A DNA stretch of 64,000 bases from Rhizobiaceae bacterium. Lineage in GTDB: Bacteria > Pseudomonadota > Alphaproteobacteria > Rhizobiales > Rhizobiaceae. Below are positions 1 through 64,000 of this stretch, in pieces. The stretch lies in the NCBI GenBank assembly GCA_027483885.1, contig JAIXTO010000245.1:1-64000 (forward strand), given 5' to 3'. The notes under the pieces were generated by a model that was not told the origin of the DNA, made no database searches, and saw nothing but the letters and a program-made list of their open reading frames with translations. Positions within the stretch are counted from its first letter, which is position 1, and each line of letters starts with the position of its first letter. Made by a program: the position numbers and the translations under genes.

Positions 1-84
1 CAGTTCTGCAAGATAGGAACCGTCCTGGCCGGTCACACCCGTGATAAGCGCAACTTTACCGTTGCCGACAGCATTTAAGGTCAT
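1..84 (-). CDS. gmd: GDP-mannose 4,6-dehydratase, 5' fragment (cut by window edge)
   Basis: Only the first 28 codons lie in the window. Reading the minus strand from the ATG whose complement is at 82-84 gives a short leader and then KVALITGVTGQDGSYLAEL. This is the Rossmann nucleotide-binding start of GDP-mannose 4,6-dehydratase, and the GVTGQDGSYLAE stretch is characteristic of Gmd within the extended SDR family. The enzyme makes GDP-4-keto-6-deoxymannose, the precursor of GDP-fucose, GDP-rhamnose and related sugars for surface polysaccharide. A GGGAAG ribosome-binding site sits just upstream of the ATG. The rest of the gene and its pathway partners lie to the left of the window. Confidence 0.85.
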   Translation of the reverse strand, partial: MTLNAVGNGKVALITGVTGQDGSYLAEL

Positions 85-632
85 AGCTTCCCCGAATAAA
101 AATCTAAATCAATTACGATTGGTAAAGTCGACACCACCAGACATCAAGCCAATGTCTTATTTCACATTCAATCGTTTGAGGATTTTAGTAATATACGCTT
201 TGCTGCATGGCAACAATTTAATTGCGCGATGCTTAACGCGGAACCTGCGCAATCGCATGGTATATCTCTTCGGCAATCAAGTTTTCAGGCCAGAAGATGC
301 GCGAAATACGCGGTTTATTCGGCCAATTGTAAGATCTTTGCACTTGTTTTCAAAGCGCGTTGCAAAGAAGTGACAGGCACGAACCCATTTATATGGATGT
401 CTCGATCCGCTGGTATGACTTGCGTGAATATCAGTAAGGTTTGCGCTCGACACCGCGCGCAAAGGAAATAATGCCTGTAAACCTCGGCCTACAGCCATCA
501 GCCTGTCGATCTTCACAGACCGGCATGACGCGATGCCAATCCTGGCAATGAACAGGCTCTTCGCAACCGCAGCGAAAAATAGGCATTTGGGCTCGATGTC
601 ATAGAGTGCTTACCCTTTGTCAGTGACACAGC
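85..632. other. AT-richer intergenic region, no supported gene
   Basis: This stretch of about 550 bases separates the gmd start from the stop of the REC-HWE kinase gene. It is visibly richer in A and T than the flanking genes, above all between about 85 and 480. Short open frames exist on both strands, but none has a convincing ribosome-binding site, a recognisable domain or the GC-rich codon use of the neighbours. It must hold the gmd promoter on the minus strand and the end of the phytochrome operon. I could not place a terminator or promoter with confidence. Confidence 0.5.
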
Positions 633-1733
633 TCACCTGCCCATTGGCTGGCCGTCGTCAATGGCGGCGGAACTCCCTGGATCCCTGCGGTCCGCCGAAA
701 CGTCAGCCCCGAGTGTCTCATCACACGGGCTTTCCAGCGGAAAGCAGATGTCGCAGGCAAGGCCTGTTTCGGGATAGGTGATCGTCACGTCGCCTAAAAG
801 TTCGTATTCGATGGTGCGCTGGATCAGCGTCATGCCGAAGCCTAAATCCTGCGGGGGGTGGACGAGCGGGCCGCCGGTTTCTGTCCAGTGCAGGCACAGA
901 AGCGGCTGGCCATCACTGTTCATCCCCTTTGACCAGGAGACCGAGACGCGGCCGGCGGCGGTGCTCAGCGCGCCGTATTTCCCGGCATTGGTCATAAGCT
1001 CGTTCAGCACCATGGACACGGCAAGGGCTGCCCGCGGATCAAGCGGAATGGATGGACCCACCGCAATCTCGATGCGTTCGCCATCGCGCAGAGCGGCAGC
1101 CGCCGTGCGGGTGATCATGTCGTGAAGATCAGCCTCGTTCCAGTTGGTTTCAAACAGCAGCGCATGGGCATCAGCCATGGCGCGCAGGCGCCCCATAAGG
1201 TTTTCGACATAGTCGTCGACGTTTTGCGCGCCGCGCGCGGTCCGCCGCACGATCGACATCACCATGGCCATGGTATTTTTAACCCGGTGGCTGAGTTCGC
1301 GCATCAGAAGCTCACGGTGTTGCTCCACACGGCGGCGCTCGGCCCGTCCGCGGGCTTCCGCAAGGGCCCGCTCCACGGCGGCGGTAAGCCGGATCAGCCG
1401 CTGCTTCAGCACATAGTCGGTCGCTCCCCGGCGAAAGCTTTCAATGGCCACCTCCTCGCCCAGCACGCCCGAGACGAAGATGAACGGCGTTTCGGGCACG
1501 CGCTCATGGGCAAGCTCCAGCGCTGTCATGCCATCAAAATCGGGAAGCGAGAAATCAGCAAGGATCACGTCGAATTCCCTCGCATCGAGCGCTGACAGAT
1601 ATTCGGCCCGGCTTGCCACCCGGTGAACGTCCGGTCGCGGCTGCAGCCTTACCAGATGTTCGCAAATCAGTTCAGCATCCAGCGCACTGTCTTCGAGGAG
1701 AAGGATACGGATGGTGGGATCAGGACTTTGCAT
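633..1733 (-). CDS. REC-HWE hybrid: receiver domain followed by HWE-family histidine kinase
   Basis: This 366-residue soluble protein has a receiver domain (about 8-125; phospho-acceptor D60 in ILADFSLPDFDG, conserved K110) followed by an HWE-type kinase. The kinase H-box is ELSHRVKN (H149), the N-box is LNELMTNAGKYGALS, and the family-defining H-W-x-E is seen in LHWTETGG. The C-terminal 40 residues are acidic and unstructured-looking. The start overlaps the end of the response-regulator gene by 14 bases, so the gene is the third member of the phytochrome operon. A receiver at the N-terminus suggests that phosphotransfer from upstream controls the kinase. HWE kinases in alphaproteobacteria often feed the general stress response or single-domain regulators; the target here is unknown. 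Confidence 0.9.
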   Translation of the reverse strand: MQSPDPTIRILLLEDSALDAELICEHLVRLQPRPDVHRVASRAEYLSALDAREFDVILADFSLPDFDGMTALELAHERVPETPFIFVSGVLGEEVAIESFRRGATDYVLKQRLIRLTAAVERALAEARGRAERRRVEQHRELLMRELSHRVKNTMAMVMSIVRRTARGAQNVDDYVENLMGRLRAMADAHALLFETNWNEADLHDMITRTAAAALRDGERIEIAVGPSIPLDPRAALAVSMVLNELMTNAGKYGALSTAAGRVSVSWSKGMNSDGQPLLCLHWTETGGPLVHPPQDLGFGMTLIQRTIEYELLGDVTITYPETGLACDICFPLESPCDETLGADVSADRRDPGSSAAIDDGQPMGR

Positions 1734-2178
1734 TGCGAAGATTTCCCGGTGGCGGTTCGTTCAGCAGCGCCCAGAACACGCCGAGATCCTGTATGGCCTT
1801 GAAGAATTCGCTAAATTCCACCGGCTTCACCACGAAGGCATTCACCCCCAGCTCGTAGCTTTGCACCAGGTCCTGCTCCTCACGCGAGGAGGTGAGCATG
1901 ACGATCGGGATATGGCGAAGCTGGTCATTTTTCTTCACCTTTTCCAGAACCTCCAGACCGTCCATCTTTGGCAGCTTGAGGTCGAGCAGCACGACGGTCG
2001 GGTCGCCATGCGTGCGATTGTCGTGCAGGCCGGTGCGCAGGAGATAATCCATGGCTTCCGCGCCATCGCGGGCGATGACGATTTCGTTGGCCAGCTGGCA
2101 CTTTTCCAGCGCCGCCAGCGTCAGTTCAAGATCGCGAGGGCTATCCTCGACGAGCAATATCGGACGCAAATCAGGCAA
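1720..2178 (-). CDS. Single-domain response regulator of the phytochrome (Rcp1-like)
   Basis: This 152-residue CheY-like protein is a lone receiver domain. D66 in VVLLDLKLPKMDG is the phospho-acceptor, the acidic pair is VEDS near the N-terminus, and the lysine is in VVKPVEF. The length and the extended first loop resemble the Rcp1 family encoded beside cyanobacterial and bacterial phytochromes. I place the start at a TTG (complement at 2176-2178). It overlaps the phytochrome stop by eight bases and has AGGAAAGG eight bases upstream. A longer in-frame extension would lie entirely inside the phytochrome gene and lacks homology. The expected role is to accept phosphate from the phytochrome kinase. 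Its stop overlaps the REC-HWE kinase gene. Confidence 0.85.
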   Translation of the reverse strand: MPDLRPILLVEDSPRDLELTLAALEKCQLANEIVIARDGAEAMDYLLRTGLHDNRTHGDPTVVLLDLKLPKMDGLEVLEKVKKNDQLRHIPIVMLTSSREEQDLVQSYELGVNAFVVKPVEFSEFFKAIQDLGVFWALLNEPPPGNLRNAKS

Positions 2179-4435
2179 TTGCGCGACCTTTCCTCTTCTC
2201 TGTCGGCAGGCAGAAGGTGAAGCAAGCGCCCTTGTCCACCTCCCCTTCCGCCTCGATACTTCCGTTGTGGCGTTCGATGATGCGCCGCACGAGCGCAAGA
2301 CCAATCCCCGTTCCCTCAAAATCCTCGGCCCGCTGCAGACGCTGAAAGACACCGAACAGTTTTCCGACATAGGCCATGTCGAACCCCACGCCGTTGTCGG
2401 ACACGCAGTAGATCGTCATGTCATCGCGGGTCACGCCGGTCATGGTGATCTCGGCGAGGGGGCACGGCTTTGTGTATTTCACCGCATTATCAATAAGGTT
2501 GAACCACACCTGACGCAGCAGCGTCACATCGCCGAGCGCCGGCGGCAGGTCCGAAACGGACCATTTTATCGTCCGGTCACGACAGGACAGGCCGACGGAC
2601 TTGATGACATCGGCGACAAGCTTGTTCATGTCGACAGGTTTTGAGACGATGGAGGCGCGGCCAAGCTGGGAAAAACTCAAGAGATCGTCGACCAGCCGGC
2701 CCGCGGAAATGGCGGCTTCCGAAATGGTCTGCAGGTAATGGCGCGATTTCTCGTCGAGCGAATTTTCGCGCTCGCGCAGCAGTTCGGCAAAACCGACGAT
2801 GTGACGAAAGGGCGCGCGCAGATCATGCGAGACCGAATAGGAAAACGCCTCAAGCTCCTTGTTGGAGCGCTGCAGGTCGCTGGAAAGCTGCGCCAGTTCC
2901 TCGGCCTTGCGCAGGACGACGCCGACAATGGCCGAGCGCAGATCGCGCGCAGCCGAAAGCTCCGCATCGCTCCACGGCGCTGATTGAAGCCGCACCAGTT
3001 CACGCCAGGCATCGAAGGATTTGCGCGGGTGGATGCGGCCGCGCTCCGCCACCAGCTTGTGCGGATTGCCACCCCAGTTCACCGTGCGCACCAGTTCGGG
3101 CCGAAACCAGATCAGCCAGCTGGCATGTAGCCTGGAGATGCGGATTGCCAGAACGCCGCTTGCGCTGTCAGCAAAACTTTCTGCCGCAGGGTAAAGGCTT
3201 GCCAGTGACTGCGTGGCAAAGAACTCGCGGTCTTCGCCGCGTTGCTCCAGAAAGGCAACGAGCCGCCGCAGGTTTTCGCCACCGGGCGTTACACCAAACG
3301 TGCGCAGATGCGTCGGCGTGATGACGCAGGCGCCAAGCGCCGACACCTGTTCCAGCAGCAAGTCGCCCTCGTGGGAAAGCCCGTCCAGCCAGTCGGCTTC
3401 TGCCGACATCGCGCCGAGCAATCGGCTCGTCACCTGCGATAGCTCCACCCGGCGGGCGGCATCTTCTGCCCGCGACAGCGCTCCAATGCGCATGGCAAGC
3501 GCTTCGGCGGCAAAATCGCAGGTCTCACGCAGCCTATGCGGGACGGTATGTGCCGCAACGCTGTGGCAGGAAACTAGCCCCCAGAGCGTGCCGTCAACCA
3601 TGATGGAGACAGACATGGAGGCTCCGGTGCCCATATTGTGCATATATTCCAGATGCACCGGCGACACGCTGCGCAACTGGGCAAAGCTCATGTCGAGTTG
3701 ATCGCCGGTTTCCGGATTGAGCGAAGGTTCCAGGGCAACGGGTTGGTAACGCGCATCGGGAATGATGCGCAGCCGGTTGGACACGTAGAGCGCCCGCGCC
3801 TGGGCCGGGATATCCCCGCTTGGAAACCGAAGATCGAGATAGGACGGAAGCTTGCCGTTGCCGCTTTCGGCCACCACCTGACCGTTCCACTCCCCATCGA
3901 ACCGGTAAAGCAGCACCCGGTCGAAACCGGTCAGGTCTGCGATGAACTGCGTGACGATGGACAGCGACCGACCGATATCGTTCTCGGCTGAGAGCTTTTG
4001 GGTAAAACTGCGCAGGCGACCAAACACGGCGTCCAGCGGCTCGCTCCCGGCAGGTTCCACTTCCACGACGATCAAGGAACCGGCGCGGTGGGCAACAAGC
4101 GTCAGATTGCGCTCGGAAAGGCGCGTCTGAAAGAAAGCTTCGCTCCCAGCATGCCACTGCATCAGCGCCGTCATCACCGCGTCAAATGGTGCAGAGGGCG
4201 GTTTGCCCAGTGCCACGGCATCCTTGAGGTAATCGGAAAGGTTGGCGCTCACCTGAACGACCACCTGGTCGTGCGGCCGCAGCACAAACAGCGCACCATG
4301 GGGCTGAATGGCGCCCGGCACGCGGATCGGCTCGCGTGCGCAGGCTTCCAGATCCAGGTCCGTTACAGTCAAAAGACGTCTCCGACGGTGATGCGGGTCA
4401 AGCTCCGCACAGCACACCGTTTCATCCAAAGCCAT
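2171..4435 (-). CDS. bphP: Bacteriophytochrome photoreceptor histidine kinase
   Basis: This 754-residue red/far-red photoreceptor kinase has the order PAS-GAF-PHY-HisKA-HATPase. Cys32, in EACAREPIRVPGAIQPHG, is in the position of the biliverdin-attachment cysteine of bacterial phytochromes. The GAF domain carries FPSGDIPAQAR, a variant of the usual PxSDIP motif, and SVSPVHLEYMHNMG containing the chromophore-contacting histidine. The PHY region spans roughly 320-500. The kinase core shows SVSHDLRAPF (H537), NLIDNAVKYT and DNGVGF/GTGIGL. There is no membrane segment, so it is cytoplasmic. It heads an operon with a response regulator and a REC-HWE kinase through overlapping ends. No biliverdin-forming heme oxygenase gene is visible nearby. 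Confidence 0.95.
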   Translation of the reverse strand: MALDETVCCAELDPHHRRRRLLTVTDLDLEACAREPIRVPGAIQPHGALFVLRPHDQVVVQVSANLSDYLKDAVALGKPPSAPFDAVMTALMQWHAGSEAFFQTRLSERNLTLVAHRAGSLIVVEVEPAGSEPLDAVFGRLRSFTQKLSAENDIGRSLSIVTQFIADLTGFDRVLLYRFDGEWNGQVVAESGNGKLPSYLDLRFPSGDIPAQARALYVSNRLRIIPDARYQPVALEPSLNPETGDQLDMSFAQLRSVSPVHLEYMHNMGTGASMSVSIMVDGTLWGLVSCHSVAAHTVPHRLRETCDFAAEALAMRIGALSRAEDAARRVELSQVTSRLLGAMSAEADWLDGLSHEGDLLLEQVSALGACVITPTHLRTFGVTPGGENLRRLVAFLEQRGEDREFFATQSLASLYPAAESFADSASGVLAIRISRLHASWLIWFRPELVRTVNWGGNPHKLVAERGRIHPRKSFDAWRELVRLQSAPWSDAELSAARDLRSAIVGVVLRKAEELAQLSSDLQRSNKELEAFSYSVSHDLRAPFRHIVGFAELLRERENSLDEKSRHYLQTISEAAISAGRLVDDLLSFSQLGRASIVSKPVDMNKLVADVIKSVGLSCRDRTIKWSVSDLPPALGDVTLLRQVWFNLIDNAVKYTKPCPLAEITMTGVTRDDMTIYCVSDNGVGFDMAYVGKLFGVFQRLQRAEDFEGTGIGLALVRRIIERHNGSIEAEGEVDKGACFTFCLPTEKRKGRAIA

Positions 4436-4648
4436 GTCTGAAGCGGAGAGCCGCGCGGGCCCTCAGGGGCCGCGTTTCATCGGGGGGAGATAGTCGCCGC
4501 CCAGCGAATGTAAACGCCGGATGACGATTTAGTTTGGCATATATCCCGACCCGGCTTTGCGGTGCGCGACCATAAGACGAAGCAAATGCAATATGTCACT
4601 CAAACGGGCAATGAGCCTTCCCAAAAGCGGTGGGGCAGATCAGAAATC

Positions 4649-6406
4649 CTACCGCCCGGCTTTTACTGCGCGCGCTGCATTGCCAGACGCATGGAGCCGG
4701 TGCGTTGGGCGGTCTGGCGAGGTGGTTGTTTCGCGGTGGCGCGTGGTGGCGTCCAACTTGCTCTCGCCAAGCCGGAAGCTGGAGGTCAGCTGGAAGAGTT
4801 CGCTCGCCTCGGTTGCCAGCGCATGGCTGGCGGCGTTGGATTCTTCCACCATGGCCGCATTCTGCTGTGTTCCCCTGTCGATCGTATTGACCGCCTGGTT
4901 GATCTCCTGCAGCCCGATCGACTGTTCGCGCGAGGCTTCGACGATGGCCGCAACATTGGTGGAGATATCGCGCACGCGCGCAACGATCTCCTCCAGCGCC
5001 ACGCCCGTTTCCGCCACCAGTTCGACGCCCTTTTTCACCTGATCGGCAGAGGCGTTGATCAAGCCTTTGATTTCCTTGGCAGCTTTCGCCGAACGCTGGG
5101 CAAGTTCGCGGACTTCCTGAGCAACGACGGCAAAACCCTTGCCCGCTTCACCGGCGCGCGCGGCTTCAACGCCGGCGTTCAGCGCCAGAAGGTTCGTCTG
5201 GAAGGCGATCTCGTCGATGACGCCGATGATCGAGGAAATCTCGCCGGAGGACGCCTCGATCTCGCCCATGGCTGCAATGGCCTGGCGCACCACAAGGCCG
5301 GATTTTTCAGCCCCGCTGCGGGTTGTCTCCACAAGGCTTCCCGCCTCCTGCGCGCGCTGGCTGGCATCCGCAACGGTGCGGGTAATGTGCTCGAGCGCTG
5401 AAGCGGTCTCTTCCACGGATGCCGCCTGCTGTTCCGTGCGCTGCGCCAGCATGTCGGCGGCCGTTTGAACCTCGGTTGCATCTGCAGCAATGGCCGTCGC
5501 ATTGCGCGAAACGTTGACAAGCGCATCGCGCAGGCGGGCCGACGCCTCGTTATAGTCGGCGCGCAGCGGTTCGAGCGACGCCATGAACGGCTGCCGGATC
5601 TCGCCGGAAAGGTCGCCAGACGCCATATCCTTCAACCGCGACCCGAGCGCTGCCACGTTGTTCACCCGCTCGGTCACGTCGTTGGCGAACTTCACCACCT
5701 TGAACACCTGCCCGTTCATGTCGATGATGGGATTGTAGGAGGCCTGGATGTACACCGCCTTGCCGCCGCGCCCCAACCGCATGAACTCGCCGCCGACGAA
5801 TTCGCCGCTTTTCATGTCCTGCCACAGTTTGCGATATTCATTCGTCTGAACGAATTGCGGATCGCAGAACATGGCATGATGGCGCCCGAGAATGTCCTCC
5901 AGCCTGTACCCCATGGCGGAGAGGAAATTCTCGTTGGCCGCCAGGATATGGCCATCCGGCGAGAACTCGATGATCGCCTGGGCGCGCGAAAGCGCTGCGA
6001 GCTTTCCAGCATTTTCAGCCGCTGCCAGCTTGATCGCGGTAATATCGGTTGCAAATTTCACGACCTTGTAGACACGGCCGTTCTTCATGATCGGGTTATA
6101 GGAGGCCTCGATCCAGATCTCGCGTCCGCCCTTTGCGATGCGCTTGTACTGGCGTCGGTCGAAACGGCCGGCCGCAAGCCCTGCCCAGAACTGGCGATAT
6201 TCGTCGCTCTCGGCCTCCCCAGGTGCCACGAACAGGCTGTGATGGCGGCCGAGAATTTCGTCCTCCCGGTAACCAAGCGCAGTGCAGAAATTTTCGTTGG
6301 CAGCCAGAATCTTGCCGACGGGGTCAAATTCGATCACGGCAAACGAACGGCGCATGGCGTCAAGAACACGGTCAGCATCGGACGAAAACACACGGGGCAG
6401 CGACAT
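4649..6406 (-). CDS. Soluble methyl-accepting chemotaxis protein with two PAS domains
   Basis: This chemoreceptor of 585 residues lacks transmembrane segments. It has two tandem PAS domains (about 10-125 and 130-245), each with the GRHH and NPI-containing motifs seen in Aer-like receptors. A short linker follows, then the long coiled-coil signalling domain whose hairpin tip is EIAFQTNLLALNAGVEAARAG. No C-terminal CheR-binding pentapeptide is present. I chose the ATG at 6404-6406 because GGAG lies six bases upstream; a TTG 33 bases earlier is less likely. Cytoplasmic PAS receptors of this kind usually read redox or metabolic state through flavin or haem, but the ligand cannot be told here. The gene stands alone between the phytochrome operon and the LuxR-type gene. 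Confidence 0.9.
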   Translation of the reverse strand: MSLPRVFSSDADRVLDAMRRSFAVIEFDPVGKILAANENFCTALGYREDEILGRHHSLFVAPGEAESDEYRQFWAGLAAGRFDRRQYKRIAKGGREIWIEASYNPIMKNGRVYKVVKFATDITAIKLAAAENAGKLAALSRAQAIIEFSPDGHILAANENFLSAMGYRLEDILGRHHAMFCDPQFVQTNEYRKLWQDMKSGEFVGGEFMRLGRGGKAVYIQASYNPIIDMNGQVFKVVKFANDVTERVNNVAALGSRLKDMASGDLSGEIRQPFMASLEPLRADYNEASARLRDALVNVSRNATAIAADATEVQTAADMLAQRTEQQAASVEETASALEHITRTVADASQRAQEAGSLVETTRSGAEKSGLVVRQAIAAMGEIEASSGEISSIIGVIDEIAFQTNLLALNAGVEAARAGEAGKGFAVVAQEVRELAQRSAKAAKEIKGLINASADQVKKGVELVAETGVALEEIVARVRDISTNVAAIVEASREQSIGLQEINQAVNTIDRGTQQNAAMVEESNAASHALATEASELFQLTSSFRLGESKLDATTRHRETTTSPDRPTHRLHASGNAARAVKAGR

Positions 6407-6697
6407 CAGGATCTCCATCCGGTCTGCTGGTGCGTGCAACTCAACTCCCTCGTCGGGAGCGACGTGGCGCGCGCAAGACGCGGAAACTTATGAAGGGGAA
6501 CAGTCAGGCGGGCATCATGCCCAGGCAACTTGGCGAAAGCTGCCGTCTCCCTTTTTCTAGGCTTTTGAAATTGCCAATCCGTAAATGCGCACATACGAAA
6601 GCGACGATTAAGCCTGAAATTACAGCAATCGCTCCAATGACCCAAAGCCGTCACCCAGCCTCTGCAGCGCGGGACGCATGTCGAAAAGTGGAGCCGG

Positions 6698-7492
6698 TTA
6701 CTCGATCAACCGACGCCTGATCCCCTCGGCAATCGCCTGCGTGCGGTTGGTGGCGCCGATCTTGCGGGTGGCGTGCTTGATGTAGGTGTTGACGGTGTCC
6801 ACCTGGTAGCCGCTTTCGGATGCGATCTGGTCGCTGGTCATGCCTTTGGACGCAAGCCGAAGACAGATCAGTTCACCTGCCGAAAGTTTCAGCTCGACAG
6901 CGGCAAAACGTTCCACCAGCGGACGGGTGATTTCCCGATGGGTTGCCTCTGCAATGGCGGCAAAGAAGCTGATTTCCTCCGCCAGAAACGGCGTCGTTCG
7001 GGTAAAGCCGACACATCCATAGATCAGCGTGCCGCGGCGGATGGGAAACAGCGTGCGGTTTTTGACATTAAACGTGTCGAGCAGATAGGAAAGCCGCTCC
7101 GGCAGGACGACATCCTTCAGCACCTCGCCTTCGATCACGACACCCTCGGAAATGCTCGACAGTTTCACGAAGGGATCGGTCAGGTGGTATCGCCCCTCGT
7201 AATAGGCTTCCAGAAAGGCCGGCGGAAAATCCGTGTCGATGGATTGGGCCGTGCCAAAGCGGAACTTGTCGAGGTCGAGGCCACTCACCATCACGAAATC
7301 GAAAGGCACTGCCAAACGCAACCGCTCGATGAACGGATGGTTGTGAATGAAACGATGGCGCGGCACGGAAGCAAGATCGACATACTGGTCGAGATGGTCG
7401 GGGCGTCGGAACATGGGGCTGGTCAGCATGGGGCCATCGGGGCTTTCTTCGACTGTCTGGAGCAAGACATGACCACAGGAGAAGCGGCACAT
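6698..7492 (-). CDS. LuxR-family regulator with autoinducer-binding-type N-terminal domain
   Basis: A C-terminal LuxR/FixJ helix-turn-helix (about 200-262; LSAGELICLRLASKGMTSDQ, then VDTVNTYIKHATRKIG and the terminal ATNRTQAIAEGIRR) marks this as a DNA-binding regulator. The N-terminal two thirds resembles the acyl-homoserine-lactone-binding fold in length and pattern, with conserved W/Y positions only partly kept. No luxI-type synthase is in the window, so it would be a LuxR solo or bind another ligand. The start is uncertain: ATG at 7492 gives 264 residues, while an internal ATG at 7429 gives 243, closer to the family norm. It is divergent from the globin-coupled receptor. Confidence 0.8.
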   Translation of the reverse strand: MCRFSCGHVLLQTVEESPDGPMLTSPMFRRPDHLDQYVDLASVPRHRFIHNHPFIERLRLAVPFDFVMVSGLDLDKFRFGTAQSIDTDFPPAFLEAYYEGRYHLTDPFVKLSSISEGVVIEGEVLKDVVLPERLSYLLDTFNVKNRTLFPIRRGTLIYGCVGFTRTTPFLAEEISFFAAIAEATHREITRPLVERFAAVELKLSAGELICLRLASKGMTSDQIASESGYQVDTVNTYIKHATRKIGATNRTQAIAEGIRRRLIE

Positions 7493-7677
7493 CGCGAGAT
7501 TTATGATTCGTCATTGTGACACATGCACAGATTTGAGGGGAGGCACGATCGACAGAAATCCCCGATGCGCCAGATCTGCGTTCATCACAAAGCATTACAC
7601 AACGCTAAGTCGGCATTAAGCATTGATCGCTAAAATTCGCCTATGCTGGTGATCCAGCCCCGTCTCTGGAGAAATCG

Positions 7678-9186
7678 ATGTCGACGAACGCAAAAACTCA
7701 GCATCTGAAGGACAGACTCGATTTCATGGGCCTCGACGAAGGCCAGCGCCGCACCCTGTCCTCCATGCGCCCGCTGGTTGCGCGTTCGATCGGACCGGCA
7801 CTTGATGCGTTCTATAATAAGGCCAGGAAACACCCCCATACCGCCGCCTTCTTCGACAATCCAGCCCATATCGCCCATGCAAAAGCCCGGCAGGAAAAGC
7901 ACTGGGATGCCATCGCATCCGCCGAGTTCAATGAACACTACGTTGATGCGGTATCGACCGTCGGGCGCACCCATGCCCGTCTCGGGCTGGAGCCGCGCTG
8001 GTATATCGGCGGTTATGCGCTCATCGTCGAAGGCATCATCAAGGCGGTGATCGCCTCCGAGCTGAAAGGCTTCTTCGTGGAGAAGAAGGCAAAGGCCGTG
8101 GAGGAGCAGCTCTGCGTCGTGGTAAAAGCTGCCCTTCTCGACATGGATTATGCCATCTCCGTCTATCTCGATGTACTCGCCAGCGAGCGGGCACAGGTGG
8201 AATCGGAAAAGGCAAAGGCGACGCAGGAGCAGCAGACGGCGCTCGACGCGCTTGATACCGCCCTTCGCGAGCTTGCCGCCCGCGACCTGACGGCCGAGGT
8301 GCGCCAGACGCTTTCGCCGGAATTTGAAAAGATCAGGACAAACTACAATCGTTCGGTGTCGGAGCTTGATGGCGCCATGCGCGAGATCCGCGATGCCGTC
8401 GAACAGGTGCGCGCCGAAGTGAGCGGCATTTCGTCCTCCACCGACGACATGGCCAAACGCACCGAGCAGCAGGCCTCTGCGCTGGAACAGACGGCCGCAG
8501 CGCTTGAAGAAATCACCACCATTTCCACCAGTTCGGCGCAGCGCACCAACGAGGTGCAGGCCATCGTCAAGGTGTCGGCTGCCGAAACCGTGCGCTCCGG
8601 CGAAGTGGTGCAGCAGGCCATCAGCGCCATGGGCGAGATCGAAACGTCGTCCCGCAAGATGACGCAGATCATCGGCGTCATCGACGATATCGCCTTCCAG
8701 ACCAATCTTCTGGCGCTGAATGCCGGTGTGGAAGCGGCCCGCGCCGGCGAACAAGGCAAGGGCTTTGCCGTCGTTGCCCAGGAGGTGCGCGAGCTGGCCC
8801 AGCGATCGGCGGCAGCTGCCCGCGAGATCAAGGCGCTGATCGACCAGTCTTCCAACGACGTCACCCGCGGCGTCAGCCTTGTCAACAAGACCGGTGAGGC
8901 GCTGGTCAGTATCGGCGACGGCGTTAATGCCATCAGCGGGCATATCGACCTGATTGCCCGCTCGGCCAAGGAGCAGGCGTCGGGCATCGATGAAATCAAC
9001 GCGGCGATACGCAGCATGGACCAGATTACCCAGCGCAACGCCGCGCTGATGGAAGAAACCAACGCCTCCACGCAAAATCTCGTCGGCATTTCCTCCGGCC
9101 TCTTCGAACTGCTGTCGCGTTTTCGCACCAGCGGTTCGACGCAGCAGCACCGGGATCAGGATCAGCGTCCGCGCAAGCGGGCCTGA
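7678..9186 (+). CDS. Globin-coupled methyl-accepting chemotaxis protein (HemAT-type aerotaxis sensor)
   Basis: The first 170 residues form a protoglobin sensor domain. H99 in GRTHARLGLEPRWYIGGY matches the proximal haem histidine region of HemAT-type sensors. The rest is a receptor signalling domain with the hairpin tip DIAFQTNLLALNAGVEAARAG and long methylation helices. There is no transmembrane segment, so the protein senses oxygen or another haem ligand in the cytoplasm and signals to CheA. The length is 502 residues, and GGAG six bases upstream supports the ATG. The C-terminal tail is basic and lacks a CheR-binding pentapeptide. A strong hairpin follows the stop. It is divergent from the LuxR-type gene. 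Confidence 0.93.
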   Translation: MSTNAKTQHLKDRLDFMGLDEGQRRTLSSMRPLVARSIGPALDAFYNKARKHPHTAAFFDNPAHIAHAKARQEKHWDAIASAEFNEHYVDAVSTVGRTHARLGLEPRWYIGGYALIVEGIIKAVIASELKGFFVEKKAKAVEEQLCVVVKAALLDMDYAISVYLDVLASERAQVESEKAKATQEQQTALDALDTALRELAARDLTAEVRQTLSPEFEKIRTNYNRSVSELDGAMREIRDAVEQVRAEVSGISSSTDDMAKRTEQQASALEQTAAALEEITTISTSSAQRTNEVQAIVKVSAAETVRSGEVVQQAISAMGEIETSSRKMTQIIGVIDDIAFQTNLLALNAGVEAARAGEQGKGFAVVAQEVRELAQRSAAAAREIKALIDQSSNDVTRGVSLVNKTGEALVSIGDGVNAISGHIDLIARSAKEQASGIDEINAAIRSMDQITQRNAALMEETNASTQNLVGISSGLFELLSRFRTSGSTQQHRDQDQRPRKRA

Positions 9187-9191
9187 CGGGT

Positions 9192-9225
9192 GGCAGGCCG
9201 TTCTCTCGCCTGGGAACGGCCTGCC
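9192..9225 (+). terminator. Hairpin after the globin-coupled receptor gene
   Basis: A perfect 12-base-pair stem, GGCAGGCCGTTC at 9192-9203 and GAACGGCCTGCC at 9214-9225, has a ten-base loop. It starts five bases after the chemoreceptor stop. A pyrimidine-rich tract with TTTT follows about 15 bases later, so it is a plausible but not classical rho-independent terminator. It also shields repC from read-through between convergent genes. Confidence 0.65.
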
Positions 9226-9312
9226 CATCCCCTTCTGTCTTTTAGAGCTTTCTGGACCGGCGGCTCTCCCTGCCCCTATCAGCGTCGGCGCAGATCTTTA
9301 CCGCACCCTGCC

Positions 9313-10578
9313 TCATTCCAGCGCCTTCAGCATCGGGCGCACCGAAAAGCGGCCAAGCTCGGCCTTGCGCGTCAGATCGCGCAGGTAACCGCCGGGCGAG
9401 CGAATGGCCTCTGCCCGCTCGAAAATCGCAGATAGCGTGATCGCCGCCTCGATTTCACCCATGGCGGCGCGCGCCTCCGCCCAGGCGCTTGGGCTGACGC
9501 CCAGCATGGAGCGGACAATTTCGGCGGCCGCCACCACATCCTTCCAGCTTCGAATACCATCTCGGGCGTAATCGATAATCTGCGGGCATGAGGAGAGGAA
9601 CTGTTTGAGGCTGATACCGACCGACTTCCGCTCGAGCTTGGGCGGCACAACCTTGTCGCCGTCGATCATGTCTTTATCGCCTGCCCCGGAGACCGCCCTG
9701 GTGGTGTTCGCTGCCGGTTCTGCTTCTTGAATTACTCTTTGGCCGTCTTTTTCAAATGATGGCTCTGTATTTGAATTCTGAATATGGCGCTCAGAAACAA
9801 GTTCATTGCCGCTCATTTCTTGTTCTGAAAGACTGTCGAGATAGGCTTTTTCCACCTCTGCCCGCAGCCGAAGAAGCTCAGCCGCCCGTACCAGATGGTC
9901 TGCAAGTTCGCCGTTTCGGGCAACGCGTCCGGACAGGCTTTGCAGTTGCAGGACGAAATCCGGCCAATCGCCGCGCCGCGCCTCCGACAGCGCTGCTTCG
10001 ATCGTCTTTGCGATATCGCGCAGGTGCAGGCTGATTTCGGCCCGCACGCGCGAGATACGCCGTGCCAGATCGCGCGCGGCCTCCGCATGGGCTGCAATCT
10101 CATCGCTTGCGAGCACCAGCGGCGCCAGATCAAAGCCGAAGGCGTTTTCCACGACGCCGCGCTCGTCGCGCTGGCAAAAGCGCTTGCCGTTCGGGCTGTC
10201 ACGGCGAAAAATCAGGCCGGCATCGACAAGCGCTGCCAGATGCCGGCGAAGTGTTGCCGCAGACATGCCCCGGCAGCGCAACGAAAGCTCCGCATTGGAG
10301 GGAAAAACGATGATCGGCGCACGTCCATCCAGCTGACGCTCGGGGTGGAAGCTCAAAAGCGCCTCCAGCACCGCAATCGAGCGGTCGGAGAGGCCATAGA
10401 CGTCGCGGGCTTCGGTCAGTGCGCGGATCAGCTGCCACTTTTCAGCCGTGCCCGTTTCGTTGCCGCCGTCGCCATCGCGCAGCCTCTTCTGTTGCCCTTC
10501 GACCTTCGTCATCCGGGCGAAATTTTTCGCGCGCAAAGGCGCGCCGCCAAACGGCGTCGTTGCCAATCTTTCGGCCAT
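9313..10578 (-). CDS. repC: Plasmid replication initiator RepC
   Basis: This 421-residue RepC is the only protein strictly needed for replication in repABC replicons and normally carries the origin inside its own coding sequence. The N-terminal half shows the winged-helix region with LSLRCRGMSAATLRRHLAAL and the following DAGLIFRRDSPNGKR, typical of RepC. The middle is an acidic, low-complexity linker, and the C-terminal block EIVRSMLGVSPSAWAEA followed by SPGGYLRDLT is also typical. GGAGAGG lies just upstream of the ATG. It is the last gene of repA-repB-repC, separated from repB by about 390 bases that encode an antisense RNA on the other strand. Lower-GC patches in the central coding region may mark the origin. 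Confidence 0.95.
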   Translation of the reverse strand: MAERLATTPFGGAPLRAKNFARMTKVEGQQKRLRDGDGGNETGTAEKWQLIRALTEARDVYGLSDRSIAVLEALLSFHPERQLDGRAPIIVFPSNAELSLRCRGMSAATLRRHLAALVDAGLIFRRDSPNGKRFCQRDERGVVENAFGFDLAPLVLASDEIAAHAEAARDLARRISRVRAEISLHLRDIAKTIEAALSEARRGDWPDFVLQLQSLSGRVARNGELADHLVRAAELLRLRAEVEKAYLDSLSEQEMSGNELVSERHIQNSNTEPSFEKDGQRVIQEAEPAANTTRAVSGAGDKDMIDGDKVVPPKLERKSVGISLKQFLSSCPQIIDYARDGIRSWKDVVAAAEIVRSMLGVSPSAWAEARAAMGEIEAAITLSAIFERAEAIRSPGGYLRDLTRKAELGRFSVRPMLKALE

Positions 10579-10672
10579 GTCCCTCTCCGTCAGGAGGCAA
10601 GCGGCCTAAAACGACACCGAAGACAACAGTATCCACAGCCGGAAACAGCAATGCCGCCGCCGACTCTTGACT

Positions 10673-10700
10673 TTGATGCGTGGAAGTGATTCTCTTAAAT
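10673..10700 (+). promoter_or_regulatory. Candidate promoter of the antisense RNA
   Basis: TTGATG at 10673-10678 and TTAAAT at 10695-10700 are 16 bases apart and read on the plus strand, opposite to repC. An overlapping TTGACT at 10667-10672 is an alternative -35. Transcription would start near 10706, just before the terminator hairpin, as expected for a very short RNA. Confidence 0.5.
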
Positions 10701-10705
10701 TGCTT

Positions 10706-10753
10706 ACATTGAAGAGGGCTTCCGAAACGGTAACGTTTTGGGGGCCTTTTTTT
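10706..10753 (+). ncRNA. Counter-transcribed RNA (incompatibility determinant) of repABC
   Basis: An 18-base-pair stem with several G-U pairs is formed by 10712-10729 and 10734-10751 around a GTAA loop, and it ends in seven T residues. This is a strong rho-independent terminator on the plus strand, antisense to the repB-repC leader. repABC plasmids carry a ctRNA of about 50-60 nucleotides at exactly this place and orientation. It pairs with the repC leader and lowers RepC synthesis. The 5' end is inferred from the candidate promoter. Confidence 0.8.
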
Positions 10754-10966
10754 CTTGCTCTCGCGTCGTCCTTTCAAGCTTCGTTGATCTGCCGGCGACA
10801 AGGCCGGACTTTCGACAGAACCACGTTCTTCTGACGCCTGATTGCTGCCTTCACGCTCTCACCACCGCACCACACGTCCACGCTGACGAAAAGCCAGCCG
10901 GACAGTCTCAGCGGTTAGTATGCCACCAGATCAGCACCTGGGGATCTCTTCTGTCGTCTGTGCCGT

Positions 10967-12097
10967 TTAACCGGCCTTTCGGGACGCCAGAAATTCCTGA
11001 TATCGTTTGCTCAACAGCATGGCGGCTTCCTCAAGGAAAGCCTCGTCCACACCGCTTTGAAACTCGATCCTCGGCACTTTTCCATCGCGGCGAAGCTTTG
11101 CAAAAACAAAGCCTTGACCATCCGTCAGGTCAATTGCCACAACGGCTGGCGACGCGGCCTTGCGCGGGCTTGCCACAAGCGCTGCAAAGAGGGTCTGAAA
11201 TCGCTGGTCGCTGTCGCCTGACAAGAATTCGCGGTCTGCAACTTCCCCGTCCGCGGCCTTCTGGCGCTCGGGTTCGCGCAGCAGTTCGCCCAGCTTCATC
11301 CAGCGGTCACGTCCGGCCTTGGGCGCTGCGCCAATCAGGCGGATGTATTTTTCCGGCACGCTTTCAACCACCTGCATCAGGCGCGAAAGCTCACTTTTCT
11401 GCACCGACAGTGCCTCGCCGATCACCTTGCGGTCAAAACCGCGGGCGGACAGATTGCGGGCAAAGACGGCGCGTTCGATGAAGGAGAGATTGCGGCGCTC
11501 GGCATTTTCCTTGCCCTGCGCCAGCACCAGTTCATCGTCGCTCAGCGCCCGCACCACCGCCTTTACCTCGATACCGAGGCGAGCGGCCGCGCGAATGCGG
11601 CGGTGACCATAGGCGGTCTGGTAACGGCCTTCGCGGGTCGGATGCGGGCGAAGCAGCACCGGCACCTGCTGGCCGCTGTCGCGCATGCTCTCCACAAGGT
11701 TTGCAAAATCCTCGTCGTCACGGTCTTCCAGCCGCAGCCGGTCCTCGACGAAAGAGGCTTCAATGCGGTCGGTTGCGACCGAAATCACCCGCTCACCGTC
11801 CGACAGGGCCTGGCGAAGCGCGCGCACCTCGTCTGCATCGCGCGACATCGAGCCGAGCGAAAGACCCATGGCCTTGACCGCGCCCGATGCGCTGCGCGGC
11901 ACGGACGGCTGAACCACAGGCTTTTGGGGTTCCGTGCTCGCCGTTGCGGCAACCGCCGGCGATGCGTCACCCTTGCCCGGTGACTTGCCTTGTGCCTCCC
12001 CGGATGCCGGGGCGTCGGGTTGAGGTGCTGCCTGCGCTGCGGGCGCAAGTGTGCCCCCGAACAGGGCCTTCAACTCGTTCTTTCGGCTCCCAGCCAT
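10967..12097 (-). CDS. repB: Plasmid partitioning protein RepB (ParB family)
   Basis: This 376-residue ParB-family protein binds centromere-like parS sites and works with RepA to segregate the replicon. The ParB nuclease-like domain shows the motifs LLRPHPTREGRYQTAYGHRR and ENAERRNLSFIERAVFARNL, followed by the helix-turn-helix with KVIGEALSVQKSELSRLMQV. The N-terminus, MAGSRKNELKALFGG, is the typical RepB start. A GTG one codon earlier is an alternative start. It lies 33 bases after the repA stop, in the same transcription unit. The N-terminal 90 residues are rich in Ala and Pro. Confidence 0.95.
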   Translation of the reverse strand: MAGSRKNELKALFGGTLAPAAQAAPQPDAPASGEAQGKSPGKGDASPAVAATASTEPQKPVVQPSVPRSASGAVKAMGLSLGSMSRDADEVRALRQALSDGERVISVATDRIEASFVEDRLRLEDRDDEDFANLVESMRDSGQQVPVLLRPHPTREGRYQTAYGHRRIRAAARLGIEVKAVVRALSDDELVLAQGKENAERRNLSFIERAVFARNLSARGFDRKVIGEALSVQKSELSRLMQVVESVPEKYIRLIGAAPKAGRDRWMKLGELLREPERQKAADGEVADREFLSGDSDQRFQTLFAALVASPRKAASPAVVAIDLTDGQGFVFAKLRRDGKVPRIEFQSGVDEAFLEEAAMLLSKRYQEFLASRKAG

Positions 12098-12130
12098 CAC
12101 ATCATGCCTTTCCGTCTGCTTTGCCCAAGG

Positions 12131-13399
12131 TCACCAGCCCCAGGACGAATGGATCAGTGCCTCGACTTCGCCATTGACGGCGTTCATGGCTTCCAGCGCG
12201 CGGTCATAGGTGGCGCGGGTAAAGTTTTCGCGGCCGACTTCGTAGAGCGTCTGCTTGGTAAGCCCGGCATCCGAGACGGCGGTCGATTTCACCATCGGCG
12301 AGGTCAAGACCCGGTCGCCGAACAGCGAGCGCATAAAACCGACGATCTGCGCCTGCGGCCCGTCATTCGGCTCGAAGCGGGTGACGAGATAACGCAGGAA
12401 ATCGAAGTTCAACGTGCCGCCGGCTTCGCGAACGACAGACAGAAGATCCGAGGTCATGAACAGGAACTGGTTCATCGAGGCGACATCGAGCATCTGCGGA
12501 TGCACGGTGACGAGAACCGACGAGGAGGCGCAGAGCGCCGACAGCGTGAGGTAACCCAGCTGCGGCGGGCAATCGATCACGACAACGTCGTAATCGTCTT
12601 CCACCGTCTTCAGCGCCGTCTGGATACGGGCGAAAAACACCGGACCGTTGTCCTCGCCGCTCTGGCGACGTAACAGCGCCTGCGGCGTCTCGTGCTCGAA
12701 TTCCTGCAGTTCGATATTGCCGGGCACCAGATCCAGCCCCGGAAAATAGCTTTGCCGGATGACTTCCGACAGCGGCCGGACATCGCCATCGTAACGGATG
12801 GCGCCATAAAGCGTGTCATTGCCGGTGAGATCCAGTTCCGGCTGATAACCGAAGAGTGCCGAAAGCGACGCCTGCGGATCGAGATCGATGGCGAGAACCC
12901 GGTGGCCGGAGAGCGCCAGATACTGCGCCAGATGCACGGCAGACGTCGTCTTGCCCGAGCCGCCCTTGAAATTGGTCACCGAAATGACCTGCAGATGCTC
13001 GCCACGCTCGGCGTCGCGCTTGGGAAGATAACTGCGGGCCTTGGCGTGATTGCCCTTGGAAACGGCCTGTTCCGACAGATAGAGCCTGAGCGCATTGATA
13101 TCGGATAGCGAATAGAAGCGGCGCCCGCCGGCACCGGTTTCCGGCTGCGGCCCCTCGCCGGCCAGCGACAGCTGGCGCAGATATCCATCAGAGACCCCGA
13201 TCAGCTTTGCAGCTTCGCCGGAGGAAAAGGCGCGCAGCGTCTTGGAGGCAGCCGGCGGAAACAGCCGCTCGCGCATGGCCTTCAACTGCTCCGACAGTGC
13301 CTGCGCATCGGCGGCAATGGTGACGTCAGCCGGCTGGCGCGTGTCTTGCGCACCGCCTGCCGTCTTGGTTTTTGCCGTTCCGCGCGCCGTGGGCACCAT
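12131..13399 (-). CDS. repA: Plasmid partitioning ATPase RepA (ParA family)
   Basis: This 422-residue Walker-type ATPase drives partition and represses the repABC promoter together with RepB. The N-terminal part carries a MerR-like winged-helix segment (AKLIGVSDGYLRQLSLAGEG and GRRFYSLSDINALR). The ParA core starts with VISVTNFKGGSGKTT, and the later motifs LAIDLDPQAS and VVIDCPPQLG are intact. I chose the ATG at 13399, which has GGAG nine bases upstream, over a TTG 18 bases earlier. It is the first gene of the operon, so the promoter should lie within 13400-13600. Confidence 0.95.
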   Translation of the reverse strand: MVPTARGTAKTKTAGGAQDTRQPADVTIAADAQALSEQLKAMRERLFPPAASKTLRAFSSGEAAKLIGVSDGYLRQLSLAGEGPQPETGAGGRRFYSLSDINALRLYLSEQAVSKGNHAKARSYLPKRDAERGEHLQVISVTNFKGGSGKTTSAVHLAQYLALSGHRVLAIDLDPQASLSALFGYQPELDLTGNDTLYGAIRYDGDVRPLSEVIRQSYFPGLDLVPGNIELQEFEHETPQALLRRQSGEDNGPVFFARIQTALKTVEDDYDVVVIDCPPQLGYLTLSALCASSSVLVTVHPQMLDVASMNQFLFMTSDLLSVVREAGGTLNFDFLRYLVTRFEPNDGPQAQIVGFMRSLFGDRVLTSPMVKSTAVSDAGLTKQTLYEVGRENFTRATYDRALEAMNAVNGEVEALIHSSWGW

Positions 13400-13872
13400 G
13401 TTTCTTCTCTCCGTCAATCCGACCGGCTTTCCAGGCGGCCTCTGCCATCATTCCGCAACACACTGCCCAAGCTCTGCTACAGGGTGATGGCGCATCCCCG
13501 CATCAGGCGGAGACGATTCTCTCTAGGCAATCTTATACGCCCGACGCGATTGCTAACAGAGGGCAAGCTCTCTAACGCCTGTTGGCCTCATATCAGCCCT
13601 TCGGGCGTTACAGGCTTGATGCACACACAGAGTCGCGTCAAGTTTTTTTTGGCCAATTCAAACGAACCGGGTGACGCAAAGCCTGCCTTCGCAGGCGCCA
13701 ACGCCGTCTTCGGGATGCGGTGACATCCGTGCAACAGCAGATCGACATGAGCACAAATATTGAGTTTGATAGTCATCTTTGAAGTTGACTCAATTTGACA
13801 TGTTTCTATTTTCCCGACGCAGTACCCGCAGGGGACATAAAACCGGCGGTAAATTTGAGGGAATGATAGACG
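13400..13872. other. repA / siderophore-receptor divergent intergenic region
   Basis: These roughly 470 bases hold the repABC promoter on the minus strand and the iron-responsive promoter of the receptor on the plus strand. An inverted repeat, TAACGCC at about 13573 and GGCGTTA at about 13604, lies upstream of repA and could be part of the RepA/RepB operator. No perfect parS and no gene were seen. The stretch around 13740-13810 is AT-rich and carries the RirA-type box. Confidence 0.55.
13761..13775 (+). promoter_or_regulatory. Candidate RirA iron-responsive operator upstream of the siderophore receptor
   Basis: TGAGTTTGATAGTCA fits the TGA-N9-TCA pattern described for RirA-controlled iron genes in rhizobia. 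It lies about 100 bases upstream of the receptor start and just before a possible -35/-10 pair, TTGACT at 13785-13790 and TATTTT at 13807-13812. A second box of the same pattern precedes fhuC. Confidence 0.5.
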
Positions 13873-16029
13873 ATGATCGCAAGGTTATCCGCGCAGCGAG
13901 ATGTCTCGCCGCTCCACAGCACACGCCGTTTTTGCCTGACCATTCAACACCGCAGGAGCCTGGCGACGGGCGTCGCCGTGTTGGCCCTGTTCAGCCTTGC
14001 GCCAGCAGTCATGGCCCAGGAAACCGTGCTGGATCCGGTCCTTGTTCAGGGCACCGCGCGGGAAGGTCAGACCGATCGCAGCATCGTTGCAAAGCAGGCG
14101 CGCGTCGGCTCCAAGACAGATGCGGCGCTGATCGACGTTCCCGCCTCGGTCTCTGTCGTCACCGCCAAGGAGTTTCAGCAACGCGGCGCCCAGAACGTTC
14201 AGGACGTGCTGTCCTATACCGCCGGTGTCTCCGTCAACGAGTTTGGATCTGATTCCCGCTACGATTATTTCCGCATCCGCGGCTTTGACGGGACGACGCT
14301 CGGCACCTATCGCGATGGGCTTTCGTCGCGCATTCCCGCCTGGTACACCGCCCAACGCATCGAGCCCTATGGCCAGGAGCGCATCGAGGTGCTGAAGGGC
14401 TCGACTTCCAGCCTCTTCGGCCTGAACAGCCCCGGCGGCCTCATCAATGCCGTCACCAAACAACCGCAGGACGAATTCCACGCCGAGCTTTACACCACGT
14501 TCGGCGACGGCCATATCGAGACGGGCACGGATTTCGGCGGCCCCATCGATACGGACGGCGTTTACACCTATCGCATCACCGCCAAGTGGCAGAATGCCGA
14601 TCTCGGCTACGACTATACCAATGACGACCGGCTTTATATCGCGCCGGCGCTGACCATCAGCCCGGACGCCGGCACGTCACTGACCATTCTCACCGATTAC
14701 AGCAAGCGCGATTCGTCCACGGCCCGCGGTATTCCGCAGGGCTCCAATATCGACATCGACACGTTTCTCGGCGAACCGGACTTCAACCGCTTCAACACCA
14801 TCCAGAAGGATGTCGGTTATCTGTTCAGCCATGAACTGGCAGACGGGCTGACGTTTCGCCAGTCGGCGCGCTATACCCATGTCGATCTCGATTACGCCGA
14901 TGTCTACGGCGCCTCCACCAATCCTACGGCCAACCGCAGCGCCTTTTCCGTCGATGGTGTCGCCGATCGTTTTGCCATGGATAACCAGCTGCAATACGAT
15001 ATGAGCGGCGAAAAATACGAGAGCAAGACGCTGGTCGGCCTCGACTATGCCTATGACGACACATCCGAAAACATCCTTCTCGGGACCGCCGGACCGATCG
15101 ATATCAACAACCCCGCCTATTGCGGTCTCTCCTGCATCACGCTTGGACCTTATGTTGACTGGACGGTGAAGCAGAAGGCGCTCGGCCTTTACGCCCAGGA
15201 ACAGCTGACGCTGGATGACAAATGGATCCTGACGCTTGGCGGGCGATGGGATCGCGTCAATACCAAGGCCGACTATGCCAATGGCACAAGCGACGACACC
15301 ACAGACAGCAAGTTCACCAAGCGCATCGGCCTCACCTACAAGGTGACGCCGGAACTGGCGGCTTACGCCAATTATTCCACCTCCTTCCAGCCTCTGGTGA
15401 CGCCGACGGCCAATTACGGCGCCAATGTCAGCCTGAAGCCGCAGGAGGGAGAGCAGTATGAGGTGGGCGTCAAATACCAGCCGGAAGGTTATGACGCGCT
15501 GTTTACAGCTGCCTATTTCGACCTGACGCAGACCAATGTGCCAAGCACGGTGACGCCGGCGATCCAGACGCAGATCGGCGAGGTGAACGTGCGCGGCATC
15601 GAACTTGAAGGCAAGTTCGCACTGTCCGAGCGCTGGTCTGCCACCCTTGCCTATTCCTACTGGGACGCGGAAATCACCCGCGACGAAAACGGCGCCACCA
15701 TTGGCAACCGGCCCGAACGCGTGCCGGACCATCTCGCCTCCGCCTGGCTCTCCTACACGCTGCCGGGCGATGGCAAGCGCGGCGACCTGACGCTCGGCGG
15801 CGGGGTGCGTTATGTCGGCCAGAGCTACGGCGACAAGGAAAACACCGTGAAGGTGAGCGGTTACACGCTGGTGGACCTGTCGGCGCTCTACAAGGTCACC
15901 GAAAATGTCAGCCTGCAGGTGACCGCCAAGAACCTGTTCGACCGGAAATACGAGACCACCTGCTATTATGGCAGCTGCTATTACGGCGACCGACGCACAG
16001 TCCTCGGCACGCTGAAATACACCTGGTAA
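13873..16029 (+). CDS. TonB-dependent ferric-siderophore (hydroxamate-type) outer-membrane receptor
   Basis: This 718-residue outer-membrane receptor has a signal peptide ending at AQETV (about residues 28-49 hydrophobic), then a plug domain with the TonB-box-like region, VPASVSVVTAKEFQQRGAQN, FRIRGFDGTT and RIEVLKGSTSSLFGLNSPGG. A 22-strand barrel follows and ends in YETTCYYGSCYYGDRR and a final aromatic residue, as barrels require for BAM assembly. The family imports Fe-siderophores such as ferrichrome or ferrioxamine (FhuA/FoxA-like). The neighbouring fhuF-like and fhuBDC genes support a hydroxamate ligand; the exact siderophore is not readable. A RirA-type box is upstream. Four cysteines near the C-terminus are unusual for a barrel strand region and may form a disulphide in an external loop. 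Confidence 0.92.
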   Translation: MIARLSAQRDVSPLHSTRRFCLTIQHRRSLATGVAVLALFSLAPAVMAQETVLDPVLVQGTAREGQTDRSIVAKQARVGSKTDAALIDVPASVSVVTAKEFQQRGAQNVQDVLSYTAGVSVNEFGSDSRYDYFRIRGFDGTTLGTYRDGLSSRIPAWYTAQRIEPYGQERIEVLKGSTSSLFGLNSPGGLINAVTKQPQDEFHAELYTTFGDGHIETGTDFGGPIDTDGVYTYRITAKWQNADLGYDYTNDDRLYIAPALTISPDAGTSLTILTDYSKRDSSTARGIPQGSNIDIDTFLGEPDFNRFNTIQKDVGYLFSHELADGLTFRQSARYTHVDLDYADVYGASTNPTANRSAFSVDGVADRFAMDNQLQYDMSGEKYESKTLVGLDYAYDDTSENILLGTAGPIDINNPAYCGLSCITLGPYVDWTVKQKALGLYAQEQLTLDDKWILTLGGRWDRVNTKADYANGTSDDTTDSKFTKRIGLTYKVTPELAAYANYSTSFQPLVTPTANYGANVSLKPQEGEQYEVGVKYQPEGYDALFTAAYFDLTQTNVPSTVTPAIQTQIGEVNVRGIELEGKFALSERWSATLAYSYWDAEITRDENGATIGNRPERVPDHLASAWLSYTLPGDGKRGDLTLGGGVRYVGQSYGDKENTVKVSGYTLVDLSALYKVTENVSLQVTAKNLFDRKYETTCYYGSCYYGDRRTVLGTLKYTW

Positions 16030-16036
16030 CCCAGAC

Positions 16037-16855
16037 ATGGTGGCGACCCGCGAAAGATCGGCAACCGGGATCAAGGAGCCGCAGACGTCAAAAGACGTCT
16101 GCGGCATCTCCGACATTGGCGATCTCGTGGTGGCGGCAACGGCCAAGCGCTACTCTGCCTATTGCCGCGGGCGGCTTCTCCTAAAGGCACCTGACGATTG
16201 CGACATCGTGCCCTGCGCGTCGCTTGCCGATGCCGATGTCTTCAATGCTATCATCGATCGCTACGCGAAAAACCATGGCGCTGATACGGACCGGCGGGCG
16301 CTGGTCTCGCTGTGGTCTCTGTTTTACGCGTCAAGCCTCGTCATCGGGGCAGCGATCGCATTTCTCGAACTGCGCCGCGTGCTGCCACTGTCGCTCGATG
16401 AGGCGAGCCTGATCATTGACCGGCACAGCGGCACACCGCGGGGCTTTCTGCTGCGGCATGCGGGCCATGTGGATGCGCAAACGGACGTGTTTTCCGGCAT
16501 GGCGCCGGTTATCCGGCATCATTGCGACCCGCTGTTTACGCATCTCGCCGCCCATTCCGGCCTTGGTCGCAAAACCCTCTGGACCAACCTGTCGGCCTAT
16601 CTCTCCTGGGTGATCCACGAGATCGAAAAACAGGCGGGCAGCGCCCTTGGTGATGAGGGCCGCTTGCTGACACAGAGCCCGACATGGCCGGACGGCTGGA
16701 GAAATCCGCTTGCCCGCATGATCACGGTCACGCAGAACGAGCGCGGAGACTATTGCGGCAACCGACGTATCTGCTGCCTGCGGTATGCGGTCAAAGGCGT
16801 TGGCGGCTGCGGCGCGATCTGCCCGGTGCCGGAAGGCCGCGCCACCGGCGTCTGA
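16037..16855 (+). CDS. fhuF: FhuF-like siderophore-iron reductase
   Basis: This cytoplasmic [2Fe-2S] protein family releases iron from imported ferric siderophores by reduction. The C-terminal cluster motif is present: CC at 246-247, C258 and C262. Its spacing is C-C-x10-C-x3-C instead of the C-C-x10-C-x2-C of E. coli FhuF. The 272-residue length is near the family norm. The annotated ATG is seven bases after the receptor stop and has no good ribosome-binding site. A perfect 12-bp hairpin lies inside the first 25 codons, so a later start, for example the GTG at 16127, is possible. It is co-directional with the receptor and convergent with fhuB. Confidence 0.8.
   Translation: MVATRERSATGIKEPQTSKDVCGISDIGDLVVAATAKRYSAYCRGRLLLKAPDDCDIVPCASLADADVFNAIIDRYAKNHGADTDRRALVSLWSLFYASSLVIGAAIAFLELRRVLPLSLDEASLIIDRHSGTPRGFLLRHAGHVDAQTDVFSGMAPVIRHHCDPLFTHLAAHSGLGRKTLWTNLSAYLSWVIHEIEKQAGSALGDEGRLLTQSPTWPDGWRNPLARMITVTQNERGDYCGNRRICCLRYAVKGVGGCGAICPVPEGRATGV
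16078..16105 (+). repeat. Perfect 12-bp hairpin between receptor gene and fhuF core
   Basis: GCCGCAGACGTC at 16078-16089 and GACGTCTGCGGC at 16094-16105 flank an AAAA loop. It starts 48 bases after the receptor stop, has no T-tract, and falls inside the longest fhuF reading frame. It could protect the receptor mRNA end, attenuate fhuF, or both. Confidence 0.75.
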
Positions 16856-16884
16856 TCGACAAGCCAAACGTCATCCCAGCACAT

Positions 16885-18849
16885 TCATCCCCGCGCGCGC
16901 CGCATCAGAATGATGAGGAAGGGTGCGCCGACCAGCGCTGAGACAAGGCCTGCCGGAATTTCATACGGATAGGCAAGACTGCGGCCGAGCCAATCGGCGG
17001 CAACCATCAGCATGCCACCGCACAGCGCCCCACCGAGAAGCTGCGGAGCCGCGCGCACAAAACCGAGCTGGCGGGCGAGATGCGGTGCCATCAGCCCGAC
17101 GAAGCTCAGTGGCCCGACGCTCATCGTGGCGACCGCACTGAGGAGACCGGCAAGCCCGAGCAGCAGAAGCCGGGCGCGCCCAACCGGCACACCGAGGGCT
17201 GCGGCCGCCGAAGCCCCAAGCGGCAGAAGATCGAGCCAGCGTCGCATCAGGCCGGCAGCGCCGACCAGCGCCACGGCGAGAACTGCGGCCAACACCGCCG
17301 CCAAAACGGTAACGCTATAGGTGGAGCCGCTCATCCAGCGCAAAAGGAAGATGGCGCGCGGATCGCCGGTCGCGCCGATGACGCCGATCACTGCATCGAC
17401 CATGGCGCTGAGCGCAATGCCGGCGAGCAGCACCCGTTCCGGCTGCAGGCCGGAGCGGGCGGCAATCAGAAAAATCACAAAAAGCACGCCAAAGGCGCCC
17501 AGTGCAGAAAAGCCAAGCTGCGCGCCAAGACCGGGCGTTGCGACCAGAAACACCGCAGCCGCCACGCCAAGCGTTGCACCGGCGCTGATGCCGAGCACTT
17601 CCGGACTTGCCATCTCGTTGCCCGTCAGGCGCTGCAGGATTGTGCCGGCAACGGCCAGCATGGCACCGGAAAAGAACGCCGCAACAATGCGCGGAAGCCG
17701 GAGCGCCATCAGGTCGCCCGCCAGATCGGGCGGCATCAGCGTAAAACCAAGATCCGGACTGCGGCCGAAAAACAAGGCTGCGGCCAGAACCAGAATGGCC
17801 GCCGGCAGGACGATGCGTGCGGCACGGCGGGCGGTTTCCGGCTTCAGTGCCACCGGCGCCGGCGCCTCCATCAGCCGATGGCGGATTTTGAGCCGCGGCA
17901 ACAGGATGAGCAGCAGCGGCGAGCCGAAAATGGCGGTGACAGCGCCGGTCGGCAGAAAATCGGCAAAGGTGCCGGCGGTGGCGAGCAGCGTCGTATCGGT
18001 TAAAAACAGAAGCGCGCTGCCGATCAGCGTCGACCAGACCAGTTGTGCGCCGGCACGCCGCGCGCCGGCAAGGCGGGCAATGGTGGGGGCCACCAGCCCG
18101 ATAAAGCCGATGACGCCAACGGCACTGGTGACGAAGGCGGCAAGCGCCACAGCCGCGATGACCGCCACCACACGCAACCGGCCAAGGTTTACCCCAAGCG
18201 CACGCGCTCCGGCATCCCCGAGTTCATTGAGGACAAGCGGCCGCAGGATCACCGCGACAGCCACGCAGACGATGGCAAGTTTTGGCGCAAGCGACAGCGG
18301 GATCGTCCAGCTTTGCTGGGACAGCGACCCCGCCCCCCAGATAAACAGGCTGACCAGATAACGTTCGTTCAAGAGCATCAGCACCGCCGACAGCGCCCCG
18401 CACCAGAGGCTGACGACAAGGCCGGACATGACGAGCGAAAAGGCCGAGAATTTTTGCCGCGCGCCCATGAGGAAAACGAGGCCGGCGGCCGCTGCACTGC
18501 CTGAGAGCGCCACCAGATCGCGCCCGAACCCGAGAAGGCCAGGCACAAACAGCGTGACCGCCACCAGTGCAAGGTTTGCGCCGGCGGAAATTCCAAGCGT
18601 GGTGGGAGAGGCCAGCGGGTTTCGCAGCACCTGCTGGAAGAGCGCGCCAGACAGAGCAAGGCAGGCGCCGGCCAGCAGCGCCGTTGCCATGCGCGGCAGC
18701 GTCGAGTTGATAAAGACGATGCGCGCCATGCCAGCGTTTGCCGCAGCATCGCCCAACACAGGAGCGGCCTGCCTGACGGCAAGAACCAAAGCGACGGTCA
18801 GGAGCGCAAGAACGATGGATGCGGGGCCAAGATGGGATCGCACGCTCAT
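16885..18849 (-). CDS. fhuB: Ferric-hydroxamate ABC permease, two fused FecCD domains
   Basis: This inner-membrane permease of 654 residues is built from two FecCD-type halves (about 1-320 and 335-654), as in FhuB of enterobacteria. Each half has the family signature, for example GALFQQVLRNPLASPTTLGI in the first and GTILQRLTGNEMASPEVLGI in the second, and about ten hydrophobic helices. The two halves make a complete channel that pairs with the FhuC ATPase and accepts siderophore from FhuD. Its ATG overlaps the fhuD stop by four bases, so translation is coupled. It is the last gene of fhuC-fhuD-fhuB and convergent with fhuF. Confidence 0.95.
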   Translation of the reverse strand: MSVRSHLGPASIVLALLTVALVLAVRQAAPVLGDAAANAGMARIVFINSTLPRMATALLAGACLALSGALFQQVLRNPLASPTTLGISAGANLALVAVTLFVPGLLGFGRDLVALSGSAAAAGLVFLMGARQKFSAFSLVMSGLVVSLWCGALSAVLMLLNERYLVSLFIWGAGSLSQQSWTIPLSLAPKLAIVCVAVAVILRPLVLNELGDAGARALGVNLGRLRVVAVIAAVALAAFVTSAVGVIGFIGLVAPTIARLAGARRAGAQLVWSTLIGSALLFLTDTTLLATAGTFADFLPTGAVTAIFGSPLLLILLPRLKIRHRLMEAPAPVALKPETARRAARIVLPAAILVLAAALFFGRSPDLGFTLMPPDLAGDLMALRLPRIVAAFFSGAMLAVAGTILQRLTGNEMASPEVLGISAGATLGVAAAVFLVATPGLGAQLGFSALGAFGVLFVIFLIAARSGLQPERVLLAGIALSAMVDAVIGVIGATGDPRAIFLLRWMSGSTYSVTVLAAVLAAVLAVALVGAAGLMRRWLDLLPLGASAAAALGVPVGRARLLLLGLAGLLSAVATMSVGPLSFVGLMAPHLARQLGFVRAAPQLLGGALCGGMLMVAADWLGRSLAYPYEIPAGLVSALVGAPFLIILMRRARG

Positions 18850-19730
18850 GCCGCCTGCTCCAGATGGTCGGTCAGCAGCCGGGCAAAACGCACCGCATCG
18901 TTCAGCATGCCAAACATCAGTGCGCCCGGCAGCACGGCAAAATGGCCGGGCCGCGCAAAGGGCAGCGCCTGCCAGAGCGGGCTTTGCTCAAGTTTTGGCA
19001 TTACATCGGCCGGAACAGGCTCAAAGGCGATGAGGCGGGTGGCGGGATCGGTGATCTCGGCCAGCCGCTCGATACCGATCGTTTCAAAGCCCCAGAAGTT
19101 GCCGGGTGCCGACCAGGCGTTCTGAAGCCCGATGCGCTGCATGACGTTGTGGTAAAGCCCGGGACTTGTGTAGATGCGGGCGTGGCGGGCATCGAGAAAA
19201 TTGATGAGGGCGAGCGGCGGCGCATTGATGCGTTCGATGCGGGCGCGGCAACTGTCAAAAAACGCCTCCGTGCGGGCAATAAAAACCTCGCCCTCCTGCG
19301 GCTTTTCCACCCTTGCCGCCAGCGCACGCGTCGCCGCAACCGCCTTCGGCAAAACGTCGCCGCCTTCGACTGTGAACACGCCAAGCGTCAGCGTCGGTGC
19401 CACCGTTTCAAGGCGCGGCGTCAGGGCCTCGTTGAACGGCGTCGTCAGGATCAGATCCGGCTTCAGGCTTTCCAGAACCTCAAAATTGATCTCCCAGGAA
19501 CTGCCGAGATCGGCCACCTCCGCCGGCAGTTCCGGTTCGATCACCCAGATATCCCAGTCGGCGCGGGAGGCGATCGCCTTCGGCACGAGCCCGAGCGACA
19601 GAAGCGTCGAGGCAAGGCCGTAATCGAGGCTGACGATGCGCTGCGGGACGGCGGAGAACGCCCGGTCCGGCAGCAGAAGGGAGGCAGCGCCGGCTGCAAG
19701 CAACCCTCGGCGGGTCATTTCAAATGGCAT
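18846..19730 (-). CDS. fhuD: Ferric-hydroxamate periplasmic binding protein
   Basis: This 294-residue class III periplasmic binding protein delivers ferric hydroxamates to FhuB. The N-terminus, TRRGLLAAGAASLLLP, has twin arginines and looks like a Tat signal, cleaved near FSAVPQ. The mature part shows the PQRIVSLDYGLASTLLSLG lead-in of the FhuD/BtuF fold and ends with the C-terminal lobe motif typical of FecB/FhuD proteins. Two starts are possible (19730 or 19718); neither has a strong ribosome-binding site, which fits coupling to fhuC nine bases upstream. No lipobox is seen. Confidence 0.92.
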   Translation of the reverse strand: MPFEMTRRGLLAAGAASLLLPDRAFSAVPQRIVSLDYGLASTLLSLGLVPKAIASRADWDIWVIEPELPAEVADLGSSWEINFEVLESLKPDLILTTPFNEALTPRLETVAPTLTLGVFTVEGGDVLPKAVAATRALAARVEKPQEGEVFIARTEAFFDSCRARIERINAPPLALINFLDARHARIYTSPGLYHNVMQRIGLQNAWSAPGNFWGFETIGIERLAEITDPATRLIAFEPVPADVMPKLEQSPLWQALPFARPGHFAVLPGALMFGMLNDAVRFARLLTDHLEQAA

Positions 19731-19738
19731 GAAATTTC

Positions 19739-20554
19739 TCAGCAGACATAGGCGAGCGGAATGTCGAGGGCCGGATGGCGCGTCACGTTCATCTCGATGC
19801 CGTAGATGGCGTGCAGCGTTTCGCCCGTCATCAGGTCCTCAGGCGCGCCTTCGGCAATCAGCCGGCCGCCCTTCAGCGCATAAAGCCGGTCGCAGAAGCG
19901 CGCGGCCATGTTGATATCGTGCAGCACGATCACGACGCTCAAGCCCTTTTCATGCGAGAGGCGGCGCACCAGCGCCAGCACTTCCATCTGATGGGCGATG
20001 TCGAGCGCCGATGTGGGCTCGTCGAGCAGAAGGCAGCCGGTATCCTGCGCCATCAGCATGGCAAGCCAGGCGCGCTGGCGCTCGCCGCCCGACAGCGTAT
20101 CGACCATGCGATCGGCCATCCCGTCCACATGGGTAAGCGCCATCGCCTCCTCGACTTTTTCGCCATCGAGGTCGGAAAATCGCCCCAGCGCACCGTGCCA
20201 GGGGTAACGCCCGCAGGCCACCAGTTCGCGCACCGTCATGGCATTCGCTGCCGTCACATCCTGCGGCAGGTAGGCGACGGCGCGGGCAAATTCCTGCGTG
20301 CCGATTGCCTCTAAGGGCCTGCCGGAAAAATGCAGCGTGCCCCGCGATGGCTTGTGCTGGCGCGCCAGAAGCTTGATCAGCGTCGATTTTCCGGATCCGT
20401 TGTGGCCGACAAGCCCGCAGATCGTGCCCGGCGCAAAGGAAAGCGAGACATCCTGCAACAGATCACGCCCCTCGACGGAAAAGCTTACCCCCTCGGCCCG
20501 AAATTCGGCCGCCGGTCGGGCTTTTGGCGAAAGGTCGGTGGCGTGCGCAACCAT
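19739..20554 (-). CDS. fhuC: Ferric-hydroxamate ABC transporter ATPase
   Basis: This 271-residue ATPase powers the FhuB permease. Walker A is GHNGSGKST, the signature is LSGGERQRAWLAMLMAQ, Walker B is CLLLDEPTSALD and the switch histidine is in VIVLHDINMAARFCD; all are intact and FhuC/FepC-like. GCAGGAG precedes the ATG. It is the first gene of fhuC-fhuD-fhuB. A candidate RirA box lies 64-78 bases upstream, in the region shared with the divergent peptide-type importer. Confidence 0.95.
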   Translation of the reverse strand: MVAHATDLSPKARPAAEFRAEGVSFSVEGRDLLQDVSLSFAPGTICGLVGHNGSGKSTLIKLLARQHKPSRGTLHFSGRPLEAIGTQEFARAVAYLPQDVTAANAMTVRELVACGRYPWHGALGRFSDLDGEKVEEAMALTHVDGMADRMVDTLSGGERQRAWLAMLMAQDTGCLLLDEPTSALDIAHQMEVLALVRRLSHEKGLSVVIVLHDINMAARFCDRLYALKGGRLIAEGAPEDLMTGETLHAIYGIEMNVTRHPALDIPLAYVC

Positions 20555-20617
20555 GCGTAGCTCCTGCGGTCCGTGGTGGCCGGAAAAGTTCGAAACAGAC
20601 TGCGGAGGTACTAAATA

Positions 20618-20632
20618 TGATTATCTCGATCA
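20618..20632 (-). promoter_or_regulatory. Candidate RirA iron-responsive operator upstream of fhuC
   Basis: TGATTATCTCGATCA fits TGA-N9-TCA and also forms a TGAT/ATCA dyad. It lies in the only AT-rich part of the fhuC leader. The same pattern precedes the receptor gene, so both arms of the siderophore system would respond to iron together. Being between divergent genes, it could also affect the promoter of the importer at 20789. Confidence 0.5.
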
Positions 20633-20788
20633 AGTATTTTCGCGAAGCGGGCGGCCCTGCCCGCCACCCGGCGCGTTCAGCCAAAATGTCCTTTTTGCGA
20701 CAGAAAGGTTGTCAGCCCGGATCTCGGCCATAGTTACCCTCCTTATGCACAGACGTGCCCAACCGGCCAAATCGAGAGGAATTCTTGG

Positions 20789-22342
20789 ATGAAGCGGCTG
20801 TTTCGCACCCTATCGGCTGTTGCTGCCCTTGCCCTTGTGGCACCTGCAGCCCTTGCCCAGACGCCCCCCAACGTGTTGATCGTCGGGCAGATCGCCGAGC
20901 CGCAGTCGCTCGATCCGCACACGGTGACGGCAACCAATGATTTCCGCATTCTGGTCAACGTCTATGATGGCCTCGTGCGCTTCAAGCCGGGCACGCTGGA
21001 GGTGGAACCTTCGCTCGCCGAGAGCTGGCAGGTCTCGGAAGACGGCAAGACCTATAAGTTCAAGCTGCGCTCGGGCGTCAAATTTCACGATGGCTCGGAT
21101 TTCAACGCAGACGCCGTGAAGTTCAATTTTGACCGCATGCTGGACGAAAAGCACCCGTTCTACAGCACCGGCCCCTTTCCGCTCTCCTTCAATTTTGCCT
21201 CGGTCGACACGGTAACGGTCAAGGATGCGCAAACGGTGGAATTTCAGCTGAAGGAAGCTTTTGCGCCCCTCCTGTCGAACCTTGCCTATCCCACAGGTCT
21301 CATCGTCTCGCCGGCCGCCGTCGAGCAGTACGGCAAGGATTTTGGCCGCCATCCCTCCGGCACCGGGCCGTTCAAGTTCGTCGAATGGCAGTCGAGCCAG
21401 CGCGTTGTGGTGGAGCGCAATGCCGATTATTGGGACGGCGCACCGGCGCTGGAAGCCGTTGTCTTCCGCCCGATCACGGATGCCAATACGCGGGTGGCCG
21501 AAATGATGGCGGGCGGTCTCGACGTGATGGTGGAAGTGCCGCCGGATAATGTCGCGACCTTCCGCAACGACCCGAATTTTGCCGTCTCGGAACAGGTCGG
21601 GCCGCATGTGTGGTTTTCGATCCTCAACACCAAATCCGGGCCGTTTACCGATAAAAAGGTGCGCCAGGCCGCCAATTATGCGGTCAACAAGCAGAGCCTT
21701 GTCGATAACGTGCTGCAGGGCACGGCAACCGTGTCCGCCGGCCCCATTCCGCCCGCCTTCAACTGGGTGAAAAGCCCGGTCGAGCCCTATCCGTATGATC
21801 CGGAAAAGGCCAAAGCGCTACTGGCGGAAGCAGGTGTTTCCAACCCGAGCCTCACCTTTGCAATCACCGAAGGCGGCTCCGGCATGCTCGATCCGATCAC
21901 CATGGGGGCAGCCATCCAGGCAGATCTGCAGGCGGTCGGTTTTCAGGTGAAGATCGAGACCTATGAGTGGAACAGCTTCTTGTCGCGGGTGAATACCGGG
22001 CTCGAGGGCAAGGCGGATATGGCCGAAATGGCCTGGATGACCAATGACCCCGATACTCTGCCTTATCTGACGCTGCGCAGCGATGCGCTGCCGGACAAGG
22101 GCGGCTTCAACTCCGGCTATTACCAGAACCCGAAGCTGGACGAGATCCTGGCAAAGGCCCGCAGCTCGACCGATCAGGCCGAGCGCGCACAACTCTATGG
22201 CGAAGTGCAGCAGATCGTCCATGACGATGCGCCATGGCTGTTCGTTGCCAACTGGAAGCAGAACGCGGTGACGCAGGCGGCCGTGAAAGGCTTTGAACTG
22301 CAGCCCTCGTTCCTGCTGAACCTCAAGGGTGTCTCCAAGTAA
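20789..22342 (+). CDS. Periplasmic solute-binding protein of a peptide/nickel-type ABC importer
   Basis: This 517-residue SBP_bac_5 family protein has a Sec signal peptide (cleavage near ALAQT). The family pattern is clear: PQSLDPHTVTATNDFRILVN, YDGLVRF, YKFKLRSGVKFHDGSDFNAD and the later VRQAANYAVNKQSLV. Members bind oligopeptides, opines, oligosaccharides, nickel chelates and other solutes; the ligand cannot be deduced. GAGAGGA precedes the ATG. It heads a four-gene operon with two permease units and two ATPases. A strong hairpin separates it from the permease gene. The upstream region is shared with fhuC. Confidence 0.92.
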   Translation: MKRLFRTLSAVAALALVAPAALAQTPPNVLIVGQIAEPQSLDPHTVTATNDFRILVNVYDGLVRFKPGTLEVEPSLAESWQVSEDGKTYKFKLRSGVKFHDGSDFNADAVKFNFDRMLDEKHPFYSTGPFPLSFNFASVDTVTVKDAQTVEFQLKEAFAPLLSNLAYPTGLIVSPAAVEQYGKDFGRHPSGTGPFKFVEWQSSQRVVVERNADYWDGAPALEAVVFRPITDANTRVAEMMAGGLDVMVEVPPDNVATFRNDPNFAVSEQVGPHVWFSILNTKSGPFTDKKVRQAANYAVNKQSLVDNVLQGTATVSAGPIPPAFNWVKSPVEPYPYDPEKAKALLAEAGVSNPSLTFAITEGGSGMLDPITMGAAIQADLQAVGFQVKIETYEWNSFLSRVNTGLEGKADMAEMAWMTNDPDTLPYLTLRSDALPDKGGFNSGYYQNPKLDEILAKARSSTDQAERAQLYGEVQQIVHDDAPWLFVANWKQNAVTQAAVKGFELQPSFLLNLKGVSK

Positions 22343-22347
22343 TCCAC

Positions 22348-22371
22348 GCCGGTGGCGCCTCCGCCACCGGC
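22348..22371 (+). repeat. Intra-operon hairpin after the binding-protein gene
   Basis: GCCGGTGGCG (22348-22357) and CGCCACCGGC (22362-22371) pair perfectly around CCTC. It begins five bases after the binding-protein stop and lies before the permease start. There is no T-tract, so it more likely blocks 3' exonucleases than ends transcription. Confidence 0.75.
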
Positions 22372-22406
22372 CTTCCGCCACGGAGCGACGAAAAAAGAAT
22401 GCGCCG

Positions 22407-23354
22407 ATGACCGCCTATATCGCAAAACGCCTCATCGCCATGGTGCCGGTGCTGTTCGGGCTCTCCATCATCGTTTTCATGGTGATGGCGCTGATCCCCG
22501 GCGATACCGCCACTGCCATTCTCGGCGCCTATGCAACGCCCGAAAATGTCGAGCGGATCAACCGCGATCTCGGTCTCGACAAGCCGCTGGTGCAGCAATA
22601 TTTCATCTGGATCGGCAATGTCCTGCACGGTGATTTCGGCCGTTCCTTCACGCTGAACAGGCCGGTGCTTGCCGAAGTGATGGACCGCTTTGGCGCAACG
22701 CTGATCCTTGCCGGCACTGCACTTGTGCTCTGCTCGCTGATCGGCCTTCTCGCCGGAATTGTTTCGGCCGTCCGCCAGTTCGGATGGGCGGATCGCATCA
22801 TCACCTTTGTCGTGCTCGCCGGCATTTCAATGCCGTCCTTCTGGCTCGGGTTGCTGCTGATCCTCGTCTTTGCCGTGACGTGGCGGGTGCTTCCGGCAAG
22901 CGGCATGTATGCGGTCTATGGCGGCGGCGATCTGCCCGATCTCCTCTATCACCTCATCCTGCCGGCCGCGACGCTTTCGGTCGTTGCCGCTGGCGTCATT
23001 GCACGCCTCACCCGCTCGGCAATGCTGGAAGTGCTGCGCCAGGATTTTATCCGCACCGCCCGCGCCAAGGGAGTGTCCGAAACCCGCGTCATCTACGCCC
23101 ATGCCTTTCGCGCCGCCATCGTCAGCGTCATCCCCGTCATCGGTATCCAGGCCGGCTTCGTGCTCGGCGGCGCGGTCTACATCGAAACCGTGTTCCAGTG
23201 GCCGGGCATCGGCGCGATGATGGTGAAGGCGATTTCAACCCGCGACATTCTTCTCGTGCAGGGCGGCGTGCTGGTGGTGGCGGCAAGTTATGTGCTGTTC
23301 AACCTGATGGCCGATGTGGTGCAGACGATGCTTGATCCGAGGATCCGCACATGA
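22407..23354 (+). CDS. Peptide/nickel-type ABC permease (DppB-like)
   Basis: This 315-residue inner-membrane permease has about six helices. The N-terminus, YIAKRLIAMVPVLFGLSIIV, and the cytoplasmic loop around LEVLRQDFIRTARAKGVSE, the EAA-type motif that docks the ATPase, are typical of DppB/OppB. I start at the ATG that begins MTAYIAKR; an upstream in-frame extension is arginine-rich and lies over the hairpin. Its stop overlaps the next gene by four bases. Confidence 0.92.
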   Translation: MTAYIAKRLIAMVPVLFGLSIIVFMVMALIPGDTATAILGAYATPENVERINRDLGLDKPLVQQYFIWIGNVLHGDFGRSFTLNRPVLAEVMDRFGATLILAGTALVLCSLIGLLAGIVSAVRQFGWADRIITFVVLAGISMPSFWLGLLLILVFAVTWRVLPASGMYAVYGGGDLPDLLYHLILPAATLSVVAAGVIARLTRSAMLEVLRQDFIRTARAKGVSETRVIYAHAFRAAIVSVIPVIGIQAGFVLGGAVYIETVFQWPGIGAMMVKAISTRDILLVQGGVLVVAASYVLFNLMADVVQTMLDPRIRT

Positions 23355-25159
23355 GCCTCGCCCTCCAAGACAATGTCACCGCACCCGCCGGCCCGCAGCG
23401 CATCTCAACGTTCAAGCTTTTGCTACAGAGCCGGCTTGCCAGCATCGGCCTCGTCATTCTTCTGCTTTTGGTGGCCATCGTGCTGCTGGCGCCGCTTCTG
23501 CCGCTTGTCCACCCTGACCAGACGGCCCCCGCCAACCGGTTGATCCGGCCCTTTGTGACAGCCGCCCATTGGCTCGGCACCGATCAGCTCGGCCGCGATC
23601 TGTTGAGCCGCCTCGTCTGGGGAAGCCGCGTCTCGATTGCCGTCGGGTTTGCCGCAACGCTGGTCGCCGCCCTCATCGGCTCGGTCATCGGCCTCGTCTC
23701 CGGTTATGCGGGCGGGCGCACCGACAACCTGATGATGCGCGGCATCGACATGCTGATGGCCTTTCCCTACATCCTGCTGGCACTTGCCATCGTTGCAGCA
23801 CTCGGGCCGGGCCTGATGAATGCGCTCTATGCCATCGCCATCGTCAACATTCCCTTCTTTGCCCGCAATGTGCGCGGCGTCACGCTCGGGCTTGCGCACC
23901 GCGAATTCGTCGATGCGGCAAGGCTCTCCGGCAAGGGGCATCTCTCCATCCTCTGGAGTGAGGTGCTGCCGAATGTCGCGCCCGTCATCGTCATCACCAT
24001 GTCGACCACGGCCGGCTGGATGATTTTGGAAACGGCCGGCTTGAGCTTTCTCGGCCTTGGCGCCCAGCCGCCGCAGGCCGATCTCGGTTCGATGCTGGGC
24101 GAAGGTCGTGCGCAGCTGTTTACCGCGCCGCATGTCGCCATCGTGCCGGGCCTGATGATTTTCGTCATCGTCATCAGCCTCAACCTCTTGGGCGACGGCG
24201 TGCGCGATGCGCTGGACCCCGGCCTCAAATCCGGCGCGCTCTCGCGCCCCGGCCCCGTGACGAGGATTGACCGGACGAAACCCGCACCGCCGAACAGCCA
24301 GCCCGAGGCCATTCTCTCCATCGAACAGCTGGAAACCGGCTTTTCTAACGGCAATAGCACTACGCCGGCGGTGCGTGGCGTGTCCCTGCATCTCGATCGC
24401 GGCGAATGCCTTGGCCTCATCGGTGAAAGCGGTTCGGGCAAAAGCGTGACGGCACTGTCCATCATGGGCCTCGTCGCCTCCCCGCCCGGCGTCATCACCG
24501 GTGGCGCAATCTATCTCGATGGCGAAGACGTGTTGTCCATGCCGGAAACGCGGCTCATATCGCTGCGCGGTTCAAAGGTCGCCTATATCTTCCAGGATCC
24601 GCTGACGACGCTGCACCCGACCTACACGATCGGCCAGCAGGTCGCCGAAGCGATTGCCGCGCACCAGTCGCTCGGCCGGCGAGAACTTCGCGAACGCGCC
24701 ATAGCGCTTCTGGAACAGGTGCGCATCCCCGATGCGGCCGCCCGCGCCGATCATTACCCGCATCAGCTCTCCGGCGGCCAGCGCCAGCGCGTCGGCATTG
24801 CCATGGCGCTTGCCAACGATCCCGATGTCATCATTGCCGATGAACCGACGACGGCGCTCGATGTCACCGTGCAGGCCGAAATCCTCAGCCTCTTGAAGCA
24901 GTTGCAGACGGAGCGACGGATGGCGCTTCTGTTCATCACCCATGATTTCGGCGTGGTGGCGCAGATCTGCGACCGGGTGGCTGTGATGAAGGACGGCGAG
25001 ATCGTCGAGACCGGCCAGACCCGGACCGTGCTGACACGCCCGCACCACCCCTACACGAAACGGCTGATCGCCTGCGTGCCCGAGATCGGCGATGGCGACC
25101 GGTTTCTGCCGCGCGTCGAAAAGCTGATGGCCAGCCAGACCAAGGAGGCCGCCCAATGA
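23351..25159 (+). CDS. Fused ABC permease (DppC-like) and ATPase (DppD-like)
   Basis: This single 602-residue protein joins two importer subunits. Residues 1-300 are a DppC-type permease with TDQLGRDLLSRLVWGSRVSI, an EAA loop (FVDAARLSGKGHLSIL) and six helices. After a short Pro-rich linker, residues about 318-602 are a DppD-type ATPase with GESGSGKSVTALS, LSGGQRQRVGIAMALA, VIIADEPTTALD, and the oligopeptide-transporter C-terminal motif HPYTKRLIACVP. The frame is continuous with no sign of a lost stop. The fusion fixes a 1:1 ratio of permease and ATPase. It overlaps its neighbours by four bases on each side. Confidence 0.93.
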   Translation: MSLALQDNVTAPAGPQRISTFKLLLQSRLASIGLVILLLLVAIVLLAPLLPLVHPDQTAPANRLIRPFVTAAHWLGTDQLGRDLLSRLVWGSRVSIAVGFAATLVAALIGSVIGLVSGYAGGRTDNLMMRGIDMLMAFPYILLALAIVAALGPGLMNALYAIAIVNIPFFARNVRGVTLGLAHREFVDAARLSGKGHLSILWSEVLPNVAPVIVITMSTTAGWMILETAGLSFLGLGAQPPQADLGSMLGEGRAQLFTAPHVAIVPGLMIFVIVISLNLLGDGVRDALDPGLKSGALSRPGPVTRIDRTKPAPPNSQPEAILSIEQLETGFSNGNSTTPAVRGVSLHLDRGECLGLIGESGSGKSVTALSIMGLVASPPGVITGGAIYLDGEDVLSMPETRLISLRGSKVAYIFQDPLTTLHPTYTIGQQVAEAIAAHQSLGRRELRERAIALLEQVRIPDAAARADHYPHQLSGGQRQRVGIAMALANDPDVIIADEPTTALDVTVQAEILSLLKQLQTERRMALLFITHDFGVVAQICDRVAVMKDGEIVETGQTRTVLTRPHHPYTKRLIACVPEIGDGDRFLPRVEKLMASQTKEAAQ

Positions 25160-26034
25160 CCGAAACGCTGCCCCAAACGCTGGCACACACGCCCGGCACA
25201 CGCCGCCGCGCCGCCGCCGCCACGCCGCACGCCCTTCGCCTCGAACACGTATCGAAGACCTTTGGTGGCGGCAAACGCCTGTTCGGCAGGAAACACCATG
25301 CCGTCGAGGCCTTGAAAGACGTCTCGCTGGCGCTCACCAAGGGCGAAACGCTGGCCGTCGTCGGTGAAAGCGGCTCGGGCAAAAGCACGCTGGCGCGCAT
25401 TCTCGTCGGCCTCGAAAGGCCCTCTGCCGGCACGATCGAGATTGCCGGACAGGATGCCGAAGCTCTCACCAGACAAGGGCCGCGCGCGTTTGGCAAGACG
25501 GTGCAATATGTGTTTCAGGATCCCGTCGCCTCGCTCAACCCGCGCAAAACCATCCGCGAGGCGCTGGAGGCACCGTTGAAACTGCTCTGCGGCTATGACC
25601 CGGAGAAACGCAAGGCCCGCCTTGGCGAGTTGATGGACGCCGTCGACATGCCGGCCTCAACGCTGTCGCGTTACCCGCACGAGCTTTCCGGCGGACAGGC
25701 CCAACGCATGGCAATCGCCCGCGCCCTTGCCGCCGAAGCCGAAATTCTGGTGCTGGACGAACCGGTGAGCGCGCTCGACGTTTCGGTGCAGGCGCAGGTG
25801 CTGCTGCTGCTCGAGCGCCTGAAACATCAGCTCAACCTCAGCTACCTCTTCATCAGCCACGACCTCGCCGTCGTGGAAGCCATCGCCGACCGCGTGGCGG
25901 TCATGCATTTTGGCGAGGTGGTGGAACTGGAGAGGGCCAAAACCCTGTTTGCGAGCCCGGTGCATCCCTACACGGAAAAACTGATCGGAAGTGCGCCAAG
26001 GCTGAATGGGGGCGCGGGAGCCGTCAGGATGTGA
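25156..26034 (+). CDS. Peptide/nickel-type ABC transporter ATPase (DppF-like)
   Basis: This 292-residue ATPase is the second nucleotide-binding subunit of the importer. It has Walker A GESGSGKST, signature LSGGQAQRMAIARALA, Walker B ILVLDEPVSALD, switch histidine in LFISHDLAVV, and the C-terminal HPYTEKLIGSAP of the Opp/Dpp class. The signature LSGGQAQRM, with alanine in place of arginine, is common in DppF proteins. The first 28 residues are Ala/Arg/His-rich. Its ATG overlaps the fused gene's stop. It is the last gene of the operon and convergent with the hydrolase gene. Confidence 0.92.
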   Translation: MTETLPQTLAHTPGTRRRAAAATPHALRLEHVSKTFGGGKRLFGRKHHAVEALKDVSLALTKGETLAVVGESGSGKSTLARILVGLERPSAGTIEIAGQDAEALTRQGPRAFGKTVQYVFQDPVASLNPRKTIREALEAPLKLLCGYDPEKRKARLGELMDAVDMPASTLSRYPHELSGGQAQRMAIARALAAEAEILVLDEPVSALDVSVQAQVLLLLERLKHQLNLSYLFISHDLAVVEAIADRVAVMHFGEVVELERAKTLFASPVHPYTEKLIGSAPRLNGGAGAVRM

Positions 26035-26035
26035 C

Positions 26036-26063
26036 GGCGGGAGGAGCCAGCGCTTCCCCCGCC
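26036..26063. terminator. Imperfect hairpin between convergent importer and hydrolase genes
   Basis: GGCGGG at 26036-26041 pairs with CCCGCC at 26058-26063, with further partial pairing inside and a pyrimidine-rich tail on the plus strand. It lies directly after the stop of the DppF-like gene. There is no run of T, so it is a weak call. Confidence 0.4.
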
Positions 26064-26108
26064 TTCCCTTCACCCCTGTGCCAAGAGGCATCGGGGCAAA
26101 GGTGATCA

Positions 26109-27068
26109 TCACCGCGGTTCAGATGCCGTTTCGTCCACCTTACCAAGGGTGCGTGCAGGGCCGGCCAGCGCAGAGCAGGCTAGAGGCCACGTGGTTGCAT
26201 CCACATCGAGCGCCGTCCTCAGCCAGGCAAGCGTCATTCGCCGCGTTGCCTCCAATGCATCAGGGGATTCGACCTCGGTTTCCTTTGCATCGAAGCCCGC
26301 AATGCCACCCAGGCCGTGGCCGACGCCCTCAAGGGTCAGCAGCGCCTGCACACCAGGTCCATCGTGATAGGCGTCGGCATGCCAGGAAGGTCCGCGGATC
26401 GTGAAGCGCGGATTGTCGTCCGCACCGCAAACGACCAGGCTCGATGTTGCGATGCCCGTAAAATCGAGATCGAAGAAGGGGAAGCGCTCTTCATTATCCG
26501 GCGTCAGATCCTTGCCGCCGCGACCGGGTGCAGCAAGCAGGATACCCGCCGAAATGCGCGGATCGGCAAACACCTCACCAAACAGACGTGCCCCGAGCAG
26601 TAGGCTGACGGTGTGGCCACCGAAGGAATGGCCCACGGCTGCGATGCGGTTATGATCCAGTCGCCCCGCCACGGCTGGCGCCTGCTCTTCGATATCCGCC
26701 AACCGATCGAGGATCGCCGTTATCTCGGCCACACGCTCTCGCCAGAAGAAAGGGGCATTGGGCGTGTCGGCCGCAAGTCCGCCAACGCGTGACGTTGCAT
26801 GTGTCGGCTGAATGACCGCAAAGCCCCGTTCCGCCCAAAACTGCGCAAGCGGCCCATAACCATCCTTCGATGGAATATAAAGCGAAGGCCCATAGCCATG
26901 CGACAGGATCACGATAGGCAGGCCGCTTCCCCGCGCGGGCGCTGTCAGACGCAGTTCCAGGGGTTGGCGGTCGGCAAGGTCAAGGCGGATCGGCGAATAG
27001 GCAACCGTTGAGGTGGCTTCGGGTGTCGGAATGTGACGGGAAAGGTCGATCAGGTTATTCATGGTCAT
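26109..27068 (-). CDS. Alpha/beta hydrolase (dienelactone hydrolase / PAF-acetylhydrolase-like)
   Basis: This 319-residue alpha/beta-hydrolase has the oxyanion-region motif ILSHGYGPS, the nucleophile elbow GHSFGGH (Ser148) and a late GVGHGLGG that supplies the histidine. It has no signal peptide, so it is cytoplasmic. The general form resembles the predicted dienelactone hydrolases and PAF-acetylhydrolase-like esterases; the substrate is unknown. It is divergent from an AraC-type regulator, a common arrangement for a regulator and its single target. The ribosome-binding site is buried in a hairpin (27075-27091), which suggests control of translation. Confidence 0.85.
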   Translation of the reverse strand: MTMNNLIDLSRHIPTPEATSTVAYSPIRLDLADRQPLELRLTAPARGSGLPIVILSHGYGPSLYIPSKDGYGPLAQFWAERGFAVIQPTHATSRVGGLAADTPNAPFFWRERVAEITAILDRLADIEEQAPAVAGRLDHNRIAAVGHSFGGHTVSLLLGARLFGEVFADPRISAGILLAAPGRGGKDLTPDNEERFPFFDLDFTGIATSSLVVCGADDNPRFTIRGPSWHADAYHDGPGVQALLTLEGVGHGLGGIAGFDAKETEVESPDALEATRRMTLAWLRTALDVDATTWPLACSALAGPARTLGKVDETASEPR

Positions 27069-27074
27069 CCAAAA

Positions 27075-27091
27075 GGCTCCTGTTGGGAGCC
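27075..27091 (-). promoter_or_regulatory. Hairpin covering the Shine-Dalgarno of the hydrolase mRNA
   Basis: On the minus strand GGCTCC, CAACA, GGAGCC and then TTTT stand directly before the hydrolase ATG. The GGAG ribosome-binding site, eight bases from the ATG, is one arm of the stem. This could limit translation, or act as a weak terminator because of the T run. Confidence 0.5.
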
Positions 27092-27161
27092 CTCAAGATG
27101 GACGCAGGTTCTCGGATGATCTATATCTCAGTATCCGCTTTTATTGAGCATAAGTCCGAAA

Positions 27162-28061
27162 ATGTCTGATCCACTCGCGCAGATCGTCGCGTTTCTGAAG
27201 CCCGTCCCCTCCATCGCCAAGCTGGTGACGGCGGGCGGTCACTGGCTTGTGGAGCGCCAGGAACTCGGTAGCCCCTTCTATTGTGCAATCGTTGAAGGAC
27301 ACTGCCTGCTGACCATCAGCGGCCGGGCACCCATGACGCTTGGCCCCGGCGATTTCGTTCTCGTCCCTGAGATCCATTCCTTCACCATGAGCAGCCTTCA
27401 GCCACCGCCGCGCGCCACGTTGCCGCAGCGGCTGGAGACGAGCCCCGGCGTCTTTCGCCTGGGCGATCCCTCCTTGCCCTCGCAGATCACGGCCATGGTG
27501 GGTCACTGCGTTTTCAAAGCGAATGACCGGCCGCTGCTGGTCTCGCTGCTGCCGGATGTGATCAGGGTCACGGGACAGCAAAGACTGATGGATCTGGTGC
27601 GAATGATCCACACCGAAACCGTGGACCGGCTGGAAGCAAGGGAGATGGTCCTCACGCGGCTGCTCGAGGTTTTGCTAATCGACGCATTGCGCAGCGCAGG
27701 CGGCGCGATGACCTCCCCAGGATTGCTACGCGGACTGTCAGACGCAAAACTTGCTCTCGCACTGCAACGGATCCATCAGGATCCGTCCAGCGAGGTGACG
27801 GTAGAGGTGCTGGCCCGCGAGGCGGGCATGTCGCGGTCCTCGTTCTTCGACCGCTTTCGCCGTCTGGTGGGTGTCGCTCCCATGGAATATGCAACGGCCT
27901 GGCGGATGGCGCTTGCAAAAGATCTGCTGCTTCGCCGGGAGGCACCGCTCGCCCATGTCGCCGCGCAGATCGGCTATAGCTCCGCGAGCGCTTTTAACGT
28001 GGCCTTCACCCGGCATGTGGGCGTCACTCCGGGCGCGTTTGCGCGACAGGATTTGCAGTGA
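27162..28061 (+). CDS. AraC-family transcriptional regulator with cupin sensor domain
   Basis: The protein has 299 residues. The N-terminal half is a cupin-type ligand-binding domain (GHWLVERQELGSPFYCAIVE, GRAPMTLGPGDFVLVPE). The C-terminal 100 residues hold the two AraC helix-turn-helix motifs: VEVLAREAGMSRSSFFDRF, and then VAAQIGYSSASAFNVAFTR followed by GVTPGAFAR. This architecture is that of the AraC subgroup often found next to oxidoreductases or hydrolases. I chose the ATG at 27162; a TTG 18 bases earlier is less likely. It is divergent from the alpha/beta hydrolase gene, its probable target. Confidence 0.9.
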   Translation: MSDPLAQIVAFLKPVPSIAKLVTAGGHWLVERQELGSPFYCAIVEGHCLLTISGRAPMTLGPGDFVLVPEIHSFTMSSLQPPPRATLPQRLETSPGVFRLGDPSLPSQITAMVGHCVFKANDRPLLVSLLPDVIRVTGQQRLMDLVRMIHTETVDRLEAREMVLTRLLEVLLIDALRSAGGAMTSPGLLRGLSDAKLALALQRIHQDPSSEVTVEVLAREAGMSRSSFFDRFRRLVGVAPMEYATAWRMALAKDLLLRREAPLAHVAAQIGYSSASAFNVAFTRHVGVTPGAFARQDLQ

Positions 28062-28142
28062 CGCCCCGGCAACGGCTAGCGTGTTCTCCCGGTCGGATGA
28101 ATGACCGATTGGGACGCCATAGGCCGGCCGGAGTGTTTGCTC

Positions 28143-29726
28143 TCACGCAGCGCTGCGCGTCTTCCACTCTGCCCGCAGCACCTGTTTCAGCGGCTTGCCG
28201 CCGGCATTGCGCGGAATGGTGTCCACGAAGATGACGTGGGTCGGGCGTTTGTAGGCGGCAAGGCGGTCGCGGCAATGGGTTTTGATGGCCTCGGCATCGA
28301 ATGAAGCGTCCGGGCGGCGCACGATGAAGGCAGCACCCACCTCGCCCCATTTGTCATCGGCAACGCCGATCACAGCGACTTCGCCAACGCCAGGATAACT
28401 GCCCATGGCCGCTTCCACTTCGGCCGGATAGACGTTTTCGCCACCGGAAATATACATGTCCTTCAGCCGGTCGGCGATGACGTGAAAACCGTCCTCATCG
28501 CAGCGCACCATGTCGCCGGTGCGGAACCAGCCGTCCACGAAGGCGGCTGCCGTCTGGTCGGGCTTTTGCCAGTAGCCGGGGGAGACGGAAGGGCCGCGGA
28601 TCCACAATTCACCGACCGCACCTGCCTCGCAATCGCTGCCCGCTTCATCGCAGATCTTCACCTCAATGAGCGGTGCCGGAAAACCGACGCTGCCGTGGCG
28701 GCGGGCGATTTCCGTCTCGTTGAGCGGCATGTGCATGACGGTGCCCGCCTCGCTCATGCCATAGCCGTTGACCAGCGCCACGCCGTCCTTCAGGTAGGCA
28801 TCCACCAGCGGCGGCGGCAGCGGCGCGCCGCCGATGAAGATCGCCTTCAGCCGCGCCATGCGCTCCGGCGAATAGGCCGGCTGGTCGCGCAGGATGGAGG
28901 CCATCTGCGGCACGGCGAAATAATGCGTCACGCCGATCTCGTCGTCGTTGAGGCAGGAAATCGTGCGCTCAGGCAAAAACCGGTCGGAGATCACCAGCGT
29001 GCCGCCCATCATCAGCGTCGTGCGGGCAATCGCAACCAACCCGATGGTGTGGAAGAACGGCAGGTCGCAGAAGGTGACGGAACCCGGCACCACTTCGCCG
29101 ACGAAGGAAAAGTTGACTGCCGAATAAAAGAGATTGCGCCGCGTCAGGATGACGCCTTTCGGCGCGCCCGTGGTGCCGGAGGTGTAAAGCAGGATCGCCG
29201 GTTTGTCGGCATCGCCGCGCAGGCGCTTCATCGGCGCCGTCTGCGCCAGAATCGCGTCAAGGCTGTCGGCGCTGCCTGCGTAAGGAATGATCTCAAGGCC
29301 GGCTTGCGCGCCCTTCAGCGCTTCAGCCGCGGCCTGAAACTCCTGTTCATAGACCACAAGCTCCGGCGTGCAATCCTCAACGATGCCGGTCAGTTCCGCC
29401 ACGCCCAGCCGCCAGTTGAGCGGCACGAAAACCGCCCGGATGCGCTGGCAGGCAAAGGCCAGCACCAGAAGATCGACGCTGTTGCGCCCAAGCCCCGCCA
29501 CGCGAAATCCTTCGCCGCGCGCCTCAAACTTTTCATGGAGAAAAGCGGCGCAGCGGGCGATGCGGTCATCAAGCGCCGCATAGGTCAGCGTCGTGCCCTC
29601 AGGCAGAAGGCGCGTCGCCACCTTGTCTGGCGAGACTTTGGCGCGGTAGCCGACCGGATCCTCGGCCACCAGCGTAAAGGAATTGCCCGCTGCAAAACCG
29701 GCCATATCCACTTCGGTCACATGCAT
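28143..29726 (-). CDS. Acyl-CoA synthetase / AMP-dependent ligase
   Basis: This 527-residue adenylate-forming enzyme activates a carboxylic acid as acyl-AMP and then acyl-CoA. The motifs are LLYTSGTTGAPKGVILTRRN (AMP-binding P-loop), YGMSEAG, the WFRTGDMVRCDEDGF hinge motif and the C-terminal NAGGKPLKQVL with the catalytic lysine. The substrate is probably a medium-chain or aromatic acid, but it cannot be fixed. The start at 29726 has GGAGGAGG six bases upstream and removes 12 residues from the longest frame. It is divergent from a MarR regulator, with a MarR-like palindrome at 29766-29780 in its promoter region. Confidence 0.9.
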   Translation of the reverse strand: MHVTEVDMAGFAAGNSFTLVAEDPVGYRAKVSPDKVATRLLPEGTTLTYAALDDRIARCAAFLHEKFEARGEGFRVAGLGRNSVDLLVLAFACQRIRAVFVPLNWRLGVAELTGIVEDCTPELVVYEQEFQAAAEALKGAQAGLEIIPYAGSADSLDAILAQTAPMKRLRGDADKPAILLYTSGTTGAPKGVILTRRNLFYSAVNFSFVGEVVPGSVTFCDLPFFHTIGLVAIARTTLMMGGTLVISDRFLPERTISCLNDDEIGVTHYFAVPQMASILRDQPAYSPERMARLKAIFIGGAPLPPPLVDAYLKDGVALVNGYGMSEAGTVMHMPLNETEIARRHGSVGFPAPLIEVKICDEAGSDCEAGAVGELWIRGPSVSPGYWQKPDQTAAAFVDGWFRTGDMVRCDEDGFHVIADRLKDMYISGGENVYPAEVEAAMGSYPGVGEVAVIGVADDKWGEVGAAFIVRRPDASFDAEAIKTHCRDRLAAYKRPTHVIFVDTIPRNAGGKPLKQVLRAEWKTRSAA

Positions 29727-29765
29727 GAATTGCCTCCTCCGGCAGATCGCCTCCACGATCAATTA

Positions 29766-29780
29766 GTATGTATTGCATAC
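29766..29780. promoter_or_regulatory. Candidate MarR operator between ligase and marR genes
   Basis: GTATGTATTGCATAC is an inverted repeat (GTATG/CATAC) in AT-rich DNA 40-54 bases upstream of the ligase ATG. MarR dimers bind palindromes of this size. Its position fits repression of the ligase gene by the divergent MarR protein. Confidence 0.45.
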
Positions 29781-29949
29781 GATTTCGTTTATCATTTGGC
29801 AAGATGGCGTTTCACAAACAAACCTGTGAAAAGGTCACCGCGCAAGCAGACAGAGCGGGCAGTGGCCGGCCAGTTGCCAACGCGGGCTTGCCATGGCGGC
29901 ATGCGGCATGCGCAGATAAAGAATGACAGCAGACAAGAAGGACGACTCG

Positions 29950-30393
29950 ATGGCCGAGGAACTGGAGCGCAGCTGGCTGCAGCAGCTCGTGGGCTATCAC
30001 CTGCGCATGGCGCATCTGGCGCTCTACCGCGATTTTGCCGCAGCCGTTGCCGATTACGACCTGACACAGAAGCAGCTGGCTGCGCTCGAGCTGATTGCCA
30101 CCAATCCCGGCGCCTCGCAGGTGGATATCGCCAATGCGCTGTCCATGGACCGCGCCACCATGATGAGCATGGTCAAACGCCTGCTCTCGCGCGGGCTGAT
30201 CGAACGGCGCTCATCCAAGATAGACCGCCGGCGCCAAGAGATCCGGCTGTCCCCGCAAGGCGTGGCAACGCTCGAGCGCGTCCATGGCATCATCGACCAC
30301 CACGAGGACAGCTTTCTCTCCGTACTGTCCGCCGAAGAACGCGGCCAGCTGATCACGCTGCTGCGCAAGCTCTACGAGCGCCGCAGCGGATAA
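29950..30393 (+). CDS. MarR-family transcriptional regulator
   Basis: This 147-residue winged-helix repressor has a core, LTQKQLAALELIATNPGASQ to LLSRGLIERRSSKIDRRRQE, that carries the MarR helix-turn-helix and the wing with the DRR motif. The preferred start is the ATG at 29950, which has AAGGA seven bases upstream; an ATG at 29923 adds nine residues and has a weaker site. MarR proteins next to acyl-CoA or coumaroyl-CoA ligases usually bind the CoA product or the acid and then release the operator. By position it would control the divergent acyl-CoA synthetase gene. Confidence 0.9.
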   Translation: MAEELERSWLQQLVGYHLRMAHLALYRDFAAAVADYDLTQKQLAALELIATNPGASQVDIANALSMDRATMMSMVKRLLSRGLIERRSSKIDRRRQEIRLSPQGVATLERVHGIIDHHEDSFLSVLSAEERGQLITLLRKLYERRSG

Positions 30394-30408
30394 CGTCAGG
30401 CCTAAACG

Positions 30409-31263
30409 TCAGATGGCCGTTGCCAGCCGCTCCTCGATATAGATCTGCAGCAGCTTTTGCGACACCGGGCCCGGCGCGCCGGAACCGATGGTCACGCCAT
30501 CGATCGAGATAACCGGCATGACAAAGGCGGATGCCGAGGTGATGAACACTTCAGCGGCCGCCTTTGCCTCCTCGATCGAAAACGACCGTTCCTCGACGGC
30601 AAGGCCCGCGCGGGCGGCCAGATCGAGGATTGAGCCGCGCGTAATGCCGTGGAGAAGCGCATTGGAAAGCGCCCGCGTGACGAGCACGCCGTCTTTCGTC
30701 ACGATATGGGCATTGGCCGAACTTGCCTCGGTCACCAGCCCGTCCTCCACCAGAAACACGTCGTCGGCACCCGCCTTCTTTGCTTCCATCTTGGCAAGCG
30801 TGGAATAGAGCAGCTGCACCGTCTTGATATGACGGTTCGCCCAGCGACCGTCGGGACGGCTGACGACGGAAATGCCGGTCTTCCAGCGCGGATTGTCGAG
30901 GACCGATTTGGCCTGGGTAAACATCACGAAGGTCGGCTGCAGATCTGCGGAAAACAGAAAATCACGGTCTTCGGCACCGCGCGTCACCTGCAGGTAGATG
31001 AGCCCGTCCGTCATGCCGTTGCGGGTCAGGATTTCCCGGTGCAGCGACAGAAGAGCCTCCTCCTCCACCGGCATGGGAATGCCGAGAGACCCGAGCGAAC
31101 GCTTGAGCCGCGCCGCATGGCCGGCATAGTCGATGAGCTTGCCGCCGATCACCGCGGTCACCTCATAGATGGCATCGGCAAACAGAAAACCGCGGTCGAA
31201 CACGGAGACCTGCGCTTTGCTTTCCTCCAGCCATTCTCCGTTGAGATAGACGATGCGGGCCAT
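30409..31263 (-). CDS. Class IV aminotransferase, D-amino-acid-transaminase type
   Basis: This 284-residue fold-type IV PLP enzyme shows VYLNGEWLEES, VSVFDRGFLFADAIYEVT, RHIKTVQLLYSTLAK (with the PLP lysine region) and VTEASSANAHIV. These match the D-alanine aminotransferase subgroup better than branched-chain aminotransferases. It moves the amino group between D-amino acids and 2-oxo acids. I begin at MARIVYL (31263), which has GGAG upstream; an ATG 15 bases earlier is possible. It is convergent with marR and divergent from the GhrA-like gene, which reduces 2-oxo acids. A metabolic link between the two is possible but not shown. Confidence 0.88.
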   Translation of the reverse strand: MARIVYLNGEWLEESKAQVSVFDRGFLFADAIYEVTAVIGGKLIDYAGHAARLKRSLGSLGIPMPVEEEALLSLHREILTRNGMTDGLIYLQVTRGAEDRDFLFSADLQPTFVMFTQAKSVLDNPRWKTGISVVSRPDGRWANRHIKTVQLLYSTLAKMEAKKAGADDVFLVEDGLVTEASSANAHIVTKDGVLVTRALSNALLHGITRGSILDLAARAGLAVEERSFSIEEAKAAAEVFITSASAFVMPVISIDGVTIGSGAPGPVSQKLLQIYIEERLATAI

Positions 31264-31456
31264 GTGTCGGGTCTCCATGCGACAGAATTATGCGCAGCTT
31301 TATGGTCTGCCAAGGGCTGCGCGTCAAACCGCGTTTTCGGTGGGATTTGAGGCTGAACAATGGCCTTTTCCGTCTTGACGCACCGGCCCGGCTGCGCCCA
31401 AAAGATCGCACGCTTTTTGGTTCTGCTTCATTTTTTGATTTTCGGAGTTTCTGGCC

Positions 31457-32401
31457 ATGCTGCCGCCCATCGCACTCGTCACGCGCCTGAACGGCGAAGA
31501 AGAACAGGCATGGCTCGATGTGCTGCGCCGGGCCATGCCGGACGAGCGCATCCTGCCGTTTGCCGAGCTGGAACCGCAGGAGCGCAGGCTTGCCGAAATT
31601 GCCATCGTCGCCAATCCCGATCCCGCCGATGTCGCAGCCTTGCCGGGTCTCTCCTTCATCCACAGCCTCTGGGCCGGCGTCGAGCGGCTGGTAATGGAGC
31701 TTGGCGTCACGGCCCCGCCGATCGTGCGTCTCGTCGATCCGGAATTGTCGCGGGTGATGGCAGAAGCGGTGCTGGCCTGGACCTATTACCTGCAGCGCGA
31801 CATGCCGGCCTATCGAAACGCCCAGGCGGACAAGACATGGGCACCGCGCGAATACCGCCATCCCGGCGATGTCGCCATCGGCCTTCTCGGGCTTGGCGCA
31901 CTCGGCACGCAGAGTGCAGAGCGCCTGACGCAAGCCGGTTTTCGCGTCGAGGGCTGGAGCCGTTCGCCAAAGACGCTGGACAATGTCGTGACCCATCATG
32001 GCGAAGAGGGCCTGAAGACACTTCTCTCCTCAAGCGATATTCTGGTCTGCCTCCTGCCGCTGACGGCAGAAACGCGCGGCCTCCTCAATGCCGAGCGGCT
32101 GGCGATGATGCCGGAGGGGGCGGCCCTCATCAATTTTGCCCGTGGCGCGGTGGTGGTGGCCGACGACCTTATCGCAGCGCTCGATCGCGGCCATCTCGAT
32201 CATGCGGTCCTGGATGTGTTCGAAAAAGAACCCCTCGAGACGGGCTCTCAGTTCTGGGCGCATCCGAAGGTGACGGTACTGCCGCATATTTCAGCCCCGA
32301 CAACGCCGGTAACGGCGGCCCGCATCGTGGCCGTCAATATCGCGTCATGGCGGGCAAGCGGCGCTTTGCCGAAGACGGTCGACCGCCAGCGCGGCTACTG
32401 A
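31457..32401 (+). CDS. Glyoxylate/hydroxypyruvate reductase A-like D-2-hydroxyacid dehydrogenase
   Basis: This 314-residue NAD(P)H-dependent enzyme of the D-isomer 2-hydroxyacid dehydrogenase family is most like GhrA. The Rossmann motif is GLLGLGALGTQSAERL. The catalytic Arg is in NFARGAVV, the Glu in FEKEPLET and the His in LPHISAPT. The C-terminal VDRQRGY is typical of GhrA. It reduces glyoxylate or hydroxypyruvate to glycolate or glycerate. CGGAG lies nine bases upstream of the ATG. It is alone on its strand; a hairpin separates it from the convergent DapA-family gene. Confidence 0.9.
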   Translation: MLPPIALVTRLNGEEEQAWLDVLRRAMPDERILPFAELEPQERRLAEIAIVANPDPADVAALPGLSFIHSLWAGVERLVMELGVTAPPIVRLVDPELSRVMAEAVLAWTYYLQRDMPAYRNAQADKTWAPREYRHPGDVAIGLLGLGALGTQSAERLTQAGFRVEGWSRSPKTLDNVVTHHGEEGLKTLLSSSDILVCLLPLTAETRGLLNAERLAMMPEGAALINFARGAVVVADDLIAALDRGHLDHAVLDVFEKEPLETGSQFWAHPKVTVLPHISAPTTPVTAARIVAVNIASWRASGALPKTVDRQRGY

Positions 32402-32412
32402 GCCTAAAATCT

Positions 32413-32433
32413 CCGGTGCCACCCGAGCACCGG
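32413..32433. terminator. Hairpin between convergent ghrA-like and dapA-like genes
   Basis: CCGGTGC (32413-32419) and GCACCGG (32427-32433) pair perfectly. On the minus strand it is followed by GATTTTA, so it may act in both directions. It starts 11 bases after the ghrA-like stop. Confidence 0.55.
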
Positions 32434-32571
32434 CTTCATCCCTTGCATTCCCGACCGGTGATGCAAAGGAAAAGCCGGATGCCGACGTGCTGCGGATCAA
32501 CCAGAACAGTCCGCCGGTGTGCCTCAGCCCCTCCTTGCCGACAGCGGCGGGCGCACCTTTTTCAGTCTCGG

Positions 32572-33462
32572 TCAGCGCGCCTCGCCGATACCGTAGCGGG
32601 CGAGGATGTCGCGGATCTTCTCGTCCTGAACCGGGTCGGGCAGCAGCGCCGGCTGGCGGCTGGCGCCGACGGAGGCATCCTGCAGGTAAAGCGCGCGTTT
32701 CACCATGGCGGGCGCAAAACCCAGCGCATAAAGATCGGTGCGGAAAGCGGTATAGATCGCCTGCTGGCGTTCGGCTTCTGCAATGTCGCCGCTGTTGAAG
32801 CCGGTCAGAATGCCGGCGAGCACATCCGGCAAGGCGTTGCCGAGGCCGGAAATGCAACCGGCAGCGCCGTTCTGCAGCGACCAGAGAACGAGATGATCGG
32901 GGCCTGAATAGACCTCGAAACCCGGCATATCCGCCGCCACCTGCAGATAGGCCTCGAGCGTCTGCTGCGCGCCGCCGGAATCCTTGATGCCGGCAATATT
33001 GCCGTGGCTGGCAAGCTTGCGGGCTGTTTCCGGCTCGATATGGTTCTGCGTGCGCGCCGGAATATCATAGAGGTAGACCGGCGTCTGAACGGCATCGGCG
33101 ACCGTCGAAAAATGCCGGATCAGGCCGTCCTGCGTGCAGGCGATGAAGAAGGGGGTGATGACGGCGATGCCATCGACGCCGATCCGGTCGAATTCACGCG
33201 CCAGCTTGACGGTCTCGAACGTGGCCGGCGTGCCGGCATTAACGATCACCTTCACCTTTCCGGCAACTTCGTCCACCACCTCTTCTGTCAGATGAACCTT
33301 TTCCTCGAAGGTCAGCGCTGTAAAATCGCCATTGGTTCCCGCGCACATGATGTTGTTGCCGGCGGCCACCTGGCGGCGCACCTGCGCGCGGGTGGCCTCG
33401 AAATTGATGGTTTCGTCCTCGTTGAAGCAGGTAACGAGCGCGACATAGGCTTGAGCGGTCAT
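32572..33462 (-). CDS. Dihydrodipicolinate synthase / N-acetylneuraminate lyase family aldolase
   Basis: This 296-residue class I aldolase family protein (DapA/NAL) has the Schiff-base lysine in AGIKDSGG and the conserved tyrosine in VYLYDIPART. The usual GTTGE of DapA reads GTNGD here, so it is probably not the lysine-biosynthesis enzyme. Family members cleave or form 2-oxo acids such as N-acetylneuraminate or keto-deoxy sugar acids. It is the last gene of a minus-strand operon with a Dpp-type importer, next to a sialidase-fold protein and an acid-sugar kinase. That context favours a sugar-acid aldolase role. Confidence 0.88.
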   Translation of the reverse strand: MTAQAYVALVTCFNEDETINFEATRAQVRRQVAAGNNIMCAGTNGDFTALTFEEKVHLTEEVVDEVAGKVKVIVNAGTPATFETVKLAREFDRIGVDGIAVITPFFIACTQDGLIRHFSTVADAVQTPVYLYDIPARTQNHIEPETARKLASHGNIAGIKDSGGAQQTLEAYLQVAADMPGFEVYSGPDHLVLWSLQNGAAGCISGLGNALPDVLAGILTGFNSGDIAEAERQQAIYTAFRTDLYALGFAPAMVKRALYLQDASVGASRQPALLPDPVQDEKIRDILARYGIGEAR

Positions 33463-33496
33463 GGCAGGGAAACTCCGTTATTAAAGAGGGCGGCCT

Positions 33497-35104
33497 TCAG
33501 GCCCGCCGGGCGCGGTGGGCCGCCTGGATATCCGGATCGGGATCGAGACTGGCGGCGAGAAGGGCGCGTGTATACGGCTCGCGCGGCGCATCGAAGATCT
33601 GTCGCACGCCGCCGATTTCGACGATCTCGCCCTTTTGCATGACCATCACCTGATCGGCAAAATCGCGCACGACAGGCAGATCATGGGCAATGAAGATAAA
33701 GGAAATCCCGGTGTCCTTTCGCAGGCGATCCAGCAGTTCGATGACCTGCGCCTGCACGGAAACGTCGAGCGCCGAGACGGCTTCGTCGCAGATGATCAGC
33801 CGCGGCTCCAGCGCCAGCGCCCGGGCAATGGCGATGCGCTGCCGCTGCCCACCGGAAAACTGGTGCGGGTAGCGGCGCATATGGTCGGGAGACAAGCCGA
33901 CCTGCACAAGAAGCTCCGCCACCCGCTCGCGCCATTTTGCTTTCGGCAGAATATCGGGATGAATGACCCAGGCTTCGGAGACAAGCTGGAACACCGTCAT
34001 GCGCGGGTTAAGCGACTGGGTGGGATCCTGGAACACCATCTGCAGATCGCGGCGCAGGCGATAAAGCTCCTTCGGCGATAGCTGGAACAGGTCCCTGCCC
34101 TTCCACAGCGCCTGACCGCTGTCGGGCTCATCGAGACGCAGGAGAACACGCGCCAGCGTCGATTTTCCAGACCCGCTTTCGCCGACGATCGCGAGCGTCT
34201 GGCCGGCCATGAGGTCGAAGGAGACGCCCTTCAGCGCCGCGAAGGCGCCGTAGGTCTTGCGCACGTCACGCACCGACAGCAGCATCTCGCCCTTTGCCTC
34301 GTCCTCGTGCATCGCACCCTTCCCGGGGGCGGCCGCGATCAGCCGTCTGGTATAAGGGTGTTTCGGGTTCTTGTAGACCTCGCGCACGGTGCCGCTTTCC
34401 ACCAGCGCGCCCTTTTCCATCACCACCACGCGGTCGGCAATCTCGGCAACGACCCCGAGATCATGGGTGATGATCAGCACACCCATGCCGATTTCCCGCT
34501 GCAATTCCTTCAGAAGCGCCAGCACTTCTGCCTGCACCGTCACGTCGAGTGCCGTGGTCGGCTCATCGGCAATCAGCAGATCAGGCCGTAGCGCCAGCGC
34601 CATGGCGATCATCACGCGCTGGCGCTGGCCGCCGGAAAACTGGTGCGGGTACTTGTCCATCGCCGCCTGCGGATCGGGAATGCCGACGCGCCCCAGCAGG
34701 CGAAGGGCTTCCGCCTCGGCCGCGTCCTTCGACAGGCCATGGGCGGTCATCGCCTCGCGGATCTGCCAGCCAACCGGATAGACAGGGTTGAGATGGCTCA
34801 GCGGATCCTGAAAGATCATGGCAATCCGCTTGCCGTTCACGGCGCGCCGGTCCTGCGGCTTCATGGTGAGAAGATCCACACCATCGAGAAAGATCTCGCC
34901 GGACGTGATGCGCCCGGGCGGCATGTCGATGAGGTTCATGATGGCGGCCGACGAGACGGACTTGCCGGAACCGCTCTCGCCGAGGATCGCCAGCGTTTCG
35001 CCGCGGTCGAGGTGGTAGGAGATGTTGCGAACCGCCTTGACCACGCCGGAGGCCGTATGGAACTCGACGGAGAGGTTGCGCACATCCAGGAGATGCTCAG
35101 CCAT
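33497..35104 (-). CDS. Dpp-type ABC ATPase with two fused nucleotide-binding domains
   Basis: This 535-residue protein is a DppD-DppF fusion. The first domain (about 1-255) has GESGSGKSVSSAA, FSGGQRQRVMIAMALA and LLIADEPTTALD. The second (about 265-535) has GESGSGKSTLARV, FSGGQRQRIAIARALA and LIICDEAVSALD. Each domain ends with the peptide-transporter motif, HPYTRRLIAAAP or EPYTRALLAASL. The second Walker B reads DEAVSALD instead of DEPVSALD, a common variant. It overlaps the permease gene upstream by eight bases. It powers the two permeases encoded upstream in the same operon. Confidence 0.93.
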   Translation of the reverse strand: MAEHLLDVRNLSVEFHTASGVVKAVRNISYHLDRGETLAILGESGSGKSVSSAAIMNLIDMPPGRITSGEIFLDGVDLLTMKPQDRRAVNGKRIAMIFQDPLSHLNPVYPVGWQIREAMTAHGLSKDAAEAEALRLLGRVGIPDPQAAMDKYPHQFSGGQRQRVMIAMALALRPDLLIADEPTTALDVTVQAEVLALLKELQREIGMGVLIITHDLGVVAEIADRVVVMEKGALVESGTVREVYKNPKHPYTRRLIAAAPGKGAMHEDEAKGEMLLSVRDVRKTYGAFAALKGVSFDLMAGQTLAIVGESGSGKSTLARVLLRLDEPDSGQALWKGRDLFQLSPKELYRLRRDLQMVFQDPTQSLNPRMTVFQLVSEAWVIHPDILPKAKWRERVAELLVQVGLSPDHMRRYPHQFSGGQRQRIAIARALALEPRLIICDEAVSALDVSVQAQVIELLDRLRKDTGISFIFIAHDLPVVRDFADQVMVMQKGEIVEIGGVRQIFDAPREPYTRALLAASLDPDPDIQAAHRARRA

Positions 35105-36026
35105 GGGAAGGCCCCTTCATTTCCAGCCGCCAGCGCTGCACCGGATCGAGCGCGATGCGCAGCCAGTTGGACAGGAGGTTGAGCGACAGGGTGGTGAGAA
35201 TGATGGCAAGGCCCGGCCAGAAGGACAGCCACCAGGCATTGGTCAGATACTGGCGCCCCTGCGAGATCATCAGGCCCCAGGTGATGTCAGGCGGCTGGAT
35301 GCCGATGCCGAGGAAGGACAGCGCGCTTTCGGCGAGCATGACATAGGCAAAATCCAGCGTGGCAAGCGTCGTCAGCGTGGGAAAAACGATCGGCAGGATA
35401 TGCCGGAAAAGGATGCGGTTGCCGGAGGCGCCCATGACGCGGGCGGCCTGCACGAACATCCGCTCACGGATTTCCAGAACTTCCGCCCGGGTGGTGCGCA
35501 GGTAGACGGGAATGCGGGTGATCGACAGCACCACCATCAGGTTGAGGATGGAGGACCCGAGCAGATACAGCACGATGACCGCAATCAGCAGCGACGGGAA
35601 GGACATGATCACGTCGGCCAGCCGCATGATGATCTGGCTGACACGCGGCGAGGAAAAGCCGGCCAGCAGGCCGAGGAACGTGCCGCTGACGGCCGAGAGG
35701 ACGACGGCACCCGCCGCCACCATCAGCGTGTTCTGGGTGGCGACGATGATGCGGGCAAACAGCGGGCGCCCCAGCGCATCCGCGCCCATCCACCATATCC
35801 AGCCGCGCGACCAGTCGAACGGGGCAAGATTGCGCCCGCGCAGGTTCTGCTTGATCGCTTCCTCACCGAGCCACACGGGGCCGATGAGCGCAAGAACGAT
35901 CATGACAAGCAGGAAGAGTGCCGCAATGAGGGCGAACTTGTCCGCCAGCAGCATGCGCCCCATGCGAACGGCAAAGGATGCTTCTTCGCGCAGCGCCGGA
36001 TCTGTTTCGGTGGATGACAGGCTCAA
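35097..36026 (-). CDS. Dpp-type ABC permease (DppC-like)
   Basis: This 309-residue inner-membrane permease has about six helices. GADALGRPLFARIIVATQNT and the docking loop FVQAARVMGASGNRILFRH identify it as a DppC/OppC-type subunit. The start appears to be a TTG, because GGAGG lies seven bases upstream of it and no ATG with a good site is close. It pairs with the DppB-type permease whose stop is 12 bases upstream. Its end overlaps the ATPase start by eight bases. Confidence 0.9.
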   Translation of the reverse strand: MSLSSTETDPALREEASFAVRMGRMLLADKFALIAALFLLVMIVLALIGPVWLGEEAIKQNLRGRNLAPFDWSRGWIWWMGADALGRPLFARIIVATQNTLMVAAGAVVLSAVSGTFLGLLAGFSSPRVSQIIMRLADVIMSFPSLLIAVIVLYLLGSSILNLMVVLSITRIPVYLRTTRAEVLEIRERMFVQAARVMGASGNRILFRHILPIVFPTLTTLATLDFAYVMLAESALSFLGIGIQPPDITWGLMISQGRQYLTNAWWLSFWPGLAIILTTLSLNLLSNWLRIALDPVQRWRLEMKGPSHG

Positions 36027-36038
36027 CGGATCGCCTCC

Positions 36039-36953
36039 TCAGTGCCGGATGCGCGGATCGAGCAATGCGTAGCAGAGGTCGATCAGCAGGTTCATGAGAA
36101 AGATGGCAAGAGCCGTGACAAGGATTGCCGCCAGCACCACGTTGAAATCGCGCTGCAGGATGGAATCGATCATCAGTTTGCCGACGCCGGGAAAACCGAA
36201 AATCGTCTCCACGATAACAGCGCCATTGAGCAGGCTCGCGGCCTGATCGCCGATCACGGTGATGACCGGCAACATCGCATTGCGCAGGGCATGAATGAAG
36301 ATGATCGGGCCGGAGCGCACCCCCTTGGCACGCGCCGTCTTGACATAGGCAGACGACAGCGCCCCGATCATCGAGCCGCGCACGACCTGCACGATAATGC
36401 CGAAGGGCCGCACAAACAGCACCGATATCGGCAGGATCCAGTGCAGCACCGAGCCCGTGCCGGATGTGGGCAGCCAGTGCAGATTGACCGAAAAGACAAC
36501 GATGGCAACGATTGCCAGCCAGAAATCCGGCACCGAGGCACCGATCAGCGACAGCATGGATGCAGTGCGATCAAAAAAGCCACCGGAGCGGAAGGCCGCC
36601 AGCGAGCCGACGACAATGGCAGCGCTGGTGACGAGGCTCATGGTGATCACCGCAAGCCACAGCGTCCAGACGAAAGCCTCCGTCACGACATCGAGCGCCG
36701 GCCGCGCCTTGCGGTAGGATTCGCCGAGATCGCCCGTCACGACATCACCGACATAACGGCTGAACTGGACAAGCAGCGGATCGTTGAGGCCGTGCAGTTC
36801 GCGAAACTGCTGCTTCATCTCCGCCGACGCCTCCACCGGCAGGAAGAGCGAGGCGGGATCCCCCGTCATGCGCGACAGGAAGAACACCATCACGATCAGG
36901 CCGGCCAGCGAGATCAGGCTGGCGACGGAACGCTTACGGATGAAACTGAGCAT
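36039..36953 (-). CDS. Dpp-type ABC permease (DppB-like)
   Basis: This 304-residue DppB-type permease begins MLSFIRKRSVASLISLAGLI and has the docking loop LSSAYVKTARAKGVRSG and the C-terminal PLIDLCYALLDPRIRH-like tail. The ATG at 36953 is preceded by GGGAGG at six bases; an in-frame extension of 11 residues upstream is unlikely. It follows the binding-protein gene after two hairpins. Confidence 0.92.
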   Translation of the reverse strand: MLSFIRKRSVASLISLAGLIVMVFFLSRMTGDPASLFLPVEASAEMKQQFRELHGLNDPLLVQFSRYVGDVVTGDLGESYRKARPALDVVTEAFVWTLWLAVITMSLVTSAAIVVGSLAAFRSGGFFDRTASMLSLIGASVPDFWLAIVAIVVFSVNLHWLPTSGTGSVLHWILPISVLFVRPFGIIVQVVRGSMIGALSSAYVKTARAKGVRSGPIIFIHALRNAMLPVITVIGDQAASLLNGAVIVETIFGFPGVGKLMIDSILQRDFNVVLAAILVTALAIFLMNLLIDLCYALLDPRIRH

Positions 36954-36973
36954 GAACGACCTCCCATTGCATC

Positions 36974-37024
36974 CGGCGGCGGGCACCCCCGCCGCCGTAC
37001 GATGCCGGACGCCTCCTCGGCATC
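36974..37024 (-). repeat. Two consecutive hairpins after the binding-protein gene
   Basis: CGGCGGCGGG (36974-36983) pairs with CCCGCCGCCG (36988-36997) around CACC. GATGCCG (37001-37007) pairs with CGGCATC (37018-37024). Both stems are perfect and lie between the binding-protein stop and the permease ribosome-binding site. Neither has a T run. Confidence 0.75.
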
Positions 37025-37039
37025 CGGCAGTCTGCTTGC

Positions 37040-38551
37040 TTACTTTATGCCGATCTCGGAGAGCTGCAGCATGGAGTTGGTGGCAATCGTCGGCTTGAAG
37101 TCCAGCCGCTCGGAGACGCGAGCAAAACCGACCATGTGGAAGAGTAGGACATCTGCCACCACATCGTCATGCAAGTAGCCAATCAGTTGCGACCAGAGTT
37201 TTGCACGCTCGTCTCCGACGGCCGCCGAAGCCCGCTGGATCAGGTCGTCCACCTTCGGATCGGAAAAGCCGGACTGGGTTCCCTTCGAGGCATATTTGAA
37301 GAACATCGAGAAGGACGGATCGCCCTTGGAATTGTCGTGCATGGCAGCCACCAGCTGCGGCCCGCGCCCTTCCTTGAACGGCTTGGAATAATAGGTCTCG
37401 TGTTCGGCGACCTCGACGAATTTCAGATCGATCTTGAAGCCCGCCTCCTGCAGCTGCGCCTGGATGGCTTCCATGATTTCCGTCACGTTCGGGAAATTGG
37501 CGCTGCGGGCAATGATGGTGATCGGCGTATCCACGGGAACGCCTGCAGCCTTCGCCTCCGCCAGCAGCTTCTTGGCGCCTGCGACATCATAAGGGAACTG
37601 CTTCACGCCGGGGTTCCAGCCAAGCGTTGTCGGCGGAACGATGGCGGTGGCAAGCACGGCCCCTTCAGGCACCAGCGTGCCGAGGAAGGCCTTGCGGTCA
37701 ATGGCAAGGTTCAAGGCCTTGCGCACCCGCACGTCGTTCAGCGGTGCGGTGTTGTGATCGATGCGCAGATAAACGGTCTCACTGTCGAGATAGGAGAAAT
37801 CCGTCTTCGGATTGGTGGCATCGAGCTGCGAGATCGAGGGCGACAGATCCGCCTCACCGGTCTGCACCATGGCGGCACGCACCGAAGGATCGGCGCGGAA
37901 CAGATAGGTTGCCTTGGTAACGGCCGGCTTTTTGCCCCAGTAGTCGTCGCGGGTTTCCAGAACGATCTGCTGGCCCGGCGTCCAGTTGGTGAGCTTGTAG
38001 GGACCGGTGCCGACGGGCTCGCGCACGAACGCCATCGGTGTGCTTTCCGGCACGATGGTCACAAGCGACATCAGCAGCGGCAGGATCGGCTGGGCCGGTT
38101 GCGTCTTGATATCGATCGTATGGTCGTCGACCACGGTGGTGCTGATCGTCATGCCGCCGAAATAGCGCTTGGATTCGCAGGTGATCTTGTCGCTCATCAC
38201 CCGGTCGAAGCTATGCGCCACATCCTTGGCATCGAATGCGCTGCCGTCTGAAAATTTAACGCCCTGACGCAGATGAAAGCGCCAGTTGCCATCAGCCGTC
38301 TGCTCCCACTTTTCCGCCAGGCGCGGCATGACGCCCTTTTTGCCGCGCACATCAAGCTCCGTCAGCGTCTCGCTGACATTTTCCATGATGATGCGGCCGA
38401 TATTGGATCGGGTGGCCATGCAGGGTTCCAGCAGGTCGGCCTCTTCGGGCAGCACTATCTTGATGGGACCGGATGCCGCCATCACAGGCGACAGGGCCGT
38501 CATCAGCGCGACGCCCGCAATCAGGGCGCCAGAAATCAAGGATCTTGTCAC
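37040..38551 (-). CDS. Periplasmic solute-binding protein of a Dpp-type ABC importer
   Basis: This 503-residue SBP_bac_5 family protein has a Sec signal peptide (hydrophobic to about residue 20, cleavage near VMAAS). Key stretches are EADLLEPCMATRSNIGRIIM, FHLRQGVKFSDGSAFDAKDV, GTGPYKLTNW and VRVRKALNLAIDRKAF. The start is a GTG with GGAGGAG six bases upstream. The protein sets the specificity of the importer. The surrounding enzymes suggest a glycoside or modified sugar acid rather than a peptide, but sequence alone does not prove it. It heads the operon and is divergent from the sialidase-fold gene. Confidence 0.92.
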   Translation of the reverse strand: MTRSLISGALIAGVALMTALSPVMAASGPIKIVLPEEADLLEPCMATRSNIGRIIMENVSETLTELDVRGKKGVMPRLAEKWEQTADGNWRFHLRQGVKFSDGSAFDAKDVAHSFDRVMSDKITCESKRYFGGMTISTTVVDDHTIDIKTQPAQPILPLLMSLVTIVPESTPMAFVREPVGTGPYKLTNWTPGQQIVLETRDDYWGKKPAVTKATYLFRADPSVRAAMVQTGEADLSPSISQLDATNPKTDFSYLDSETVYLRIDHNTAPLNDVRVRKALNLAIDRKAFLGTLVPEGAVLATAIVPPTTLGWNPGVKQFPYDVAGAKKLLAEAKAAGVPVDTPITIIARSANFPNVTEIMEAIQAQLQEAGFKIDLKFVEVAEHETYYSKPFKEGRGPQLVAAMHDNSKGDPSFSMFFKYASKGTQSGFSDPKVDDLIQRASAAVGDERAKLWSQLIGYLHDDVVADVLLFHMVGFARVSERLDFKPTIATNSMLQLSEIGIK

Positions 38552-38745
38552 GTCATACTCCTCCCAGGTTGCGACGTATCATTACGCCTGCCACGAGCGG
38601 TGGGGCTCGATGGGCAGGTCTTTCTCATGCGGATGGCTGGTCCGGCACACCCCTTCGGTCGGCACCATGCGGCACCGGGCGGGGCACAAACCCCGACAAC
38701 CAGGCGCCCCAATCATTCGCGCCAACCATCGAACTTTCGCATAAG

Positions 38746-38753
38746 TTTGTCAA
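38746..38753 (-). promoter_or_regulatory. TTTGTCAA motif over the importer promoter
   Basis: TTTGTCAA reads TTGACAAA on the minus strand and would be the -35 element for the binding-protein operon. It matches the motif found twice in front of the divergent sialidase-fold gene, so it is a candidate half-site for the GntR regulator encoded at 42227-42934. Confidence 0.4.
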
Positions 38754-38869
38754 TTTGTTTCCAAGACCCAATCAGAAAGACTTTTTTTGAGTGGGCTTAA
38801 AATATTTATTTTCAATATGTTATGGCATTGAAAATCTCTGAAAAAGCAAGACAACGACCGCAATAAAAC

Positions 38870-38893
38870 TTGACAACTTTGAGAATTTGTCAA
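38870..38893 (+). promoter_or_regulatory. Inverted TTGACAA / TTGTCAA repeat over the sialidase-gene promoter
   Basis: TTGACAA (38870-38876) and TTGTCAA (38887-38893) form a perfect seven-base inverted repeat with ten bases between. The first arm is also a good -35 box. The repeat lies 27-50 bases upstream of the sialidase-fold ATG, where a bound GntR-family dimer would block transcription. Confidence 0.5.
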
Positions 38894-38919
38894 TTCTGAC
38901 CGCACAGAGGAGAGGCTTA

Positions 38920-40116
38920 ATGACACCTGAGGAAATCGCCTCCGGCATGACCGGGGCCATACGCGCCGTGGCAACGGGCCGCCGGCAAACGCTCCTGCCA
39001 TCCCCCATGGTGCAGAACCATGCAAGCTTCCTGCACGAGACGACCGGTGGCGACCTGATCTGCGCCTGGTTCGGCGGTTCGCTGGAGGGAAAGGCCGACA
39101 TCTCCATCTTCGCCAGCGTGCTTGGCGCGGGAGACGACACCTGGGGTCCGCCACAGCAACTGAGTTTCGATCCTCACCATTCCGAGCAGAACCCGGTGCT
39201 GTTTTCACCGCCCGACGGCCGTCTTCTGCTGTTTCACACCTCGCAACCCTCCGGAAACCAGGATGAATGCCGCATCCGCATGGCCGAGATCCCTCGCGCC
39301 CCCGAAAGCCCATCGCGGTTGACGGCAGACAGTGGCCGCTTTCTCGACCTGCCGCGCGGCTGCTTCATCCGCGCCCCTCTTGTCCTGCGGGACGATGGCG
39401 CATGGCTGCTGCCGATCTTCCGCTGCATGCAGCGCCCCGGCCAGAAATGGAACGGCAGCCACGACGTGGCAGCCGTCGGCATATCCACAGATGGCGGAGA
39501 AAGCTGGACACTCAATGACCTGCCGCAATCGACCGGTTGCGTACACATGAGCCCGGTTGCCGTTGGCAAAGGCCGGCATGTGGCCTTCTTCCGGCGCCGG
39601 CAGGCAGATTTCGTCTACAGGACCGAGAGCCACGACGACGGGCGCACCTGGTCTATCCCTCAGCCAAGCGACGTGCCCAACAACAATTCCTCCATTGCCG
39701 CAATCATGCTGCGCGACGGGCGGATTGCGATGATCTGCAATCCCGTCAATGCCGCGCAGTCCAGCGACAGGCGTGCCTCTCTCTATGACGAACTCGGCGT
39801 CGAGGACGACCGGCCGGATGCCGATCCGACCGGCGGCTGTGTGCCGGTCTGGGGCGTGGCGCGCGCGCCCGTCACGGTCTGCCTCTCACAGGATGGCGGC
39901 CGGACATTTCCGACCCGCATCCTGATCGAGGATGGTCCGGGCCACTGCCTTTCCAACGATTCAACCGACGGCCGCAACCAGGAAATGTCCTATCCATGGC
40001 TTTTGGAAGACGCCGACGGCGGCCTTCACATCAGCTATACCTACCATCGAAGAGCGATCAAACATGTCCATCTTGCCCCCGGCTGGGCAAGCACTGCGGA
40101 CGGGAGACAAGCATGA
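38920..40116 (+). CDS. Cytoplasmic sialidase-fold (BNR/Asp-box) protein
   Basis: This 398-residue six-bladed-propeller protein of the predicted neuraminidase group has three Asp-boxes: [16 protein letters not shown] and SQDGGRTF. The N-terminal part has [20 protein letters not shown] and [10 protein letters not shown], typical of the bacterial sialidase-like family. No signal peptide is present and the start is set by GAGGAGAGG upstream of the ATG, so it should act inside the cell on an imported compound. The exact bond is unknown; relatives sit in sugar-acid catabolic clusters and need not be true sialidases. Its stop overlaps the next gene by four bases. Confidence 0.85.
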
Positions 40117-41069
40117 GCAGGATCATCGGCATCACCATGGGCGACCCGTGCGGAGTCGGACCGGAAATCACCGTTCGGGCCCTGTCCGAGATGACGGATG
40201 CGGATCGGGCCGCAACCCGCATCTATGGCAACCTGAAGACGCTGGAGGCCGCCCGCGCAGCACTTGACCTGTCGATCGATCTTACGCCCTTCGTCGTCGA
40301 TCTGGAGATTGTGGGGGCGCCGCTTGCCTGGGGAAGCCTGTCGCCGGTGGCCGGTGACGCCTGTTTCCGCTTTATCGAAAAAGCCGTTCGCGATGCGCAA
40401 GCGGGCAGCATCGGTTGCATCGTCACGGCCCCGATCAACAAGGAGGCGCTGAACCTTGCCGGCCATCATTACGACGGGCATACCGGCATGCTGCGCAGCC
40501 TGACCGGCTCATCGGCTGCCTATATGCTGCTCGCGTCCGAGCGGCTGAAGGTCATCCATGTCTCCACCCATGTCTCCCTGCAGGAGGCCATCCGTCGGGC
40601 CACCACGGAGCGGGTGCTGGCCACTATCCGCGCCGGATATCGCCACCTGAAGCGCATTGGCTACGAGACCCCCCGCATCGCGGTTGCCGGCATCAACCCG
40701 CACTGCGGCGAAAACGGATTGTTCGGCACCGAAGACGATGACCAGATCGCGCCGGCCGTCGTTGCGGCCCGCGCCGAAGGCATCGATGTGCAGGGGCCGA
40801 TTTCAGCCGATACGGTGTTCCACCGCGCCTATTCCGGCGCATTCGACCTGGTGGTTGCCCAGTATCATGACCAGGGTCACATCCCGATCAAGCTGGTGGC
40901 CTTCGATACGGCGGTGAACGTGTCCGTTGAACTGCCGATCGACCGCACCTCGGTCGATCACGGTACAGCCTTCGACATTGCCGGCAAGGGCATTGCCAAC
41001 CACGGCAACATGATGTCGGCCATTGCCTATGCCCGCCGGCTTGTCGCCGGCCCTGCAGCGGGAGTTTAG
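40113..41069 (+). CDS. pdxA2: PdxA2-type 4-phospho-acid-sugar dehydrogenase
   Basis: This 318-residue member of the PdxA family begins with [20 protein letters not shown]. The metal ligands are seen in [10 protein letters not shown] and in [13 protein letters not shown]. In DUF1537-linked pathways, PdxA2 oxidises D-threonate 4-phosphate or a related phosphorylated acid with loss of CO2, giving dihydroxyacetone phosphate. A DUF1537 kinase in the same island fits that role better than pyridoxal synthesis. The ATG overlaps the sialidase-fold stop (ATGA) and follows GGAG. Confidence 0.88.
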
Positions 41070-41073
41070 GATC

Positions 41074-42192
41074 ATGGCGTTTTTCCCGATCACCCTTCAC
41101 CAGCCGCGCCGCCTTGCCGTTGGCGCCGGAACGGTTGCAAGCGTCGGCAGTTTTGCCGGCGATGTCGGCTCCACGCTCATCATCGCAACGCCCATCACCG
41201 CAGCCTTTGTCGACAGGCTGCAGATCGGCGGCCGCATCCGCGTCTTTGATGGCATTCCGGGCGAGCCTGACATTAAAACTCTTGATGCGGCACTTGCCGC
41301 TGCCCGAGAAGCGCGGCCGGATCTCGTCGTCGGCCTTGGCGGCGGCTCCGTGCTGGATGTGGCAAAGCTTGTCGCAGCGCTCTGGGATACCGACCAGACA
41401 CTGGCCGACGTGGCCGGGCCAAACCGCGTTGCCGGCCGCACCACGCAATTGGTGCAGGTGGCAACAACGGCCGGCACCGGCTCGGAAGCCGGCATTCGCG
41501 CGCTGATCACCGATCCTGTGAAGGGCAGCAAGATCGCCGTCGAAAGCCCGCATCTGATCGCCGACCTCGCCGTCCTCGATCCGGAACTGACCTTTTCGGT
41601 TCCCCCTACTGTCACGGCGGCAACCGGCGTTGATGCGATGGCGCACTGCGTGGAAGCCTTCACCAACCGGCGCGCCCATCCGATGATCGACGGCTTTGCC
41701 CGCATGGGGATCCAGCTGGTCGGGCAATACCTGGCGCGTGCGGTGCGTGATGGCCATGATACGCAAGCCCGCGAAGGCATGATGCTCGCCTCCTATTATG
41801 GCGGCATCTGCCTTGGCCCCGTCAATACGGCGGCGGGGCATGCCATTGCCTATCCGCTCGGCACGCTTCTGCATCTGCCGCATGGACTTGCCAATGCCAT
41901 TGTCTTCCCGCATGTGCTGGCCTTCAACCAGCCGGCCGTGGCGCAAAAGACGGCGGAAGTGGCCAGAGCGCTCGGCCTTGGCGAAAACCTCAGCCAGCAT
42001 GCCCTTCGTGATGCCGCCCATGGTTATTGCGCCGGTCTGGGGATCGAGATGTCGCTTGCCGCCCATGGCGCCAGACAGGAAGATCTGGAGCGCTTTGCAG
42101 CCGATGCCCATGCCATTCGCCGGCTGATGGACAACAACCCGGTGGACATGTCGGTGGAAGATGTGGCGGCCATCTACAAGGCAGCCTTCTGA
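41074..42192 (+). CDS. Iron-containing alcohol dehydrogenase
   Basis: This 372-residue group III alcohol dehydrogenase has the nucleotide motif GLGGGSVLDVAKL, and the metal-binding region includes DAMAHCVEAFTNR, NTAAGHAIAYPLG and HLPHGLANAIVFPH. Such enzymes interconvert alcohols and aldehydes or keto acids, often on sugar-derived substrates. It begins four bases after the pdxA2-type stop, in the same operon. It may handle the three- or four-carbon carbonyl compound produced by the aldolase or by PdxA2. It is convergent with gntR. Confidence 0.9.
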   Translation: MAFFPITLHQPRRLAVGAGTVASVGSFAGDVGSTLIIATPITAAFVDRLQIGGRIRVFDGIPGEPDIKTLDAALAAAREARPDLVVGLGGGSVLDVAKLVAALWDTDQTLADVAGPNRVAGRTTQLVQVATTAGTGSEAGIRALITDPVKGSKIAVESPHLIADLAVLDPELTFSVPPTVTAATGVDAMAHCVEAFTNRRAHPMIDGFARMGIQLVGQYLARAVRDGHDTQAREGMMLASYYGGICLGPVNTAAGHAIAYPLGTLLHLPHGLANAIVFPHVLAFNQPAVAQKTAEVARALGLGENLSQHALRDAAHGYCAGLGIEMSLAAHGARQEDLERFAADAHAIRRLMDNNPVDMSVEDVAAIYKAAF

Positions 42193-42216
42193 CGTCCTGC
42201 TGTCACGACCGAAAAG

Positions 42217-42240
42217 CCCGGCGGGATCAGTCTCGCCGGG
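42217..42240 (-). terminator. Terminator at the end of the kinase-gntR operon
   Basis: A ten-base-pair stem (42217-42226 with 42231-42240, one G-U pair) has loop TCAG, which is the complement of the gntR stop. On the minus strand it is followed by GCTTTTCGG. It separates the convergent adh and gntR genes. Confidence 0.65.
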
Positions 42241-42934
42241 GAGACTGGAACAGGCGCTCGCGCGAGCCGGTCAGGTGGTCGTGCATCAGTTGGCGGGCGG
42301 CCTGCGGATCGCGCGCCACGATTGCCTCGGCAATCGCCTCATGCTCGCTGAACACACGCGAAAGACCGGAAGCCTCCCGTTTCACAGACGCCCCATGAAA
42401 TTTCATGCCGACGGCGATATGGTCCTTCAGGGCTTCCATGGCTGTCGAGAAATAGGTGTTCTGCGCCGCGCGCGCGATGGCCAGATGAAACTGGTAGTCG
42501 GCATCCTCCCGGTGCGATTGGCGGTTCGTTGCGTCCCGCAGCAGTTCCAGTGCCTGACGGATGGTCGCCAGATCGCCGGCATCGTGGCGAAGGGCTGCGG
42601 CGGCTGCCGCTGCCGGCTCCAGCGTCAGACGGAATTCGTAGCAGTTGAGCAGGTCGGCAACATTTTCCAGCTGGCCAAATCCCAGCGGCTCCTTGAGGCC
42701 GAGCACCCGCACAAAGCTGCCCGCACCCCGTCGCGAATAGATCAGCCCCTGGTCGCGCAGGCGCCGCAGGGCCTCGCGAATGACCGGCCGCGACACTTCG
42801 AACTCTGTCGCCAGATCATGTTCCGTCGGCAGGCGCTCGTCCGGCCCGTAGGCGCCGGACTTGATCGCCCGGTGCATCCGCTCGAAAACGATGTCCGGCA
42901 ATGCCTTGCGCGCCACGCCGTCTGTCAGCCCCAT
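42227..42934 (-). CDS. GntR-family (FCD) transcriptional regulator
   Basis: This 235-residue protein has an N-terminal winged helix (LPTEHDLATEFEVSRPVIRE and ALRRLRDQGLIYSRRGAGSF) and a C-terminal all-helical FCD ligand domain with the metal-binding pattern EFRLTLEPAAAAAA and HLAIARAAQNTYF, then HEAIAEAIVARD. FCD regulators of this kind sense sugar acids and related carboxylates. The ATG follows the kinase stop by one base, so the two are translationally coupled. The gene set and repeated TTGACAA-like sites suggest that it represses the whole island, including its own operon. Confidence 0.92.
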   Translation of the reverse strand: MGLTDGVARKALPDIVFERMHRAIKSGAYGPDERLPTEHDLATEFEVSRPVIREALRRLRDQGLIYSRRGAGSFVRVLGLKEPLGFGQLENVADLLNCYEFRLTLEPAAAAAAALRHDAGDLATIRQALELLRDATNRQSHREDADYQFHLAIARAAQNTYFSTAMEALKDHIAVGMKFHGASVKREASGLSRVFSEHEAIAEAIVARDPQAARQLMHDHLTGSRERLFQSPRRD

Positions 42935-42935
42935 C

Positions 42936-43970
42936 TCAGCCCGTCTTCCCGAGAATTGTCGTTGCGATATCCCTCAGCGTATCGGGTTGCCCGAAACCGC
43001 CGGATTTTGCAATGATGCAGTGGCGGTCTGTGCGCGCAAGGCCAAGGCCCGGCAGGCATTCCCCGACAAGGCGGAACCTTTTGATCCCCATTCGATGCAG
43101 CACGGCCGCGGCCGTTGCGCCGCCACACAGAAGCAGCGTCTCGACGTCTTGCGTCAACAGCGGGACTATGCCCTCGGCGAGGTTCTGCGACACCTCCTCG
43201 GCCTCGAAGATCTCTGGGCCATCGATTGCCTGAACCAGCGTCACGCGCTTCGTAAGCGTGCCAGAGGTGGGCAGGCGCCCGTTTTCCGCCGGTCGGTGGT
43301 CAATGTCCACCTGCCCTGCCAGCCGATCGATCTGGCTCAGCGTGATCGGATCGCGCGACCCGACCACAAACAGCGCCGCCCCTGCAGGGATCTCCGCGCG
43401 CACCGGTTGCGCACCCTGCGTCATGGACTGCGCAAGGGCTTCGGCAAGGCCGCGCGCTCCGACCAGCAGATCGACACCCGCCCGACCGGCGCTGGCGAGC
43501 GCCTCGACCATATCCGCCTCGGACACCGTATCGGGAATGGAGCAGTTGCCCGCGTGGCGGCCGAGCGCTGCAGCAATAGCGATGGGGACATCGACACCAA
43601 AGCCTTGAACCGCGCCCTCCGTCACGGTGCGACCGAAGTCCGGAATGGCCGGGGCGACAAGTGCCCGGTCGAAGGGGATTGCATCGAGGATGGCCGCAAC
43701 GTTCCCCTTCATGCGGGAATCGATCTTCAGGAAGATCTTCGCGCCCTCAGGCAGCAGGCGGAGCGCGGCCTGCGCAAGCGCGTGGGCCTGCTGCGCCGTT
43801 TTCTCACGGCAGCCAAGGTCGATCGACAGGACATCCGGCCGGGTTGCAAGCGCCGATTGGATCCCTTCGATGGAGAGCACCACCTCGACATGCAGCCCGC
43901 GCCCCGCAAAGGGAGCGGCCGAATCCAGCGCACCCGTAAAGTCATCGGCCATGACGAACAGCAAGATCAT
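42936..43970 (-). CDS. DUF1537-family four-carbon acid-sugar kinase
   Basis: This 344-residue member of the DUF1537 kinase family phosphorylates acid sugars such as threonate, erythronate or 3-oxo-tetronate at O4. The N-terminal ADDFTGALDSAA motif is the family hallmark and binds the acid. IFLKIDSRMKGNVAAILDAI and the C-terminal GGATAAAVLHRMG (nucleotide-binding side) are also typical. The start is uncertain; I use the first ATG, and another ATG begins MADDFTG. It pairs functionally with the PdxA2-type enzyme at 40113-41069. It is the first gene of the kinase-gntR operon. Confidence 0.9.
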   Translation of the reverse strand: MILLFVMADDFTGALDSAAPFAGRGLHVEVVLSIEGIQSALATRPDVLSIDLGCREKTAQQAHALAQAALRLLPEGAKIFLKIDSRMKGNVAAILDAIPFDRALVAPAIPDFGRTVTEGAVQGFGVDVPIAIAAALGRHAGNCSIPDTVSEADMVEALASAGRAGVDLLVGARGLAEALAQSMTQGAQPVRAEIPAGAALFVVGSRDPITLSQIDRLAGQVDIDHRPAENGRLPTSGTLTKRVTLVQAIDGPEIFEAEEVSQNLAEGIVPLLTQDVETLLLCGGATAAAVLHRMGIKRFRLVGECLPGLGLARTDRHCIIAKSGGFGQPDTLRDIATTILGKTG

Positions 43971-43983
43971 CCCTCGCAATTGT

Positions 43984-43989
43984 TGTCAT
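43984..43989 (-). promoter_or_regulatory. TTGTCA core upstream of the kinase gene
   Basis: This core matches the TTGACAA/TTGTCAA motifs found in the divergent region at 38746-38893. It lies about 15 bases upstream of the kinase start. It is a candidate autoregulatory GntR site, weak by itself because the motif is short. Confidence 0.25.
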
Positions 43990-44242
43990 GTTTTTCTATC
44001 GTTAAAAGCTATATTTTTCAATACAGTATTTTTCAGATAGAGCAATTTCGAAAAGACAACGCACTCGCATGCAACGGCCATCACGGCATCGGCCAGCCGT
44101 TCGGCGGCATATCGCACATCGCCAACGCGTGTTGCGTCAGCCACATCCGGCTTGACGCCGGCGGGCAACATAACGGCGAGGCAATTGATCGTGCGGCAGT
44201 CAAGAGATCAAAGATCGGTGACTTCGATTGGTCGGGGCGCGG

Positions 44243-45892
44243 CTATGATTCGGCCACCGAGCGCAGCCGGCTTTCGATCAGCAGGCCGCTGTCATCGAGA
44301 ATGGGGTGGGCGACGGAGACGATATGGGCGTTGATCCGCTTGAGGTCACGCAGGATGTCCAGATGCAGCGAACTGGTCTGCAGGCTGTCTGTCCGTCCGT
44401 CCCGCAACCGCTCGATATGGCGTTCGGACGAGGCCTTTTCCATGCGACGGACCTCCACCTTCACCTCCATCATCTGGCGGGCAAGGCGGAAGTCACGCGT
44501 GACGAAAATGGTCTGGGCGATGCGCAAGTTGTCGAGCGTCAGTTCAAACAGCGTACGCAGTTCGCGATGACCATCCTCGGAGAATTTGAGCCCGAGCGTC
44601 GCCTTCTTGGTAACCTGGGCTAACAGACCCTTTTCGATGATATCGCCGATATGCTCGAGGTTGATCGCATAATCGATGATATCGATGGAACGACGGCTGT
44701 CTTGCGGGCTGAGGCCCATGCGGCCCAGTCTGGACAGATAGACTTTCACCTCCTGCTGCAGCCTGTCGACGCGCGCTTCCAGCGGGGGAATATCCATGAG
44801 CTTTGCGAGATTGTCCCGCTCGAAGGAATCGGACACACGCATCAGCATACGCTCGATCAGGTCACCGATGCCCAGAACCTCCCGCGTGGCGCTGGCAAGG
44901 GCAACGGTCGGAGCAGACAGTTCCTGCAGATCGAGATAGTTGGGACCGCTGTGTTCCTGTGCGTCATCCGGAACGAGGTGGCACATCAGACGCGACAGCA
45001 GCTTCGAAAACGGCCAGGCGACCACAGCAAGCACGATGTTGAAGGCAAGATGCGCATCGACCGGCAGCTTCTCAGTGCCAGACGCCAGACCTGTCAGCAG
45101 GTCTGCGCCAACACCCGCCAGCGGAAGGACCGCCAGGCATCCGACAGTCCGCACGATGAGATTTCCAAGCGTGACCCGTTTTGCCGCAGCAGAACCGCGC
45201 ATCGAGGCGATGACGGGCGGGATTGCACCGCCGAGATTGGCACCGAGAACAAGCGCGACAATCAGCCCGGGCTGCAGGATGCCGGCCGATGCCAGGGAAA
45301 GGATCAGCACGATGGCGGCAAGGCTGGAAGACGACACGAAGGCGATGGCAGCGGAAAAGAACATCGCCACCGGCCAGGCATTGTCCAGAAGGCCGATGAA
45401 GGCGGCCAGTGCCGGCGAGGCCCGCATCGGTTCGGTGGCAATGCTGAGCAGGTGCAGCGACAAAAGCATCAGGCCAATGCCGATCAGCGCCGTTCCGCCG
45501 CCTTTTCGCGTGGTCGCGCTGCTGCGATAGAGCATGAGGCCGATGAGAATGATGAGCGGCGAAAGCCACTCGACGCCTGCAGCCACAATCCAGGCTGTCA
45601 CGGCCGTTCCGACATTGGCGCCGAGAAGAACGAGTTGCGCCATGCGGGGCTGGACAAGCTCGCGCTCCACAAACGAGGCCACCATGAGCGCCGTCGCGGT
45701 CGAACTCTGCAGCGCCACAGTGGCCACAAAGCCGGACGAAAACGAGCGCAGGCTGCTGCGCGTGCCGCTGGCAAGGCCGCTGCGCAACCGCGCACCAAAA
45801 GCCTGCGTCACGCCACTTTTCACCTGTGCAAGGCCAAACAGCAGCAGGGCCACCGCGCCGAACAGGTTGATCATGACGATTGTCGATGCCAT
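44243..45892 (-). CDS. Na+/phosphate cotransporter family protein with PhoU-like C-terminus
   Basis: This 549-residue membrane protein of the Na/Pi cotransporter (NptA/PNaS) family has two inverted repeats: FVATVALQSSTATALMVASF in the first, and LGANLGGAIPPVIASMRGSA in the second. About eight helices span residues 8-310. A soluble helical domain of about 200 residues follows and resembles PhoU. It imports or exports phosphate with sodium. Starts at 45907 or 45892 are both possible. The gene lies between the acid-sugar island and the phosphatase operon on the same strand. A transporter for inorganic phosphate next to a set of phosphatases is suggestive but may be chance. Confidence 0.9.
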   Translation of the reverse strand: MASTIVMINLFGAVALLLFGLAQVKSGVTQAFGARLRSGLASGTRSSLRSFSSGFVATVALQSSTATALMVASFVERELVQPRMAQLVLLGANVGTAVTAWIVAAGVEWLSPLIILIGLMLYRSSATTRKGGGTALIGIGLMLLSLHLLSIATEPMRASPALAAFIGLLDNAWPVAMFFSAAIAFVSSSSLAAIVLILSLASAGILQPGLIVALVLGANLGGAIPPVIASMRGSAAAKRVTLGNLIVRTVGCLAVLPLAGVGADLLTGLASGTEKLPVDAHLAFNIVLAVVAWPFSKLLSRLMCHLVPDDAQEHSGPNYLDLQELSAPTVALASATREVLGIGDLIERMLMRVSDSFERDNLAKLMDIPPLEARVDRLQQEVKVYLSRLGRMGLSPQDSRRSIDIIDYAINLEHIGDIIEKGLLAQVTKKATLGLKFSEDGHRELRTLFELTLDNLRIAQTIFVTRDFRLARQMMEVKVEVRRMEKASSERHIERLRDGRTDSLQTSSLHLDILRDLKRINAHIVSVAHPILDDSGLLIESRLRSVAES

Positions 45893-45999
45893 CGGCCTTG
45901 TTTCCATCCCCGTTTTGTCCCGCGCACTGCCATTCCTGACAGGGCCTGCGGCATACGTCTGGTGCGCAGGGCACCTCCCTGTGTCCTACCAAACGCCCG

Positions 46000-47721
46000 T
46001 CAATGCGGTGGCGACGTCCGGTTGTCCGTCATCGCTCCTGCCCTTTCCATCCAATGGCGAAGACCCTGCAGGAATGCCTGCAGGAACGCCCCTGTGGCGT
46101 GTGGGGCCAAGGTGGGGCGGTCTGCTGGAAGCCTGTCGATCAGATGCCGGTAGATCGCCAGACGCTCGGCGGAAATGAAGGGCAATGCCAGCGCACCGGC
46201 CTGACGCAGGCAATACCAGTCCGTCACCAGATCCATCATCGAGGTGGCGACCAGCGCCTCGGGCGTGACCTCACACCGTTGACGTTCCGCCATAAGAACG
46301 CCCGATCCGCCGTCTGCGGCCTGCAGCGTCTCCTGCGGCGGCAAAAGCAGGCTGATCTCTGCAAGGTTTGCCGTCGCCATCTGCTCGACCCATTCCGGCG
46401 GCCATTCCCTTGGAAAATACCGGTGCGTGACCAGTGCCCGCGTATGGGCAAAGAGGAAGTCGCCGTAGGATTGCGCCTCGAAGGCTGCATCAGGCGCCTC
46501 GCCCCTGAAATCGCTTTCCTGCCGGTAAAGCGCGAGGAGCCGCGGATCGAGCGGAAGCTTAAAAAGCCCGACAGTTTCCACATCGGGCATAGTTTTTCCG
46601 GGCCTCACGATCTTGAAGGCCGGCGGGAATGCCACAAGCGAGGGAACGGCAATATTGACCAGTTCGCGCCCTTCAACATTTCGCCGGGTCGTTCCCTCGA
46701 CATGCAGATGGCCGCTGAAATGGGCCGTCATTCCAGTTGTCACAAGCGTGTCGGCAACCGCCTTCAAGGGCGTTCGGCGGGCCACATTGGTGCGGCCGAA
46801 CAGCGCCGTTTCCAATCCGGTTGTATCGTCGAAAGGATCGATCACCGGATAGTGCGAAAAGGATAATACCGTCTTGCCGAGCCTCTTTGCCCGCGCATGA
46901 ACATCGCGGATCCAGTCGATCAGGAAGGGTTTGAGACGCAAAAGCGCGTTCCATCCGGCAGCCGTGCTGTCGATGAATGTCTCTTCGCAAAACGGATCGC
47001 TGTGGCCGTTGCGGGGCTCGAAGATATTGGCGTCTATCATCAGCAGCCACAGCCCCTCTTCGGGCTCTACGAGATAGGAGGCATCCATCAGGCTGAAGGT
47101 GGAACGGCCGTCCTGCGAGGAGACCCGATATTGGCGCTCTTCAATGCTGTCGGAGCGACCGAACGGGCTTTCCCAATGCAGGTATTCGGGCTGCGCAAAC
47201 AGCCCGAAGGATGCCATCGGCAACAATCCCGCCGGGTAGCCTTCACAGTACATCCGGTCGCTCTGCCGGGATTGCGGCAGATTTGCTTGCGCCACCTGCA
47301 GATCGCTGGTGACGGTGATGGACGGTCCCGCGCCGCTCAGAAATCCCTTGGTCTGATGGCGACCATGCGGACCGAACACATCATGGTTGCCGGGGATCGC
47401 ATAAAAAGACAGCCGATGTTTTTGGCGATACTCTTCCAGCAGGCGCCGAACGGCTTGCGTTGTCTGCCTTTGGCCGTCATCGGTATAATCGCCAAGAAGC
47501 ACGACATGGCGAATACCACGGCTGGCAATCTCGTCCAGAGCTGCGGGAAGGGCCTGAAAGCTCTCGTTGAAAACCCGGGTCGAGGCGCGGGTTTCCGCCC
47601 AACTGCGCACGGCGAGCCGCTTTCCGGCAACATCCACGCCCTCAAAGCCATAGTCGCCCTCGAGGTCATGGTAATGCGCATCGGCAATGACGGCGACAGC
47701 CGGCAGATCAGAGGGCTGCAT
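46000..47721 (-). CDS. Calcineurin-type metallophosphoesterase
   Basis: This 573-residue metallophosphoesterase carries all five metal motifs: IADAHYH (DxH), LLGDYTDDG (GDxxDxG), PGNHDVFG (GNHD), FSHYPV, and FSGHLHVEG (GHxH). The catalytic part occupies about the first 370 residues; the C-terminal 200 are helical and unassigned. No signal peptide is seen, so it acts in the cytoplasm. AGGAAGG six bases upstream supports the ATG at 47721, which overlaps the phosphatase gene before it by 14 bases. It is the last gene of the LacI-controlled operon and probably hydrolyses a phosphodiester or phosphomonoester brought in by the importer. Confidence 0.88.
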   Translation of the reverse strand: MQPSDLPAVAVIADAHYHDLEGDYGFEGVDVAGKRLAVRSWAETRASTRVFNESFQALPAALDEIASRGIRHVVLLGDYTDDGQRQTTQAVRRLLEEYRQKHRLSFYAIPGNHDVFGPHGRHQTKGFLSGAGPSITVTSDLQVAQANLPQSRQSDRMYCEGYPAGLLPMASFGLFAQPEYLHWESPFGRSDSIEERQYRVSSQDGRSTFSLMDASYLVEPEEGLWLLMIDANIFEPRNGHSDPFCEETFIDSTAAGWNALLRLKPFLIDWIRDVHARAKRLGKTVLSFSHYPVIDPFDDTTGLETALFGRTNVARRTPLKAVADTLVTTGMTAHFSGHLHVEGTTRRNVEGRELVNIAVPSLVAFPPAFKIVRPGKTMPDVETVGLFKLPLDPRLLALYRQESDFRGEAPDAAFEAQSYGDFLFAHTRALVTHRYFPREWPPEWVEQMATANLAEISLLLPPQETLQAADGGSGVLMAERQRCEVTPEALVATSMMDLVTDWYCLRQAGALALPFISAERLAIYRHLIDRLPADRPTLAPHATGAFLQAFLQGLRHWMERAGAMTDNRTSPPH

Positions 47722-48325
47722 CGGCCGCCTTCCTGGCCTCAACGAGGTCAATCCAGTCCGATGCACGCCTGGCGGCGTCATAGAGCATAGGCTTTGGCGT
47801 TTCGAACCACTCGTCCTGGCGCAGTTCACGCTTGTCACGGATATGGGCGATGGCCGAATCGAGCGTTGGAAACAGATGCGGCTGCTGCTTGTGCAGAAAT
47901 AGCCCGACCAGCGAAACGGAGCGGCTGCGCCCGCTGCGGCAGTTGACCAGAACATTGCCACCGTCCTTGAACGGATATGTTTCGCGCCGAGGCAATGTCT
48001 GGTTCAAGGCGCCCTGCAGGATATAGTAGCCCCCCAGCATCATCGTATCGGGACTGCCGCCGCCGTCGATCATGCCAAGCTTGTAATACCGTATGTCCGA
48101 ATAACCGCTGGCACAGAGCGTGCCGTCCTCGGCAAGGCTCGGATTGCGCACGAAATTGATATCGAGATTGATGGCACAGTTCACGACGATGGTAATGCCG
48201 TGTTGCTTCAAGAGATCCAGATCCCGCGCGCCCTCCAGACCGCCGATGTAGAGCGCGGAATTATGGGGGGCGAGGCCTTCCGTGATCAGGCTGATCGCCG
48301 GTCGCGAATATACCGGGGCTTCCAT
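47708..48325 (-). CDS. Dual-specificity / tyrosine-phosphatase-like protein
   Basis: This phosphatase of about 205 residues has the CX5R loop in LVNCRSGRSRSVSL. The usual histidine before the cysteine is an asparagine here, and the general acid candidate is in KLGMIDGGGSPDTM. No signal peptide or membrane segment is visible. The start is uncertain (48325, 48334 or a GTG at 48349). It lies 64-90 bases after the ATPase gene and overlaps the metallophosphoesterase gene. In this operon it may dephosphorylate a small molecule such as an inositol phosphate, a known activity of related cysteine phosphatases, rather than a protein. Confidence 0.8.
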   Translation of the reverse strand: MEAPVYSRPAISLITEGLAPHNSALYIGGLEGARDLDLLKQHGITIVVNCAINLDINFVRNPSLAEDGTLCASGYSDIRYYKLGMIDGGGSPDTMMLGGYYILQGALNQTLPRRETYPFKDGGNVLVNCRSGRSRSVSLVGLFLHKQQPHLFPTLDSAIAHIRDKRELRQDEWFETPKPMLYDAARRASDWIDLVEARKAADAAL

Positions 48326-48413
48326 TCTGTTCATTCCTTCCAAAGGCACCGACCTTCCAAAGCAGGGTGGCGAGGCCTTTTAGTCTGCAAGAGATACGTT
48401 GTCTTTCGTTGCG

Positions 48414-49541
48414 TCAGGCCGCGTTCGAGCGTGCCCGTGTGGCGGCCGTCGAGGTGATGATCTTGCCCGTCTTCGGATCAAACACCATCATGTTGCGCGC
48501 CACAAATTCCAGCCACACCTTGGCGCTCGGCCAGCTTTCGACAAAGCGCGGAATGAGAGCCGTGATCGGCGTGCCGTTGGCAGACAGCGAAAGGATCGTC
48601 TGCGACCCGGTCGGCTGAACGACGTCAACCTCTGCGGCCAGCCGGTTGTCCAGGGCTGTTTCGTGAAGGTTGAAATGTTCCGGCCGGATGGCGCAAGTCA
48701 CCGGACCCGCTTCGCGGGCGATTGCCTGCTCGAGCATGACTTCGACACCGTGAAGCTTCAGCACGCTTCTGCCATTTCTCTGTTCGAGCATGCCGTCAAA
48801 GACATTGATGCGGGGATCGCCGATAAACTCGGCCACGAACAGATTGGCGGGCTCATGGTAGATTTCGTAAGGGCTGCCGATCTGCTGGATGACGCCGTCC
48901 TTCATCACCACGATGATATCGGACATTGTCAGCGCCTCGACCTGGTCATGCGTCACATAAACAGTGGTGGCGCCAAGATCCCGCGACAGGCGCTTCAACT
49001 CGGTTCGCATTTCCGTTCTTAAAACCGCATCAAGGTTGGACAGCGGCTCGTCCATCAGCAGGATGGAATTGCGCGCAGCAATCAATCTCGCAACGGCCAC
49101 ACGCTGTTGCTGGCCGCCTGACTGTTCCGATGGGAAACGCGAGCCATACTGTTCCAGCTGCACCTTCTTCAGCGCCTCGGCCAGCCGTGCGTCAATCTCG
49201 TCCTTCGGACGTTTTGCCTGATGCAGCGCCAGCGTGATGTTCTTGTCGACCTTCATGTTCGGCCAGAGCGCATAACTCTGGAAGATAAAGCCGAGACCCC
49301 GCTTTTCCGGCGGCACGAAGCTGCCGTCGCGTCCGGAATAAACCGTTTTTCCCGCAAGCGTCAGTTCGCCGCCGGAGGGCTGTTCGAGCCCCGCAATGAC
49401 GCGCAGCGTCGTCGTCTTGCCGCAACCGGATGGCCCGAGCAGCGTGACGAATTTCCCCTTCGGGATTTCCAGATCGAGCGGCGGAATGGCAAGATGCGCG
49501 CCGTAATATTTGGTGATGCCTTTCAAGGACACTTCGTTCAT
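48414..49541 (-). CDS. ABC ATPase of an Afu/Fbp-type importer
   Basis: This 375-residue ATPase is of the iron/sugar-phosphate/spermidine importer class. Walker A is GPSGCGKTT, signature SGGQQQRVAVARLIA, Walker B ILLMDEPLSNLD, and switch histidine VYVTHDQVEAL. A C-terminal TOBE domain follows (about 285-370). The ATG at 49541 has a long GGGGGGAGG site upstream. It follows the binding-protein gene after a strong hairpin. It pairs with the fused permease encoded earlier in the operon. Confidence 0.92.
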   Translation of the reverse strand: MNEVSLKGITKYYGAHLAIPPLDLEIPKGKFVTLLGPSGCGKTTTLRVIAGLEQPSGGELTLAGKTVYSGRDGSFVPPEKRGLGFIFQSYALWPNMKVDKNITLALHQAKRPKDEIDARLAEALKKVQLEQYGSRFPSEQSGGQQQRVAVARLIAARNSILLMDEPLSNLDAVLRTEMRTELKRLSRDLGATTVYVTHDQVEALTMSDIIVVMKDGVIQQIGSPYEIYHEPANLFVAEFIGDPRINVFDGMLEQRNGRSVLKLHGVEVMLEQAIAREAGPVTCAIRPEHFNLHETALDNRLAAEVDVVQPTGSQTILSLSANGTPITALIPRFVESWPSAKVWLEFVARNMMVFDPKTGKIITSTAATRARSNAA

Positions 49542-49564
49542 CGGGTTTCCTCCCCCCAAGGTTT

Positions 49565-49588
49565 CCGGGTTGCTTCACCGCAACCCGG
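49565..49588 (-). repeat. Intra-operon hairpin after the Afu-type binding-protein gene
   Basis: CCGGGTTGC (49565-49573) and GCAACCCGG (49580-49588) pair perfectly around a six-base loop. It lies between the binding-protein stop and the ATPase ribosome-binding site and has no T run. Confidence 0.75.
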
Positions 49589-49602
49589 TGCTCTGGTTTT
49601 CC

Positions 49603-50829
49603 TCAGTTGCTGGTCTCGACCACCCAGAAATCGTTCACTTCAGCCACATGGTCGCGCTGGTATTCGGCAGATCCAAACATCTTGCGCACCTTCGGCCAGT
49701 TTTCGCCGCCCTTCGGCAGCGGCACATCCGTGCGTGGCGAAAACGTGCCGACCTTGAAATAGGCGGCCATGCCCTGCAGCTTCTTCAGGCTTTCGCCGTC
49801 GCGGTAAGGCTTTTCAAGCTTGGTATCGGCGGTCAGATCCTTCGACCCCATCTGGAAAGCGATGAACAGCTTGGCTGCATTGGGATGCGTCGATTGGCCG
49901 GCAATCGCCACATAGGTCGAATAGGCAAACACCCCGGCCGGATCGATGTCGTAGAGCACGGCATTGGCATAATCGTCGCTGCCGTTCTTGTTGATGTAAT
50001 GCATGCTGGAGAAGGTGATGGGCGGCTTTGCCTGTCCTTTGAGACCGGAGGCCGTCGCGAGCTTGGAACCGGAATCGTAGATGACGAGATCGTTCTTCAA
50101 GAGCCGATGCAGGAATTCATAACCGGCGTTTTCCATGCCGTCGGACAGGACGAGCGGCTTTCCGGCATATTTTTCATAGGATTTGGCAAAATCATCGGCG
50201 TGTTCGACGATGGAGGTCAAAAGCGCAAGCGAGGTCAGCGAGCCGAGAGGGCTTTTCATGGCAAAGCGCTTGTTCCATGCCGGTTCGGTCAGCTGCCAGA
50301 CATTGGTGACCGGCGGCGCATCCTTGTAGGTGTCGGAATTGTACATGAGCACGGTGGCTTCGATCACCTGCGTCAGCAGCGGTTCGCGCAGTTCGACCGG
50401 GATCTTCGCCTCCAGGTAACGCGGCACATAATTGACGATGCGGTGATTGGGCAGGAGATCGTAGAACATCTGGGCGGTGCCGGCGGTGTTGACCACATCC
50501 ACGGCAAAGATACCTGCCTGCTGTTCGCGCACCACCTTCTCGATCGTCTTTTCCGAGCCGAGATCATAGGCGTTGACCTTGATCTCCGGGTAAAGCTTCA
50601 TGAAGTCCTCGGCCAGCGCATTGACGGTCGAGGAGGAGGAATAGACGGTCACCTCGCCTTCGGCCTTGGCCTTCTTGACGATCTCCTCCCAGTTCTCGTC
50701 CTTGGGCTGGTTGGCGCCAAGTTCTGCCGTCTTCAGCCAGGCATCAAATGCGGCATCCTGTGCGCAGGCCGCCGTGCCGATGAGGCATGCGAATGTGGCG
50801 ATAGCCACCCGTTTCGTGAGCATTCCCAT
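49603..50829 (-). CDS. Periplasmic binding protein of an Afu/Fbp-type ABC importer
   Basis: This 408-residue periplasmic protein has a signal peptide (MLTKRVAIATFACLIGTAAC, cleavage near CAQDA). The mature part has the family pattern VTVYSSSSTVNALAEDFMKL of the iron / sugar-phosphate binding proteins. AfuA of Actinobacillus, once thought an iron protein, binds hexose phosphates, so a phosphorylated ligand is plausible. The three phosphatase genes in the operon support this. No Tyr-Tyr iron site of FbpA could be confirmed by eye. GGGAGG lies upstream of the ATG. Confidence 0.88.
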   Translation of the reverse strand: MGMLTKRVAIATFACLIGTAACAQDAAFDAWLKTAELGANQPKDENWEEIVKKAKAEGEVTVYSSSSTVNALAEDFMKLYPEIKVNAYDLGSEKTIEKVVREQQAGIFAVDVVNTAGTAQMFYDLLPNHRIVNYVPRYLEAKIPVELREPLLTQVIEATVLMYNSDTYKDAPPVTNVWQLTEPAWNKRFAMKSPLGSLTSLALLTSIVEHADDFAKSYEKYAGKPLVLSDGMENAGYEFLHRLLKNDLVIYDSGSKLATASGLKGQAKPPITFSSMHYINKNGSDDYANAVLYDIDPAGVFAYSTYVAIAGQSTHPNAAKLFIAFQMGSKDLTADTKLEKPYRDGESLKKLQGMAAYFKVGTFSPRTDVPLPKGGENWPKVRKMFGSAEYQRDHVAEVNDFWVVETSN

Positions 50830-50863
50830 GTGATCTCTTCCTCCCTGTTGCAAGGTCGCCTCC

Positions 50864-52681
50864 TCAAGCAAACCCCATCTTCGTATTGCGGAAAACCAGC
50901 CGGAACAGGATGTTGCAGCCCACGACCAATGCTACGAGCAGCAGGGTTGCCGCTCCGATCAGCTGGGGAACATCATCCGTCTGATAGGTGTAGATCACGC
51001 TTGCCAGCACAGCCGTCGACGGCGTGACCAGCAGGATGATCAGCGAAAGCTCGCGCATCGTGCCGATGAAGCTCAGCAGCATGCCCGATACCAGTCCCGA
51101 GGCGGCAAGAGGTGCCACGATGTGGCGCACACGGCTGACCCAGCCGATACCTTGTACGCGGGCCGATTCTTCGAGGGACTTGTCGATCTGCAGCATCGCG
51201 GCAATGCCGGTGCGCGATGTATAGGGCAGGTTCTTCACCGCCGCGATCAGCACCAGCAGGGCAAATGTCCCGTAAAGTGCCGGGATCGGCCCGACCGGTC
51301 GCGAGAACATGCCGATATAGATGGCGCCAAACGCCACGGCCGGAAAGATGTAAGGCAGGAAGGCTGCCAGCTCCAGCGCCCGCGAGGACAGGCTTCCGCG
51401 TGTCTTCACCACCACGTAACCGATGAGAAAACCGAGAATGCCGGTGGCAATGGCGGTAAAGAAGGCCAGCCTGAGACTGTTCCAGGCCGCATGCAGGATC
51501 TGCGGGTTCTGGAAAACGCCGGCATAGATCGCATTGACGCCACCGCGTGCGCCAATCCAGTAATGCAGGGTCAGATTGGAAAGGTCATAGTTGCCGGCAG
51601 TGCGCGACAGCGATTGCAGCACGAGCAATCCCAGCGGCAGAACCACGGTCACGCACATCAGCACAACGACGAAGGTGAACACCAGCCATTTGGCGCGGCC
51701 GAGATCGATTTCGCGCCGGCGAAATCCCTTGCCGGACATGGTGACGAAGCTCTTGCGCACACCGATCATGCGCTGGTTGATCCAGATGAACAGAACAGCC
51801 ATCAACACCAGCACAAGCGCCAGCAGATAACCATCGCCCACATTGCGCGACCCGATGGCGGCATAGATCTGGGTCGGCAGCACGAAATAACGGATGGGCA
51901 TGCCGAGCACGGCGGGCGTTCCAAACGAGCCGATCACGCGGATGAAGGTCATGACAACGGCCGAGCCGACGGCTGGAAGAACAAGCGGCGCGGTGATCGA
52001 GACGAACTGGCGCAGCCGCGACATGCCGGCAATGGCGCCTGCCTCTTCGAGCTGGCTGTCGACCGTGGCAAGCGAGCCGGAAATGATCAGGAAGCCGTAG
52101 ACGTAATAATGCAGCGACAGGCAGATGATGATGGGTATTCCGCCAAAGGCGATCCAATCGGGCGGCTGGACGCCAAAGAGATAGGCAAAAACGCCGGACG
52201 CTCCGCCTACCCGGTCATTCTTGAAAAAGGTCACCCAGGCCAGCGCCATCACCCAGGATGGCAGCATATAGGGCATGACCACCGCCGTGTTGACGAACTC
52301 GCGATAGGGCACGTTGGTGCGCACGACGATCCAGGCAAGCAGGGCGCCCAGCGCCAGGCAGATGATCGTTGCCCCAAATGCCGTGACCAGCGAATTCATG
52401 AACGGCTTGTAGAACAGCGCCCAGGAAAGCCGGCTGCCAAAGACGCGCTCATAGTGGAACAGCGTCAGCTCTCCCGGCTGGCGCCCGGGCAGATAGGCGG
52501 AATCATACGGCTGGACGGTGATCGTTTCCCGCACCAGCTGAAACAGCGGGACGATGACGAGGAGCCCCAGCAGGATGGCAAGGCCAAGCGCTATCAGCCG
52601 CTCCGGCGCCGAGACGAAATGCGCCACACGGCGCATCCAGCGCTGGCCATCGCGGCTGGCTGTTTCTGAAAATAGGGTCAC
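50864..52681 (-). CDS. Fused two-domain ABC permease (FbpB/AfuB type)
   Basis: This 605-residue inner-membrane protein is made of two BinD-type permease halves, about 1-330 and 340-605, as in FbpB, AfuB and ThiP. Each half has a docking loop: SQLEEAGAIAGMSRLRQFVS and SLEESARVQGIGWVSRVRHI. About 12 helices are seen. The start is a GTG with GGAGGAG seven bases upstream; an in-frame ATG 57 bases earlier has no such site. It lies between the inositol-monophosphatase-type gene and the binding-protein gene. Confidence 0.92.
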   Translation of the reverse strand: MTLFSETASRDGQRWMRRVAHFVSAPERLIALGLAILLGLLVIVPLFQLVRETITVQPYDSAYLPGRQPGELTLFHYERVFGSRLSWALFYKPFMNSLVTAFGATIICLALGALLAWIVVRTNVPYREFVNTAVVMPYMLPSWVMALAWVTFFKNDRVGGASGVFAYLFGVQPPDWIAFGGIPIIICLSLHYYVYGFLIISGSLATVDSQLEEAGAIAGMSRLRQFVSITAPLVLPAVGSAVVMTFIRVIGSFGTPAVLGMPIRYFVLPTQIYAAIGSRNVGDGYLLALVLVLMAVLFIWINQRMIGVRKSFVTMSGKGFRRREIDLGRAKWLVFTFVVVLMCVTVVLPLGLLVLQSLSRTAGNYDLSNLTLHYWIGARGGVNAIYAGVFQNPQILHAAWNSLRLAFFTAIATGILGFLIGYVVVKTRGSLSSRALELAAFLPYIFPAVAFGAIYIGMFSRPVGPIPALYGTFALLVLIAAVKNLPYTSRTGIAAMLQIDKSLEESARVQGIGWVSRVRHIVAPLAASGLVSGMLLSFIGTMRELSLIILLVTPSTAVLASVIYTYQTDDVPQLIGAATLLLVALVVGCNILFRLVFRNTKMGFA

Positions 52682-52755
52682 TCTGTTTCTCCTCCCAGAC
52701 GGCGCTCCAAGCCGTTTACTCCGCAGATCGCGTGTCAAACGCGACCCCCTCCCCT

Positions 52756-53595
52756 TCAGGCTGCGTGGTTCCTCTCGCGCCTGCCTTGCGGTTCAGCCAG
52801 CACGATGCCGACCGCGTCGCTGACGCCATCGGCGATCGCCGGCGCGCTGGCAAGAACTGCCCCGCCGGTCTGCAACGATCCGATTTCGAAGAACGGACAA
52901 ACCCGGCCGCCCGCTTCCGCCACCAGCAACAGGCCCGGCACGCAATCCCAGGAATTCATGTGCAGCTCGACATAGGCATCCGAGCGGCCGTCCGCGACAT
53001 AGGCCAGCGCCATGGCACCGGAGCCCGCCCGCCGCACATTGGCGCCCTTGTCCAGAAGCCGTGTCATGGCATCAAGATATCGGGTGTTGGGGATGCGGGT
53101 CGACCAGCCCAGTTCGACCGATGCGATGTCAAAACGGTCGGTACGGGCCGCCGAGATCGGCTGACCGTTGCGGGTTGCCCCTTCGCCGGCACGGGAAAAA
53201 TACAGCTCGTCCAGCGCCGGATTGTAGATCGCCGCAAGCTTTGCAACATTGCCTTCCACATAACCGATGGAAATGCAGAAATGGGGGATGCCGCGGGCAA
53301 AATTGGCAGTGCCGTCAATCGGATCGACCACCCAGACCCGCTCGCGGATGTCTCCGCCACCTTCTTCGCCAAAGAAGCTGTCTTCAGGGAAGGCTGCCGC
53401 AATACGCTGACGGATATGCGCTTCTGACGCCGCGTCGGTTTCCGTCAGATAATCCTGCGGACCTTTCATCGAAAAGTCAGCCGCCTTGCCGTTCTGAAAG
53501 CCTTCAAGGACCAGGGCTCCGGCAGAGAGAATGACATCCCGGCACAGCTGCGCGCGGCCATCCAGATCGTTTGCATAGGTCATTGCTGAAGGCAT
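52756..53595 (-). CDS. Inositol-monophosphatase-family phosphatase
   Basis: This 279-residue Mg-dependent phosphatase has the metal motifs FFGEEGGGD, WVVDPIDGTANFARG and SWDCVPGLLLVAEAGG, all intact. The family hydrolyses inositol monophosphates, sugar phosphates, histidinol phosphate and PAP. The ATG at 53595 has GGGAGAGG seven bases upstream. It is the first gene of the operon, 17 bases after a perfect 32-bp palindrome that probably is the LacI operator. As first gene with the importer behind it, it is the main candidate for removal of phosphate from the imported compound. Confidence 0.92.
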   Translation of the reverse strand: MPSAMTYANDLDGRAQLCRDVILSAGALVLEGFQNGKAADFSMKGPQDYLTETDAASEAHIRQRIAAAFPEDSFFGEEGGGDIRERVWVVDPIDGTANFARGIPHFCISIGYVEGNVAKLAAIYNPALDELYFSRAGEGATRNGQPISAARTDRFDIASVELGWSTRIPNTRYLDAMTRLLDKGANVRRAGSGAMALAYVADGRSDAYVELHMNSWDCVPGLLLVAEAGGRVCPFFEIGSLQTGGAVLASAPAIADGVSDAVGIVLAEPQGRRERNHAA

Positions 53596-53611
53596 GCGTA
53601 TTCCTCTCCCT

Positions 53612-53643
53612 TGAACACGTGTGCAATATTGCACACGTGTTCA
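53612..53643. promoter_or_regulatory. Perfect 32-bp palindrome, probable LacI-family operator
   Basis: TGAACACGTGTGCAAT followed by its exact reverse complement. It contains two copies of ACACGTGT and a central TGCAATATTGCA. It lies 17 bases upstream of the first structural gene and 60 bases after the LacI-gene stop. LacI-family repressors bind symmetric sites of 14-20 bases, so this site could take one dimer at the centre or two on the outer repeats. Confidence 0.8.
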
Positions 53644-53703
53644 CTCGGTGCAAGCGCGTATCTGGCACCGGTTTGAAAAACTCTGGTCAAGACGTGGATG
53701 TCG

Positions 53704-54693
53704 TCAGCGCCGGACGGTGTTGCGCTCGATCAGTGTCACGGGAACATTGGTGATGACGGACTGACCAAGCTCATGATCGAGCGCTGCCAGCACGGCCTCT
53801 GTGAGGACTTCGAACGACTGCGCGATGGTCGTCAGTTCGTAGCTTCTCCAGGAGGCCTGTGGAATATCGTCAAAACCGATGACGGACAGGTCTTCGGGCA
53901 CGAGGCGCCCCATGTCATTGCGGGCGCCATCGAGAAAGCCGAGCGCCATGATATCGGTGACGCAGAATGCACCGTCGATCTGTCGGTCGCAGAGAAGCTC
54001 GCGAGCCGCCTTCAGGCCGGTCTCATAGGTCGTCGGGCCATCGCGCCAGACGACGATCTCCGTGCCGGCGGCGGTCATGACGCTGGAAAATGCCTCGCAC
54101 CGGCGCAACTGGGTCGGCGTCTCGGATCCACTTGTGACGACGGCGACTTTTTGACATCCCGCCGTCTTCAGGCGCTCGGCGGCAAGCGTTGCGCCGGCAA
54201 TGTCATCGCTGAGGATGATATCGGTATCGGACCTTGCAAGCTGCCGGTTGATCACGATGAGCTTGACGCCGTTGGCAAGGCATTCGTCGACGATCGACAT
54301 CGGCGGCTCGCCGGAGAGAACGACAATGGCGCGCGCCCGAAACTCGAAAATCAGTTCGATCAGCGGCGCAATATCGCTGCGCGCATCCGCAGCATTCAAC
54401 AGCAGGCATTGCTGGCCGCGCCGCAGCAACCCGATGCTGAGCATGTCCAGCTGTTTTGCCATGAAGGGCAAAGACAGGTTTGCCCCGACGACGCCCACCA
54501 GATTGGAGGAGGAATTGTTGAGCCCCTGGGCAAGCCTGTTGACGCGGTATCCCAGTTCCTGGGCGGCTTGCAGCACTTTTCGGCGCACATCGGGCGAGAC
54601 GCTGGCGCCTTCCGTAAATGTCCGGGAGACGGCAGAGCGCGAAACGCCTGCTCTTTGAGCGACGTCGACGGACGTGACAAAGGCCTTGGCCAT
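53704..54693 (-). CDS. LacI-family transcriptional repressor
   Basis: This 329-residue protein has the LacI helix-turn-helix at the N-terminus (VTSVDVAQRAGVSRSAVSRT, then the hinge helix RVNRLAQGL). A periplasmic-binding-protein-like ligand domain with LVGVVGANLS and the C-terminal VIGFDDIPQASW follows. I start at the ATG of MAKAFVTS; a TTG 15 bases earlier is less likely. It lies upstream of, and on the same strand as, the importer-phosphatase operon, with the 32-bp palindrome between. The ligand is probably the imported compound or its dephosphorylated product. Confidence 0.92.
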   Translation of the reverse strand: MAKAFVTSVDVAQRAGVSRSAVSRTFTEGASVSPDVRRKVLQAAQELGYRVNRLAQGLNNSSSNLVGVVGANLSLPFMAKQLDMLSIGLLRRGQQCLLLNAADARSDIAPLIELIFEFRARAIVVLSGEPPMSIVDECLANGVKLIVINRQLARSDTDIILSDDIAGATLAAERLKTAGCQKVAVVTSGSETPTQLRRCEAFSSVMTAAGTEIVVWRDGPTTYETGLKAARELLCDRQIDGAFCVTDIMALGFLDGARNDMGRLVPEDLSVIGFDDIPQASWRSYELTTIAQSFEVLTEAVLAALDHELGQSVITNVPVTLIERNTVRR

Positions 54694-55138
54694 GGAATTC
54701 CAGCGCAAAGAAAAGGTTGTAGATCGTTCACCGCACTACGATACTTTTCTTGTCCATTCAATGTCGGCCTTCCGTCCGGCGTCTCATCATGCCTTGCGCA
54801 GAGAGGACGCTCTCGCGGCGCCCGCAACCGCGGCGTCGCCAGGCTCGGATTTCCCACCTCCCGGTCGCATCGTCCGCGTCGGCTAAAACCGCCAGCGTCG
54901 TCCCGCAATCGCAATATACCGACAGCCGAAGCTGAAGAGCGGTATTCCGCCATGCTGGACGAACCAGCCATGGCCGCATACCTTAAACGAAATGGCCTCC
55001 GGCAAACCCGGTGCGGTTCACCGTTGCCAAGCGAACGCTTTGTCGGCATCATCCGGACCGGTCGCGGCCAGAAGCCCTCAGGCGCCGAACGCGACCACCA
55101 TAGGGAAAGCCGGGCCAAGCGCCCCTGGAACATATCGC
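54694..55138. other. Non-coding region between lacI and mscS-like genes
   Basis: These roughly 445 bases hold the promoters of two divergent genes. An open frame extends upstream of the channel gene but has no signal-like start and unlikely composition. No repeat, RNA gene or strong hairpin was recognised. Confidence 0.5.
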
Positions 55139-57499
55139 ATGACGCAACCGCGTTGCCTGCCGACCGCGTGCCGCACGTTTGCTGCCGCCGTATTTTCCCT
55201 GATCAGCCTTTTGACGGGCGGTATCGTTCATGCCGCAGAGCCGGTGACCATCACGGTCAATCCCGGCCAGAGCCAGGCCGATATCGATGCGGTGATGAAA
55301 GCCGCCAGCGCCGATGGCCGGCCAGTCGAAATCAGGATTGCAGCCCCCTCCCCAGCCAATCCTGACGCCGATGCACCAGACACGAGGACGGCTGCCACCG
55401 CACCCGCAGCGGTCACGCAACCGTCACCGTCTGCGCCAACGGCAGGTATTGCCTCATCCACGGCCACCTCCACGTCGGCCAACCCGGTCCCAGCCCCGGC
55501 CGCGACCCCGCCAATATCAGCGGCTTCCGCGCCAGTGACTGAAGACGGCAGCCGGCCGGCCCCAACGGTCGCCATGACGGAAATGTGGGTGGTCTCGGAT
55601 GTGTGGGCTGCCCTTGCCAAGGGCACGCAGATGTCGGCCGCAGGTGTCGTTGGCCTTCCCGCCGCCTTTCGTTCCAGCTGGTCCACACTCGAGGCAGACC
55701 GCTACGGGCCACGCGAGGCCTTGTTTTACGCCCTGTTTGCCGGCCTTTGCGGGCTTGCGGCGGCAGCGCTCGTCAGCCTGGGTGCAGGGCCGCTTGTGCT
55801 GTCGCATGTACCCGCGCACCCCTTCTGGCGGGCCAGTGTACGGCTTGTCATCGATGGCATCGGCATCCTGCTTTTCCTGTCCATTTCCCGCGGCATCCTG
55901 CAACAATCGATGGCCCGCGGGTTGTTTTCCCATCAGGTGGCGCTTGCGATCGTAGCAACATTTGCCGGCATGCTGATCTACATGGCCGTGGCGCGCTTTG
56001 CCTTCAAGCCGGCGCTTGCCGGGCGCTCGCCGCTCATCAACATCAACCGGCCGAACTGGCATTTTGCCATGATGACGCTCTACGGCACGCTGAACGCCTT
56101 CATCGGCAATTCCGTGAGGCTCGCCGATGTGCGCATGCTGGCGCCGGAGGCGGCAGACAGCTGGCTATTTCTGACCAGTTCCGTGCTGACGGTGGTAAAG
56201 CTCTGGTGGTTCATCGCCGGCCGCCGCGACATTGCAGACGTGTTTGCCGGGCGCGACGCAAGCCCGTTCCGCCGTGCGGTGGGAACGGCCCTTGCCGATT
56301 TCTACATCGTCTCGGCCATCCTCATCTGGGTTGCCGGGCTTCTGGTGTCGGGCACGTCGCACAATGCGGTCTGGGCGCGTGCGGCGGGCACCACGCAGTT
56401 CCTCATCATCATGATCCCCATCCTGGATCTCGCCATCGTTTCGCTCGTCAGTGCAAGAGCGCGTCGGCGCGAGGCAAAATCCGGGCCGGGCCTTCCCTCG
56501 GTTCTGCTCTGGAGCCTGCGCACGCCGCTTGCCGGCGCCGTCTGGCTGATTGGCCTGCATCTCATCGTGGAACTGTGGGAACCGCTGATGATGGGCGCCA
56601 CCACGCTCATCACATCCTGGCTGCTCTGGCTTGAAAAACTCAGTTTTTCGCTCATCGTCAGCTGGAGCCTCTGCAGTTTCCTCATGAAGTATTTCGAGGC
56701 GATCGCGCCAGCCACCGCCGTCATCCTGCCCGGCACGGAAGACGAGGCGCATGACAAGACGACCAGCCGCCTCACAACAGTGCTGCCCATCGTGCGCAAC
56801 CTGATCCTCGGCGCCGTCATGGCCATTGCGGCGCTGGTGGTGATTTCCTCCGCCGGCATTGATGTGGCACCGCTTCTGGCAGGCTTCGGTGTGCTGGGCC
56901 TTGCCCTTTCCTTCGGCTCGCAGACGCTGGTAAAGGATGTCGTGTCCGGCATCTTTTTCCTTGCCGAAGATGCCTTTCGCATTGGCGAATATATCGACTG
57001 CGGCAAGTTGATGGGGACCGTGGAGCAGATCTCCCTGCGTTCCGTTCGCCTTCGCCACCACAATGGCCCCATCCACACCATTCCCTTCGGCCAGATCGCC
57101 TCCGTCACCAACTACAGCCGCGACTGGGGCACGACGAAGTTCGAACTCCGCTTCGACCGCGATGCGGATCTGGAAAGCATCCGCAAGACCGCCAAGAAGG
57201 TTGGCATCGGGCTTCTGGAACATCCCGAATTCGGCAGTGATTTCCTCGTGCCGCTGAAGATGCAGGGCATCCAGAGCGTCAATGAAACCTCCATGGTGAT
57301 CCGCTTCAAGTTTACCGCACGCCCCGGCAAACCAAGCCTCATCAAACGCGAGGGCATGAAACGCCTGCTGGCCGCCTGCCGCGAGGCGGGCCTGCCGCTC
57401 GCCTCCAATGCCGTGGTGGTGCGCTCCGGCACCAGCACGGTTGCCGAAAGCGGTGCAGCCTCAACCGTTGTTCCCCTGCAGGTCAGCCAGAGCGCCTGA
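55139..57499 (+). CDS. Large MscS-family mechanosensitive channel
   Basis: The channel has 786 residues. A signal peptide (about residues 10-33, cleavage near VHAAEP) supports the start at 55139. A periplasmic Ala/Pro/Thr-rich segment (about 55-130) precedes some ten helices. The C-terminal MscS core begins at LPIVRNLILGAVMAIAALVV, with the pore helix region APLLAGFGVLGLALSFGSQT and the beta domain VEQISLRSVRLRHHNGPIHT. It opens under membrane tension to release solutes. It is monocistronic as far as can be seen, with the molybdoenzyme gene 116 bases downstream. Confidence 0.9.
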   Translation: MTQPRCLPTACRTFAAAVFSLISLLTGGIVHAAEPVTITVNPGQSQADIDAVMKAASADGRPVEIRIAAPSPANPDADAPDTRTAATAPAAVTQPSPSAPTAGIASSTATSTSANPVPAPAATPPISAASAPVTEDGSRPAPTVAMTEMWVVSDVWAALAKGTQMSAAGVVGLPAAFRSSWSTLEADRYGPREALFYALFAGLCGLAAAALVSLGAGPLVLSHVPAHPFWRASVRLVIDGIGILLFLSISRGILQQSMARGLFSHQVALAIVATFAGMLIYMAVARFAFKPALAGRSPLININRPNWHFAMMTLYGTLNAFIGNSVRLADVRMLAPEAADSWLFLTSSVLTVVKLWWFIAGRRDIADVFAGRDASPFRRAVGTALADFYIVSAILIWVAGLLVSGTSHNAVWARAAGTTQFLIIMIPILDLAIVSLVSARARRREAKSGPGLPSVLLWSLRTPLAGAVWLIGLHLIVELWEPLMMGATTLITSWLLWLEKLSFSLIVSWSLCSFLMKYFEAIAPATAVILPGTEDEAHDKTTSRLTTVLPIVRNLILGAVMAIAALVVISSAGIDVAPLLAGFGVLGLALSFGSQTLVKDVVSGIFFLAEDAFRIGEYIDCGKLMGTVEQISLRSVRLRHHNGPIHTIPFGQIASVTNYSRDWGTTKFELRFDRDADLESIRKTAKKVGIGLLEHPEFGSDFLVPLKMQGIQSVNETSMVIRFKFTARPGKPSLIKREGMKRLLAACREAGLPLASNAVVVRSGTSTVAESGAASTVVPLQVSQSA

Positions 57500-57614
57500 G
57501 CCGCAGTAACATTGTGTCGCCACAGCGTCTGGCGCGCCCCCTCATGGGAACGATTGGCGCCGCCCCGAGTTGCCAAAGGGTCAACGACCCAGCAGCAGCC
57601 AAGGGAGAAGCGCC

Positions 57615-59891
57615 ATGTCCGACCAGAACACCGTGCAATATGAGGGCCCGGCCGGCGGATGGGGTTCGCTTCGCGGCATCACCCGCATCTTTGGCGACGA
57701 ATGGCCGACACCGGCCGTGCTTGATACGCTCGCCCACCAGAACAAGCCGGGCGGCTTCATGTGTACGTCCTGCGCCTGGACGAAACCGGCCAATCCGAAC
57801 GTGGTCGAATTTTGCGAAAACGGCGCCAAGGCCACCATCTGGGAGCTGACCACACGGCGCTGCACGCCCGAATTCTTTGAAAAGCACACGCTGAGCGAAC
57901 TGCAGGGCTGGACCGATCACGATCTCGAACATCAGGGCCGCCTCACCCATCCGATGCGTTATGATCGGGCAAGCGACCGCTACATGCCCTGCAGCTGGCA
58001 GGAGGCGTTTAGCGCCATCGGCACGGAGCTGAAGACGCTCGACCCCAAGTCCGTCATCTTTTACGCGTCAGGCCGCGCAAGCCTTGAAACCTCGTATCTC
58101 TACGGCCTGTTTGCGCGTCTTTATGGCAACAACAACCTGCCCGACAGTTCCAACATGTGCCATGAGACGACATCGGTCTGCCTCAAGAAGGTCATAGGCT
58201 CGCCGGTCGGCACCTCCGTCTACGAGGACTTTTCCACCTGCGACGCCATCTTCTTCTTTGGCCAGAACACCGGCTCCAACAGCCCGCGCTTCCTGCATCC
58301 GCTGCAGGAGGCGGTGAAGCGCGGCTGTCGCATCGTCACCTTCAATCCCGTGCGTGAGCGCGGGCTGGAGGCGATGATCAATCCGCAGAGCCCGACGGAA
58401 ATGCTGACCGGCCATGAAACGCCGATTTCCTGCCAATATCTGCAGGTGAAGGCCGGCGGCGATATCGCAGCCCTGATGGGGCTCTGCAAGCATGTGCTGG
58501 ACAGACACGAAAAGGCACAAAACGAGGGCCGCAGCGTTCTCGATCTTGATTTCATCGAGCGCCATACATCCGGTTTCGACGCCTTTCTTGAGACGCTGCG
58601 CGCCACACGCTGGGACGAGATCGAACAGAATTCCGGCCTCACGCGCGAAGCGCTGCAGGCGGCCGGCCAGGTTTATGTCGAGGCCGAGCGCGCCATCGGC
58701 ATCTACGGCATGGGCCTGACGCAGCAGGTCCACGGCTTTGACAATATCGCCATGTTCGTCAACCTCCTGCTGATGAAGGGCAATATCGGCCGCGATGGCA
58801 CCGGCATCTCCCCGGTGCGCGGACATTCCAACGTGCAGGGCCAGCGTACCGTTGGCATTTCGGAAAAACCCGAATTGGTGCCTATGGACAAGCTTGGCCA
58901 GATGTTCGGCTTCGATCCGCCGATGGAAAAAGGCATGAACACGGTGGAAGCCTGCGAGGGCATGCTGAAGGGCACCGTCAAAAGCTTCATCGGTCTTGGC
59001 GGCAACTTTTTGCGCGCCATTCCCGACACGGATGTGATGGAGGAGGCGTGGACGAAAATGCGCCTCACCGTTCAGATCGCCACGAAACTCAACCGCAGCC
59101 ACCTCATCAATGGCGAAGTCGCCTATCTCCTGCCCTGCCTTGGCCGTACGGAGGAAGACATGCAGGCATCCGGCCCGCAGACGGTCACCATGGAAGACAC
59201 ATTCTCCTGCATCCACGGCTCGATTGGCCGGCGCAAGCCCGCGTCCAAGCATCTGCTTTCGGAAATGGCCATCGTTGCCGGCATCGCCAAGGCGACACTG
59301 GCTGAAAACCCGAAGGTAAAGTGGGACGAATGGCTGGGCGATTACGGCCTTGTGCGCGATCTCATCGAACAAACCTATCCGGAGGAATTCCATGATTTCA
59401 ACGGGCGCATGTTCACCCCCGGCGGCTTTTACCGCGGCAACAGCGCGCGCGAGCGGATCTGGAAAACGCAAAGCGGACGAGCCGAATTTACCGTGCCCAA
59501 GGAACTTTCCGCCGCAGGTTTCGCCGATGCGGCCGGCCGCTACCGGCTGATCACGCTGCGCAGCAACGACCAGTTCAACACCACGATCTATGGCTATAGC
59601 GACCGCCTGCGCGGCATCGAGGGCACGCGTGACGTGCTCTTGATCAACCCGGACGAAATGGCCCGCAACGGGCTGACCGAAGGCCAGATTGTGGGCCTCG
59701 CTTCTGATGCCGAAGATGGCCGCGACCGTTTTGTCGGCGGGCTGAAAGTGACCCCCTTCAATCTGCCGGATGGCTGTCTCGGCGGATATTATCCCGAACT
59801 GAATGTGCTCGTGCCGCTCTCCCACCACGACGTCGAATCAAAAACCCCGGCCTCGAAGGCCGTGCCGGTGCGCATCGTGGCAAGCGGCTGA
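57615..59891 (+). CDS. FdhF/YdeP-family molybdopterin oxidoreductase
   Basis: This 758-residue protein of the DMSO-reductase superfamily is closest to the YdeP group. Recognisable parts are CTSCAWTKPANPNVVEFCEN, FFFGQNTGSNSPRFLHPL, GLTQQVHGFDNIAMFVNLLL, GNIGRDGTGISPVRGHSNVQ and the C-terminal dinucleotide-binding LITLRSNDQFNTTIYGYSDR. In place of the Cys/Sec expected after the NN motif of formate dehydrogenases, the sequence reads NNLPDSSNMCHE (residues 173-184), so a serine or aspartate may face the molybdenum. No N-terminal [4Fe-4S] CxxC-x3-C pattern of classic FdhF and no Tat signal is seen. The natural substrate is unknown. AAGGGAG precedes the ATG. Confidence 0.85.
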   Translation: MSDQNTVQYEGPAGGWGSLRGITRIFGDEWPTPAVLDTLAHQNKPGGFMCTSCAWTKPANPNVVEFCENGAKATIWELTTRRCTPEFFEKHTLSELQGWTDHDLEHQGRLTHPMRYDRASDRYMPCSWQEAFSAIGTELKTLDPKSVIFYASGRASLETSYLYGLFARLYGNNNLPDSSNMCHETTSVCLKKVIGSPVGTSVYEDFSTCDAIFFFGQNTGSNSPRFLHPLQEAVKRGCRIVTFNPVRERGLEAMINPQSPTEMLTGHETPISCQYLQVKAGGDIAALMGLCKHVLDRHEKAQNEGRSVLDLDFIERHTSGFDAFLETLRATRWDEIEQNSGLTREALQAAGQVYVEAERAIGIYGMGLTQQVHGFDNIAMFVNLLLMKGNIGRDGTGISPVRGHSNVQGQRTVGISEKPELVPMDKLGQMFGFDPPMEKGMNTVEACEGMLKGTVKSFIGLGGNFLRAIPDTDVMEEAWTKMRLTVQIATKLNRSHLINGEVAYLLPCLGRTEEDMQASGPQTVTMEDTFSCIHGSIGRRKPASKHLLSEMAIVAGIAKATLAENPKVKWDEWLGDYGLVRDLIEQTYPEEFHDFNGRMFTPGGFYRGNSARERIWKTQSGRAEFTVPKELSAAGFADAAGRYRLITLRSNDQFNTTIYGYSDRLRGIEGTRDVLLINPDEMARNGLTEGQIVGLASDAEDGRDRFVGGLKVTPFNLPDGCLGGYYPELNVLVPLSHHDVESKTPASKAVPVRIVASG

Positions 59892-59893
59892 AC

Positions 59894-59922
59894 GGCCCCG
59901 CCGGCTTGCAAGCCCGGGGGCC
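59894..59922. terminator. Imperfect hairpin between convergent molybdoenzyme and toxin genes
   Basis: GGCCCC (59894-59899) pairs with GGGGCC (59917-59922), and an inner GGCTTG/CAAGCC adds to the stem. It begins two bases after the molybdoenzyme stop. No T run follows on either strand, so termination activity is uncertain. Confidence 0.45.
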
Positions 59923-59951
59923 GGCATCCGCGCCAAAACAGGCCCTTGGCC

Positions 59952-60452
59952 TCACATCCATGAAGCAGATGTCTTTGGCAGACGCCCTTCGGGATCGGTG
60001 ACGGAAAGGATCGGTGCGCCCGGCCAGTTCCATCGCCATAGCGCGACGCAACTGCCGCCGGGCGACATGAAAGAGGGATAGATAACGCCGTGAAAGCCCA
60101 CCGCCCGCAGGCGCGCCTGCGCCGCATGGGTTTCCGGCTGAAACCCCGCATCCAGATCCGCCCGCCATTCGCAGGTGTGTATCGTGCTGGAAATCCCAAG
60201 GGCTGCGCAATGCGTGGCATCGGTGAGATCCGCCAGCCGGGCGCCCGAGAGCGTCAACTGTGCGATCAGCGCCGGATGCTGCACAAAACCCTGATTATAT
60301 TCCGCCCAGGCGGTGGACAGTTCGCGCGCGGCATAGATGGTGGGTTGCCCGACCGGGTTCCAGCGGCCACCAAAGCGGGAAGCGCCCTCACCGGACAGCG
60401 GCGCATGGGCCCATTGCGGCACATAGGCACGCCAAAGAGTGATGTCAGGCAT
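59952..60452 (-). CDS. RES-domain toxin of a RES-Xre toxin-antitoxin pair
   Basis: This 166-residue RES-domain protein has the conserved Arg, Glu and Ser in SRFGGRWNPVGQPTIYAA, ELSTAWAEYNQG and the late segment SPGGSCVALWRWN. RES toxins degrade NAD+ and stop growth. The ATG overlaps the antitoxin stop by eight bases, the usual order for this type of pair. Similarity in length and all three motifs makes the call firm; activity is inferred from the family. Confidence 0.9.
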   Translation of the reverse strand: MPDITLWRAYVPQWAHAPLSGEGASRFGGRWNPVGQPTIYAARELSTAWAEYNQGFVQHPALIAQLTLSGARLADLTDATHCAALGISSTIHTCEWRADLDAGFQPETHAAQARLRAVGFHGVIYPSFMSPGGSCVALWRWNWPGAPILSVTDPEGRLPKTSASWM

Positions 60453-60816
60453 AAACGCCGGACCGGACGGCTTCGAGATACTGGAGAACCTTGTCAGCCT
60501 TGCCTTCTGAAACGAGGTCATAGGCCGTCTTGCCGGCCCAACCGGGGATCGGCTGATGTTTGAACCAGATTGCCGCGCGCTGCTCGTCGCCGGCCATTTC
60601 GGCAACCATGGCCAGAATGCGCACGACGGGGCTCAGCGCCTGATCCACCTTGCGCTGGCCAGCCTTTGCCGAGAGCGTGTTGCGGGCAACGCCGATCATG
60701 CGCGCAAGTTCGCTCTGCGTCAGCCCCAGAAGCTCTGACACCCGGCGGGGCGACAGGAAAGGTGATTGCGGATCGCTGAAAGATCCGGCGGCGTTTTCGA
60801 AGAGCAGCGCAGACAA
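60445..60816 (-). CDS. Xre/MbcA/ParS-type antitoxin of the RES-Xre pair
   Basis: This 123-residue antitoxin has an Xre-like helix-turn-helix (VSELLGLTQSELARMIGVAR) and the C-terminal DUF2384 toxin-binding domain (LVSEGKADKVLQYLEAVRSG). The start is a TTG with GGGAG seven bases upstream; an ATG in the same spot belongs to another frame. It neutralises the RES toxin encoded next and probably represses the pair's promoter. Confidence 0.88.
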   Translation of the reverse strand: MSALLFENAAGSFSDPQSPFLSPRRVSELLGLTQSELARMIGVARNTLSAKAGQRKVDQALSPVVRILAMVAEMAGDEQRAAIWFKHQPIPGWAGKTAYDLVSEGKADKVLQYLEAVRSGVYA

Positions 60817-60914
60817 GGCTCATCTCCCGAGCGTGGATTGATCATCACTTGCTTAAACTAGGCGCAATCCGCGCCCGTTTCAAGGAAAACCCACAGGCTA
60901 GGCTTTGACCCCAC

Positions 60915-62021
60915 TTAGCGGGATGCCACCGCGCCCCCGGGGCGACCGTCAGACCAGCGATGCCATTCCTCTTCGCTGCCGTGGAAAACGTTGAGATCGA
61001 TCTTGCCCGATACGCCCTGCGACAGGCCGGAGCCGGAATACTGCCAGAACACCCAGCGGCGGCCCGGATAAACCTTGGAGGGGTGCTGCGCCACCGCCCG
61101 CAGCCAGAACGGATAGTTCTGGAAGGCGCCGCGCAGGTTGTCGGCATAAAAATCGGGGGCGGTGTAGATCACCGGGCGCTTGCCGTAATGGCGCTCCAGA
61201 AGATCCATGAAGACCTGCATTTTCTCGCGCACCTTTTCCGGCGACAAGCGACGCTTGCAGCTGGAATCGCCGTTATATTCGACGTCGATGACCGGGGGCA
61301 GTGCATCCGGGTCACGCGGCACGTTGCGGATGAACCAGGCCGCCTGTTCGCTTGCCACCCGGCACCAGTAGAAGAAATGGTAGGCGCCGCGCTTGATGCC
61401 TGCCTCGTCGGCGCGGCGCCAGTTGGTCTTGAACATCGGATCCAGATGGTCGCCGCCATCGGTTGCCTTGATATAGGCGAAATTGGCGCCCTGCGAACGC
61501 AGTTTTGCCCAGTCGATCTCGCCCTGCCAGCGCGACACATCGACACCATGGACGGCGTGGTTGCGCGGCGAAACCCGGCCGAAATTGATTGGCTTTGCAT
61601 CGCGGAATTGGTGGCGATAGATGCGCGACCGCGTCATCATGCGCTCCGGCGGTGCGGCCATCGTCACCGGCCGTTCCATCGGCATCGGCGCGCTTGCCGT
61701 CAGCGCCACATTCTCGATTGGCTGGTTTACGCTGTTGTCACCCGCCCAGGCCAGCGCATCAGGATGAGGAGCGGCGATATCGGCTACTGGTTCCGGCACA
61801 GGGGCGGGCACGGCCTGCGGTGAAACCGCGGCGCGGGCCATCTTTTGCGTGGCGCGCCGGGCATCGCTGCTGCCAAGCGCTGCCGGCGGTACAGGGGCTT
61901 TAATGGCGCTGGTGATTTCCTGCGACGGCTCAATCGACAGCACGTCTTCCGTTCCACTGGCCCGGCACCCTGCAACCGCAAGGCAACCGATAAGGATCGT
62001 CGATAGAGCAGAAATACGCAT
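60915..62021 (-). CDS. GH25 (lysozyme-like) lipoprotein
   Basis: This 368-residue secreted or membrane-anchored muramidase-like protein has an N-terminal lipoprotein signal with lipobox LAVAGC. An Ala/Pro-rich linker of about 120 residues follows. The glycoside hydrolase family 25 domain is HGVDVSRWQGEIDWAKL, FAYIKATDGGDHLDPMFKTN, GAYHFFYWC and PPVIDVEYNGDSSC, with the catalytic Asp and Glu in VDVSRWQG and VIDVEYNG. It would cut peptidoglycan between MurNAc and GlcNAc in the periplasm. It is convergent with no gene on its left (the antitoxin is on the same strand) and divergent from the PMP3-like gene. Confidence 0.9.
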   Translation of the reverse strand: MRISALSTILIGCLAVAGCRASGTEDVLSIEPSQEITSAIKAPVPPAALGSSDARRATQKMARAAVSPQAVPAPVPEPVADIAAPHPDALAWAGDNSVNQPIENVALTASAPMPMERPVTMAAPPERMMTRSRIYRHQFRDAKPINFGRVSPRNHAVHGVDVSRWQGEIDWAKLRSQGANFAYIKATDGGDHLDPMFKTNWRRADEAGIKRGAYHFFYWCRVASEQAAWFIRNVPRDPDALPPVIDVEYNGDSSCKRRLSPEKVREKMQVFMDLLERHYGKRPVIYTAPDFYADNLRGAFQNYPFWLRAVAQHPSKVYPGRRWVFWQYSGSGLSQGVSGKIDLNVFHGSEEEWHRWSDGRPGGAVASR

Positions 62022-62345
62022 GAAACCGATACTCTGTGCGCGAACGGACCGTGCGGGTCACCATGACGGGCTCCCGCGTTGATAGCTAACAGAGTTTTAC
62101 CGGCAAATGCTGAATCCAATGTTTACGAGGCAGCGCCGCATCCTCTGGCGTGCATGCATTCACCGAAATGTGTCCAGAGGTTTATCACAAACACCGCAAC
62201 GACGTGACCGCAACTTGCCGGATTGGAGGCGCAAGAACAGCCTGCCCCGCGATGGGCGCTCTGCGCTTTCCCCAAAGTGCGTGATGAACCAATTGGCCCC
62301 TGCTGCGTTGTGGGTCCTTCTATTGGAACAAAAGGGGGATTACCC
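62022..62345. other. Divergent intergenic region between GH25 gene and PMP3-like gene
   Basis: These 324 bases hold the promoters of both genes. No complete stress-sigma promoter (GGAAC-N16/17-CGTT) could be found, although GGAAC occurs close to the PMP3-like start at about 62325. No RNA gene or repeat was seen. Confidence 0.45.
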
Positions 62346-62504
62346 ATGGACGTCATCCGCATTCTTTTCGCCATTCTTCTGCCGCCCGTCGGCGTCTTTC
62401 TCCAGGTGGGCATCGGCTTGCACTTCTGGCTGAACATCCTCCTGACACTCTGCGGCTACATCCCCGGCATCATCCACGCGATCTGGGTGATCATCAAGAA
62501 GTAA
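62346..62504 (+). CDS. PMP3/YqaE-family small membrane protein
   Basis: This 52-residue protein has two hydrophobic helices (ILFAILLPPVGVFLQVGIG and ILLTLCGYIPGIIHAIWVII). The PPVGVFLQ motif and the GYIPGIIHAIWVI end are the hallmark of the PMP3/YqaE (UPF0057) family, which affects membrane potential and salt or cold stress tolerance. The ATG follows a GGGGG-rich site. It is monocistronic, with a hairpin directly after the stop. Confidence 0.92.
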   Translation: MDVIRILFAILLPPVGVFLQVGIGLHFWLNILLTLCGYIPGIIHAIWVIIKK

Positions 62505-62530
62505 GGGCGGGCCTAAGTCCCTCGCCCTTT
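62503..62530 (+). terminator. Hairpin after the PMP3-like gene
   Basis: AAGGGCG (62503-62509) pairs with CGCCCTT (62523-62529). It overlaps the stop codon and is followed by TTTGCCCCTT, a weak T-rich tail. Confidence 0.5.
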
Positions 62531-62628
62531 GCCCCTTAGCGAACCGCTTTTGCGCCAGCCGCCCTTGGCGCACCGGCGGTCCTGGTCTAGCAAGGCGCAT
62601 TGCGGCTTGTGCCGAAGGGGTTGGACTG

Positions 62629-63477
62629 ATGTTGTTTGGCGTAGAAATTTCCGAACTGATCCTGCTGGCACTTGCCATGGCAGCCGCCGGCGCCTTGACG
62701 GGCGTTCTGGCGGGACTGTTCGGCGTCGGTGGTGGCACGGTGATCGTGCCGGTGCTTTATGAGCTTTTCCGCGTCCTCGGCGTGCCCGAGGATATGCGCA
62801 TGCCGCTTTGCGTCGGCACCTCGCTGGCGATTATCATTCCCACCTCGTTTAAATCCTTTCGTGCCCACAGGGCCAAGGGCGCGGTGGACGTGTCCATCCT
62901 GAAACTCTGGGCCGTACCGATCGTGGCGGGCGTTCTCGCCGGCAGCGTGGTCGCGCGTTATGCACCGCCGGAAGTGTTCAAGGTCGTGTTTATTGCGGTT
63001 GCCGGCTTTTCGGCCATCCGCCTTCTGTTTGGGCGCGAAAGCTGGCGGCTGGGCACCACACTTCCAGGCAAACTGGCACTTCGGGTCTATGGTGTGGTGA
63101 TCGGCGTCTTGTCGTCGCTGATGGGCATTGGCGGCGGGCAGTTGTCGACGCTGCTGTTGACGTTTTACGGCCGGCCGATCCATCAGGCGGTCGCAACCTC
63201 GTCCGGCGTCGGGCTCCTCGTCTCCATTCCCGGCGCCATCGGTTATATCTATGCCGGCTGGGGACGGGCAGCGAACTATCCGGATGTCGCCGCGATCCAG
63301 TTTCCGCTGGCCATCGGTTTCGTGTCACTGATCGGCGCGGTGCTGTTCATTCCGACCAGCGTGCTCTGCGCCTCCTTCGGGGCAAACCTTGCACACAAGC
63401 TCTCGCGCAAAAAGCTGGAGCTTGCCTTCGGCCTGTTTCTGGCACTGATCTGCCTGCGTTTCTTCCTCTCGCTTTAA
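62629..63477 (+). CDS. TauE/SafE-family membrane transporter
   Basis: This 282-residue protein has about eight membrane helices and the family's two glycine-rich repeats: GVLAGLFGVGGGTVIVPVLY and GVLSSLMGIGGGQLSTLLLT. Members export sulfite, sulfoacetate or related anions. No sulfur-metabolism gene is close, so the substrate is open. It appears monocistronic. Confidence 0.9.
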   Translation: MLFGVEISELILLALAMAAAGALTGVLAGLFGVGGGTVIVPVLYELFRVLGVPEDMRMPLCVGTSLAIIIPTSFKSFRAHRAKGAVDVSILKLWAVPIVAGVLAGSVVARYAPPEVFKVVFIAVAGFSAIRLLFGRESWRLGTTLPGKLALRVYGVVIGVLSSLMGIGGGQLSTLLLTFYGRPIHQAVATSSGVGLLVSIPGAIGYIYAGWGRAANYPDVAAIQFPLAIGFVSLIGAVLFIPTSVLCASFGANLAHKLSRKKLELAFGLFLALICLRFFLSL

Positions 63478-63611
63478 GGTCGTATCCGGCCGATCAAGCC
63501 GAGTTGAGTTTGCCTTGTCGCAATTCGCCCTACATTGCGCCGGATCGAGATGAAGCCGGACCGGCGATCCGCCGAGCCGACAAGAAGACCGACAAAAGAA
63601 GGACGAACCCT

Positions 63612-64000
63612 GTGCGCCCTACTCCTGTTCTGCCGCTGCTGGCCTTTTGCCTTTTGACCGCACCTGCCTTTGCGCAAACGCCCGCCGGGGCAGACGAAGG
63701 CGGCGATGAACGGCCAGCGCAGGAACAGCCGAAAGCGCCGGAAAAGGACGAAGCCTCCGGCGGTATTTTCAGCCTTCTGCCCTCAGATGCCACGAGCGAG
63801 CATGTGTTGCAGACGAAGGCCGGGCCTCTCCCCTATACGGCAACCGCCGGCACGCTGTCGCTGCGCGGTGCGGATGGCAAGGTGACGGCCAAGATCTTCT
63901 ACACCGCCTATCGCGCCAAGGGCCGGGCGCCGGGCCGGCCGCTTACCTTTGCCTTCAACGGCGGTCCGGGTGCGGCGTCCGCCTATCTGCATCTCGGCCT
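63612..64000 (+). CDS. Peptidase S10-like secreted protein, 5' part (cut by window edge)
   Basis: A GTG start with AAGGA eight bases upstream opens a frame that runs off the window end (129 codons visible). It encodes a Sec signal peptide (cleavage near AFAQTP), then a charged linker and ADGKVTAKIFYTAYRA and LTFAFNGGPGAASAYLHLGL. The NGGPG motif is the oxyanion region of serine carboxypeptidase-like (S10) proteins, which are common in rhizobia. The catalytic Ser, Asp and His lie beyond the window. Confidence 0.8.
   Translation, partial: MRPTPVLPLLAFCLLTAPAFAQTPAGADEGGDERPAQEQPKAPEKDEASGGIFSLLPSDATSEHVLQTKAGPLPYTATAGTLSLRGADGKVTAKIFYTAYRAKGRAPGRPLTFAFNGGPGAASAYLHLG

Follow-up and report, generated by a model that had tools for sequence, protein, structure and literature searches.

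The window, by which we mean the whole 64,000-nt stretch of Rhizobiaceae DNA that was analysed, carries on its minus strand a lacI-family repressor gene (53704..54693; 329 aa, with PF00356 and Peripla_BP_3 domains) and, after it, an inositol monophosphatase family gene (52756..53595; PF00459, E 3e-56), the first in the operon presumed to be controlled. On the same strand there follow genes for an ABC transporter permease with two BPD_transp_1 stretches (50864..52738), a solute-binding protein (49603..50871) and an ABC transporter ATPase (48414..49559). The ABC parts at the locus are akin to 2-aminoethylphosphonate and other transporters. The LacI-family group of the window fell short of the cut-off in all 17 of the NCBIfam models given for it. 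Between the stop of the repressor gene (53704) and the start of the phosphatase gene (53595, judged from its Shine-Dalgarno sequence and from orthologues) lies a gap of 108 bp. The dyad studied here occupies positions 53612-53643 of this gap, so that the repressor gene is directly upstream of it, and a Shine-Dalgarno-like sequence, AGGGAGAGG (53603..53611, minus strand), comes immediately past its downstream end.

The dyad, TGAACACGTGTGCAATATTGCACACGTGTTCA, is identical to its own reverse complement over all 32 bp, exactly as a sequence-only reading of the window had claimed. From base composition, with bases taken as independent, 3.4e-5 perfect dyads of this length are expected per window and 0.003 per 5.5 Mb. 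It is the longest perfect dyad of the window, the runner-up being of 16 bp. The dyad is real and not a product of chance. The nested elements described in that reading, two ACACGTGT blocks and a central TGCAATATTGCA, are both present, and its remark that no other copy was noticed holds well beyond the window: in the genome assembly (5.5 Mb, 252 contigs, 96% complete) the exact 14-mer TGNACACGTGTNCA is found only at its two places in the dyad. With up to two mismatches allowed, 60 sites were found in the genome against 41 for the reversed control, a modest excess. Three further sites carry a single mismatch (L113-L115) but, because all of them lie inside open frames of more than 120 codons, they are not obvious operators.

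Read along the minus strand, the dyad is made up of O1 (TGAACACGTGTGCA, 53630..53643), the four bases ATAT, and O2 (TGCACACGTGTTCA, 53612..53625), which is the reverse complement of O1, with 18 bp from centre to centre. Each has the form of a 14-bp LacI-type operator, TGMACACGTGTKCA, being palindromic at six of seven symmetric pairs and having CG at its centre, and the 14-mer of O1 is the same in orthologues. Even palindromes with a central CG are recorded for 1173 of the 1303 LacI-family regulators surveyed by Ravcheev et al. 2014 (PMC4052901). The 32-bp dyad taken as a whole is centred on TA, without CG, and does not have this form. Its mirror symmetry arises because two near-palindromes stand in opposite orientation around a self-complementary A/T gap. 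Where the 14-mer occurs alone elsewhere, it is preceded by T in 12 of 15 cases and followed by A in 10 of 15. Since these flanking bases are frequent and the next ones are not conserved, the operator unit was put at 14-16 bp, and a unit of 18 bp was dropped.

Homologues of the window's lacI gene were fetched with their loci, at identities of 96-32%. The exact 14-mer is present somewhere in 35 of the 80 loci and no more than 350 nt from the lacI match in 31, mostly as one site per side, for example in Klebsiella, Raoultella and Pseudomonas. In Klebsiella, Raoultella, Pseudomonas and Pantoea loci TGCACACGTGTGCA stands alone ahead of the phosphatase gene. The 14-mer is not common to all homologues, since no exact copy is found up to 350 nt from lacI in 49 of the 80 loci, the Vibrio group included; an adjacent LacI-family gene is conserved with the site in the window's clade, not across all homologues. 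Of the 20 rows of that clade (support 99/99), 19 have a pair ahead of the phosphatase gene. These are tandem pairs, with a pitch of 18 bp in 16 and of 17 bp in three; the remaining row, L041, has a single exact site, at the place of O2. The phosphatase genes were located by tblastn, a motif search having missed several loci, and their identity was checked with Pfam for the window and for L039-L043 and L144, and with tblastn for the other rows. In the Ensifer-type loci L042-L045 the pair and the phosphatase gene are found some 5 kb away from lacI, and since the pair still precedes the phosphatase gene it goes with the operon promoter. The same four loci (about 12250-12345 and 5726-5814) have, besides the pair, two weaker sites 69 bp apart upstream of lacI, lying between lacI and divergent genes, which Pfam identifies in L041 as an ABC transporter cluster.

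The frequency of the pair was also assessed in a scan of 247 genomes of the family, in which pitches of 14-42 bp were allowed. This matched nine genomes, against one for the reversed control. Seven of the nine have a lacI of at least 67% identity, and all seven show a pitch of 17 or 18 bp. The others, G208 (pitch 34) and G164 (pitch 30), were taken as chance matches: their genomes have no lacI match at E 1e-60, and the control also gives one match. Altogether nine genomes of the family sample have a lacI of at least 67% identity, and in the remaining two (G216 and G154) the pairs, spaced at 18 bp, are degenerate. A stricter pair pattern, run over 397 genomes of the order, retrieved only the window and one 33-bp pair (G358), a result that says little because just 21 of these genomes come from the window's own family.

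Beyond the clade, Microvirga has one site after lacI, at the place of O1, preceded by TTGCAA with its TTG 10 nt upstream, and a further site upstream of lacI that is exact in L046 and has one mismatch in L047. Perhaps the ancestor of the Rhizobiaceae/Aurantimonadaceae clade gained O2, or else O2 was lost elsewhere; the tree, in which the position of the long-branched L008 is unsure, is compatible with both. Other arrangements of the same operator are also seen. Pairs 30-33 bp apart occur in other lineages (L049, 5908/5940; L056, 5909/5939; L126, 1498/1531), near the published 32-bp peak discussed below, with one mismatched site in each of L049 and L056. Pararhizobium polonicum (L040) has an extra exact 14-mer upstream of lacI (5913-5926), which suggests autoregulation of lacI in that species; no such copy was found near lacI in the window within two mismatches. 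In the Bosea-type homologues L052 and L053 a different repeated motif, TTGCAAYCGCGTACAT, follows lacI and is perhaps their own operator. Nothing was concluded from the heptapeptide SRSAVSR of the recognition region: it is present in 34 of 48 rows, while 13 differ, including L063, L064 and L076 with exact sites, and the 48th row, L008, is in a wrong reading frame.

Eighteen promoters of the clade, related to one another and not independent cases, were compared, leaving out L038 (the same promoter as L037), G237 (as L035), G094 (as L036) and the single-site L041. All 18 have a TTG whose T lies 10 nt upstream of O1, while the next best of the offsets from -55 to -3 reaches 2 of 18. The TTG is kept despite divergence around it, identity between rows over the 60 nt upstream being 18-67% and mostly 20-50%. 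With the TTG fixed at this distance, O1 therefore seems to fill the spacer between -35 and -10. In the window the predicted -35 hexamer, on the minus strand like the rest, is TTGCAC (53648..53653; three of six matches to TTGACA), 17 nt from a predicted -10 hexamer, AATATT (53625..53630; four of six matches to TATAAT), which is formed by the 4-bp gap together with the adjoining base of O1 and of O2; a strict consensus scan returned no sigma-70-like site. The A at position 2 and the T at position 6 of the -10 hexamer are kept in all 15 rows of pitch 18 with a spacer of 17, and in all three of pitch 17 with a spacer of 16, these spacers having been chosen post hoc. The AATATT junction is likely to be the -10 box of the phosphatase-operon promoter, and the pitch of 17-18 bp looks to follow from the promoter rather than from helical phase.

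Very probably, then, the dyad is a pair of LacI-family operators of 14-16 bp each, set side by side 18 bp apart around one promoter of the phosphatase and ABC transporter genes, with binding predicted from sequence. O1 would occupy the 17-nt spacer between the TTG-type -35 and the -10, both operators would contribute a base to the -10 hexamer formed at the gap, and O2 would lie over the predicted start site. When effector is absent, one repressor dimer would sit at each site, RNA polymerase would be barred and the phosphatase/ABC transporter operon would be repressed; binding of the effector would release both dimers. Our guess at the effector is a phosphorylated polyol, sugar or glycerophosphodiester, because of the phosphatase gene here and the GDPD-family gene after lacI in L051. 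In that betaproteobacterial locus the GDPD-family phosphodiesterase gene (7017-7751) lies directly 3' of the lacI homologue, which hints at a glycerophosphodiester-related substrate.

How two dimers might share so short a stretch can be proposed more tentatively. The pitch of 17-18 bp amounts to about 1.7 helical turns and falls off the helical repeat, so that cooperative contact of a helically phased kind is doubtful. With doubt slightly outweighing belief, we suggest that the two dimers would face different sides of the helix, rotated by about 100 degrees from each other, and would clasp the -10 box from either side; the promoter would dictate their pitch, and repression would be tight with no need of looping or tetramers. 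Alternatively, the sites could hinder each other sterically and take one dimer at a time, with the second copy doing no more than make occupancy of the promoter likelier. The pitch is indeed shorter than the 21-22 bp reported for pairs considered cooperative (PMC4052901), but the 14-mers have no bases in common and pairs about 13 bp apart, which may be functional, are reported in the same source, and we consider single occupancy unlikely.

The sequence-only reading had taken the palindrome itself for the LacI operator, possibly holding two dimers or a tetramer. A single composite operator, in which a LacI tetramer or two dimers read the long symmetry, is very improbable. Symmetry is perfect over 32 bp in four of the 18 promoters (the window, L034, L035 and L040), even extending to 38 bp in L035 and L040, and reaches 15 of 16 pairs in three more (L033, L142 and L143); O2 mirrors O1 in seven of the 18, spread over two separate parts of the clade. 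The other 11, however, have just 10-13 pairs, yet keep both 14-mers, and in L036-L038 the second site is turned round, giving the direct repeat TGAACACGTGTGCA-ACAT-TGAACACGTGTGCA. Perfect symmetry is missing from 14 of the 18, in three of them by a single pair, which comes close to the outcome that the earlier reading had set against itself, a palindrome not conserved where the operon is. What persists among the relatives is the two 14-mers, the perfect dyad recurring in 4 of 18 only, and the occurrence of lone sites in other lineages and a dyad centre without CG likewise tell against a composite operator. On this comparison the conserved thing is the putative operator pair, not perfect mirror symmetry.

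The protein points the same way. The C-terminal tail of E. coli LacI is its tetramerization helix. When the window's LacI (a query of 328 residues, the first Met left off) is aligned with full-length E. coli LacI (360 aa, 1lbg), residues 5-326 match residues 4-329, and the helix has no counterpart. Because the alignment stops at LacI residue 329 of 360, a LacI-like tetramer is unlikely. Of the two arrangements put forward earlier, two dimers would fit the two complete 14-bp operators and the tetramer looks unlikely; the region keeps its place as a candidate LacI-family operator region, while the reading of the 32-bp dyad as such as the operator is not supported. We give very little credence to a cruciform, also raised in that reading, or to an RNA hairpin or terminator between lacI and the phosphatase gene: the dyad is perfect and its RNA fold has an energy of -22.8 kcal/mol (-26.3 in L142 and L143), but no terminator-like site was found, the energy drops to -11.8 in L036/L037 and -11.5 in L144, a cruciform would carry three mismatches in 16 pairs in the direct-repeat orthologues, and the pair is still found at loci whose lacI lies about 5 kb off.

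The window's element is most likely a tandem operator pair, a case of ordinary repressor control with an unusual pitch. It illustrates how two ordinary repressor sites, set around a -10 box, can produce an eye-catching long palindrome. A clear operator motif is now given for a LacI-family group that falls below all 17 listed NCBIfam cut-offs. The naturally occurring mirrored, direct-repeat, 17-bp and 18-bp pairs make it easy to test whether helical phasing is needed by repressor dimers that bind close together.

In the literature searched, which took in few subscription papers, TGCACACGTGTGCA was found in no paper and nothing on tandem or close-set LacI-type operators evidently dealt with the window's arrangement. 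As regards the transported substrate, AfuABC is described in PMC4546632 as a hexose-phosphate ABC transporter formerly thought to be an iron carrier; the window has an ABC system beside a phosphatase, and the likeness, drawn by description, is a lead only. Closer comparisons come from the survey by Ravcheev et al. 2014 (PMC4052901), according to which about 20% of the operons regulated by LacI-family proteins are preceded by two or more sites, with inter-site distances, taken here as centre to centre, peaking at 13, 22 and 32 bp. Even palindromes, a central CG and multiple sites are common to those tandem operators and the window, but the pitch here is 17-18 bp against the published peaks. At the gntKU operators of E. 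coli GntR two LacI-family sites are likewise close together at one promoter; they are about 13 bp apart and overlap, whereas those of the window are 18 bp apart and their 14-bp cores do not overlap (PMC4052901). RafR and ScrR, as described in that source, resemble the window's clade in having double sites throughout an orthologous group, although their sites, 21-22 bp or two helical turns apart, are taken as cooperative, in contrast to the roughly 1.7 turns that separate the pair described here.
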